Part shown: in pieces, positions 1-64,000 of the stretch | How the letters are laid out: each line of letters opens with the position of its first letter | Numbering within the stretch: position 1 is the first letter of the stretch | NCBI GenBank assembly: GCA_037576195.1 | Contig: CM075104.1 | Span: 5,214,775-5,278,774, forward strand | From: Phytoseiulus persimilis | Lineage: Eukaryota > Arthropoda > Arachnida > Mesostigmata > Phytoseiidae | Direction: 5' to 3' | Length of the DNA stretch: 64,000 bases | Translations under genes and position numbers: made by a program | The notes under the pieces: model-generated | Database searches by the model: none | What the model was told of the DNA's origin: nothing | Seen by the model: only the letters and a program-made list of their open reading frames with translations

Positions 1-3000
1 GGGAGGAATCAGTTCAGAGCTGAGCGTTACGCGCGACTGCCATACACACACCTCCAAGCCGCCGAAGCTCATTAAAAGTCGTTGAATCGCGGCTAATTAT
101 TTATGCCCTAGCGGTAGAAATTACGATTCTTCTTGACTTCTTGGAATCGTCGTGGATTTGCTCGAAGGGGCGAGGCCCTGTTTCCTGTCACATTGTTGTC
201 GGGTCAACATCGAGGGGATAACTACCTCATGATATTCCTCCTCACTCAGAATCACGATCGATACTCGGCGAATCGAACAATGGACGACCGCCGTTGGGGG
301 CGAGATGAGTCTCGATGCACGAAAAAAACGAGGAAACTTCCATGTTTGTCGGGGTTTTATGTAATCGAGCAAGTCCGTCACGCGACCTCCGCCCACGAGC
401 CGGATCTGCCAGCTCGCTACCAGGCTTAGAGAACAAAGGATCCAACCCGGGGCAGGGCTTGTTCTAACTCATGGAGTCGGTCTAAAGTCTTTTAGTCATT
501 CCTGATTTATGGCCGCGCGATCTCTTTGACTTCTTGGCACAACCGAACGGCAGTAGACCACCGAGCCGGGAGGCACAAAATGAGTGAGTAAGTGAGTGCG
601 CGTTGTCTCGACTTCCCAGCCAGCGATCTGAGTGAGCGATGCAAGACACCGAGAAATAGGACGCAGTCGTTGCGCAGCGCAAGCGGGCGACCATCCGAAC
701 GGCCGCCCGCTCAGCGCGGAGAGGAAAGAGGTCTGTCATTTTTCAAAGCGGAGTCGTTTGTCGTCTGGATCCGAAACTTACAGACAAACTACCCGCGCAG
801 TCGGACAGGCTGGGGTTGATTGCCCATGAGTTCAGCAGGGCGCCCTGGGGTCGATACACCAACGATCCGAGGTGATCATTGGCTTCGATTCAGGATAGTT
901 ATCCAGGGAGTCCCGTTTTGAATTCTCGGACGGGGTTCACGGTACCTGGAGCGGCTCGAGCCGCAAGGCAGTTCGGTATAGGTGCTTGGGCCAGCTTCCC
1001 CGACTCGCGGAAGAAAAGTTTTTTCCGCCTCTGCCGAGTCGCTGTGAAATTGCAACAAATGTCGCCGGGAAGAGATTCCACGGACTCGGCTCGACATAAC
1101 CGTAATTCGTAGTTGAAGCCGGCTCGGGTTCACGATAGGGATACGAGCAGCCGGACAGGATGAGTGAGAGGTCCAGAGAACTTACGAGGAGGAGGAATGA
1201 TGTCGACCACACGACATACCAAAGAGGGCCAGTGCACATAAAACGTTGTTAACGTCCTAGTTCAACGAGTGAGGTACGAGACGATGACGGCGGGCGAAAA
1301 TTTCAGACGCAGTATCACACGCCGCGAGAGGGGCCCCATGAACCTACGCCGAGATCAAACACGAAATCCGAGCCGACCATTTTGCGAACACTTCAGCAAC
1401 TCGGACCGCAATTCGGTGCTTCCCTTCTGCCATGTTTGAACTCGCGAGAGAATCTTAATAACTCCCAGGGGCTCATCTGGACAGAAACGAAGGTTCTGCT
1501 GCGGGATTTTCAATGACCACGTTTTCCCTTCTGGATGTGCATCGACCGACTACCATGACGCGAGTTGCGACGCGGAATGACGGGAAATGAAGCCGAGGGA
1601 GACGAACTGTTCTTACTGGAGTACCTTGTGTATTATCCGCTCTTGTTTGCTTTGTTATCAATCGAATGCTTGCGGGCGGTGGAACGATCCCATTGAGGAG
1701 CAGCGAGGTCCGAAGGGAGGCGCGGGAGCTAACTGGAAGAACGAGTAAGGGAATCGGTGATGCGTGACGCGACCTCCGCATCTCGAGTTGTTTCAGTCAC
1801 TGCTCCGAACGCTGCATCTGTTGTTGGCTGGCAAGCCGAGCGGGCTTCGTCGAAGATACCGCGGCCTTCAGAGATTCAAACGGATTGAACACGAACTTGG
1901 AGTGAACGGAAGGAACGAGCTCAGCGCGGCGCTCGGGTTCGACCATGGCGGGAGGCGAGCTCAGACCCGGCCTTCGCGGCCTTCGCGGCAGCAGGTCTGC
2001 CCGAGGTGTAAGGCCGTATTCGAGCTCTGGGTCTGCGGTTTGCCGACCCAGGCTCGGAGCGCCGAGGTTCAATCGAAGAGATTTCTGAACAAGTTTCCCG
2101 CGCGCTGAGCGATCGACGAGCGAGGAACCGAAAAGAGCGGAGACGACGGCGGCGGAACAAGTGACCCTCGAGGAGGGGCTCATGGAGACGAGGATCATGG
2201 AGAAGGAATCCATGGTGGAGGAAACGCGTCGGGGAGTGGCAAGCGGGGAAGCGCGATCACTCGCCGAATGGGGGGAAAGATTCGAAAAGATGAAGAACGA
2301 AAAGAAATCCACGGAAGAGCCATGCACGCAAGCGGGTTATGAATTCCTCGAGCCGCCCGTCCATCCCGGCGGACGGAGAGACCGGCGGAATGAACGAGAG
2401 GGGCAGGGGAGCGGCGGAGCAATGTTTTTTTCCTTGCTTCTTTTTTCACGCAGCCCTCCGCAATAAATTCTCAGACGTGATCACAGCGGTGCCGGCTCGC
2501 TTGCCATCTCTGGCCTTTGGCTCGCTGGTGGGCGCCAATGCCGAAGTCGGCGACGGCACCGAAATGGAGCATCAACAGAGGAAAACGTGCTGCCGCTGGT
2601 GTTGGCCATTACAGCATTCTGTGTACAGTGTTAGTAGTATAGTGGGGTAATCTCATTGGGGCCCCAACCTGCCCTGACCGAGCCCGCTCCAGCCATCATC
2701 CAAACGTCAGGGCGGGCTGTCCAACGACCTTTTATCATCCTCCTTCCTCTCACTCCAATCTCTCGCAAACTTATGGCGTCTTTCATCCACAGACTGCGCG
2801 GGCTGTCCCGGGGTCACGTGGCGGCTCAATTATCATTCGGGCGCGAGTCGGTTTGGCGCTTTCTCTGGCTGCAAACGAACTCGCTTTGGTTGCGCCTTCC
2901 CGACGGTTGGTCCCCCACCGCTAACGACGACAGCGAAGGCGAGCGTGCGAGAAAAATCTTGGAGGAAATCTCACCGAAATAGGCGCGGCAGGATCCAAGA

Positions 3001-6000
3001 TTCTCAGAAAGAAAGACGCCAAATGGACTTCCGGCCCGAAAGAAACAACGCTTGCGATGACCGAGCCGACAGCGACGACGGAGCTGTCGACGTCTTCCGC
3101 GACCAGAGGCGGAACAACGACGGCCTCAACAGAGCGACGAACGGAACAGAGGCGTTTTCCGTACAGGAGATCCATTTCGTTGGTTATCCTGTTGTTCTCC
3201 TCTGTCAGATGTCCGTCACGCTCTCGTTTTCGCCTCCTTTAGAAAGCGATCAACTGGTCAACCCTATTATATTTTCGGAAGTCCCTCTCTTCGGGGCGTG
3301 TCGTGCATGAAGTTGGATAACTGACGCATAGTTTGTCCTCTCAGTGAAACCCCGCAGTTGCAACCCTCGCTGGAGGATTTTTCGTAGCCTCGGGGTCGCA
3401 GCTAACTCTATGTATGCCCCTCGAACGATGAAACTCTTCAGTCAATGTAATACAGAGGAACTCCGTAGCTCGCCCCAATTAGTATGCACTGAATCTGAGA
3501 GCTCGGCCCGACACTTTCTACGTCGAACAATCATGGTCAAGCATCGGGGCGTAGGTTGAGTTCCGAGACCTCTATTTAGCCCCCCCCCCCCTCATCGAGC
3601 TTGAGACATTGAAAAGTCCCAGAGGACCTCGACGGTCGTTGCTCCATCATTGCAGTTCTTGGATCGTCCCCAAATGGCTCAAACGAGCCAGCACATTCAA
3701 TGCTCCGATATCTTATCTCGGTCGAAACCGTGTTTCCCAGCTCGAACGACATGGCCGGAAATCAGGGTGGAAGATACCTGCTGAGCGAAAGTAAACACTA
3801 CGGTGTCTCTCTACAATACTACAGTACCGACAGTGCTGGTATCGTGGGCTGACCAATTCGATGCCTCCAGCATTCCGTTCTCAGCTGAGTTCTGTCGACC
3901 GCCACAGTTAGTTCTGGTGAAAGAAAGATCACGATGCTAGACTGCTGGCCTATGCTGTGAGAGCCAGTTCTTATCCGCTCAAGAAAGAGCTTCGACATTT
4001 AGACGGCGAGCAGCACCCGGACTCGCGACATCTCGCGCTCCTCAAGCAGAGAAAAGCCGCGTGATCCCGCCCGATTTCTGAAAATATCAACCGTGTGTAC
4101 ATCCCTCAGTGTGGTGAACCGTGATCTCCGGTTATGTTTCGAACGCGACTTTCCCTTTCACTATCAACGACCGCTAGGTGTTTCTTGTCACTTTTGAGTA
4201 TCAATTATTTCGTTTCGCGACTTCCTCCCGCGTATTTTCTTCCGCAAACGTTCGGCGACGACATCTTGAGCCGCGATCAGATACCGGTGATCCGTTCCAT
4301 ATCCTGGCCTGGGAGATCAAGCCAGACATTCAGGAGATCGGGCCTCCCGTTGGAGCCCCGCAAGCCCCTGAACACCCCGAACCCCGACAATGAGGAGGAT
4401 CTGAGGGGAGCCGAATGCAAGCACACGGAAAGTAAGACCGAAAATGAGCTGGAGTGAAACTCAGCGTGAAAGGTGGCCCTCGGAGGACGATTGACAGCTT
4501 TGTTTGCTCTTTTTCGGTCTGTTGCTGCTCGGAGAGGCTCTGAAAAGCTTCGAAGGAATTAGCGGAAGCCCCGGTTCACGCCTCGTTTCGCCTGAATACT
4601 CTGAATCCGTTTTTCTCTGGGAGCGATATTCGGACAAGACGCCCTCGCCTTCCCATCGATGCCGGGACGGCGATCTTTGCGGGCTCCGAGATCGCGCCCC
4701 AATAATTGGTCGACGTCATGCAGGCTGCCATCCAGCCAACATCGAGGAGTCAACAGTCCATTGGAGTTCGGTGTCAAGAGATCGGAGCGGCCGCGCCACA
4801 TCATTTTTTGTGCACGATAATGCATCGATGAGCCGCTTATTCTTCCGGTGAACCCCGCTTGTTGCTCCTTGCGTCATTGTCTGTCTTCCATCAACGAATG
4901 TCTCATTCATGGGACAGAGCGAGCCGAGTGCGCAGGTGCGTGCGGCGCCTTCCAATAAATGCTCGTGATGAAGGATGATGCGAATTTCTCTCTGAGAGTC
5001 CTGGCGGAAACACTGACGTCGAAGGCTTCTTGGCTGATGTGCATTCTGTAACTCAATACAAGCGACGAGGTCGTGTATGTATTTCGTCCTGGTCCCTCCC
5101 TTGGGGAACACAGCAGCCTTCAGCAGAGGACCGATATGCCTCGCAACCTCGCCTTCAAGAATAACGGGAACTATAACTGATGCGTATCACGACGAAAGCG
5201 AATTCGGACCGCGTCTGAGGCGGAAGACCTTCGAGACGAACCAGACCCAATGGAGAAGTGCAGCAGATGAAAGCAACCAGCCAGTCGACCTAGCGTTCAT
5301 CGCGGTACGGGGAGGCTCCGAAAATTCGAGGACAGGAAGACTGGACGAGTTTTTTTCCTTTCCGAGGGAGCCGTCGGAGGTTCAAAACCTTGAAGCGATC
5401 GTGATGCAAAAGCCTTTCAGAGCCAAATCGGCCGGCAAGGGCCATCAGCTTCAGACGACCACGCCAGAGGCAGGGGTCCTGTCTGTCTCTCCGGCTAGAA
5501 GGATGTGGGGGAACGGCTGCGATCACAGGACGTGTGGAACCTTCCAACTACTCTCCTGGAACCGCGAACAATTTTGCGGTTAGAAAGGTCAAAGACCCAT
5601 TCCTCGTTCCTCGCGATCAGGAATCATCTTCCTGAATGTGTTCGAAAACTCGGCCAGAAATCCCTCGAATCCGAAATACGACTTTCACAGTCGGGTCCCC
5701 CTGGTTCCCGCAGATACTCCTCACGAAACTGTTCCACGATCGAACAACCCGGATTCTTGCGAATGTTCTCTAGAATCGGTGTCGTCCCTGGGTCGCCCGA
5801 ATGTTCTCCCCCAGGAGTGACATCCGTTTCGGCCGGGAATTCTGCCTGAGACGATGGTGGGATGTTCTCTCAAGGTGCGACTTGTGAGCATGACCTTCGC
5901 CCGTTGCTAGCAACAACATGATAGGTCATGATAACCTTGCCTTCCAAGTGATGGACTGTTATTAGCGAAAATAATCGATTAGCTGCAGAAGCGTTCCCCG

Positions 6001-9000
6001 ACTCCTAGGCCTCCTGTTCAATCGCCGTAGTCCACATCGTATAACATGTCCTGCTCGCTTAGGATCGAGGAGGACAGCCCAGTGAGCTGCCGGGTTCAGT
6101 GGACCCTTGATGGTGCCCTGCTTTCCATCGCTCTCGAAAATTTCGGTGGCGCTCCTATTTGCTTTTCTATTCAAGAGTGGCTGCACGTCTCTGCTTCATC
6201 ATCTCTGCGTTGGATGGTGGCTTCTCCTCGCCTCTCTTCGTCGTTTGCGCCTCGTCTTGCTGCGGCGGGTAGACTGAACGCCTGCGCGGAAAAACTCACC
6301 CACAACAAGTATTATTTGCATACATATCGGTAGGGGGTATTCACATTCACGCTCACGCCGCAATGGCTTCACGCGCGGAGAGTGTTGATGTGTGAGCAAC
6401 AGCGGCCGGAGGCACGAGCGTGCCTGCTCGGCTGTCTGAAGAGTACCAATTCCTGCTTCCTGAGACACTCCCGACTCAGCGAGTCGCGCGCGAACATGCA
6501 GGGAAGCACGCACGTACAAACAAACAAATGAACAAACACAAAGCCAGTTGAATACAACGCGGCGACGAGATGTGCATCCGAGAATGAACCCTTTGCTTTT
6601 CGAGAGGAGTTGCTCTTTCAAGGGGTCCCCCTTTTTCTTGCTTCAAACGTAGCTACGAAGGTCGCATTGCACTCGTGCACGCGAGCGAGTAGCGGGAAGG
6701 CTACGAACTGCGAATGTTCCCACATTTACATTTGTCGCCCCTTTGTGGTAGTCGAGCTGTTTTTTCCGTTTGTACGTCTTCGTTCCCGCTTGGACCTAGG
6801 CTGGAATGAAGGCGACAACGGACAGGATGCTTTTCTCCCAGGAAGACCAGTTCCTTCGAAGCATCTTCGATCAAAACTAGAAATGATTACCTTCGCTGGC
6901 CCAACCTCGCGTAGTAGAATGGTCGACCTATCTAGAAAATGTCTCAATCGCAAGTTATTCGATAACGCGCCCTGTGTGTGTCCATGAAATGCTGGGGGGA
7001 CGCTTGTGAGGTTTTTGCTTAGCTGAGTTCGGGATGAGGAGCTAGGCAGGGTGGTCTGGTTGAACGAACGAAGGAAGTTCCATCTACCTGATGGACCCAC
7101 ACCCGCCCGGCGGCCCACACGACCCACCTACATACTCTGCCTCCTGTTCTAACGGAATTAAGCGAACAACCTGCGAGACAAAATGAAAGTGAGGGAGTGC
7201 AAGACATCTTCAGCCTCGATGGGTATGTCTCGCCTTTCGGTCCAGAGTCCGGATCGCGGTCTTGGAGCCCAACTCCTGACTTGGTCTGCGTTACAGATTG
7301 GAACGATCCTCTCATTTGTGATCCCGTGGCTCTGTTCATGATCTCGGCCGATGAAGTTACCACGGGAAAGGGACGGGAAATAAGAATCCTGGAACCCTCG
7401 AATCCCGAAATGACTCCATAAAGCTCGCAATATTCCGGCAGCCACACGGTGGCGAAATGTGTATGAAAGCTGAATAGAGAACGGTCGATGTAACAGTGGG
7501 AGAGAGGAGTTCAGAGAGTGGGTTCCGATTCTGAAAGCGTAGAGTTTTCGGAACGACTGTGGAACAAACAAAAGTTCCGTAGCGAAGTAGGGGGGAATAT
7601 CGGATACGATGACCTGATCGAATGTATGAGGTGTGAAAAACGATGAGGATTGAGGGACTCGCTGACGAGGGGTATTCTAATGACCCCTTTGAGAGGTTTG
7701 AGTGCCGATCGAGGACCCGTTGAGGGAGAGGGAACAAGAAACAAGTGGCATAGATCTCCATATCTGGATATTATCGGTCGGAAGAAGGCGGCCCTGGTCG
7801 TTGCTGAACCAGGGAGATGAAACCCTGAAGATGAAATGTTTCGTTTGAATTCTAGCGTTTGTTCAGGGGCGTCCCAAGAAATACTTTGGAATGTATTGTC
7901 ATTGATATTACCAACACTGAGAAACTGTTCTCAGCGGTCGAGCGAAACGGATCGGAGAAAAAAAGATTAATATTTCCTACCGACACATCGCCCTACCCTT
8001 CCACGTTTGAATAGAATATCCTCCCCGGCTCCGAGTCCTTAACGCTGACCTCAATGTTCGCTCAAGCCACCTCGAAGTGGGGTGTGACTTTCCCCCGGTA
8101 AGCTTAGAAAGCGACTTCCTGAATTGTTCAATATCCGAAAATCGACGTTAAGAGTTGTAGGGAAATCGATGCGGGAAAATCCCCTCTGCACTCTTGGCGT
8201 TTGTGGTACCGTTCCATGTGATGACGAAGCTCCCGAGACCTCGTACAATTATCGTAATTTGTTGATGGAGGCGCACTCTGAGCGATGAGAGACAGAGACG
8301 TTGGAAGCAAGAAGAGTAGGAATCTGACAGGGAAAAGCCGCTCCTGCGCAGCGGTCAAGAGAGCCAATGGAGGATGGAGGGAAGGCACTGATGAGACCTG
8401 ACGAAGAGCTAGGGACGCGCAGAAAAGGAATTTAAGGTAAGTTATGATTGAGAGCGGGAAGGTATGAGGAGAATACTGGACGGGTGGTTGAAGAAGACAC
8501 ATGGACGAACGCGGGAACCAATGGTTACATGAACACCTCCTTCCGTTCTACGAATGCGCTCCATTGGAGAAGAAAGCGAAAAGGGAGCGACCGTGAGCTT
8601 TCGGGCAAGAGACTTGGAGGGTGGGGAGTTGTTGCGCTTCCCCATCTTCTGAGGGCGAAACAGGCTCCTGACTATCAGGAAGATACAGGGGGACAGAAGC
8701 GGTTGCTTCCATCAGCGTGCGAATCCGGTATCGCAACCGATTCCGAGAAAGTATGGGGAGCCGAGCATCTGCGCATCGGAACGGGAAACTCTGAAAACTT
8801 TGTTCGAGCGTTAGCTTCCGAGCCCTCTCTCGTCTCGATGCTGAGCGCTCCGTGCAGTAGCGTGCCGCGCCTTCCTCCACGATTTGTGACGAGTGTTCCA
8901 TAGTCACTCGCATCCCCACTTGATTTCCCGTAGATATCACATACGGGCAAGTCGGAAGAAAACAAAGAACTCCCATGGGAAGTGTTTCACCGAATTTATC

Positions 9001-12000
9001 AGCGTGCTCGCAAGCGCTCTCTTTCTCTCTGCATCAGTGTTCCGCTCGCATCAGTTGAGTGCATTTTGAGCTCATTAGCTATCTGAATCGTATCCGATCA
9101 TCCAACGGCGAGCAGAATGTCTCGACTTAGTCAACGAACGAGCGGAGAGCCGGAAAAAGCGGACGCAGTTTGCGAACATTCTAATACGAGCGAGCGATAA
9201 TTCAGGGACGGCGGAAACCTCGTTTCTATGCGCGCCCAAAGTCCCATATCAGTGTTCGAGCTCTCTAGTTTTCTTTCTCCGATCCGCCTCTGGACTTTGT
9301 CTCTGGAATTTTCTGCGAGGGAATTCACTCATCCACTCTGGTTATCATCAGACGGCTTGCTTTAGATGGCATAGCAATATTTCTGACAGAACCGTTCCGA
9401 CAGCATCAGTGGCATGGTCGCGATCAGCGTTAGCACAGCTGCCGACGTTCGACCTTGAGCAATCGAATCTCATGATAGCCTTCCGTGAGGAGGAAAGAAT
9501 CAAATTATTGTTACGACAGAAAAAGACGCTGTGGGGAGCGAGGGCACCGGCTGTTGCTCCGAACCGGATTGAATTAATGGGTCCTGCCCGGTGATTAGTA
9601 GCCTGATTGGTTGGGAGGCGACGCGGAATACCAAGGCGCATCGAGTCACTCTAACTTGGGAACCGCGAATCTCACCGAGGATGGAACTGCATCCGGGAGC
9701 TTCGTCGGTCGAACAACTCTTGAAACGAAATCGTTTCAAAAAGAAGAGGTGATTCGTCTTGTCAAATGAATCTGCGACGACTCCTCAAGGATGCTGGCTC
9801 TGCCCCCGCTTGAACAGAGATCAAACAAGGTCGATTCATGCCTGCGGAATCATACGGTTCTGCACGCTGCGTACTTTCACGAGCATATCGACTCCAGAAG
9901 TGGCCGTTCCCTCAGTTCTGCGACAAAATAAACTCGATAGAAGGACAGAGAAACCATTCCCTCATCCAGTGGTTCAAGTCGAGAGCAACCACGAACCTCC
10001 CTATGAAACGTAGCGATAGGAGATTCTGCCATGATGTTCAGGACAGATGGGATCTTGTTCAGCTCTAGTCGGAAGTGCCACGGCCTAAAAACCGTGGGTC
10101 ACGGCACTCGAATCGGAGACAATACTCGTATTTTGGCGTAGTTACGACGCAGCGCGTAGTGGAGATTGAGTCGATGGTTGTGACTTGGAGTTGGTCATGA
10201 TCATGCGACGTACAGCTGCCGCCGATTCATCTTCCTTTTGGAGCGGTCTTTGAGGGAAGGCTGGGAACCTCGACCGGTTAGTTAGGGGGGATGGTGAAGG
10301 ACGACGGGAGAGCAGAGAAGAGCAAAAATAGGGTAGGCTGGAGGGAACTCTTCCTCATTGCATCGACGACGGTTGTGAGGCCAGTCGGGTAGCGCACTTT
10401 TCTTTGGAGCCAGCTTTCCGAGCAGCAGCCGGGGGAGATATCGCTTTGCAAATCAGATAAAAGAGACTACGAGAGCACGACGACAGAAACTCTGAGCAAA
10501 AGAGCAAAATCGCTGGTTTTGCTCCGCGGCCATCCAGTCCGCTCTGCAGCCACCATTGTGCCGAGGGTAGCCTGACCCCACAGAATTCCGTCCCCGGCTT
10601 TTTCGGAAAACTAGGACCAAGTGCGCCCACATTGTCTCTTTCCTTTTGCGTTTGGCCTCTAACTGAATGAAACTCGGAGCACAATGGAGCGGAAGATGCC
10701 GCTCGATCAAGGGTCGGATCCAGCGTGTTGCATAACATGCGACGCCCATCAATGAGCTCACATGGGAAGTTTCTCATTTTTCGAGCCAGACTTGAACAAA
10801 TCTCGGATGTTTTCTCGGTCCGCGAACCTTCCGATCCCACTTGGAATACTTCCATTCCGTTGCTCAAAGCGACGGAACTAACTCAACGCAGGGCGATCCC
10901 GACGCAGAAATAGCCGTAAAGAGGAAAGTTCGCTCTATTTTCGCACTTGAACTAAAATCGATTTCGCTCCCAGGTGAGCGAGGTGTGTTACTCTGAGAAA
11001 GTGGGGAATGCCGATGTCAACGCTGAACAAGTTGACAGGGCTGACACTCGCTTCCGTACCAACCCTGAGTAGGACTTCCGAAGTTGCCACAGGAGCCCAC
11101 GAAGAGATGCGGCAGAGCAACTTTTCCTCTGTTCGTCGGAAGAACGTCCGGCGGCACGCTCGGCGTTGGCTCCGAGACGTTTTGGGAAGCAGAGTGACTG
11201 GCACATGGATTTCGAGAGGAGGCGAAACAGAGTTCGTACAGCAAACTCCGTCGTTCCTCAGGTTGGAAGCTCCTGAACCATGAGGTTAAGGGGAGGAATT
11301 GGAAGGCTGGCGAAGAACAGCGGGGTTCCTGCGAAAACTCCCGGAGCTCTCATTCTCACTCTCGTCACGAACTTCCATCCACCCTCATAATGACCGACCT
11401 GAGAACGACATCGATGAGCAGGACTATTCCGCCATTCAGGCGACTCCGATGGGAATCGCGAATAAGGGTTCAGAAGCCGTCGTTATCATCACTGTCGGAT
11501 ACTCGAGGGCGACAGACAGAAAGGAACTCAGATAGATAGGAGGAGATCTCGTCGCGATCGAGCTGAATAGTGATTTCAAGACGAGTTTCCTGTCAGAAGT
11601 CAGTGTGCACGCGATCAAGGATTTGCTCCATCAATGTACGAACTCCTCCATTCGATTCTCATGCGTTCTATCTTTCTTGGCAGCCGAGACCTCGCTTTTC
11701 TGGCGGGATCACGTCGAGACATCTGCGGTTGACGGGAATTCCGGAGGAGAGTCGATGTCAAACTCACCGAGGAGTCATAATCGTTTCCTCTGCTCGTTTT
11801 CTGCGTGCTTTGAACTCCGAATAAACATCGGAGAGCTCGTTTTCGAAGTCGTGTCGCCGCGAATTCAAATGACTTTGGATCCGCTCGAACCGCCCCGTCG
11901 ATCCACCGAAGTTGCCGATGAGGAACGTCGATTATAATCGACTTTTCCCAGCCTGGAGCCGATTGTCGGAATACGCGGCTCAATCGATGATAAGTCAAGT

Positions 12001-13789
12001 CATAGGGGCAGCGAGCGATAACCGACTGCTTAGATGAGCAGATAGTGAGTGATGCACAGCCGGGTCCCCACCCTCTCCATGGATGGGTCTACAGAGGAGG
12101 AGCCCAACGGCCCACAGTTGCGTTATCGCCGAATCGGTCAGCTTTTTCGGAATTGAACAGTTGGAAGGGAGAGGGAGACGAAGAATGGGGCTCGAGGATG
12201 CAGGAGCAACGGATGCTATAAACAGATTGGCAGCCGAGAGAACGCCCGTAATGAGATGAGAGACTCTGAGAGGCGGCATCAGTGACCGGATCTCTCCTGC
12301 GTGGCCAGAGCGAAGACCGTCGCCAAACCTACGACAACGAGAACAACTCCCACGTGCACTTAGATCGGCGACAAGCAACCAAGCCGGAAGGCAAATTAAT
12401 GCAACTGGCCATTGATCCCGCTGCGGCGCAAACAATCAACTAAAATCCTTCCCGATTCAAGTAGAATCAATGGCGTTATCGAGAGGGACAGCCTTTCCCG
12501 AGCGACTGCTGCGAAGCTCGGATCGGAGACATCGGAAGCTTTTCCCTCTCACCACGTAGCTGATTGGGATCTTCGGAAAGCTGAGCCGGCATCCGGGAAC
12601 CCACCGATGTTGTGACCAAGAGGTATTCGAACTCTCCGTCGGGTCTGTTCACGAGAACATCTGAAGAAAGCGCTAGACCAGGTTTCCCGCCGCAATGGGA
12701 TGCCAACTGAGACATGCGCGCTCAGAAAAACCCGATGAGTGCGTGTCCACTGGAGAACCTCAACGAAAAACTCGGAGATCCGCTCTCTGATGGCAACAGC
12801 AACGGTGCGAGGGACGGAAGCGAAAAAGTTTTTTTGTTTAGAGAAGCACAGTGAACCGAGAAACAGGAGCGAGCGAGCGTGCGATGACGGCGTCGTCGTC
12901 GCCGCCGACGTCGCGTAGAGAAGATCCATCATACGAGACTGCCTCGAGGATCCTGAGACAAAATACTTGCAAATGCATCTTTTTCGCTCCTCTTGTTCCC
13001 GGCGCTCAGAGCGCAACTTTTCGGCGCGGAATGGTCCCAACGTTCCCTCGCGGGGAACAATGAAGTGCGCCGGGTTCGAGGCGATGATCCCATACTTAGC
13101 AGGGCAGGCATTCACTCACAGGATATCAACGTCGTTTGTCCAATGGTCATCTAGCAAGTGGAAAACGGCCTTGATCGGGGTGGCCATCGATGTGGTAACC
13201 AGAATTTCCCTGGGGAGGATCACGACCCAACTCCGGCACTGGGACAGCGGGTGAAGCAGACGACGATGATGATGATCTCGGTAATGGGGTCCTATGAGCA
13301 GTGCAGAAATTTCAGGGTCAGATTGGATTGGATTGCGTTCGATGTTCGAGAGTTGTGGAGTTCTGAAGCTTGAAATCGTCTACCACGCTAGGTCGGGTTG
13401 CGGGTTGCTTCTCTTCTCTCGGAAAATACGAGAAGATTATTTCTATCGATTTTCTGAGCGACGGTTACATCGCGACTCGAGCGAGAGACCGCTCTGATCG
13501 AAGCCCGGCGACAAATCCCATCGCGAAAAGAGGAAACCGGACTCCGACCGCTGTGATGAACAATATCTCCCCCTTCGATGCTTCCTTCCGTCGATGCCGT
13601 CCTCTTCTGCTCTCAGCTACAATGTTTCTCATAAAACTCGAAGGAATGCTGCCCAATGATTCATGATGTCGCCTGTGCGAGAACGCGCGTTGGTCGAACG
13701 AGGGCCGCTTGCTTTGTATTGTGTCCATGCAATTTGCAAGACACGAAAAGCTGGCCCGAAAGAGGAAAACCACGATATGTGTCCCCACG
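1..13789. other. non-genic stretch, no supported gene
   Basis: Every strand and frame is broken by stops at short intervals. The longest open frames (about 100-176 codons) overlap one another on opposite strands, which is what chance gives at about 50% GC. I found no domain, no clear signal peptide and no chain of exons with matching splice sites. The stretch 1797-2470 is open in several frames at once, including a charged Glu/Lys-rich frame on the plus strand (about 2089-2466) and a Ser-rich frame on the minus strand. I cannot choose between them. The only local repeats I saw are a 12-C run near 3.6 kb, an (AAAC)-like patch near 6.52 kb and a doubled CCTTCGCGG at 1971-1989. Confidence 0.6.
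3580..3591. repeat. poly-C tract (12 C)
   Basis: An uninterrupted run of 12 C in a non-genic stretch. It is one of several homopolymer C/G tracts of 12-22 bases in the window. Confidence 0.95.
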
Positions 13790-14209
13790 ATGAGAATCCT
13801 AGTCGTGGGAATTTGTAGCTTCGTTCTGGTCGCATCTTCTTCCTCCGTTGCAGTTCCTCGGAACAATTTGTCTTGTTGCAAAACGTTGGCTCCAATATCG
13901 CTGTCGCATGAAAGACATCTCTCCTGCGCTGCCACGCTTTCCACTATCTGCGTCACCTATCATCTGCCCCTAGGTTTTTGTGCTACATATCTATGTTGTC
14001 AGTCGGGGCTTGAAAGCAACCAGGACCTCTGCTCTCCCTTCGACCTGGACCGTTGTGAAAGGGAAGGCGATCTCGAACGCTCACAAAAGTGGATCGGCGA
14101 TGAAGGTCGAGTTTGGAATCCGTCCGCTACGATGACTGATTATGAAATGAGCCTACAGCATGAGAGACTCCTTGACTTCCTCTCGGGTCGTACAGCTACC
14201 GACCGATAG
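13790..14209 (+). CDS. candidate small secreted Cys-rich protein, unrecognised
   Basis: This is a single open frame of 139 codons. It starts at an ATG with A at position -3. The first about 22 residues have a signal-peptide pattern: a short basic start (MR), a hydrophobic core (ILVVGICSFVLVA) and small residues before a possible cleavage site. The following part has nine cysteines in about 75 residues, including two CC pairs, and then turns acidic and polar. It matches no family I recognise. A 163-codon frame on the opposite strand (13465-13956) competes with it, and the region could simply be open by chance. The ORF extends upstream in frame to 13709 without a better start. I see no splice sites that would link it to other exons and no transcript evidence. 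Confidence 0.18.
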   Translation: MRILVVGICSFVLVASSSSVAVPRNNLSCCKTLAPISLSHERHLSCAATLSTICVTYHLPLGFCATYLCCQSGLESNQDLCSPFDLDRCEREGDLERSQKWIGDEGRVWNPSATMTDYEMSLQHERLLDFLSGRTATDR

Positions 14210-15443
14210 CGAGTGAAACAACAAAGCCCGCGCAAGATAGAGCTCAGGCGAACGACGCTACCAGAAGGAGAAATTTTCGGTGCCCAGAGAGCACGGGAAT
14301 GAGGGGATCCCTACAGCTCAAAGGAGAAAAAGTTTTCGAGGAAGACAGGGAGTCGATATCTATGGAACGATATTGGTGAAACAATTAGGGAATTAGGGAC
14401 TGGCCTACGGGTGAACAAACCGACTCTGCCACTGACTGTTTCGTTGTTTATTGGGGCTGATGAACACTTGGACTAAGAACAGACCCGAGACCGCGGCTGC
14501 CAACCCTCATGACCGACTCTGATACTCGACCGGGATTTAATATGTTGTGCCGTCTAGACCGAGATGGCTGCATGGAGGCCGTGTCATCTTTTGACAAATG
14601 GTATCAGTGGCGTCGTTATATATAAGCTTTCCCCGAGTTATACATTTCTCTTACCTGCAACCGCGACATGGCGATTGCGGCTTGGTGGCTTCTGCCAAGC
14701 TTCGGGGATTTTTAAGCGAAAGACAACGATTGCGGAGAAAATAGCTCGGCCTACTCGATCGAGTGACCGAATCTATTCCCTGGATTCACTCCTATTTTTC
14801 GTTTCGAATGAGTGTACAAACGACGGGTCGATCGTACCTCCCGAGGACACGCAGTTAAACCATGTCCGAATAGCAGACAAACACGAGATTCCATGTTTAC
14901 ATCGTGGGACGACGTCTGACGACCATCCGATGCATGTGTCCATGTTACGACGATACTCTTCGGTTCGTCTAGAATCCCGACTGACTCCCGCTCGGCTCGT
15001 GATTCTGTCATTCTTGCGTTCCGAAATGGTTGCCGATTTTGAGCTCGAGAACCACGGCGCCAGATGTTTTCGTGGAGGCAATGTGCCAGTCGCTACCCTC
15101 ATGTCTTATGTGGGCGGAAGAAAATATGTCGACTAAGACCTTGGGATTCTGCGAGAAGAGGCGGTGATTACCGTCCTGAGCATCATCGCAGAAATCATGA
15201 TTGTGTGGATAGGGCGATCCCGGTGATTTCCGAGCGGCTCGATGCTTATGAGATGATTCGCCAAACTGTAATACTTGCTCCTCGAACCCGCCTACGAACA
15301 CCGTGGTCCCCGGGGCTCAGAGCCTCTCCGCAGCTCTGACCTCCCTGTCAAAATCGAATTTCGTTCAGCGAAGACACTCTGAGGGGAGAAGCAGAGAAAA
15401 CAGTGACTCGGAGCAGTCAGCCGTTGTCCTCGGTAGATTCAAC

Positions 15444-15515
<72 letters not shown>

Positions 15516-18500
15516 CTTACGGTAACGGAAGTCGCCGCAGTTGTTCCAACAAACTCGCTTGTGAGTTCGACATACCAGAAACCTTCCGGGGACCTTTACA
15601 GGACCTACCCATAGAAGACGAAGGCTGTAGGTTGGGCTTTGCTGCACGGAGGCGAGTAATTTGCTGAAAATCCGGTCGACGGCCTTCAGAAGACCTCAAG
15701 GGAATCCCTTCTGTGAGGATCTCTCGTCCCGTCCAACGGCGTCAGACAGCAAAACAGCGCTTGCCTCTCCTGTGGAGGTTCAATGAGGCAAAACAAGTGT
15801 CCTCTCCTCTTCCAGCTGCTCATTTTTTTCTTGAGTTCATTTCGCAAACTTTTGACTGCTGGTGTCCCTCCTCGACGGTCGACGGGTTCTTGCTGATGTT
15901 TAGAAAGTCGAAGTCCATGGCGGCATTCGATTCTGACACTGTATGCCATCAACAATACATTCCTCCGAGAGTCTCATCAGAGGCATACCCAATGAAAATT
16001 CGGAACTCCGCGCGCTGTTTTCGCAGAACCCCTCGGGAGCAGGAACACGAGCGAGGCGCTCCATACCTTAGATCCAGCGCTCCGGAATGGATCCCAACAC
16101 CTGAAATAAGAGGAGGCGGAGTTCGGAATCCGTATTACAACTTGAACACGGCTGACGGTGGCTGAGAGCAACAATGAAAGTCGGGAAATATGAAGAAAGT
16201 CGCTGAGATAACAGAACTATTAACGGCCATTTGTCATCGGTAAAGGTGTCCTGCGCGGCAGGACGGCGGGACCGGGATGCTCGCCTCGTGGGAAACAGCC
16301 TCAAACTTTCTAGCTTTGTCTCTCCTTTGAGCTGGCAGTAAAAGAGGGATTCTATACGAGAGCTGGTGAAAGCCTTCAGACATCCAAACTTTCACCGTTG
16401 TCGACCACGCAACTTCGCTCCCTTCAGCTCTGATCCTTTCCTTCAGCTTCGCCGTTATCAGCACTTTTACATCAGTCATAACTTCTGGCGTCGACTCGCT
16501 TCTGGCACAAGAACTTCGAACGGAGTTTTGGGCTTATACACTTATACACTTTATACAAACTTATACAAATTCCGAAAACAAACCCCGACCGTGTCTTTCG
16601 GTGGAAATATCGGCTGACGGTGGGAAGGAAAGAGGACGATCGTCTGTTCTGAGAGTTCGACGAGCGTGTCTCACGGGCAAACGAAGAAAGAATCCCCGGA
16701 GGAGAACTCAGCCCGATAAAGCACAAAAGATGGAAGTGAAAAGGAAGCGCAGCCGCAAAGTGTACGTCCGTTAAAACGAAACGTGCCTTCAGCGATACTC
16801 TTCCCTCATCCGCCTGCTCACAACTTCCTTGCAACCGCCACAGCTCGTTGTCTCAAAGTAGCGTTCGGCCCATCCCCTGCAGACTTTCGAGTGGATGCTG
16901 CCTGGGTCTGAAAGCCTCCGATCGGAGGAATACTCAGCCGGCCACCGAGCTCACTAACAATCAGGGAAGCATTCTACAGACACTGTTCCTAATTCAGTTT
17001 TCATTGCAACAATCGCGACCGCTGTCTGAATGAACGAATTAGGCGAGCGCTTGGAGTCGGGCAGCGACCGATTGTCAAGAACAGCGGGAGGGACCCCTTG
17101 GATCCTTGTGAGATCTCCTGTGATTCGCGATATCTCACGTGCTGTGTCCTTCTCCAGCGTCTTCCCTCCATATCTGGATAGTTCAATGCGCCTACGGTGC
17201 TAGTCATGTGCTTTGTTCTGACAACCAGGACCAATCTGTTGAAGGTCGATGCCGTTCTGGTGATGGACCAGGTTCACAATATCATGCTGTTGTCAACTTG
17301 AAGCCTGTTCCCACCACCGTATCTCAACGGAATTCTCTGAACGTTACCATGCGCTCGGGTTGACCTTGGACTATTTCACTCTGATCACGAGACGATAACT
17401 CAGTCAAATTCAAACTCGCAACCGGCTCCGGCGATATTCTTCCTTGCTCGAACGCGCGAAATGAGAATGCTGTTTTTGCCCTCCTCGTTCGTGTGATCTT
17501 GGGGGAGCTATTGTCGTTTGAGCTCTACAATCCATTTTTCCGTCACTGTGTTTGCACTCTGTTGTTGAATCTTGGGGGGAGTGGGATACACCCGATTTTT
17601 TTCCCAATGCTCCTTTCCCCAGAAAACACGCTGCTGGACTCGGAGAAATAGCCGAAGCAGCCGAAAAGCAGGAGAGCTGATCAACCGTATCGAACAAACG
17701 ATGGCTCTGAAAATGCAATATCTTTCTTCGACCATATCGCTCTGTAACTCATAAACGGAGCTCTCTGAACCATACATGTGATGTGAGAACGCTACAGAGT
17801 AAGAACTGCTTGTTCTGGGCCATTATATCCCGGAATCGAGTCGCTGAAACCCTTCTGATTACATTCGGTGTTCCATGACCTTTCACGGGCCGAATCGTCT
17901 TTTGGTACAATCGATCAACTCTTTCAGCAAACATCGCCCGCACGGTCGATCTCCGTGATACCGACGAGCGATTTCGTACGGGGCAAAGGACCGTCGGTGA
18001 AGATTCCACAGCAGAGCGAAGCGACCTCACGACAAGAATGAACTTCATTTTGGCGACGAAGTACACGGAGGTGCCTCGAGATGAGAGAATGCTAAGGTAA
18101 CTGTGATTGCAATCTGCCCGGAAGGAGGTGAATCGTTCAAGCAGCTTCCGATTCGTGTGAACGATACGCGTCGAATAGCGCTCAAACGGTTATCAAAAGC
18201 GAAGAAATTGATATCACGATGACGTCAGCTCAGGGTATGCTGTTGCTGCGCGAACGTATACGAGTGAATGACGTGCTTCGAATACAGAATGTATTTTACT
18301 CTCGAGCAAGGCTTGCGTCCCGACTGGCGGCACTACCGGGTCCGGCTAACTAGTTCGCTGGTTGCCTAGTTTGCCGGTAGCGACTTGTATCTTCAACAAA
18401 ATGGACTCTCTCCCTTCCTTCTACAGAAGGCGGGTTCCAGCGTCACAGCATTGTTTGCCAACTAGCCGAGCTTCGTGGAAGCGGAGAGTACGAGTGAGTG

Positions 18501-21500
18501 ACGGGAAAAGCATGAGCCTTGGCTCGAGATTGAGATGTTTCCGAGCGCTGGAACAGAGAACGTTTCTCACAAAGACCTAATCTGTTCGCTCTCGCCCGTT
18601 CTCCTCGGCTTCGCCTTTGGAACGATGCTGTATCGCAACGAAACCCATATATACCCTTACGTTCGGGCGAGCACGCAGGCGGGAGAAGGCGACTGGAACG
18701 CATGTATCGGAGAGTTCGGATCAGACGAACACAAAAAAAGCATAAATATCTTCAGGAAGCAAACTGTTAGCTGGAATCTCTGTCTCTCCAGACCCTTCGC
18801 CATTTCTGGTCATGATTTGTCGAGAATTTCTGCGCTCCTTTACCTCGAAATTTTCTGACGAGTTTGAGATTCTTGACGCTCGACGAGTATTGGGTTCTGG
18901 CTAGCTGCTGCTCTCCCCGGAATCACGTGATTTTCGCTCATCCGTTTGGCGGCTTCAACGGTTCATGTAATTCTCGATCATCTCGTGGTTGCTGTGCGCG
19001 GTCTCGTTCCGAGGAGAGCTCGCAGGAATTTCAATGAGCCATACCGTTGAGACTCTCGTCCAACGGTCCCCTGAAACCTAAATGTTACGATAGTATGTGG
19101 TGAGCTCATCGGACATCCTGTGAGGCTAAACGCGTCCCAAGTGGAGAAATGTCAAGAGATGCGCAGCGTCTCGTGCACTGTTCTTGATGAAATGAATGCT
19201 GAAGCTTGCCGTCAAACTCGCAGGGTGTCAGGCTAAGGGTTTCATCCAGTACCCGGTCAGCACGAGCGGAGGGTGGTGAGAGAATCGCCACGTCCGCTGA
19301 CTCCCCCACTGGAGGCAACAGAGTAGCGTAGAGTGAAAACTTCACAGCGGGACTTTCTTAATAAGGAGTCGTCCTCTTATTTTACTCTACTCCCTTCCGC
19401 TCGTAACTGCTGCGAGTCTCGGCTGAGTCATGGTCAGAGACGCGGGAACATCACCACAAGAAACACAAACAACTGCGGGGGGTCTAGCTCATCACGGCAA
19501 TACGGGAATACGCGCGTTCAGAGCGTCTCCAACGCGTGTTCCGACGAGTCGCCGTTTTCGTTGGGGATCGCGAATCTGGAATACCGGTACACTGTGATTT
19601 GAAGGGGGGATGGGTCCAAGATTCACCGGATTCCGTCTTGACTACTTCCTCGAAGAAATACTCGAGGAAGGATCTCTTGTTCTCTCTGGAAGAACCGGGA
19701 AGCTAACTACACATGTCGTAGTTCTAGCAGATATTTTATTTATGGAGAGTATGCGTCTGATTTGGAATGTATGTCCGAGCTCGTACCAGTTGGGATTCTG
19801 TTCCGCCCTATGGTTCAGCACTGTGTGGATTTGGAGAGTGGTCCGCCGAAGACGCGTGCGCAACGGGCGTTCCTCATATGCGCTGTCCTGTCATTCGCGT
19901 ATCGCTCCCGCCGCCGCCAGCGGTCTTCGTGTTGACCCTTTGTGGTTCGGCCCTGCGCCATGGGTCGCTGTCTTCCCCTGACCTTGTCTCTCCCGTATCG
20001 CTTTATATCCTTGATTGCGGAGCTCAGAAGCAATAAGCGGATGTTATGAACAAATAGTACACAGCGAAGCCGCCGATTCGTTCCGATAGGAGCGAGCACG
20101 ACAGACTGGTTGTCGATCTCGCGACAGGGGAATGCATCCGAAGTCCGGAGGGACTAAGCGAGATCGGCTCTTCATCAATGGTTGGATTCGTCTCCAGCAA
20201 GGATTCTGGAGAGGTTTTGCGGGGAACGCTGATCTCACGACGTGCGGGGCGGAGGGAGTGCGTGAACCTGACTGTCAAGTTCATCAACGTCAATTTTCCG
20301 GAATGCGAGTGCGAGCCTTCTGACACTGCAATAATACGTTTTTTCTAGATCGAATGAAGCCAACGATCAAACGGTAGACAGCCGACGAAAGTCGCAGCGT
20401 ATACCGGGAGATCTGGCGCATTCTCGGCCGTGTTTCGACCGAGGGGCTATTGACAGCCAGGAGCAGATCTCGTCGCGAGAATTCGGCTCCACGGATTCCC
20501 GGACAATCCGCTTCTCGATCTTATTGTCTCTTTTCCGACTGGAAAGAGTCCGCCACTGGACACCGACAGGAATGTCCCCGGATAACCGGGCTTCGCATAC
20601 GACGTTATTGGCTGCGAGTCACCAAAATAGAGAAGCCTTGACTGAATGCTAAAGAGCGGGGCATGATGCAAAACGTCATGGACCACGACCCGGAGTTGAG
20701 TTCCGGATCGACAGATTCCTCATGAATGCATGGTGGAAGCATCTGCGGGGGTTTCAAAGAGCCTGTGACGCGGGCCGAACTCCCTCACGGCGTGGCGACC
20801 TGAGAAGAAGTTGCGCATCGGCGGACAAGACGAACTTGCCACCCTTGTCCCTGAGTTCTGTTGTGACAGTTTTTGTGGTATCGCAGAGCGACGAATCTGG
20901 AGGCTGGGATGCCTACTTATGTAACCCGCAAACGTTCAGTCGCTTTCATCTCCCACTCGTTTGTCATGACCGCTCAAATGGAAACCCCGCGCGAGCCATA
21001 TTATGTTGTTAGCTGGAGGTTGAGATAGATTGCATCTAAATTACTTTCCGGGCTTCGGACGTTGTCTCAGCGATATCCGTCGAGCCGCGGGCCTGTTTGG
21101 CCGGCCCGTATGAGACGAGGGGTTATAATCACCTACGATAGCCACAAGCGTCCTCCCACGGCTGAACGGAGCTCATAAGGGACGATCACTCTTGCTCCAG
21201 CCGTACGCTCGAGCCAACGACGGAAAACATCGTTTCCACGAGTTCCAGCCTTCGCGAAACTCGGCCGAATTGTGAGTGACTCGGGCCGACACTCGTTTCC
21301 GGGAACCACGCGTGAGTATCTCGATCTCCCCCCGGTTGGAGGACGTACGCTGTCATGACAGAGGGGGTCGAGCCTGCTCCGATTCACAGGAACTGGGCTC
21401 CCCGCAGGACGAATCGAAAAGTACCAGCGAGGGCGCGACAATTCCCGATCAGTGGGAGTGCCACCTCGCTTCTCTGTCTTATTACGGCTCTCAGGTTTTC

Positions 21501-22441
21501 ATGGATGTGGACCGATGTCGAAGTTAATTGGTTCGCCGGGCTTGAAACGCCCGTTTCGCTGGTTTCAATCGCAAACTACGCGGACTGGCATGCTTTCCGA
21601 GTCGTTGTGTGATGTATCCGTTCAAAACATTGGTGATTCTTCATCGTAGACGAGCTAGCCGGCACGAGTCTGCGTCAGCTACTTTGCTGGCTGGAAGGCT
21701 GCGGAACAACTGCGTCGAGTCTGTACAGCTACGAAGTCGACGACGATAACAACAATGTCTGCGGGGAGGGAGAAGGAAGAAGGCTTTTTGTCGGCGAAGG
21801 AACGAGGCAAGAAGAGGAAGAGAAACTACGCGATTCCTCTTCTACATCTCTGTCAGGGCTGAGTGCCTCAACTCATGCCGCGGCGACTGTCGCTGTTGGC
21901 TTAATATATGCAGTCCGCTGGCGCTGCTGCGGCTCGCTCGCCGCCCCCGTCGAGTCGTCAACGTCATCGTTGTCTCGCGCCGAAACTTGGTTGGCATGAG
22001 CTTGACTTGATCTTCATCATCACTCCTATTTCCATCATCGTTCTTCAAATCACGTGTCTTATTCGTCGGTCTGTTGGCGAGCGCAGGTAGTCGGTCTTCT
22101 CATCTCCTTCGCTGCCGCTTATCTCCTAGCTCTATTATCCTAATGGCGGAAGATGTCGGTGGGAGAAAGTGCCGTCCAGCAGTTCATAAAAGGAATATCG
22201 TTGGGCGCAAGGCCTCGGGTCCGATGATAAAGTTGAGTTGAGAGAGGATCGTCCCCTAGGATGATAACAAACAGATCTCCCAGACCTCTCATAGCATGAG
22301 CCGACCGGATTCCGGAACCCCCGCCGCAGGCTGCAGGAGCCTCTTGAGAGAGAACTCAGGGTGGCATCCGAGTAATTCTGAATGCGTCTGCAAGGCTCGG
22401 TGGATCGGATTCCAGAGCACAGCATCTTTATACCCTTTGAA
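14210..22441. other. non-genic stretch with one microsatellite
   Basis: Apart from the TG microsatellite there is no supported gene. Open frames up to 190 codons occur (for example 14564-15136 plus) but show no domain, are overlapped by frames on the other strand and have no splice partners. A short AT-rich patch at about 16535-16570 repeats a TTATACA-like unit. The 5' leader exon or exons and the promoter of the gene whose start codon is at 22554 should lie somewhere in or before this stretch, because a splice acceptor precedes that start. I could not identify them. Confidence 0.5.
15445..15514. repeat. (TG)35 dinucleotide microsatellite
   Basis: Seventy bases of perfect alternating TG, read as 35 uninterrupted repeats. 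It creates spurious Cys-Val and Thr-His open frames on the two strands. A perfect repeat of this length is usually length-polymorphic and can adopt Z-DNA; that is general knowledge, not shown here. Confidence 0.98.
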
Positions 22442-22462
22442 CCCCCCCCCCCCCTCCCCCCC
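22442..22462. repeat. interrupted poly-C tract (13 C, T, 7 C)
   Basis: Thirteen C, one T and seven C, about 90 bases upstream of the start codon at 22554 and just before the pyrimidine-rich acceptor that precedes it. It could contribute to the pyrimidine tract region of that intron, but another 69 bases separate it from the AG, so a splicing role is speculative. Confidence 0.9.
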
Positions 22463-22531
22463 AGGAAACAACCGTAGGTACTCCTGGTCCTGATCATTAC
22501 CCCGAGTGATTGTAAACTGCTTCTTTCACAG

Positions 22532-22543
22532 ATGCTACGCTGA
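22532..22543 (+). promoter_or_regulatory. candidate 5'-leader acceptor with a minimal upstream ORF
   Basis: A pyrimidine-rich stretch ending in CTTTCACAG (AG at 22530-22531) looks like a 3' splice site. Immediately after it come ATG CTA CGC TGA, a three-codon upstream reading frame, and then 10 bases to the ATG of the membrane protein gene at 22554. If the acceptor is used, the mRNA has a spliced 5' leader and the uORF sits directly before the main start. The main ATG has C at -3, a weak context. This is sequence-based inference; no transcript data are available. Confidence 0.4.
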
Positions 22544-22553
22544 TTTCCGCCGG

Positions 22554-25500
22554 ATGAAGCTGCTTCACATACTGCTGGCCTTCGCGGCCGTGGCCTACGC
22601 TCAAGGTGAGGAGAAAAAAAATCGCGTAATTTGGAATTCGCCGGCATCCACCACGGCCAGCGAGTATCGCCTCGCTTCATGGCAAGTTGTACACCCAAAT
22701 GTGGCAAAGTCTCCCCGTATGTGGCACGTCTAAATGAACGAAATCCGCTCGATGAAACTTCTGCAGGAGGATGCGACGAATGCATCCGGCAAATAATCGA
22801 TACGAACGGACGTCCATTTGAGTGAAATCCACTTGAAGTGTGGTCGAATCGACGAGGATTCACCCGGCATGACATGTGCGAAACATCGAGTATACGTTGC
22901 CGCAACATGCTCGTCTGTTGGCTGCAGTTTCCTCTCGTCGCCACTAGCGGGATAAACGGTGTTGGCTTCACGCGGAGATTGAAACCGCTGATTGTGGAGC
23001 TTCCTCACTTGAATGGGCCATCGGTGGATGACGACTTCCCTCGGTGGAGGACGCAGAGTCTATTTCGGGAAGCTATACATGGAGCTCGATGAGGCAACAA
23101 GTGAGGACCGACTATCTTTATAGATGACGTGGTGGATTGACGGATGACTGATTGAAGCCAAGAAGAGGTGGGGTTCCACGAGTACATTTCAATAAAACTC
23201 ACCGCTGTTGCTGATCCATGGACCAATTGGAGCGATAAATGATCTCCTCGATGGGCACTGAAAGATGAGACAGAAGCGCAGCAGATGAGGACACCCGGAG
23301 AAGTGAGCCGAGAAGCGTAGCGGGAGAGGAAAAGAGAAACTGGCGACAAATTAGTAAACTCGTGATTCGAAAAGCCTGTGATGGTCTCTATTCGGACCGA
23401 CTGCAGCCACTCGTCACGGCGGATAGCGGTTCAAGACTACCAGTTCTGTCGGGATAGTTGTTCCCGCGTACGACTGGTTCTTCATTCATCTCAACTGCGA
23501 CTCACTCGTTGATAGTTTTCTAGTGACTCTACCCACTCACGACGCAGCGCGTCAAGTCAGCTCCCGATTGGAGGGTATTGGGTAAACAATGAGCGTGGAA
23601 AAACGTTCGGGTGGGGGGGGAGGCGGCGCTCGGGATGTCGGAGGAAACGAGAATCGCATACCACCATACACGCCGCCCCGTGTCCTCAACACGCCAACTT
23701 TCATTTCGAAACCCGGCTCGTTTCTCCCTTTGTGATCAGGAGCCCAAGCGTGGTCCCATGCGATCTTCACGGGATTGTCGCCAAGTCGTTCATCCTCTTC
23801 CCGACGATTCAAAACGAAAGTTTTCATCCCCTCAAGATCCGAAAATTCATCCCTGCGTCCATCGCAGCACTCTCACTTCGAGTGTCTCTGAGCGCCGAGC
23901 TACTCCCGATCCCATGGATGGTATGTCTGTTAAATCTGGCTTTCCTCCATCTCACATCGCGAGACGGTGTCAACTCAGATCCACAGAAGGGCCCCAGAGG
24001 GTGAATCAGCTGTCCGATCTTTTTTCCCACGTGATTCTGGCCACCCAGTGGAACCACTAAAGAGCTCGATTCAAAACTCAGGAGTGGGGTTACAGACCAG
24101 CTACGTGTCGGAGCAAGGCAGATGAAGAATCAGAAGAAGTATGACGCAACCGACGGAGGTTTCCGATGCGCGTGTCAATCGCGTGACAGAAGCAGCAGAG
24201 CAGAAAACGACCCATGGATTCGACGGTCTCCGAACCTGACTGGTGGAGCTGTGAGTTTTAATTAAGGCCTCGCTCTTCCAACGGAGAGCGTCTGGCGGAT
24301 TCAGAGACTTCTCGATAACTCCCTCAAACGGGCTCCCTCGTTCTCTTGTATGGACGACGCCTTTCCTCCTCATTTTACTCCGCGCGCGCACCGATAGATA
24401 ACTCAATGATTTGATACCCGGAATGTACCGTATCGAATCATTATCGATGCATATCCTCTCGTCTTTCTTCGTCCGATCCCCCTCTGCATACACCCGAGGA
24501 AGAAAATTTGAGGTAGGAAGAAAGAATCTTGTGAGTGGAGAGCCCATAACACCTCGCTGATGAATTTCGCTGACATGGCAGCTTTCAGCTGACCCGGGCC
24601 AAAAGCACTCGTCGGAAGGAATTCTGCTGCTATTCCGAGGGACGACGGCCATAAACTTTCGGATTCGCCACCGCCGTCAACGCTGGAGCGATTTTTGGGT
24701 CCCGATACCTCACTATGCGGTGCGATGTCCACGCCGCATCCAATGTTTCAGAGCGCAGAATTTGGAAACATCGGATCCAATCTTGCTTCAATGAAGAACC
24801 GGGGGCTGCCATTCAAACCTGAGCCGATTCCGTCGCGATCCCAATCGCACCAATTCCTAGTCAGCATTGTTCCCTGAATACATTCGTCATTGTTCTATCC
24901 TTGAACCGAGCGCTTTTCGCAAACATGGGCCGAATACCGAGGGAATCGATCGACATCATTTTCCTCCGCGATTTCCTCGGAGGAAGGGGGGAAACTGAGA
25001 TGTATCGTTTCGGATTTGGGTTCTTCAAATGACGCCAGGAAAGGCTCGCTCCGGTGTTTCCACGTTCGCGCAGAGCTTGATGAGATCATCCAAAGATGTC
25101 AACGGTGAACTAATCCTCTATTTGACCGGTAGCGACTACGGCGGCGTGGGAAGCTTCCTCAACGAGTTCGTTACTCATTAACCTGATGATATATTATGAT
25201 TCGATACCTCATCCACCGCTCGGCGAGTTGGTGGTTGTGTCGCTCGTTGATCGATTATCGCGGCCGAGTCGCGTCAGCGTTGGTCAATAATCAGACCAAG
25301 TGAGCCCGCACGCTACCACCGAGCCGGGACCTCGTTATGCGTTTCGGAGATGACTGTCGCGGCGCGCTTTTCAGCGGACTGTTTCGTTCTGACTACGCGA
25401 AAACCGCTGCTCCTCGTCGGTTTGGCCTCGCTTTGAGAAACATCTTCTTCGAAGTTCTGGACGGCATAACCACGGTTGCAAAGTAAGCCTCCACTCTGTA

Positions 25501-28500
25501 CCCGAGGAGGCGTAAACTCGCCCCCTGAGGTTCTCCTCCCGCAAACGCGACCAGAATCGCATTAGCAAAGCAGCCACAAAAGAGTCCATTGTCAGATTGG
25601 TGTCAGCGTTGCTCGCTCGCCTTCGGTCAATTGGTTGGCGGGCTCACGAACATGGCAGGAAGATACTCGCTCGATTCTCAGGCTCTCCATGCGCGCCTGA
25701 CTAAGAGCTGACCGCCCGCGGTCCTTCTCTGCTCCGTTGTGCGTTTCCAACGGATCCTTCTCGCTGGGGCCGTGTCCCTCTGCTCGGTGGAGAACTGTGA
25801 GCGCGAGGGAGACGGCGGCTCGTGTCCATCCGAGGGGATTGCGACCGCTTCGAACGGAGGAAAGAGTGACGGGTAAAAGAGACACACACGAAAACTGTCC
25901 GTGACTGGCATCTGATGCGCCGCCGGACCGCCAACCGCGTCATACAGGGACTTCGAAGGGGACATCGGAGCACACACACGGACGCATACCGGAAAAGGAC
26001 GCGGTTGCTCGCTTGGGCGAGAGCTGGCTACATCGCCTGGCGTCAATGCAAACGAGACTTTTATTTCGGAGCCGCACCAGCAGCAACTTCATTGTCACGT
26101 AACGACCGAAAGCTTTCTGAGAGGGCGTGAGAGGCTGGGACGATAGCGGCGGGACTGGGGAGGGATCTGGGAGAAGAAGATTGGCGACGGGGGGGGGGGG
26201 GGGGGGGGGGAGTATGGCGGATGGGAGCACACCGTGCGAGGCTGGCAGCCAACTCCTATGACGACATAGTTGGGGACCAGCTGTTGTTGTATGCAGCTCG
26301 CTTGCTCCTGTTGTTCAACACATCCTCCCTTGTTCCTCTCTCAGCGCCTCCTCGTCGCTCAAGGTCCTCATGACGCCCAATTTGATCGCAATCGCAAGCA
26401 CGCACGTTTCCCCCCCTCCCCCGCGCCAGTCATAGAACATTCTATTGAATCTGTTCCGTGGGGAATTCCCACCCACAGCGAGCTCACCCGTCGGGAGCGA
26501 ATGCGCTCCGCGGTTCCTCTCGCGACATTCTGAGCGCCAGCATGATATTTCATGTACCGACTTCCGTACAAAGTGTAGCGAGAAAACCAAACACAGCGCT
26601 GCGTGTGTGGGAGATGTATGGCCGAAACGTATAGCCACGGCGTGCAGTGCCACATGCAAACAAGCATGGACCTCCGAGCTCTCGGGAAGAAGAGCCTCCG
26701 TTCCAAAGTAGCGGACGAGCAGAATCATTCCTCTCCCACGTCTGATGATCGAACGACACAAACGGTTTCGTATTTTCTTCCAGATGCGAGTCCGAGCGGA
26801 GCCAGCTTGCCACCAATGGAAACGCCGACCACTGCCGCGAACACTGCAGCTACGATTCTAGACCCAACATCGGTTGCGACCACCGGCCCGACTCTGTCCG
26901 CTCAATCTGTCGCTGATTTGACCTCGTATCCGGCTTCCTCGACAATGAGTCCTACAACACAGCCACCTGCAGAGTCTCCCGCGGCGACATTAGCTGCAGA
27001 GCTACCTGGAACCACCGTCGCAAGGGACAAGGGCCCGGCAATAGCCGAGAAGCGGGTCCAGACGACCGAAGCTTCTGGCACCGAAACGGCATCAAGTATC
27101 GAGCCCCAAGTGACGACGTCTGCGCCAGCTGCTCAAACTTCGCAGAGTCCTCGAAATCCGAAGTACGTTGACATCGACAGCATCAAGCATCCTCCTGAAG
27201 AGCAACCGCCGGTATTTCCCAGCAGGCCATTCCCGCAGAACATCACGGTCAGGCTGGAGAACCTCGCTTGCGAATATCCTCAGTATCAGCGTCCAGGTTT
27301 GCGCATCGATGTCGAGAAGACCTTCAAACAACTCTCTGAAAACATAACGGAGGTCCAACTGACCGACGCCAGTTGCAAAATGTGAGTGATGTCTCGGATA
27401 GCGAATGAGAAAGCGTGGAGCGACAGCTGCGGCCGCGAAGGGGAAATATGTGTCCTACAAGGACGCAAGATGTCACCGCGGAGAGAAAAAATCGGAGCAA
27501 GGGACAACGGCTTGTTTTGAATTTTTTCCCCGGTTTCCTCCGTGTTCGCTCGACGAGTCCTAAGTGAAACAGAGAAAAATTCTGATACGGCCGGATATAT
27601 TGGTTCTGGAAAAGTCACTCCCTTCGATCAGGGATATTAGTTTCTCGATTCGTTGATTTCATCGCACTTCGGACACGCAAGCTGTCGTCCCTCCCGGACT
27701 ATCGGTCGGAGCGGCAGATGGGCAACGATTGAATGGAATTAGCAGCTTACCTACGTCCAGCACGGATATACCGACCGGAAACATGGGTCGCCCGATCCGA
27801 CAAACAAAGCGGTCGAGAGAGACGAAAGCAAACAGAGATTCCTGGATAGCTAGGAGGAACGCTGTTCCGCTCACTGAGAACCAAGATGTTGCGGAACGAT
27901 TTCCCACTCTCAACCGTTTGTTTCAAAAGGTTCCTGACGCTGAACATTACGGTGACGGCCACGGACGGAGATTTCAAGAAACTGCTCGCCAAGCTGGAAG
28001 AACACGTCAAGAACATAACCGTTGGCGAGCATATGATAATCACCGGCTTCACCCTCCACGACAGGTTGGTAAACAACGAGCGTTTTTCCCTCGCACAGCA
28101 AACGAGCCGTAAGAAAGGGAACGTAGGAAGAAGAACTACGCGTTTGCATAAACGACCGAACGATAACATGCGGCTGCGTTGGATTCGCAACTTTGGCGCT
28201 TGCCTAGAATAGACTGTACCTAAGCTCGTGAATAACCGATTCACCGCCGGTTTCGAGGGACTTTGAGCGACTCCCGAGCGCTGTCCCCGATCCCTCGTGA
28301 GGGAGCAGATTCGGGACATTCTGAATCGCCCGAAACAATATGTCAAATATCTGGCTCGATTCAATAGGGAGTGTCTAAAAATGCAAACTTCCCTCTTTCC
28401 TCCTAGCGCTGAGCATCAGGTGGATTTCAAGCCTACGGTCACTCGCGCCGGAAGGTTCCCGACATATCGCGAAGAGCTCATCATCCTCATCGCGGTCATT

Positions 28501-31257
28501 ATCCTCCTCATCATCGTCTTGTTCATTGCGTGCGTTATTTGTTCGATCAAATGTTGCCGACGATCGCCCTCAACCAAAACGCTCGACATCCTGGAAACCC
28601 AAACTCCCCGGTCTCGGAGCATGGATTTCAGCAATCGCATCCCAAGGGCGCACACCCTCTACAGGTGAGCTTCGCGGTTGAGTATCTGAGGCGCGATCCT
28701 GTGCGAATTCGGTGGGACCTCGCTGATTTGGCCTCGCAGCTGTTGTCCCGCCGATTCATTGTCGCGAGGAAGAGTTCGTGTTGACGAGGCGTTTTCGAGA
28801 ATGCCTCTCAAGCGAGCGAGCGAAACAAAGATTCCCGCTCGTTTGAGTACATCAAATCGTGAAGTATGGAGATTTCACTGTACTTCGATGAGCCCGCGTA
28901 AGAGAATCACCCCGCTCATTTCCGAGCTGAAATGGCAGCGCAGCTCTGAAAAGCTGGAGACCAGTCAGTATTCCCGCGGTGCAGTGGTTCGGCAATTCGA
29001 TCTTCGCAGAATCAACCGAGCCGCCCATGAAACGCTTGCGAGTGAACGGAGTGGCGGCCGGACGAGGGGAGCCCTTGCTCGAGCGGAGGAGAGGACAAGC
29101 TAAGCAGATTATCGAGAACTCACGTTGGCTGCCTGGGAAGGAACGGAGCCATTCTATTAGCTTGGGATTAAGTTGTCGACGGAACCGAAATGAAAATCCT
29201 CCCACAGGTGAAGCTTCCAAATTGGCTTCGACGCCGCTAACACAACGCCGCACTCCATCCGATCCGGCAGTCGGCACTCTGTGTCTTCACCGTCGTTGCA
29301 GACTGATTGTTGAACTCAATCTGATCCGGACCAGCCTGGACGGAGTCCCCGATGCGAAACCGCCTTTGATTAACACTGAATTCTGCTTCGAATCGGACAC
29401 ATGATTCGTAGTTGAGGCCCTGGATTTCATTCAGGAGTCCGGGAGAGAGGCGAAGCAGGGTGGTCTGAATGGAGCCAATAGACCCAGAGTTGTGACGTCG
29501 AACTTCTCCCCAAAGTGGGCATTCCTCACTGATTGCTCTAGTTACCTTCTTCAACTTACCCGTTCATTGTTCTTTTCCCTTGCGACCAGCCCGACCGCCA
29601 GCGAATACTCGGGCTGCCTGAGTCCCATGACGCCTTTCGGCCCAGGTGTGGTACAACCTTTCGATACGTGTCTTGTGCCGCTCGAAGACGTTACCCCATC
29701 CGGAGGAGCTCACAGTTTCTCGGCGGTCCGAGCACCAGCCCAGAGGCCCAACAATCTCCCTATCAGGCAAAGAGTGGATTTCTCGCCGGACAAAAACCGT
29801 TTCCGGTGAGTATGAGCAGCGCACAAGCGTGCCCCGTGCACGCGCGTCTTCTCTTCCGAGCTTCTTCTCACTCGTTTCTCCTCCAGTCCCTCGTCGTTAT
29901 GACGCAGCTGCGCACAATGCTTCCTACACGTCCGTCGTTTCGGAGAGTTTGGAAAGACTTTCGCTGCGAACGTTTTTTCTGAGGTTCGGCGACCAGATCT
30001 GAGGCTTTCTCTCAGTCGCGTACTGCGGAAATGTTCGGGGAAAATGTCCTTCCGAAATGCTACACGGAGCGGAGAACAGAGCGAAATCGAAAACGCTTCC
30101 GAGAACGACTTGTTCATTGATTTGCTGTTTTGAATATATCAAATGCGTGATCGCGAGAAGGCGATTCCCTGCTCCATGTGGACCTCGATCGAGCTCAAGC
30201 CAGTGGAGTCTTGTCCTGGAAATTCACTGCGATGCTGAGTCGTCAGCGAATCCGCAGGAGGGCAGTGAGAGGGGACGAGGCGTAGGAATGCTGTACTACA
30301 ACAACGCAACTCACAATGTGCTATTCTAAGCAGATTACCCGTAGATGTATCGTATACGCTACTGCCGGAACAATTGGACACGAAGTTCGCTCCGCCGCTG
30401 GAAACAAGTTCGGTCATGTTTGTCGTTGATTTCCTTGCAGGTCTTACAACTACCCGCCCAAACACAACCGCGCGTTGCCCGGAACGGCAAACGCTGCAAA
30501 GAGCTACGGCAAGAATGCGTCGCAATCCACCGAACAACTAACCAAACACCACTCAGTAAGTGAGACAACAGTTCCCGTGCGAGTTCGTCTTCATTCAGAT
30601 GTTCAGATAACGAACCCGTGCGGAGAATTTCCCGAGGCCGCGAAAGAAAATCTGATTGAACAGTTTTACGCCCATGTGGCTAGCTCTGCAGCCGCAGCCG
30701 GCCTTGTGGATCTCGTGTTGTTCACTCGATCTCGTGGCTTCCCGGCCGTGTGAGGGGCAACGTTGGCTGGAGCGAACAGACGTGCGCTGCCATGGCGTCT
30801 GTGGAGAAACGGTACAAGACAAGCGACACGACACTCTCCTTAGCACCGAAACAGTTTTTTAGATCAAGTCTTTGGGAAGCTCGGCTCCGTCTTTCGGTTC
30901 CTCAGATCCGTTCGATAGGCCAGCTGCCTGGTCGGAACGAACATTCCTGGACTCTATGCCACCCGAAAGCTGTCTCAATATTGAGTTATCCTGCTCTCAT
31001 CCATAAGTCCTCAGCATTGGATCAAAGTCCACTCGACCAAAAACTCAGCAGGTTCACTTGTTATGCTCGTGTTCAGAGGAACTAAACTCCGATAGGACAA
31101 GCCTGCGCGGCTGCCGCACTGGTTTCTCCAAGGTTCTCACTTGAAGAATATTTCGTTCTAGCTCGATGACGATTCCGGAGTTGACAATCCCACCTACCTG
31201 CCCACGCCGTCGACGCCGCATGTCAGCAACGAGATCGCTGAAACCCACAAAATGTAG
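22554..31257 (+). CDS. mucin-like type I transmembrane protein, 7 coding exons
   Basis: Exons: 22554-22605, 26784-27381, 27930-28064, 28407-28664, 29590-29805, 30441-30555, 31162-31257. All junctions are GT-AG, phases 1,2,2,2,2,0, total 1470 nt (489 residues). Residues 1-16 are a signal peptide (cleavage likely after AYA). Residues 18-140 are rich in Thr, Ser, Pro and Ala, a probable O-glycosylated stalk. Residues about 165-270 form a membrane-proximal module with Asn-glycosylation sites at 170, 204, 222 and 245; its position recalls SEA domains, but I see no GSVVV-type cleavage site. Residues about 286-309 are a single transmembrane helix (Ile/Leu/Val), followed by KCCRR, a basic, possibly palmitoylated stop-transfer. 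The 180-residue cytoplasmic tail is Ser/Pro/Tyr-rich and carries NPTY at 467-470, an NPxY endocytosis or PTB-binding motif. The likely role is surface adhesion or signalling. I do not recognise a named orthologue. Exon 5 could start 12 nt later, also in frame. The 5' leader is missing. Confidence 0.75.
26189..26210. repeat. poly-G tract (22 G)
   Basis: Twenty-two consecutive G in the 4.2-kb first coding intron of the mucin-like gene. It is followed directly by AGTATGG, the same seven bases that follow the 20-G tract at 38657. Confidence 0.95.
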
Positions 31258-31506
31258 GCGAAGACTTCATCGGAGGACTACGTGCGGAGACAGCTCGGTG
31301 CCAAACCCAACGGTGCGGTGTGCCAATTGCTCGACAACGCTGCGCAGCCTCGAGCTTGCGCTTTGGAGGTGCTCGAGAAGAACGTTCGATGGTGTCAAGT
31401 TCACACAGGTGACACAATCACCGCCCCTCTTATTTGTACTTAGGTATTGTTATTTGAGTGAAGATGCAAGAAGCCTGATTCCGAAGGGGAACTCGGTCGA
31501 GTTGAT

Positions 31507-33090
31507 TCACGCAGTCCGTGTGCAGTCAACGTCTTGTATAGAGTCAGCCCATCTCATGAGACTAGTTGGTAGCAAAGGTCTGGCAGATGTTGGGCGAGGA
31601 GAGGGCTGTTGAGGCATCACAGCATTTGCGCCGATGTGGGTGGTCGAAGAGTGGGGCGTTTTCAAGCTCGGGAACGAGAGGAACTTCGAGTTCGAAGAGA
31701 TCCCAGGTGGAGGGAGACAGAAGTAGGCCCCGGTCGGAGCACCCTTCATGGCAACCGGAATTCTCATTGAAAAGTTTCCGAATGCGCCGCATGATTCTGA
31801 AACTCTCTTATTTTCTCCTCTTTCTTCTCTCGTTCTCCGGCGTTGTTTTTTTCTCACCTGGAGGTTGTTCTTGACGTTGCGAATACGGATTCCCACGTAA
31901 GAAATGAGCAGACTGTTCCTGGACGGAGTTTCGAGACTAAATACATTCATCGACGTAGAGAGAGTCAGTAGGTCAGGAAAAAATATAAACTTCGATGAGA
32001 TATTTTTGTACAGGTGCGAGAACGGGGTTTGTCGTCAGCTTCGTTACAGATATGCGACAAATGTCAAGCCCACATCGAGAACAAAGCTGTAATGTAAGAC
32101 TATTGAAGAGGAGACGATGAGCACACTTACAGACGTGCACATGGACACTGAAAGAATATTCGGACGAGGTTATGTTCATGTTGGAGTGTAAATGACGAGA
32201 CAAGCGATCTATGATGGAACTTTCTTTGAATCCCACACTCCAGGAGGCTCGATTCGCGAATGTTTCGGAGTCTGAATTCAGAAGAAACGACGCATCCATG
32301 GGACGCCTTGGATATTGAACGTGTGAGCATTCTCGAACGGACCCTCAATAAAGGAGAAAAACATGCGTGTAATAACGAACTTGCGCCTTCTTCATTCGCT
32401 GATTTCTGACCCTCATTCCGAATCGTCCCGCAATAGCTCCATCGACAGGAACTTCTAGGACGTCGGCCCGCAGGAGTTCAAGGCACGAAACGAACGTCAC
32501 CATGGTCATGAAGCCGCTATATTGGAGCAAGAGAGCTGCATATAAAAGTTCAGGAGGATTGGGCGGAGAACTAGAAGCGGGAAACAGGGGTAATTCAAGG
32601 GGGGACTCCGCAGGGCCATCAAGGAGCAGCCAGAATGGATGAGCTTAGCGAGCAGTCTTACGGCTTCGAATCGCGGTATCGTGACTCCGACGTGCTCGCG
32701 GTGAAGTTTTCCGCTCATAGGAATAACCGTGGAATCCAGCGTATTTTTCAACACCTGGAAAAACAATAGTTCCTTGAATCGAGTGGACTGACATCGAGAG
32801 AGAACCCCACTTCTGAACGGGGAGCTCATCCTGCAGGAGCTTCTTCGCACGGATTGACCTTGATATAGTTTCCTCGAGCAGCCGCCTCGCAAAAAGAACT
32901 CAAGATGGGAGGATTTCCCACTTTTAAAACACCTCATCAAGAGTTCAGCAATGCACTGACGAGCGGAAGTTTCTGATTGAATAACTAAGTGATAAGCGAG
33001 AATGACGGTCAAGTGAGACTTCGGTACCACGGAAGAGTTTTTCTCATTATTTCGAACGATCACTGCTTTCCATGACGGCATCTCCTTAGA
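31507..33090 (-). other. unresolved minus-strand coding-like region with several splice signals
   Basis: Read on the minus strand, this stretch has a dense run of good splice signals. Acceptors: TTTTTCCAG before 32754, TTTTATATGCAG before about 32541, TTCTGAATTCAG before about 32270 and CTTACATTACAG before about 32070. Donors: GCC|GTAAGA near 32662, CGTCT|GTAAGTG near 32135 and CAG|GTGAGA near 31859. The segments between them are open in at least one frame, and one pairing keeps phase through a short hydrophobic stretch (FVLDVGLTFVAYL). However, two alternative frames also stay open, and I could not join all pieces into one protein or name a family. If real, the gene converges tail to tail with the mucin-like gene. 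It may also be a chance cluster. Confidence 0.25.
32347..32352 (+). terminator. weak candidate poly(A) signal for the mucin-like gene
   Basis: This is the first plain AATAAA I found downstream of the stop at 31257, about 1.09 kb away. It would imply a long 3' UTR overlapping the antisense coding-like region. A nearer non-canonical signal could equally be used. Confidence 0.2.
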
Positions 33091-35040
33091 ACAAATTATT
33101 TTCTCAGATGCGAGTTGAGATATCTCAGTGCGTAAGTCTCCGGAGTTTCACCGGCACCGATCTCTTCGGCGCAAGCAGGGCGGCGCCATCGCGGTTTCAG
33201 CTCCATGTCCCTGCAGCGTGATGATTTCAGCCACATACATATCTGGATGAGTAGCGGACCTCCTGAGGGTTCGCGAGGCGTTTTTCCAGGGGTCGGGAAT
33301 GAGCGTATCCAGAGGAATCCTCAGAATCTTCTGAGGAACAGACTCTTGTCGAAACGCACAGGAGATAATAAGTCCTCATGGGGAATACATAGCTCCATTC
33401 ACGATTCGCATTATGTTGATAATAGCGATTTCAGTGGGAAACGGTTCTTGGTTCGCGGATTTCAGGGCATTTAATCTGCAAACTCGAGTACTGTCATTCT
33501 GGAGCTCCATCGTCCTGACACTGGAAGCGACCCCCGGCTGCTGAGTTGGACTTTTTGGAGGTCGACCGCTTCAAATGTCAACTCGTGCACATTCCCTACA
33601 TAAATCAAACGAACAACTGGTCTTTCATCCGTTTCTCCATTGGTTTCGCGCGTGATCCGTCATCTGGGTCGTTCTTCGATACCGTGCTCTCACCTGAAGC
33701 TGACATTTCTCGAGTTGATCAGAGCTCGTGGGATAGACTCACCTCAAAGCCTGCTGCTCGGACTCGAGACCGAGAAGTCGCGGGAGGGAGAAGGTTGGCC
33801 ACGCCTCGTTATCTGCGTTGGGATTATGTGGCTTTCTCATAAGCATCATCATGATCGTCTGTCCGCTTCCCGAAAATTATGTAAGAAGCTTCGCCCGACT
33901 CCTTCAGAGAATCCTAGCTACGAGCCTGCTCGTCAGGCAGGGGGTCTCAGATCTCCGAAGTTTGCGTTGTGGGCTGCTCCTGGAAATCCGTCCGCGATGA
34001 GCTCCGGTGAGAGGTGCCAGGCAGATGGATTTTACTGTACGAGATCATCTTTTCCGGATGGTGCGTCTTCAAAGTCGATGTCTTTCAATTTTCCATTCAT
34101 GGTGATCCACAACTGAGTTCCCGCGCGAAATTCCTAGGAACCCTCGAAGAGCCAAGGAGCGACAGTCCGAAGACGCTGGCAGCGACAACGCGATAGATCC
34201 AAAGCGAGTGGGGAAGAGTGGGTTTTGTTGTCTCTCTCGGAACGGAATCCTGGGAACGATAGGCTTTCACGAGTTTCGCGGCCGAGTGAGAGTATCCTAG
34301 GACCGAGCTGCTGATCAGTCCACATTCCACAGTCGAATGCTCCCAGGATACACGGAACTGTTTGCGAAGCCGTTTTCTGAACGATCAATGCTGTTGGCAT
34401 AAGAGCAAGTCGTTGTGCGGGAGCCTGTGATCTCAGTCAGTTGGAAGAGCCGCCGGTCCAGGATCACAATGCTTCATTGGTGCGATCGGGCCGCGGAATG
34501 AATAAATGAACGTGCGGAGGAAGGTTTTGGCGCCGGACCAAGACGAGAGTACAATAGGAATGAATTAATTCCAACTTGCCCGGTTGGGCGGAGGCTCCCG
34601 AGCTGTGATTGAGGACTCTGATCTGGACCGCGGCGATTCAGTGAGCGGGCGATACGGAGACTGGCTCTAGTTCCACCGTTTGATAAAGCGCTCTCGATCG
34701 CAACACCGCAACTACCCTTCGCTACGGGGAACAGAGTTCCTCGATATCAATGGTGGAAATCATCTCCCGTGAACAAACTGTTGCGGCGAATCCGAGCGTC
34801 GAGATCGTGAGCGGAGTTCCGACGGAATCGGAGGGCCTTCGCGCAGTTCAGAAGGAGAGCAAGGTCCTGGCTGTTTTTTGAAGGAATTTTCGATGCCTGG
34901 GCTGCTCCGAAGGAATGCAGCCGCGTTTGAATGGTGGAGCTCTCGAATGTTCGTGTTTCTGAGAAAGTTTGCTTTGTTCTCACATTGTCAGAGTGCATCG
35001 CAAGGAGACGAAACGGTGCACGACTCGGCGAGGCATCGGA

Positions 35041-35068
35041 AGGCAGGCAGGCAGGCGGGCGGGCGCGC
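35041..35068. repeat. short GGCA/GGCG tetranucleotide repeat
   Basis: A run of GGCA units grading into GGCG and CGCG. It is short and imperfect, inside no supported gene. Confidence 0.8.
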
Positions 35069-36410
35069 GAACCACGAAAGCCCACCGCATGGGCGCTGCC
35101 ATAGTGCGATCTCAGCATTCGTCAAATCGGCAGCTCGATCGGATACGTTGGTTGCCGTCATAGCTTCCAACAGAGCTGACTTCCCGCGTTTCGGTATTGT
35201 GTGCCGTCTCATATTTTTCCCGCTGTTCGCGGACCTACTCTCCTCCCCGTTTTCAGACGGTCTGATGAACGTTAGTCTCGCCGGGCTCAGGAGCTCTCTA
35301 CGAGAAGCTGAGAGACATCTCCAGGAGGGTATACTTCCAACCCACAAACTGGATCCTGAACCTGCAGAATACGTCTCCCGTGGCCCCTCCGGGGAAAGGG
35401 GACGCCGCTCCGAATCTCTATAACGGGACGAAAGATTACCCTCGCGGTCTTTGCACCCTCTGGAGTGGAAACCCATCCGCCTCCTCGGAGCTGAACCGCG
35501 GGTGGTTGTCAGCGGTTCCTTGATCACGGACGTGGACGGCTGTTTCGATTGAAAGCACGTTTGACGGACGGGCCCTCGTACTCGGTGTTAGGCTCTGGCT
35601 CTGAGATGCACACCATAGACCTCATGATCGTCTGCAACGGTCTCTCCCGTGAGCTGCCGAATATCGAAAACCGTGGCCGCAGAAATCGGTCTGATCAAGG
35701 AGAGGCCGACCCGAGGTGTGGGAATGGAGCAGGTTTCGGCTCGTTCACGGGAACGATCGAGTTGGGTCATCCCAAACGGTATCGATCAGCCTCATCACGA
35801 ATCGGCGGTCCTGGTTGCGGTGGGGACGTCCCTGAGCGCTCTGCGACCTGAACCGATCGCAAGTAGTGAGTTACGCGGATGTTCCTTGGATGAAGAGAGC
35901 CGTTATTCCGGATCTGTCGTTCCGAGCCAGCAGTCACACAAAAGTTGATTGAAGCTCAAATTCTGTGTTCTATCGAGCTTCCAATGGTATTCGAAGAGGG
36001 AGTTTGAGCATATAATGGAATGAATAGGGAAAATTTGTATTCTGGGGGTGGCAAAACGATGCATCGCTCGAGAGTTTGCGGAGATCTGAGAGCGAAGGGA
36101 ATTTCAGACGCGAGATGTACGAGGGAAGGAATCAGAGTTTGAGATAAGCAGAAAAAACACTCGAATAGTTCGACAGAATAGGGATCTCTTGCTCGCACGA
36201 ATGAGGACTAGGAGGTGAGAACACATGGGGGCATGCCCCACCCTAAACTATTCGATAATATTGCGAAGGGTGGATTGAATTTTGCTTCGATGGACGAAAG
36301 TGTTCCGCGAAGATTCTGTGGAAAACATTCTCAGATTTCGAAACCATGTTGATTGCGTCATGGAAATCTCGCGAAGATGATCATCACCATTAGCATCCTC
36401 ACATCCTTCG

Positions 36411-36449
36411 CCCCCCCCCCCCCTGAAAAAAATGTGGGTACGCCTCTGT
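36411..36449. mobile_element. possible DNA-transposon terminus (hAT-like end with poly-C)
   Basis: Thirteen C are followed by TG, seven A, then TGTGGGTACGCCTCTG. Read on the minus strand the end begins CAGAGGCGTACCCACA. From general knowledge, termini of the form CAGNGGCGTA followed by G-rich runs are common in hAT-type elements and their non-autonomous derivatives in invertebrates. I found no matching inverted terminus nearby and no 8-bp target duplication. A palindrome, GGGGCATGCCCC, lies 170 bp upstream (36228-36239) and may belong to the same element. So this is at best a solo or decayed end. Confidence 0.35.
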
Positions 36450-38656
36450 TCCTATGGAAGTATCGATAGAACAGAGGTCGGACACCTGACGTAAGGAAGA
36501 TCGAGATTCAACAAAGGGGGACGGGGTCTCGTCACCAATGAGAGGAACAGGAAGCTTCTGTATAGAATCGAGGATAGAAATTTATGAAGTACCGGCGCTT
36601 CCTCGGACATGTGAGCGGTGCCCGGTAGAGGGGCGATCTGAGGTTTCAAAGAGCACCAGAAGATGAGAGGGAGAAAAATAGCGCTCGACTCAAATTAGCG
36701 AGCCCACTCATTGGAAGCTGACCTGGCGATTCCTTCCACATGCGTTTTTCCTCTACACAAATCTCTCGGTGGCTAGCGGGAGCTCGAAACTCGGAACACG
36801 ATCGGAGAATCAGGATACCACTCATCTCGCTCCGCATTCTCCTTTGCGTCTGAGAATTGTCTCCCGAAACGATCGGCGTGTGCACGACTCATATCGAGTA
36901 GTATCTCGGCTCCATTTGTCTGAGCACAAGCCATCCTCGGATGGCTCTGGATTGATAGCTATTTCTTTTTGTTGTCAAGGGTCATCTACAGAGTTAATCA
37001 GCTTTCGAGCGGAGTGAGATGCTCAAAGAGGAGATTGTCGCATTAGATTCGGGTGGAAAAAAATCAGCTCCGCTACCTTTGTGACATGAGGGGCCAACAG
37101 TCAAGAGGGGTTCCGACGAGACGCGGCGAGCTATGGAGACGGGGAGAATAACGCTTCGTAAGACTAGGAGAAATAGGCAAAGGCGCTTACGAGCTTGATT
37201 ACTCTCACGAACAACAACCTCCAAGATGTCCCAACGCGCTGGCGCGACTGTTATCTAACTTGAGTCTGGCCGTGTGCTTGTCCGCCCCACCCCTGCTCGC
37301 CTGTCAGCTTTCGAAAACTGCGGGCGCCTGCTTCCCTCTCGAAAAGTTGATTGTTCCGCCTGAATACCTCCAGGATGCCGCCGTTGATAGGCGAACAAGC
37401 AACTGACGCGCAACGATAATTTCGAGTGGCAAAATTTATATTTCCTCCGCTGCGTCCGAAGCGGTCTCCGCTCAAACATGTGAATGACAGACCACGGTGA
37501 TTTCGGGGGCTTCGGTCATCAAACAATTTGTAGCAGCAGAATGATCAACAGCGATCCTGCGAAATTCAAGAAGATCGGAAGCCGCTTCCTAGTTCTGCTC
37601 GAGTTCCTTCATTTTTCGTTTCCCTGGGCCGTGGGACTGGATTTCGTTTCCTCGTCCACCACGGCTCCCCTGAGGAGAACTCAGTGAACCGATAAGAGAC
37701 TTCCCATACGGATCCAATGCTCTCTCCGGAGCGCCTTTCGCTTAATTCTCCCCAATCCGTTCCCTCATTATCATCCCGTGTTCCGTCTGCTGCCGTTTTC
37801 GAATTTGTTTTCAATGGGCCCCCTTTGCCCAGAATCTATATATTCATCTGCCTATCTTCCCACCGATTTACCTGACTGCGCTCCCAGGTTGAGGACTCCA
37901 CCCGCGTTTCTTTTCTTCCTCGAGGGAGAGATGGGAGCACTATGGGGATAAGAGCTTCTACTGTTCACTGAAATCGATTCTTTCCGAAGAACCCTCCGAC
38001 TCCGATGGATCATCGAACTGCTATTTGGTCTGGCACATTAGTCGACCCGAAAACAGTTCTGAACATGTTGCTTCGGTGAACACGGAAGGAAAGTGGGAAT
38101 CGATTCATGCGCTGGCTCCCATCGGGGGACCAGATACCACCCTTCTCGGTAGTTTGTTTGGTGTTCGACTAGCAGTTTCGATTTCGCGCAGGCTTCAACT
38201 GCTGTTCAAATGGCCCACTCTCTCAGTCTAACCGCCCGAGCTGGTCGACTGACTGCATCTCACGCTGGGTCTGCGAAAGCTGTGATGCCTCCTCAATAGA
38301 CTAATAGGTCTCGGAGTCGTGTTGCCGTCGCTGCTCAATGAACGGGATCGAAACACATATTGGCTTGCTTCTCTTTTGTGATTTGCTCCAAACTTTTGCC
38401 AGAAGACGAGGCACAGGAACCGATTCTCCCTAAGCTCTCTTTCCTATGCCGCTTTTCATTCTATCGCTCGGATTCCTCCCGAGCTTGGCTCTCCAGCGAG
38501 CTCGTCACTCTCTGCAACAACCACGAACTTCTGCAACAGACCTTTCGTCAGGCTTCGGACAAACTTCAACGAGCATTGTATATCATCCAATATTCTTGGA
38601 AAATCTCCATTGATGCACGGATAGGAGCCGTGCACTACAAAGCTCCAGATAAGAGC

Positions 38657-38676
38657 GGGGGGGGGGGGGGGGGGGG
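38657..38676. repeat. poly-G tract (20 G)
   Basis: Twenty consecutive G followed by AGTATGG, as after the 22-G tract at 26189. It lies in a non-genic stretch and breaks an otherwise meaningless open frame with a Gly run. Confidence 0.95.
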
Positions 38677-39830
38677 AGTATGGAACGGATGCGGAGGCGT
38701 GATGACTTCGCGTGTGATACGCGCCCCTGACTTGAGGACAACGCCAAAACTCAAACAATATCAAAGCTGTCGTCAGGGCTTCTTTCGTGTTATGGAAACC
38801 AAGCCTCACGGAGCTCAGGCAACTTGACTCTTACTTCGTCACTACTTGACCTGTTCCTGGCTCCCACGTGCTTCCAAAACTATCTCGAAAAATGCCGCTG
38901 AGCCGACCGGATCATATTCAGGGGAGTTGAACGTCGATGATTGAAATTGGAAGCACCTGTCGGCCGCGGCATATTTTCCGAAAAAGCCTCAAAATCTTTC
39001 TTTCCGTGAAACGGGTGGTGGAGTTCCTGCATCCGAACACCCGGTATGATCAGCCCACATGAGAAACTTTTAGCGTGACATCATGAACAGGGTGCGGGGC
39101 GGCGACCTCGATTCCAATGGAATATTTTGTCCCATTATCTCACATGAAACCAGGGATCCTATTCCTTTTCGTCTCAATGCTGGCAGAGCATGCTCGGCTT
39201 TATTCCTTACAGGAGATCACAAAGCCATAGCAGACTCGATTCGCGGAAGTGAGATCACACGCGGTGGGCGTTTCTGGAGAAATCAGATACAGGTGGAATC
39301 TTCGACACTGTCGTATTATTTCGGGCAACGACTTTTGAATCGCAAACGATGTTTGCTACGAGGGCAGCTCCGAGCCGTGTTGATCAACAAACTGGTTGGA
39401 TGAAATTTTTTGGATTTTCATTACTCAGAGGTTTATCAGCATTCGAAGAATGAAGATCCAGCGTCCTGATCAGCGATTTCAGTTCTGGCGCTGGTTTCCG
39501 ATCCTTGTGAACCTCTGCTCAGGGCACTTCAAGCACTTCTGCGCATGCGCGCTTCGCAGTAGGTGCCAGCTGAAATCGTGGGATGAATTTCTCCCCTGAA
39601 AAACCGCGACCGTTTCCCGGGCAGATTCCGGATTTTTTAAGAATTCCGAGATTTTCTGACCTCACTGTTCCTCTGCCGAAAGACCCTCATCTAAGCGCAG
39701 CTCCTCTCGGCGATATTCTCGATTCTCGTGTCGCCTGCTGTTTCCGAATCCATGCTCAACTCCTTCAGTCGCCTCCTGAGTGCTGATGGACATCCGACGG
39801 TATGGCAGTTTACGGTTGAGGGAATTTCAG

Positions 39831-39979
39831 ATCAATGTCGGGGCGATTCCAGTCCTTGCAAGTTATGTACAAGTTCCGACTGGGAAAAAAACGTTGAGCA
39901 GATACAATGATGATCACGTCAGTGATGAGGCCTCAAATCAATCACGACCGAAGCGGACACCAAGCATTGTGTCCGGCCG
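39831..39979 (+). other. isolated exon-like segment, unrecognised
   Basis: A plausible acceptor (GAATTTCAG) and a plausible donor (CG|GTCAAT) bound 149 nt that are open in one frame and encode a segment starting INVGAIPVLASYV and ending in a basic, Ser-rich part. I found no exon upstream or downstream with a compatible phase, so this may be a chance pairing. No domain is recognised. Confidence 0.18.
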
Positions 39980-42900
39980 GTCAATACCCGAGCGAAATTC
40001 TTGTTCGACGGAATTCCTGACGCAGCAGCTACAAGGCTCTTCCTCCTGTTGCCTCGAGACGACCGCGCGTCAGATCCCTCTACGCGTTGTCGTAATAAAA
40101 AAAATATATTTGAAATCTCAGGGGTAGGTTCCTCGACGAGGGTCGTTGATGACCGCTCCTCCGAGTACTCACCATGGATGAAATCCAACGATGGAAAACT
40201 GAGCTTATCTCCGCGAAACCGGAGTACTTACAACTCGCTGGCTGAGCTGACCGAGCTCGAAGACGTTTCTCCTGAAAAGTCGACGCCGGTGGCATCAATT
40301 GAGCCATTGTCAGGTTTAATTGAAGAGCCGAGCACTATGATTGAGATACTTGCAGATCAGGACCGACACAATATGGTGTTGAGAAAGCCGTTGTTGGTAA
40401 TCATGACAGTCATCACTTTGCCGGAGAGAGAACTCCTCAAACGGCTGTTTCGACGATCCAGCGTTACGCGGCAAGCTTATTCTCCCGTCTGGCGACCAGG
40501 CATCGGAGCACTCCTTGCTCAACGCATCTCAGCAATGACAGTTAGAATGCGCCCGGATTCGAGCAGAGTTCTTATGATCGCGAATATTGTGTTGAAGGGT
40601 CCAAGGTCAACGAGTGACCACATTAGGTTCTGAACTATTCGTCCTGTCGAGGCACTTAGAAGCAAACTGGAAACAGTACTTTGCCGACTCTGTGAGATCC
40701 TAAAGCATTCATGTTACGACTGGAATTATTTATTGAATTATGCGATCACCGCCACGCTCCGCCCTCATTCGCTGTACTCATTTTCTTGTTATTTTCCGTT
40801 CTTCACGCTCAAACGTTGACGTCGATCACAATCTCCAGAGGGGGGGAGTCCGTTTGGATGGGATTCTTTCCCCGCATCTGGGGAGGCTCACAAGGGCGTC
40901 GCGTGGACTTTCAAATTTTTTTGCTCGCTGAGCGTGTTTCGGTGATGACCAGCGATCTTGCGTGGATATCTCGAGGAGCGACGAGCGGTCCCTAACGACG
41001 AGCAGACATCATTCATCGCTAGTATGAAAAGCAGTACCATGGCGAGAGCTGTTCAACATCCTTCATTGGCCAATCGATCGTGATGGGGCTTCTCCCGCTT
41101 AGCCCAGTAGATAGTGAACGCGACTACTTCAAACGACTTGTTGGAGACGCTCTCACAAGTTGAAGACAAGAGATACCAAAACTGTCGGGGCGGTTCTTGG
41201 AGACGGAAGTCGTGATAACGAGTCTTGCATGGAATTGATCAGGTCGAGTTCAAGGAGTCATCGGTGGCTTTCAGGAGCGCTGGGTAGCTTCCTCTCATCG
41301 GCGCTTCCCATTCCGGGGCTGCGTCAATGTTCCAGTCAAGCATGAGCTTGCAAATGAATCTTGACCCGATATTCGATGTCCATGGCCTATCCAATGAGCT
41401 CATTGCACTGGAGCGCAAGTCTTTTAGTCGCGGTCTCTGGTTTCTTTGGGAATGTAGAGGTTTCGGAGCCTCGTTTCTCGTTGCAACCGGTTTTCGTATT
41501 TGGTTCCCATACGGGACGCGTGATTGCTGACACCCACGGAATTCGGCTTTGAAGATTCGGGCAGCAGCTTTCTAGCGAATATTTCATTCCATTCCAATCG
41601 TTGATCGGATCTAACTACCCGGCGCAAGCACTGCGGTTTCCGGCCTCAATATCGCTGTGATAGTTTGAATCCTCTTCAAGATGAAACCATGACACAAACT
41701 CTGTGGCACCTGAGAAGAGAACTTGCTCGATTTGAATTCCACGATCTGACACAAAAAAAAACAGGAGAGTGGCGTTCGGAACGAGCGACAGGGGCTGCGT
41801 GAAGACGTTGTCCGCCCGAGGTTATGATCTGAGACTTGGATTTGAACAGCGCTACGGGGGAGGGACGCACGCGCGATCCCGGTGCATGGCTCGAAGGTAC
41901 CTGGAATATCGTCTGTCTTGGTGTAAGAAGGGATAGATATCATATTTGCAATCAAGCCAGCGGGAAAAGCACCGTCCATGTCGTCTCCCGCCGGACCGTG
42001 TTTCCCTGATCCTTCTCGAGAAGCTAAGCGGCGTGTTGGAAAGCTTCCTCCTGGTCGACTCGACCTCCTCCGAGGATTCTTGACCCCTCGACGGGTCTTA
42101 GTGTCTAACCATACCCCGTTTCGCCTCATCGGAACTCCGGACCTTCGGGCGAGTCATCCAGACTCCGACCAATTGTGGGGCCCGAATTCAAGGCCAGCTG
42201 ACCTAAATTCCTCTACTAACCGCATCGTTTGGGTAGCGGATGCAGGTTATTGTAGCTCCTTCGCGTATTTAATTTGAACGAGATTCCTGAACAGTCCTGA
42301 GCATCGCTCCGTCACCTTGGAACTTGTGACGCAGTGCAAATTCCAGGCTCAGCGTCCACGTCGCCTCTTTCATTTGATCTCGAAAGTTGAGGAATTTCGG
42401 CATATCGCTCACACGTCAATTGACTTTATCCGAAACTGGAAGATACATTTCCAGACATTCGCGAGGAGCTCGCACTACATCGATTAGTTACCGATGACAC
42501 CCGGGGACGAACCGAATTCGGGCTTCCAGCGACCTCTCGTTGCATGCAGCACGAAGTATAACGAAAGTCATCTCAATGAAGACCTTCCCACGTCTGACGG
42601 GGAAGATGTTTGTCGCGAATCGAGGTTCCAGGAGCTCCAGTTTGAGAACCATACCTACACAGTTCGTATGCGGCAAAAAAACTGCCGCCACATCCAGAAA
42701 AGTGTGCCTGAGCACTGAGACGGCAAAACCTTACAAATCTTCGTTCGCTGGGAGCGAAGTACTTGTGACTTGGCCCGCCATGTCTATTGGTAATGTCACC
42801 AGCGTACCGTGAGGGAAAGGGGGCGGTCTGCTCCGGGTATGAAGGCTACAGGGGCATCAGGATACAACTGACTGTGGGAGAAACGCGCTCACACACCCTG

Positions 42901-44550
42901 TGAGATCATCCGTCTGATCACTCACCAGATGATCACTCACCTGGAAATACACGCGGCGCACACCTCTGCTCATGAGTCGAAGAATACTCAGATTTCAAGG
43001 TCCCTCTCGCGTATCGAAGGTCGGCACACTTGTGGGTGATGCGTCATAGCTGTGTAACATGTGTAAACTATCAGTGGTTGTCAAATTCTGCCAAATAATC
43101 GATGCCTGGGGCTCAACCACATTGGGGTTCATCGAATATATTTACCATGTCTCTCCGAAACGCTCTGCGAGACATCGCCAATGGTATGGTCAAAATTCGC
43201 AAATACATCGGGAGCCGATCTTCGTTCATCCGTACTCTGCCTCACCCAGATGGTTTCTCCGGAACACTGTATGCTACTTCCCCAATCATTTGATAACACC
43301 GCCTAATGGTGCAATACCCCTGGGTTGATTCATACGATGATGAAAATAAAATGATTCATCCTGAGAACTCGCCGTCGAAGGGAGCTGATTGCAGATTAAA
43401 ATCCCAGTCCTAAACAGAATTCATTGACATCGACGCCGAACCAGCACCCGCGGCTCGGTACGGAGCGCTTTGACCATTCTTCCCATGGTCAGACTCTCTT
43501 CGGAATGAGCTCCGCGAACTCCAAGAGGAATGATCGAGCCGCTTTCGGAATGGCCTCCGTGAATGAGCGGTCGGCTATCAATCTGCAGGGAGCGATAACG
43601 ACCACTTCGAGAATCACTGGTGTTCACGAGTCAGATCAGAATCGATTCAAAGGATTCGCGCCCGGTGAAATTGCCCTCCTTTGCTCCTTCCAGCGAGGTT
43701 TTCCCATATTCCCAGGATTCGTCTCGGTTTCACGCCTCGGATTTCAGCTCGGAAAGAGTTCGGGATGGCTCAGGGGACGTACAGAACGAAATCACAAGGA
43801 GCCAGATGGCTCACAGGCCCATCTGCGGCAGAAAGCCGCGGGCGTCAACCTAAATAGATTACGCGACCGTACACATGTACAAATCCTCACCGCTTTGACC
43901 ATCCAAATCGTTTTCTTCGCTACTCCGTCCGGCCGTTTCTCCAATCGCCTGTCGCGAATACGGCACGGACGCACGCAGATGCGTATGATCACCGCATCTG
44001 AATCACTGTCAGAGACGTTCGCACCGTCTACCGAGCCTTTGATAGCTGAGGCTACATTCGTCACGATTCGATGAGTTCTCGGATCGCGACGGTACGATCG
44101 TGCTGGGTTACCTCTTATTCTATGAACGAAGTTTATCAATGTCAATACTTCCCTGCAACTTGCTCAACAGCTATTGAGTGAGTTGTCATTGTGACACGCT
44201 CGGGGATGAGCCGCCGATCTCTTGTTTCAAAGTACAGTGACCCGAGCTCATTCTCACGATATCTTGCTTCCACCTCTCGGTGCCCCACCAATGTTCAAGC
44301 TCATCTAAGTGCAACGTCATCCGGTTCTCGATATGGCCGCTACTCGGAATGATGCTACTTCCGAACGAGTAACCAAAGAAATGGGAAGCCAATCGGCCAT
44401 GGAATCGTAACCTGCAGATTCGCTAAAAACTACCCCCATCGGACGGGAGCCTGACTTCGGATAGAACTCTGTACCTCCAGGCTGTCCATTGCACTATCGA
44501 AACCTCCTGAGTTCAGGTCCGCAGCCCAACTCGTACGCTTTGTGGGGATA

Positions 44551-44600
44551 CCTCCCCGGCGCCGCGCCACGCAAACCTTCGTTTGCGCTTAGGCGGAGGG
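44551..44600. other. hairpin with perfect 7-bp core
   Basis: CGCAAAC (44570-44576), loop CTTC, GTTTGCG (44581-44587), flanked by a further CGCC/GGCG pairing and outer CCTCC/GGAGG. The structure could form in DNA or RNA. No function is implied; it does not read as a tRNA. Confidence 0.5.
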
Positions 44601-44712
44601 TTTTAGGCTAAGGCCCTCTCTCCGAAAGCCAGTTTCCCGAAATGTACCCTCTCTCGATTTGAACCATGCGCTGAGTCGGCGGGACTGAATTTCAGTGTTG
44701 CCTTGCTCTGCG

Positions 44713-44737
44713 CTATCTGACCCGGTCGCTCAGATAG
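44713..44737. other. hairpin with perfect 8-bp stem
   Basis: CTATCTGA and TCAGATAG are separated by nine bases. It lies about 115 bp after the previous hairpin. It may be a chance inverted repeat or a relic of a mobile element. Confidence 0.45.
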
Positions 44738-45415
44738 TCAGGTTTCGTTAACCAGATCCATGCACATGAAACAAGACACTCGACAGCTTCATCGTTCCGG
44801 GAACGGTGTGGTCTCTTCCCTCTACTTTTCCACAGGCGTCGGACAAGGAATGAATATGCATAAAGAGGAATCCCAAAGAGGAAGTCGTAGGACTCTCCTG
44901 ATTTCTTTCAGAGAGACATCTTTTCAGTTCATCCTGGGCACAGGTGATCGTGGGGTCTCTTCCACCTCTCAGTCCAGCTAGATCAGCGCCCAGCTCTTCG
45001 AACTCGGAAAACGAGGTTTCTCGCGAATCGGTTCATTAAATCTGTCCCCACGCTATTGTTGAATCAAGCGTGGGAGGGCTCATCAGTGGGGCTGGAATTT
45101 CGTTCGAAAAACGCGAATATCGCGGCGGATCGCGGTCACGAATCGGGAATTCGCGGAAACTGAGTAAATCGCTCGAGAATCGTGGAGAGAGATGAGATCG
45201 TGTGAGTTCCGCAGACAACCCGATCAAAACTGAGTACATGGTGCAACGATGCAGAACACACACTATTTTATCAACTTGAGCACAGCATGAGCACCTTGCA
45301 ATACTAGAGAGGTCCTGTCACAGCCTGTGAATTCGTCCACCTCAGACGATGGGGACGGATTTGACTTGGAATATTATAGTGTAGATTTGCGTTGAGCTTG
45401 ATCTGTATCCAAACT

Positions 45416-45898
45416 CTAGGGCATACCAGTGTTAAGACGGAGCATGTTGCTGACGACTAAATTTGGCTCAGCGATGTTACGGCGGTCATTTCTCAATACT
45501 TTCGAGAACATGCTGGGAGACCGCTCAGCGGCAACACTGCCGGCTCCAACGCTGAGGCAAATTAGCGCTATTATAGGAAGTCTCGTGAAGCGTTGGGCTA
45601 AGGCAAGCCAGATGTCCCCGGGGTTACTGAAGCAATTGAAGTTTTTGATCGAGTTCCAGAACATTCTGAGCTCCGCCTTCGTCAACTCTACCACGTCGAG
45701 CCAGGGAATATGCTCGAAGACGTAATCACGAGCTACTGAAGTGATTCGAACGTTCTCGATCACCGCTGTGGAAGCCGGGAACGACAGAAATCGCGTAAGA
45801 GGCCAAGAATCGCGACTTCCGCGATTTTCTTCAAGCCCTACGCATCGGTCCTGGAGTATCGTGGGCAGTTCCGATGCCTCCTTGAATATGCTCCGAAA
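45416..45898 (-). mobile_element. hAT-family transposase C-terminal remnant
   Basis: The minus-strand frame is open for 161 codons without needing an ATG. Its last 80 residues match the hAT dimerisation region pattern: a Trp-led helix (DIWLALAQRF), LPIIALICLSVGAGSVAAER, then a helix with LRNDRR and a final NLVVSNMLRLN. The SVAAERSxS core corresponds to the family's (A/S)SxxxERxFS signature, here with Pro where Phe is usual. The frame is closed upstream by a stop; a second minus-strand frame (45899-46144) may continue the element after a frameshift. The zinc finger, the catalytic triad and recognisable termini are not visible, so the copy is presumably dead. Confidence 0.6.
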
Positions 45899-48476
45899 CT
45901 AGTGACAGACTTCCTGAGGAATGCCGATGCTCAGTTTCCGTCGGGAGCGCGTATCCCACATGGTCGCAAGCGCAATAGATGAACTCGGGTTAAGCAGTTC
46001 AGTGGAGTGACAGGCAACAGTATTCTCGCATCCTGCAGGGCGACCAGGGATAAGGCACTCTTTCCCTGAGAATTGTGATGGGACCCGACCCGAAAACCCA
46101 GAAGCAAACCTACGGAACTGAGCGAGGGGGCACACACCTTTCATGGCTGCGCCAAAACTGTCAGGACCATGAGGCTTCTTCCCGAACGATCCCGAGATTC
46201 TCCTCTCACAATGACACTGTGCACTCCCTCACGCAAGCTCCATTGTGTTTCCAGCCCCATCAATCAAGCTATTTAGTCTAGCAGTCGTGAAAGAAGACAC
46301 TACTCGTCATCATGCGAAATGTCCTCTGTCTCGAATGAGGCGGGCGCATGCCCTGGCGATTCCTGCGGTACGCTGTTCTGTGAGTTACCCCTCTGTCTCC
46401 CTAGAAGCTCTTCGTCTCGCGCGCACTTGCGTGGAAATCAGGCAGATGAGACTGAACTTCCTCTCAACAGAGACGAGCGTGGGTCAAGAGACTGTTTTCC
46501 GCTGTTTCCCCATTTCACTTCATGCGCGCCTCTTTTGCCCGCCTCGTTGATAACATCTTGATGCGCCAGGTCCGCTCCCTCAGACAGTCAGACCGGAGTG
46601 AGTCGACTTGTTGCTCAGACTAAGTACCGGAGTTGGGGAATCACCCTCTTAGACAGCCGCTCTCAGTTTGCGAGTCGGCATATATTCACTCTCATACCAT
46701 TTCAGGAATCGGAGGCCGTGAGCCGGACAATTGCTCAAATCGGGATAACCATGACGAGAACGGTAGTAGAAAGAACTGGGAATCAATGGGAACTTTGGGC
46801 ACATTCTGTCAGAGAAGAAGGACTTCATATCTTGCCCACGATTCGCGGAGGCTGTGTATTCTTGCTGTTCTTGGCAATTCAGACCTCGCGGGCGTGTACT
46901 CTGGTTCAGTGCTTCACCGATCGTGCTCAGGACACGGAACAACATTGGACGACCCAGGAAGATTCACACATGATGTTTTAGTCAATGAATCGGCCTCCTG
47001 TGGATGTTCTCAGATCCTTGTCACATCTCGAGCGAACATAGCCTGAATCCGAAAAAATCGGATAGGGACTCATGACCAGGGGATGACGCAACCGAGTCAG
47101 CGGCGATGTCCTCTGAGAGAAAATTTATGAAGATAGCGTTGGCAGTGTGGCTTCAATCGACCGAGGGATTTAGGCGAAGGAATTCTCGGCTCGGCTCTCT
47201 TCGTGCTCTTGAAGCTTGTGGACAGCAACAGTTCGCAGCAATTTTTGGTTTTAGCATCATGTTGTGCGCACCGCACGTTGGCATACCCAGCCATTCCCGG
47301 CGGCGTTCACCTCGCGGGCGCTGCAAGGTGGATCCGCTCGACACGCTGGCAGCTGGCCGGAGATTCTTCCCCGCCCGATGGGTCTCCTCCTCCTCTGTTT
47401 CGTCTCGGCGCTCCTCTCGAACGTCGCGGTTCCTCTTCTCTTCGTAGGCTCCTTAGGCGGACACACCCTCAGCAAACAGAGTCGAGGGTTACACACAGAG
47501 AACGCAGACACGAAGAAAAACCAACGAAATGTCGTTTACAGTCGCGCGTAAACAGCTGTTCACAGTTACTCCTGATCGGATGGTCGTGCTGTACCATCTG
47601 GCGTTGGAACGAAAAACAACAACGACGACAATGATGGTTGGGCTGATGATGACGATGATATGACGACAGCACCGCTGACGCCGGCTGCAGCAACAACAAC
47701 AACGTCGACGACGACTGAGATGACTTTCGGGACCAGATCGACGGAGAAGAGAAAATGAGTGGCGTTCCGCGCAGAAGAGATTCCGATGACCACAGCTTCT
47801 TCCAAAAGATACACGTCCAATTCGTGCCCAACCAGTTTCGGCGAGGGAGTGCAGAAACTCGCTTCTTCCTGTGCACCCCTCCAGGTCACGCTAAGAGCAT
47901 GGGAAACACTTGCGATGAACTTTCTTCAGCGGCTCAGTGTTGTTTCATGTTATGGACCCCCCTTGCGAATTCCCAAAGAGTTCCTCGATACTGGAAAGGA
48001 TAGCACAGCCGTTGATTATTCTCTTTTCTAAGATTGAAGAACTCAGACTCGGTGGTTGGGAGTCTGTCTCTCCATTGAGGCACGATCTCACACGATTCAA
48101 CAAATGCTCAAAATCGGGAGGATTTTTTGTTGTTGTTTTCTTTCCAATCGATTCCTTCAGTACATACCGTGTTTTTCAAACAGTGCCCATTCAGAAAGCC
48201 AACCCATTAAGATAAACCATACCTCGATTTTCGAACATTTCGGCTATATGAGCCGTGCCGAGAATATGCCCCGACTCTGTTAGCCGTAGCTGGAACTAAT
48301 CTAAGCGTGGAGCCCGCCCGCGAGAAATGTCGGAAGGAGCCTGAGACCTCGAAGTTGTCTGGTTTAGTGAGTGCCGATTAGAGATAACGCCTGTAGGCTG
48401 AGAAGCTTGTTGCACTCATTTGTTCCGAGTTCGAGGTGGTTGGAGGACTCTAATTTTTGTTCAGGAAAATATTTAA
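45899..48476. other. stretch between two transposon remnants
   Basis: This is probably decayed mobile-element sequence, but I recognise no transposase in it. At 47378 a plus-strand ATG opens a 57-codon frame with a signal-peptide-like start (MGLLLLCFVSALLSNVAV), followed 90 bases later by a possible acceptor (TTCACAG) and a low-complexity Asp/Asn then Thr-rich frame ending at about 47757. Whether these join as one small secreted protein is undecided. ACA/ACG-rich trinucleotide sequence at 47610-47720 makes open frames on both strands. Confidence 0.35.
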
Positions 48477-48977
48477 CCTATTTCGGGCGTGTTTGTTCTT
48501 CGATCTGAGGAAGCATGGGTGCGTCAAGATGTGACTAGGAAATGGGTTCTTTCGATGTCGGCGCCAATCGTTCGTGATGGACAAAGAGGACTCATTCTCT
48601 GGGATTCGGCGAGCATCCATCGTGCATGGTTAGTGAAGACTTTCCTCACCACGGGAGGGGTGGATCGGATCATGATTCCTTCTCGCATGCACGGGTACCT
48701 AAAGACTTTGGACCTTGCGATAAATGAACCCTTCAAATTTCACCCGCGCCATGAAGTCAATCAATACATAGACCGCCGCATGGGGGGAAATGCACGAGGC
48801 AACTTCGTCAAACCCAGCCTATCTGAAGCAGTGTCATGGGTCAATATCCTCAATGATTGTGTGAGAAATACATTGAGAGCTGGTTATCTTGAGAGAACTT
48901 TGAACAGCCTACACGACGGAATGGTCCTCCCGCGACCCGCCAACGAGAAACGGAATGGGTCTCCTCGAACTCGATGA
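48477..48977 (+). mobile_element. pogo/Tigger-type DDE transposase, C-terminal fragment
   Basis: The frame is open from 48477 and encodes the second half of a DDE_1 (pogo/Tigger, CENP-B-like) catalytic domain. It contains LILWDSASIH, whose Asp (48603-48605) aligns with the second catalytic Asp of the family's LLxxDxxxxH motif. It then has the IMIPSRMHGYLKTLDLAIN block, equivalent to the family's IPxxxTxxLQPLDVxIN, with the third catalytic Asp at 48711-48713. The spacing of 35 intervening residues fits the family. A following PSLSEAVSWV...LRAGYLE segment matches the usual helical end. The first catalytic Asp and the DNA-binding domain are absent: an in-frame stop lies just upstream. The conserved Gln-Pro before the last Asp is replaced by Lys-Thr. 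This is a decayed partial copy. Confidence 0.75.
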
Positions 48978-50326
48978 TTTCCGAAAACATCTCAGAGGAA
49001 GATGACATGGATGTTCTAGAATGTTGGAAATCCGTTGTCTCGGTATCTCAAAGTGATAATTTCGGAGCGCCCTCGTGGACATTGATGTGACTGAAACGAA
49101 TATGAGCCATACCCCGGAAAAAGCCTTAGTCCAATTTTCGGATCCCGAGAGAAATATGAGCCGTGGCTTATTTTATGGAGAACACGGTAGCTCTTGCTCG
49201 GTTTTTTTTAGCGCCACATTCTGGGAACTCCTCGATACCAACATCTCCCAACCTCACGAGCAGTACGTGGAAGGCGCCCGTTATCGGATGCTCACTGGAA
49301 GTACGTTCGCAGTGACTGCTGACTCGGAGTTTCAGCGGGAAATGAGAAATCCACGGCTCCACGTTGAGAGTAGAGAGGGTTTGCGTCACATACGCTCCGA
49401 AGCTGAGTTGTGCGATCATACTGGTCTCAAGCGCTTATGGTCGTTCCGGGACCACGGTGAACTTTTTCCCGCGGCGGCGGAATCTTCCCGAAAATGGTGT
49501 AACTTTCGGCCGACCGAATATATGGTTGCGATTCTGGGGTGGGTGTTGTTGCATTAGCATTGAGCAGGTTGGCGACTTCGTTCCTCATTTCGTATTCCGG
49601 ATCGGCAGCGTCCACAAACCCTTCCGGTCGTCAGAGGCATCCGTTCCCTCTTTCTTCTGGCCGGGTTTCGTTGGTTCCCAGACCGGGTAGGAAAAGCTCG
49701 ATGGTGCCCAATGGGAACGTGTGTCCGAATTCCCTTATTTACAACCTTCGCCGAGTCTGAACTCTGTCCGCATACTCTCGCGTCACCAGTTATTTGCTGC
49801 GACGGCGCCTTCTGCGAAACTGTCAACCACTGCAGTTAGTCAGTGAAAGCAGTGGATTTTCAGTGACGCAGCGCAACTCCCCCCCCTGCTACTCTTCTGC
49901 CTTCATCTCTTTTTGGCCCACATCGCTACGCTGTCTCCTTTGTTAGGTGTTCAAACTCTCCACTCGGTCACTGGGCACAGCTCAAGAATGTGGCAACTGC
50001 GCGTTATATTACCATGGACAGTCAGCGGATGTCGTCCTGTTTCTCATAAAATAGTTACAGGGTCGGCACAGCGAGCCGTCCCCGGACGAGGGTTGCATCG
50101 CCACTCCCAGGCGAACAGTTCGCCGAGTTCCCGTGAGCCAATACTCCTCTGATTCCGGAACCGTTCGTCGGTGAGCTCCCGTCGGCCGGGACTCCATTGA
50201 TCCGGAGTCAGCATACTGTTTGTTGACTGGCAACCTAATTCCTGAGGAGGCTTTCGAGTTGATGAGGTCTCGCGCTTTCGTGAGCGCCACGCCAAGCCTC
50301 CCTCCCAGAAGTGCTCGGAGCTCGTC
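48978..50326. other. intergenic stretch upstream of the receptor gene
   Basis: A 160-codon plus-strand frame (49075-49557) has no recognised domain. The sequence ATATGAGCC occurs at about 48247, 49098 and 49156, that is on both sides of the pogo fragment. The promoter of the gustatory-receptor-like gene should lie towards the right end; I see no convincing TATA box. An AGTCAGTG/TCAGTG cluster at about 49836-49866 resembles arthropod initiator elements but is too degenerate to call. Confidence 0.4.
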
Positions 50327-53300
50327 ATGGACACCTTCTACAGGACCGCACTCAGACTGCATAAAACGGCGCTGTACATAAAGCGGTGAGTCGAGAAACT
50401 TCGTACAACTCCAATGAATCGCAGAGTCGATGTCTTCCGTGAATTCGTTCGATATCAGTCCCTCCCGATTCGCGGCGCGTCGCGATGATCAATAGGAATG
50501 ACAGGAGCCACTAATGATGGCACGCAGACGATAAGGCGTCCAGATCAGGGTTTCAATTAATGATTCCGCGGAACCGAGCGAGCGAGGACGGTGAGCATCG
50601 CGACGGGGAAGTTCTGATCTTCCGAGCCACAGCCGCTCCGCTCCCTGTTCCACTCCAACTCGATGTTTGCAGTTGCCAACCTGACCAACCGTTCGGAAAT
50701 GGTCGAGGGACGTGGAGGTGGTGGCACCGACGGCAACGGAAGAAGCGCAATCTGACCGACCGCACATTCTGGTCGATTGCCTTCCATCAACATGCTCGGT
50801 TATTATTTTTTGGGAGGTCGCGTGCGCTTTGTCGTCGCCCTCGTCGTCGTGAACATCGACGGTCACGTTCTCCCGGACACCGCGCGGCACCCACTCATAT
50901 CGGCTGCCAGAAGCGACTGCGTGCCGCTCCCGACCGTGGCAATCTGGCGAATCTCCCACGATTTCGCTCGGCTGCTCCTCTCGGGTCCGCTCCCCGTAGC
51001 CATCTTGGCCCGAGGATGTTTGTGGCGTGCGGGAAAGCTACTACAGTTCTGACGTGTCTAATAAAACGAACAATTCGTATTGAACGATGGAAGGGCTGGG
51101 TCGGCTTCCGAGTCAGGGGAGCAGCTAGCTTAATCCCACGACCGAGTCGCGGAATCCTGGGAAGCTCCTGGCGTGCCGAGGTCGAAACGCTGAGATTCTC
51201 GTCCCGTGCCCCTTCAGAAGAGTTCCGAACCGAGTTGGTGAGCATTCGCAGAGCGCGAAAGCCTCGAAGGATAAACTCAGCGACAAAGACACTTTGGTGG
51301 CCGTGGCAGCTTCACTCAGGATCGTCGGCGTTTACGTCGTCGCACAAACGTCAAGTTCGGTAAGAGAGAAATCCACTTATTTCCGTATGCTCGATAGCTC
51401 TAGACTACTAGAATGCCATCTCGTTCAGCTGTTTGCTTCGTGTTCTCGATATACTCTTGGAACTGATTCTGAGATCAGTTCGAGATCTTCTCCCGCTGGA
51501 ACAGTTTGAAGGGCGCTCCCCAATGGGCCCAACAGAGAAAAGAACGTCCGCAAACTTTGAAAAATCCCGCGCCCATTTCTTGCGAGGGCCCCGCTCTAGC
51601 CAAGATCGATCCTTGACCTCAATCGTTCGTTGTAGTTCCAGGACCCTGCTCCGAGACCCGATGTTGCAGAGGCATGAGCTGTGCGACGGACAGTTGTAAC
51701 TTGAAGCCGTTTTGTCACGAGGAAAATTATATTTCAGGTGTTGAAAACGTTCAGTGTGGGGTTCCCCCTGCTGAGCGTGGTTTTCCAACTCTCAAATATA
51801 GGACTCGTTGTGTTCGGATTGGTGCACAGTACATTCCAGGTAGGCCCTCTACTGAATTTCTTTGATTCCGCTGTGATTCGTGAGAGCACAGGCAAACCGC
51901 GTTCCGCGCTCCTGGGGCGGTCACAGGTGATCCGACAGGCCGCCCTGGTCATGTTTAATGATTCCTAGTCGACGTTCCATATCTCTTCGATGATGACTCT
52001 ATCATACGGTAACCGAAGGGGAGACTGAGAGCGCGCACACCGCGGTCGCCGAGCAAAGACGCAGATTGCTCCTCGGTACTTTGTTGCAATTTTTTTACAC
52101 TCTCCTACCGTGAATACCCGCCAGCTGCGAGGCTCCGCCCGGACATCCCTTGGACGAATTACCCGAAACAGAGAGGAATCCCGAGATTGCATGTGTGTCC
52201 GGCAAGATACGCGTCACCGCTAATTTTTTCCTGAGTCCAGCGGAACTATTCTTCCATCATCTTTTGAGAGCCTGGATAGGCGCCTCCAACCGGTCGGCAC
52301 TCGGACAGCCGAAGCACGTAAGGTGTCCGATACGAGAGACCTGAGGGAGCCAGTCCGGCCGTTCCCGCAAACGAAGAGATCGTACCTGGGAGAAGAGGGT
52401 TGACGGGAGCTTTTCCTGTAGGAATCGAAGCTATCCGCGCTGTAGACAGGCCCCAACCCTCTTGACCGCCCGTCTGGTTCCCAAGCACAAATGTCCTTTC
52501 GTTGTATTCCACATTATTCCCCGCGGTCATGATATGCGTGCTTTGGAGCGGGGAGGCTCGCATGGGGGAAGGCGTGACTTGTTCCCACTGAGTCCCTTCA
52601 TTCGAACACGGAACTCATCGAAGCCCACCGATCGACGATTCGTATACCTACCTCGGAGAACGGGAACCGATGTCACCGGGATAAACGATTTGGCGTGAGC
52701 TGCACAGCTTTCGAGAAGAAACGCATTCTCAGAAATATGAGGCAGCGCTTCTGGAACGAGGCCCTCCAGAGAACAGGACTTGTGAGAACCCGGTGAGAAG
52801 ATATGCCACTCATTTCTACCAGAGACACTGGAAATCGAAGCTGATGCGCACTGGGAGAACAAGAGTCCACCGAAGATTGTGTGCGGATGAATACGTGCGC
52901 GGAGACCGACGTGATTGAAAACTCCCCCACCCGGGGTCTGGGCGCGCCGCGGTTCTACGACAGTTTGCTAAAGCTGTCGTAATTATTCGCTCATCCATTA
53001 TGGAATGCTCCAGGACAGCGGAAATCGTTGAGCCAACGAGGCCCGACTGAAGATGAGGTGTACATATTTATCAAGCGGCTGTGTTTACCATTCATTGAGG
53101 TCGTCGTCGTCCTGCGTAGAGAAGCAGACGAGCTCATGAAACGACCCGAGGGAGGAGGACTGAAAGGCACGAACAGCTCGAAACAAACGACGCTTAATAC
53201 ATCATTCACTGTTTTAGTTCGTCCAATTTTTCCCGTGTGGCCTTTCATCTTACACTGATGTCGAGTGACACGTCTCCGAACTTCCCTCTGGCAAACACTT

Positions 53301-56168
53301 TCTTCCCGCTCGGGGCTCATCCGAAAATGGCAGTCGGAACGGGACTAACCGGTTCCATGCTCGTCTCTCGTAGGGCTTCCTCCTGTCTCAACTGTCGCAG
53401 CTACTCTCGTCGGTATGCGCCCTGATCTGCTCTGTGACTCTACTGTGCTCGGGTCGTCGCCTGAATTGGATACGGATCCGATCCATATCTCTATTAGCGA
53501 GTCTTCCCGATCGAGGGGAGTCTTGTTCGTTTGCCGTCGTTTCGCTCGTCGTCGTGGGCTGGATCTATATGATGGCGCGTTTCGTGGCCTTGGGTTGGGT
53601 GCTCAACAATCAGATGCCTCGAGAGGCGTATAAGGTACGTATGCTTACGGAGCGTCTGTCCGACGCGGCTTGGCGTCATCATCGGCCCCGACAGATAAGT
53701 TCGGCGGTATGAATGGGGATAGTAGTCACGAATGAATCGGTGAATTCGGGTTTATCGATGGTTCCTCTGTCTTTTCCAGAACGTCTACGGGGTGGAAGCA
53801 CCGCATTCCTCGAACCCGAGGACGCTGCTGTTGCTGGTGGGGCTGTATTGGTACTTGAACAATCTTTTTACGAACGGGACGCTGGTGTTCGTTCCGATCT
53901 ACTATATGGCCTTTTGTATCGTGTTGGCTCATTCGTTCAGCGTTCACTGCCGCAGACTGAAGTCAATGCAGAGGAGCCTCGCCAGATGTGAGTTCCACTG
54001 AATGTCATCCAGCTCCGATCTGTGTTCCGCTGGAGCCGCGTGAGGGTTTCCCGAAAAGAGATGATTCCTCGAGGCCGCCCCGTCGATAGAGAGGGGTCGT
54101 TACGAGAAAGGGCGAATGGAAGACGCCTCAACGTAAGAGAGTGCACATCTGTCGATACACCTTCAGAATCAGTAAGGACCCGGGTCCGCAGACCTCGTAT
54201 TCCTCTGACTCAAAGGATCACTCACGGATGAGGACGCTCATGAAACAATTCCCTCGAGTGTCTACGCCGCAAGTTTGAGCCGAGCTCGGGAACTCCCGTC
54301 GTTACCGACAGGGTTCCTTGAATCCACAGAGCGTAGGTTCAGAGGAGGCGATTCGTAACCTTTCACGACCTAAATGTCTGTCAGGACCGTATTCGGGCTC
54401 TGATAGCCTTCGGAGTCGGAAGTTTTGCCCTTCAAAGCTCCTTCGAGTCAGTGATGCTCTCACTCGGGGCAAAATTTATCCGTTGAAGAGCCCCATTTCG
54501 TCGGTTTCCGCCGCGGGACCGCATTTTGGGAAATGATCGTGCACGAGCTGGGGACACAGCTGGATGTCGTCTGTGGTTGCGAAGCCCGTGTGGATCGAAA
54601 TCATTCTGCGTCGATCAATCTCATTATATTTAATGAATTCCAGTGATGGTCGCCGATGATTTGGCGAACATAAGGGCTTTCTACGAAAGGGTTTGTGCGT
54701 TGGCGCTCGATGTCAATCGCGCGTTTGGTAGAATCGTCTTCGCTTGGTACATCAAGATCGTTCTCAGTATCTGCGTGGATTTCACGCAGCTATTCAGGTC
54801 AGTGCGGGTCGAAAGTTTAACTAAAACCCGACACTCCCCCCTTATTCCTTGCTTCGTCTCACCGGCGGCGATTCCCTGTGGCTTGACTGGCTCATATCTC
54901 AGGATTAGTTCGCGAATCTCATGTTTGAACGCATTAGTTTAATTTCCGAAACGTTGTGTACGTTCAACTTTTCGCTCCTTCTTTCTTTGCCTGAATATCA
55001 CGTACCTCTAGCCCGATCGGAGACAACGCCGAAGCAACGTCGAGCGCTATCAGCGGGTGATCTTGTGAAGGGAAAACTAATCTCTTGCTCTCTCATGCTT
55101 GCACGCAGCGATCATGAATTGCTCGATTCGGCCAGGCAGGAGGAAACTTTCCTCTTCAGTTTGAGGGTTATCTACTCGTTCCTCACATTCCTGGGCACCT
55201 GTATCGCGGCCGCGCAGGTATCCGAGAACGCCTCGCGACCCTTGCCCATACTCCACACCTTGACACTGCGGTCATCTCGTCTAGACATGAACACCAAGAT
55301 GGAGGCTCACTTCTTCTTGTCACGGTACTTACTTTAAACTGATCTTTGAGTTCTTATTCCTGTGCTGATATTAGTTGTCTTAGAGAACTGTGCGTGACCC
55401 CGGAGTATTCACCCTCGTCACATCGGAGTCTCGACACAGGCCAGACGATCCGCTGAAAGTTCAAGGCCGGATGCGTCATCCCCAATGAGAGCGTTGACCA
55501 AGCGTTAAGCGTCGGATGATGTATCCGAGAACACGGTCTCTCTTAGTGAGCTTTGCGATGGGAATTGGATAGATATTCGTTCTTGGTAATTCTCTAATGG
55601 CCGGCACAATGAGAGAGCGCCTTAGGCTTTCGCGCCGTTGACAAAGCTCCTTCAGAATGGTTAGCGCAGCGGTGACATCGAGACGTTGACCTCCACTCCA
55701 TGGCATCCGTGGTGTCATCGAGAAGACGGGCCGCTCTATAAAATGGAGGGGAGAGGGCGCAAAGCTGCTTTTACCAGCTTTGTTGACGGGGAGAATACTC
55801 ATTTCTTGCTTGGCATGGATCGTCCACAGACCATCCTACAAAGGGTTTTCCTGGAAGCTCTTATCGAAAATCATTGCATGGCAGTCCGAATGTCGATGTC
55901 CATGGAGGGCCGGACGACCGGAAGTATCTCCCACAGTTTTTCACCGTCGGAACCGCTCGATTTCAGACTAACCGCCTCGCCGGTCGTGTTGACCGGATGG
56001 GACTTCTTCGTCATCAGTCGCAGCTTCATTCTGAGCGTGGCGGCTGCGCTAACAACATACATTGTGATCATGATCCAAATGAATCCGAAGGCGATGCGGA
56101 CAATCAACCGGTTGGTTTCGACGGCACTGAACTCGACGACGAATTCTACGAGCGTTTCTAATGATTGA
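50327..56168 (+). CDS. gustatory-receptor-like 7TM protein (7tm_7), 8 exons
   Basis: Exons: 50327-50385, 51320-51359, 51738-51839, 53374-53634, 53780-53987, 54644-54797, 55109-55324, 55967-56168. All introns are GT-AG, phases 2,0,0,0,1,2,2, total 1242 nt (413 residues), the usual size for the family. The start is the only in-frame ATG after a stop, with a GTCATGG context. Residues 1-33 form a basic, amphipathic cytoplasmic N-terminus. Membrane segments lie at about 41-62, 70-92, 119-144, 188-209, 254-274, 289-311 and 359-385. The last contains TYIVIMIQ (377-384), the family signature TYhhhhhQ, followed by Met instead of the usual Phe. It is preceded by LTGWDFFVISRSFILSV, the typical lead-in. 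Members are ligand-gated cation channel subunits with inverted topology in chemosensory or other neurons. The ligand cannot be inferred. Exons 1-2 are short and are the least certain part. No stop or frameshift is needed, so it looks intact. Confidence 0.85.
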
Positions 56169-56421
56169 TGAACCTGTTAACCCAACATGACATCATGGCC
56201 GCGACCTCTCTGATCGAGGCCGCCTGCGTCATCAACGCGAACCTGCCCTCAACCTGACCACGGGACCGTGCAGTCGACCCGTTGGAGCACCGTAAGGCTC
56301 TTTTTTTCAAGATACAGAGAGAGAGAGAGACAGGTTCCCACCTAAGACGTCTCGTCTGCTTTTGTTCTGAGACCGGGTCAGACGGGGCTACTGCTCAGTC
56401 AGACAAATCGCTGTCTTTTGG

Positions 56422-56427
56422 AATAAA
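56422..56427 (+). terminator. candidate poly(A) signal of the receptor gene
   Basis: AATAAA lies 254 bp after the stop codon at 56168 and is followed 40-70 bases later by a G/T-rich stretch (TATGGTGTAGTTGG), as expected for a cleavage and polyadenylation site. Confidence 0.5.
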
Positions 56428-59400
56428 TGGAAACCGGGGATTTCCTTGATTCAGGCGCTCCGCATCCTGATATGGTGTAGTTGGAGGGGAAGGAGGGGTC
56501 AATCCAGTCGGGGCTCAGAGCAATGCGCACAGGATGGAGACCGGGATTCCGAGCCTGTCTAACCTCTCCCTCGTTTGATCTTCTTCCCGGACTTGAAGAA
56601 CACCGCCCCTTGACCCGAAGATGATAGACATCGGGTAGCTGCGGTTTGTGTGATCGTCATCTCTTCTAGACCGAATGCTAAGAGTCGTTCCAGCTTATCG
56701 TCAGCTTTAGAACCAAAAAAAAACAGCCGACCGTGACATTCCAATCACCGGAATCTTGGGGCGAAGAAAAGCCCTTTGATACTCCTCTACAAGGAAGTGC
56801 GCCCAAGCGTGCGCGCGGTGGCGTTCGTGAGCTGGTTCACGCGAGGAAATATTCCGAGTGACGTAGACCGGTCGGCGCTGTTCGGTGGAGCGCACAATCT
56901 GAGCTCCTCGAAATCACACGACCCCGTTCGCGAGGCTCGGGAGATCACTCCGAGAATTCTGACTGACGAACCCGCGGTACAAATGCGGGGCGATCGTCAG
57001 CTTCCCCAGACCGGGATCGGTGAAGCTCGTCCTCTGGGAAGAGCAGAAAAACGATGATAGAAGCACGGAGAGAAATCAAGTGCACCGCTGCAATCAGGAC
57101 CAGATGAATCGGGGTCAAGCACGCGTCAAACCCGATAGGAGAGCGACTCCGCGAGCAAACCACAAGTGAAACGACAGTCTAGCTGACGTGCCAGCTCGAT
57201 CGCAGCGTCATATCTCACGCTGGTGCATTAGCCTCGAGAGTAATTTCGTAGCGTGCCGATTCTCACGCTCCTGCTCGTATTCATCCAGTGACTTCTGGCG
57301 ATGATACTTCCTTCCTCGAGCATCCGAAACGGATACGCTCCCCGCGCGACAGGAAAGCGGAGCCACAGTGATTCTCGAGCGATCGAACCCACTTTCCGTT
57401 AGCATGATATTTAGTTTGAAGGGTAGTTTTACGAGGAGTCTTGCCGAAGTTACCCAGCTGGGAGAAACCTGGGCGAAGGGCTTCCGATTGAAGATGGGAA
57501 CTAGCTTCTGGGAATCACTAACCCTAGCAATTGCATGATGCCAAGCGATACCCTGAATCAACGTCCTCGAAGGGTCTTTTGAAAACTTCGATTTTCTCAA
57601 CCTGAGAGCCGAGGAGTTTTGAATCCAGAAGTTCGATGGAATGTGGAATGAAAGGAAACATCATCGGAAGCTCAAGTTCTTCAGAAGGATATCCGTGACC
57701 GCTCCTCATTTCGACTTGTCTTCAGACAGGAAATGCGCTGACATAAACCCGAAAAATCAATCGAAAGGATGTTTGATAACATTGTCGTCACATCGTCACA
57801 AATTACTTGCTCAGCCTCCACCGCTAGTGATATTTCTTCTTCCTGAAATGAAAGCGCGTTGAGATATCTGGAAGGATCCCCATTTTCTGAGACGCCAAGC
57901 TTCTCCTTGAAACTGATCCTGCCTCGTACGTTCTTGTCGTAAACGCTAGATCTTCGAGTCGTTCTAACCCAAAATACAGTAAAGTGGCCCAAATATTCGA
58001 TGGTTTCCACGAGCCTACAAGCACGCGTGGGACCGATAATGTTCCGCTGTTCTTCAAACCGATATTCCTAGCAGGAAATCCTCGTCCTCAACAACCGGAA
58101 GCTTCGAGCCAAGCATCCTCTGGTCCGTCGTCCCCGCTCAACGCTCAATTTCCCCCCCCCCCCGAAAAAAACTGCGCCATTGTCCGATACCTGCTCGAAG
58201 TCGCCGCGAAGAGCAATCACCTGGCCCTCAGCCGGCTGAAGCAGACGACTCATAACTCCCGCAAACGTTGACGATTCGATATTGAGGAGTTTTTCCCCTC
58301 AGAGCGATGAGATTTCATCCGCTAACATCTCACGGCTATCGCCGTAGAGGCAACTGCTCCTCAACTATATTCCGAAAATCGAGGCAAGACAGAAGTTCTC
58401 ACTGATCTCTTCAGCTCATTTTCGCAGAGGATGAGATTGTTCGACGTCTTCGGATTGGCTTCCTATTTACCTGCTCGGGCCTGCAAGGATCCTTCATGGA
58501 CCGTCATTCGCCTTGTGAATTGAAAAAAATTAGGCGGTCGGCGTGAGGATTGTGTGGAGCTGTGGAAAAACAGTGTCGTCTTGATCGTCGCCCACAGCAG
58601 CTACGATGACCATCCATCGTCATTGGTAGAGAAATAGATGATCACTCAGAGTCTGGATTCGTCGTCGTGGAATCCACCGATCTCAATCTCTCCGTGCCGA
58701 TCTCGATCTCAGCCGCGCTCTCAATGGGGAGCAACGAGGTAGTGTCCTCAAGAGGGAAGACGATTTTCCGGGATATCGGACACCATAGTACCAGGCAGAG
58801 TATTCTGGAAACGATTCGTCTGGTGGCCAGAACAAAGAGCCACGGACGGAAGTCACGCTAGTTCGCTAGCTTAGGACAAGCGATCAGCGTATCTCATGGG
58901 GAGAATTCACGCCTCGATAACGGCTCGAATTGTGCACAAGGTCTGGAATCATGGATGAGAATCAGCTTTTGCGAGTTCCTCCCGACCCGAGGGATTACGG
59001 TATGAGTCGGTAAAAACATTCAAATCATTAAGCCCGCCTAGCCGCCGGAATAAACACGTCAAAAATCATAATGCGGATGACCTGAAGGTAAGAAAGCCTC
59101 GTCACGCGCCTCCTCAGCAATTCCGACAACCACAGAGGCAAGCTCCAGAGACGGATCCCTCACCCAAGTTGGATTTGGCTTTTTAGCGTCTCAACCCAGC
59201 CGGATTGGATGATCGGACTGAAGTTTTCCGCGCGGAAGCCCGGTAATACCCGGTGGCATTTTCAAGTCGCGAATTTTCGAACCTCATTTCGTCTCGGCCG
59301 CAACTTTCAAACATCAAGAATCGCAGATGGAGGATTTTGAGGTCATTTCAGCTCGTCGCTAGAGTGTATATGATGCGAATTGGAAATTGGGAGTGTTTCC

Positions 59401-62400
59401 CAACGTGGCATATTCTCTCTACGTCTCCCTAAGAGTGAACGGGATAACGTTAAACTTGATCGGATCGGGCCCGCGCTCGACGCGCCGGAGAGAGCTGGTC
59501 ACGAGCCAGGAAACCGATTAAAGTCATCCCCCGTTCTACTCCTATTTCCTCTCGTAATTCCTCAACGAGACGGAATCGATAAAATGTCCTGTGGTGGAAA
59601 TTCCTCAGAAATGGCCGGATTCGTCGAACGTTGAGTCGCCGAGTCGATCCGGAGAGCCCGATCCGATAGAAGTCGACGTTTACCGGATCATTTTCTTGAA
59701 GACCTCGAAAAAATTGTCGTTTTTGGAAACATGCGCTGGCCACAATTTTCATCTTACCCTCTCCAACCAGGAACGAAATGACCCCCTCGGAATTCTTTGT
59801 CGCCCATTCTTCGATTTGTGAGGAGAATCCTGAAAACTGACGAAGTTACGCTCAAAACAGAATCAAACTCGGAAATTCCTGGCTCGGAAAAGCCACACCG
59901 TATATTGGCATGTCTTTTCGATGTCCATTCGGAGCGATGGTGTTCGGAACATATCGTGGACCCCTCTCGTCTAGCGGCGCAAGCGACAAATCAGCGAAGA
60001 ATTGCTGAGAATGCATTATACTGCAGAGGTTGCGTTCATTCCGAGGCCGACAACGTCCGTTCGTCCGAACGTCTCGACAACAAATGGTGATGTCTCGAAT
60101 ATCGGCATGATCCGGCCTACGTTACTGCCTTGACGTTCGCATTTGCACCTCTGCGGAAGAACGGGCGGCGGCCGGCAAACGGGGGAAAGCGGGAGGAAGA
60201 TGAACGCGCGCGTCCGTATCTCGTCGATGTCTCGGAAATTTCCACGATTTGAAAATCGGAGCGGTCGCAGGAACTGACCAGGGCGTGAACTCGAATGTCG
60301 GCGGCAACATGAAAAATCCTCGGAGCGAAGTCCGCGCTGTTGACACAGCCGTCAACGTCACGTTGGAGCTGCGTAGATCTGTTGTTCCAAGCCGCAGTCA
60401 TTGCTCCGCGGAAAACACGAAATAGCAACTCGCCCTTTGATTCGCCCGTGTACGCTGTCAATGAAACGGCTCCGAGAACAATCTTTGAAAACATTTGGAG
60501 ACGGTTCTATTCTTGAACGGGATATCGCCAGTGCCCGCTTCGTTCCCCCATTTCGTCCCTCCAGATGAGAGCTTCCATCTCCAGCTAATTCTCAGAGTCA
60601 AATATTCGCCGTCAGAAGCCTCGCGAGCCCCAATGATGCAGAAAAGTTCGACTCGGGTCTCCGATTCCAAGTTCTGTTTGCTCTCGAATTGTCCGGGCGC
60701 GCTCCCATCGTCGAACGTTCGATGAAAACCGATTTCTTCCTATGGCGTTATCAGCCAGCCGCGCATTGGAAAATTTCCCTTCGGCTAAATCAAACACTTT
60801 GGAGTGAGCTATTCGAGAAGGACGCAGAGGGGATCCCGCAAATATGCTCCGAGATGTGCCTCCGGGAGTTGGCGAAGAGCTCCAATGGATCCGTCAGAGA
60901 AACCGAGTGAGTTCAACATCGATATCACCCGTCTGCTGATCCGCCGTGCGCGGTTGAATTTGATTTTTATCTCGGAGATCTCAAACGGACTCCAAAACGC
61001 GAGGAAATGGAAAGGATAGCGGAAAACTCCCGGAGGCTTTGACTGCCGACTGTGCCTCCGCACGCACCCCAGCGATGGATCGGGGCGCACCACAAAAATG
61101 GAAAACGCCACGCCGACCGCGCGTTCGAATGGCCCGAAGGCAAGTAGATGAACTTGCGAGACGGATATGAAGAACAGAGGGAGAAGTCCTCAAGGGAGCG
61201 TGGTCAAAAGAGCGAGGATCCCGACTCGGGGATCCGATGCCCAAGGTTTCGAATGATACGGGAAGGTCAACGGGAAATAGATCCCAAATCTGTCGGATTC
61301 TCCGGCGATCTTGGGGAGCTTTGACAGAAACCCCCGAGAAGCCGACTCGCGCCGTGGGTGTTACTCCGCGAAGGGTATCCTGGAATTCGAATTCCGAGGC
61401 AGAAACCCCTGGAGCGAAGTGTTTCCACTCAATTCCGAGATATTTCGTTCATCTTCCACGATTTATCCGTTGATTCGACCTCTGATAGCACAGAAACGCC
61501 ATCGTACACCCGCAATCGGACACTCAACGATAACTGAAACAAGCTTTCAAGATCTTGGGCCCAAATGTTCGGCTCCAGTTCCCGACACTTCCCTCAACAA
61601 ATGTTGAGCACGGCCCTCCAGGGAGGGATCGCCGTGACGTAGTGGAAATCGGGTGACAGTAAGTTCGCGCCAACGCGCAGTGCCGGTCGAATGTGGTCCA
61701 TACTCGAGCGACTCACCGCGTCGAGGAAAATACGCCTCGAGACTGGCGAGTACAAGGACCAGGAATCTTTCCGAAACCATTTGCTTCTCCTCACCATGTC
61801 AGGACGTGTGCGGCAGTTCCGACTCCCGCCGCTCACGGTCTCGTTTCGTAGGCCTCCGACACCTCCTGTGCCCAAGCCTTGGGTTCCTCATTTCCGTGGC
61901 GCGGGTCGAGTAGATTCTCGGGGACAACCACTTCTTGAGTATTTTTTGTCGGGGTTCAATCAGGCTCCACACGAATCCATCGCGCCAGGCAAAAAATCGC
62001 GTACAGCATGGCTCGGTTTCGATGAAGATGCACTCCCGAACGCTGTCGACCATTGACCGAACGATTAGTAGAAGGTATCGGTGAGACTGGGATGGCCGTC
62101 TGGCTTGATACAATGTCTTCTGATTCTGATTGGTCTTTTCCGATCTGAACTTCTAATCTTCAGACTAAAAGATCTTCTTTACTTCGTCTCCGAAGCACGA
62201 GGACGAAATAGAAGACTATTGGGCGCTGGAAAGTTGACCTCCGACACGGTCAAGCACTTCGTGTTCACAAACACGCGCAGACCCCACAGCGATTCCCGAT
62301 AGGAGCAAAATGCTGCCGTCCACTTCGTAGCTGTCCGCTCGAGAACGGGCGAGTCGATGGGACTCGTGCAAAATCTCATTGACAGAGATCCCGGAATGAC

Positions 62401-64000
62401 CATGATTCGGAACCAGGGACAATCGCCAACCTCGACCGGATTCCGGCTTGACCCGATGTGTTAGCTCTCGGGAGTACGGATCCGATCACGGACGCCATCG
62501 CCCCCCTCTCCCTCTTTACTCTGGTTCTCGAGTCCTGGAAATACGGAGAAATGCCGAGTTCTTCTCCGCGTATTCTCATCCTCGTACCGTGTGGCCTACT
62601 GGACTAAATCATGGGCACGTTCGCGGAAAATATTGTCACGTGTGACACGTTATCAGATTGCATCATCGCAACTGTGATAAGGCGAATCTTACTGCTCATG
62701 CCGAGGGTAGCCCTCAATGATTCAGATGACACGAGTACGAATGTAGGTCGCACTTTGCGGAAGCTCGTAAAGTTTTCGGTTTCTTTGTAAGGTGAACCGT
62801 TGCTGAGATCTCTGGCACCGAATCAAAAAACACAGGTTTAGTAGTCAGAAATCTACCACAGTCGTGGAGTATCTATGCGTACTTGTTTTCGCTGCGAAGA
62901 ATGGAGAGCATTTCGGACTGGGCATTCCAGAAACCTCGAGCTCGATCGATTGCAGATGCGATCGATTGGAGCAGTTCGCGCGGGTGGAAGAACGGCGTCT
63001 CGAGGCGGCTCTGAGTTTTCCAGCGTTTCACCTCATCAGCTCCTCATCTTCCTCCGGACAACTCTGTTCGTTGGCTTCCCTCTTCCACCAATCTAGAAAT
63101 GAATTGCTACGCAGCCCGATTGGGTAATCGTGCCTTTAGTCTCAGCGAGCTTATTGTGTCGTCGGCGGGGATGATCGCGTCGGCCGCAGAACGCGAGGCG
63201 CTGCCGAGAACCGCCGTCGGTGGCGCGCCCACAATTAGGGTCAGCGGTATTTACAAACACACAGAGAGCGCTCCATTGCCGACGGCGGAGCCAGCGGCGG
63301 CGCCTTTCTCGCCTCAGCATTCCGTTGGCGTCACAGCGGACTTCCCCGACGTCAGGCCATACATCTTCATTCCGTCGGACTTAGTGCGACTTCGATTCCC
63401 TCTGACAGCTCACTGCCGACCGGCTGGCCAGCAAAACAGACAACTGCTGAGAGCGATGCCTTGCACGATGTTGGAAGGAAAATGCGCTTTATCGTTCTTC
63501 CACGCAATAGCCTTTCGTTCGGTTGTCGTTCGTTGTCAGTGATCTCACAAACCATTGAAGGAACATTAACCGATTCTCGGTAACGGCGTGCTCTTCTCTC
63601 ATCGTGTTGTGTCCTCCTTTGTGTTTATCGAGATTGTGGCTAACAAGCCACAAACAAGGTCGTTCTTCCCGCCTGAACTACTACCGCCTATTACGTCATA
63701 GATTATCAGAGTTATTGATAAAATCAAAGATAAACATTGACTCCCTCGTGGACTGGAGCGCCGGTTTCCGTACCCGTCCGAGGAGGGGATGCTTGAGGTC
63801 ATGGTTGTGGAGCGTGCGAGGTTGAACATGTTTCCGGCGTGGAGGGAGATGCGCTGTAAGCTGATTGATGAAAGCTCCGATCCGGATGTCCATGATACTA
63901 TGATTGCGGCGCGGATCGGATTGAGATCAAACAGGAACCGCGTCGCTCGAGGCTGCATGACAGTTTGTTCCCTACGGCGAGGGAGCAGCGTCGAAAGCTT
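56428..64000. other. no resolved gene; overlapping open frames on both strands
   Basis: Several segments are open and look mildly coding-like: 57211-58010 on minus, 57960-58271 and 58649-58861 on plus, 59797-60084 on plus, 60117-60494 on minus, and 60569-60906 on plus. The last ends at a good donor (ACCGA|GTGAGT). They overlap on opposite strands, share no recognised domain and I could not join them into a phase-consistent chain. The right end of the window (61-64 kb) shows nothing clearer. A gene with small exons could be hidden here. Confidence 0.35.
58152..58163. repeat. poly-C tract (12 C) followed by G and A-run
   Basis: Twelve C followed by G and seven A. The layout resembles the poly-C, TG, A7 arrangement at 36411. 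Confidence 0.9.

Follow-up and report, generated by a model that had tools for sequence, protein, structure and literature searches.

The gustatory receptor BmGr9 is, according to PMC11100771, a fructose-gated tetrameric cation channel, and the same paper gives the C-terminal motif TYhhhhhQF. In BmGr9 the hydroxyls of the motif's T residues form a ring in the pore, fructose binding makes the Q swing inwards into the pore, and the F belongs to a hydrophobic gate (PMC11100771). As for acarines, PMC5467014 reports that the mite T. mercedesae has five gustatory receptors and the mite Metaseiulus occidentalis 64, and states that the five of T. mercedesae cluster with those of a tick and share a common ancestor with a fly sugar receptor. 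For N. cucumeris the published count is 24.

The locus described here lies in a 64-kb window (the whole stretch of DNA that was analysed) and, judged from its sequence, is very probably an apparently intact arthropod gustatory receptor gene of the 7tm_7 family (PF08395), of about 413–447 residues in eight coding exons, and probably belongs to a parasitiform mite. It is an ordinary member of a known family. Arthropod gustatory receptor genes are well known, and its recognition is therefore a matter of sound gene-finding, not a surprise.

An eight-exon chain and the start of exon 2

A sequence-only reading of this DNA, which gave the outer ends of the gene without the inner exon ends, had proposed eight exons between 50327 and 56168. 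Independent re-chaining, with splice sites chosen by eye and then checked by script, reproduced this proposal on the forward strand, including the size of the longest coding exon, and with exon 2 taken as 51320–51359 the chain amounts to 1242 nt, or 413 codons and a TGA stop (Table 1). By the scripted check of the chain all seven introns are GT-AG, their phases are compatible and the exons form one uninterrupted frame; the introns range from 145 to 1534 nt in the model with the exon 2 acceptor at 51218.

Table 1. Coordinates of the gene model and a possible downstream signal, in positions of the window
Feature	Positions	Strand	Remarks
Exon 1	50327–50385	+	Contains the one ATG in its open frame; donor GTGAGT; no Pfam match
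Exon 2, modestly preferred form	51218–51359	+	Acceptor CCCCTTCAG/A; 51320–51359 implied by 413 codons
Exon 3	51738–51839	+	Hydrophobic segment, candidate S1
Exon 4	53374–53634	+	Longest exon (261 nt); candidate S2 and S3, both hydrophobic
Exon 5	53780–53987	+	Hydrophobic segment, candidate S4; 7tm_7 match starts here; alone no Pfam match
Exon 6	54644–54797	+	Candidate S5; by itself scores 16.9 bits to 7tm_7 (subthreshold)
Exon 7	55109–55324	+	Candidate S6; donor GTACTT, off consensus; alone no Pfam match
Exon 8	55967–56168	+	Candidate S7 pore helix with TYIVIMIQM; stop TGA 56166–56168
AATAAA, possible poly(A) signal	56422–56427	+	About 255 bases 3' of the stop; six-base match, chance possible

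The claim of exactly 413 codons stands for one start of exon 2, namely the acceptor at 51320, which was deduced from the codon count itself; four other acceptors are also open. Joined to the exon 1 donor at 50385, the acceptors 51218, 51221, 51254, 51281 and 51320 give proteins of 447, 446, 435, 426 and 413 residues, respectively. Pyrimidines occupy 14 of the 17 positions from −20 to −4 for acceptor 51218, compared to 10 for 51320 and 7 for 51281, and 51218 precedes other AGs, with the later exon 2 acceptors lying behind AGs. The hydrophobic stretch DTLVAVAASLRIVGVYVVA is whole with acceptor 51218 or 51281 and is cut by 51320; an N-terminal hydrophobic stretch of this kind is usual in the gustatory receptor family. 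We modestly favor acceptor 51218 (447 residues) over 51320 (413 residues), and the preference is modest because three accepted acceptors elsewhere in the gene, 51738 (7 pyrimidines), 54644 (10) and 55967 (10), score no better than 51320 or 51281. The description of the gene as complete is consequently upheld in part: the frame is open and its junctions are GT-AG, but completeness is less secure given the ambiguous exon 2 acceptor and the absence of a Pfam match to exons 1–4.

The chain carries a coding signal in its base composition, as GC at codon positions 1, 2 and 3 is 0.48, 0.42 and 0.68 overall and position 3 clearly exceeds the other two in seven of the eight exons, exon 2 being the one where it barely does (0.57, 0.47, and 0.58). 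Hydropathy analysis (Kyte-Doolittle, 19-residue scan) of the 447-residue variant found eight hydrophobic segments at a threshold of 1.6: an N-terminal one (residues 44–62) followed by seven others. Composition-preserving shuffles of the protein (500) had a mean of 3.52 segments and a maximum of eight, and since shuffles can reach the observed number, the segment count alone is suggestive, not decisive. Hydropathy is thus weak evidence, and the case is carried by the family match.

Family match, pore motif and support for the junctions

The search against 7tm_7 that the sequence-only reading had proposed gave a match of 65.5 bits to the 413-residue model (E 7.3e-18, residues 176–384), well placed against a gathering score of 26.6, and a second Pfam family, Trehalose_recp (PF06151), matched at 41.4 bits (cut-off 21, residues 147–388). 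The values for the 447-residue variant were 65.4 and 41.7 bits, respectively. In a search of PDB sequences with the 426-residue variant (E up to 10), three distinct sequences were found: two of the Drosophila-type sugar receptor Gr64a (8ze0 and 8jme, E 1.1e-6 and 2.5e-6), to which the C-terminal half is alignable, and the insect odorant receptor MhOR5 (7lic, E 0.0013), whose alignment is confined to the S6–S7 region, residues 306–401 of that variant. When a Gr64a fragment was used as the query, the only entries reached beside Gr64a were MhOR5 and odorant receptor/Orco entries; Gr43a and BmGr9 were not reached.

The C-terminal TYhhhhhQ signature noted earlier is present, and it fits TYhhhhhQF at all but the last letter, where M replaces F. 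Together with the 7tm_7 and Gr64a matches it supports the gustatory-receptor-like identity that had been read from the sequence. The gene resembles the 7tm_7 gustatory receptors in its profile match and this signature, and possibly also in its hydrophobic segments, and differs from them in the final motif residue and in a first half to which the profile does not extend. Compared to BmGr9, this receptor keeps the T, Y and Q of the motif, and its M, in place of F, is also hydrophobic. By analogy, we infer that it may work as BmGr9 does. On the pattern of the family, it would assemble as a tetramer into a ligand-gated cation channel in sensory neurons, binding of a small molecule within the helix bundle would move S5, and the S7b helix bearing TYhhhhhQ would open the pore. 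Tetramer formation, gating and expression in sensory cells are all suggested by its relatives.

Homology support for the model rests on exons 5–8. When these exons were joined, the fragment scored 67.9 bits to 7tm_7, more than any of them alone, so the joins themselves carry signal. Exon 8 alone scored 24.4 bits to 7tm_7, below the cut-off of 26.6, and 26.7 bits to Trehalose_recp, above the cut-off of 21. A single frame therefore does betray the receptor family, contrary to the earlier statement that no single open frame shows this, if that statement refers to the receptor identity. The related prediction that automated annotation would miss the gene is likewise not supported, based on this exon, on the fact that introns are modeled by gene finders (which is routine in eukaryotes) and on the presence of gustatory receptor genes in published mite genomes.

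Junctions were ranked by the pairwise score to the Gr64a fragment, varying one junction at a time and moving donors by up to 150 bases and acceptors by up to 200, and in the ranges tried there were between 10 and 129 open in-frame choices per junction. The chosen pair at junction 5/6 beats all 32 other open choices. At 4/5, 20 of 54 other choices tie with the chosen one and none is better, while at 6/7 seven of 129 open choices score somewhat better and three tie, and at 7/8 four of 44 score somewhat better and one ties. In view of these better-scoring choices, we consider junctions 6/7 and 7/8 to be good but not proven; overall, the joins of the C-terminal half appear well supported. At junctions 1/2 to 3/4 all choices tie, nine others being level with the chosen one at 1/2.

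The number of open choices per junction, and the fact that a shuffled protein can reach eight hydrophobic segments (the maximum of the 500), might suggest that hydrophobic open frames were chained by chance and that there is no receptor here at all. However, the Gr64a alignment crosses the 5/6, 6/7 and 7/8 joins with nearby gaps of only 1, 3, and 6 residues, and the E value of the 7tm_7 match makes a chance origin so very unlikely that we regard it as practically negligible.

A different possibility is that the gene is a gustatory receptor pseudogene with a recognizable C-terminal half and a decayed N-terminal half, its upstream exons having been chained by chance. Exons 1–4 (188 residues in the 447-residue variant) had no Pfam match even at E up to 10, which speaks for such a pseudogene, as do the ties at junction 1/2 and the transposase-like fragments nearby. 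However, there is no frameshift or stop to pass in any exon, the junctions are GT-AG, and hydrophobic segments are present in exons 3 and 4, whose GC at codon position 3 is 0.65 and 0.64, respectively. Moreover, the N-terminal half is generally less conserved in the gustatory receptor family. We therefore give the pseudogene only a small chance, and retain the reading of an apparently intact receptor gene.

Surroundings of the gene

GC content in 4-kb steps along the window is 50–55%, and about 52% overall; PMC5467014 lists 52% for M. occidentalis and 30–45% for nine other chelicerates. The GC content would thus fit a chelicerate origin, from M. occidentalis or a relative of it, without being proof of it. 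Searches of the 64-kb window with the 447-residue variant (tblastn and phmmer) found no paralogs beyond the gene's own exons, and three other tblastn matches (E 4.3 to 5.7) were taken as noise. In contigs of bacterial and archaeal genomes, a pattern from the 426-residue variant matched 27 stretches, none of which was confirmed as a relative. Rfam at gathering scores and a tRNA scan gave zero matches in the window.

A Pfam scan at E up to 0.01 covered 50 of the 800 open frames of at least 50 residues, and two of these had matches (48 had none). One is a DDE_1 endonuclease/transposase fragment (48477–48974, forward strand, 29.1 bits, cut-off 22) that ends about 1.4 kb 5' of exon 1, and the other a hAT transposase fragment with the dimerisation domain Dimer_Tnp_hAT (45419–45898, reverse strand, 23.3 bits, cut-off 21.4). 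The latter is enclosed by the two arms of a 21-nt inverted repeat (44989–45009 and 48423–48443, arms 3413 nt apart and 81% complementary) that may be due to chance. The window also has 47 stop-free frames of at least 150 codons, versus about seven by a rough hand estimate from base composition; 32 of these long frames were in the Pfam scan, with two matching and 30 not.

Relationship to sugar receptors

Several of the above results raise the question of whether the gene truly belongs to the sugar receptor (Gr5a/Gr64) subfamily: Trehalose_recp exceeds its gathering score in the full model, exon 8 alone leans slightly to that profile, Gr64a is the top match among solved structures, and the T. 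mercedesae receptors, according to PMC5467014, have a common origin with the fly sugar receptor. What argues against membership is which profile leads. In a control, the corresponding region of Gr64a scored 322.4 bits to Trehalose_recp and 61.9 to 7tm_7, whereas in the joined C-terminal fragment of the present gene Trehalose_recp is not the leading profile (50.6 versus 67.9 bits for 7tm_7), so that the balance is reversed, albeit with reference to one control. A Trehalose_recp score above the gathering score does not by itself separate the sugar subfamily, and given the shared ancestry of the T. mercedesae receptors a likeness to sugar receptors is expected of an acarine gustatory receptor. 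We regard true membership of the subfamily as improbable, and read the gene, on the strength of these profile scores, as probably a general gustatory receptor with some likeness to sugar receptors.

The locus represents one more gustatory receptor gene of the kind already counted in mite genomes. Its value lies in its correct annotation, that of exon 2 above all, and in an added sequence for the poorly understood acarine receptors. That this is a mite receptor branching close to the base of the sugar-receptor lineage is unlikely, but if true it would make the gene useful for asking whether sugar sensing by gustatory receptors predates insects.
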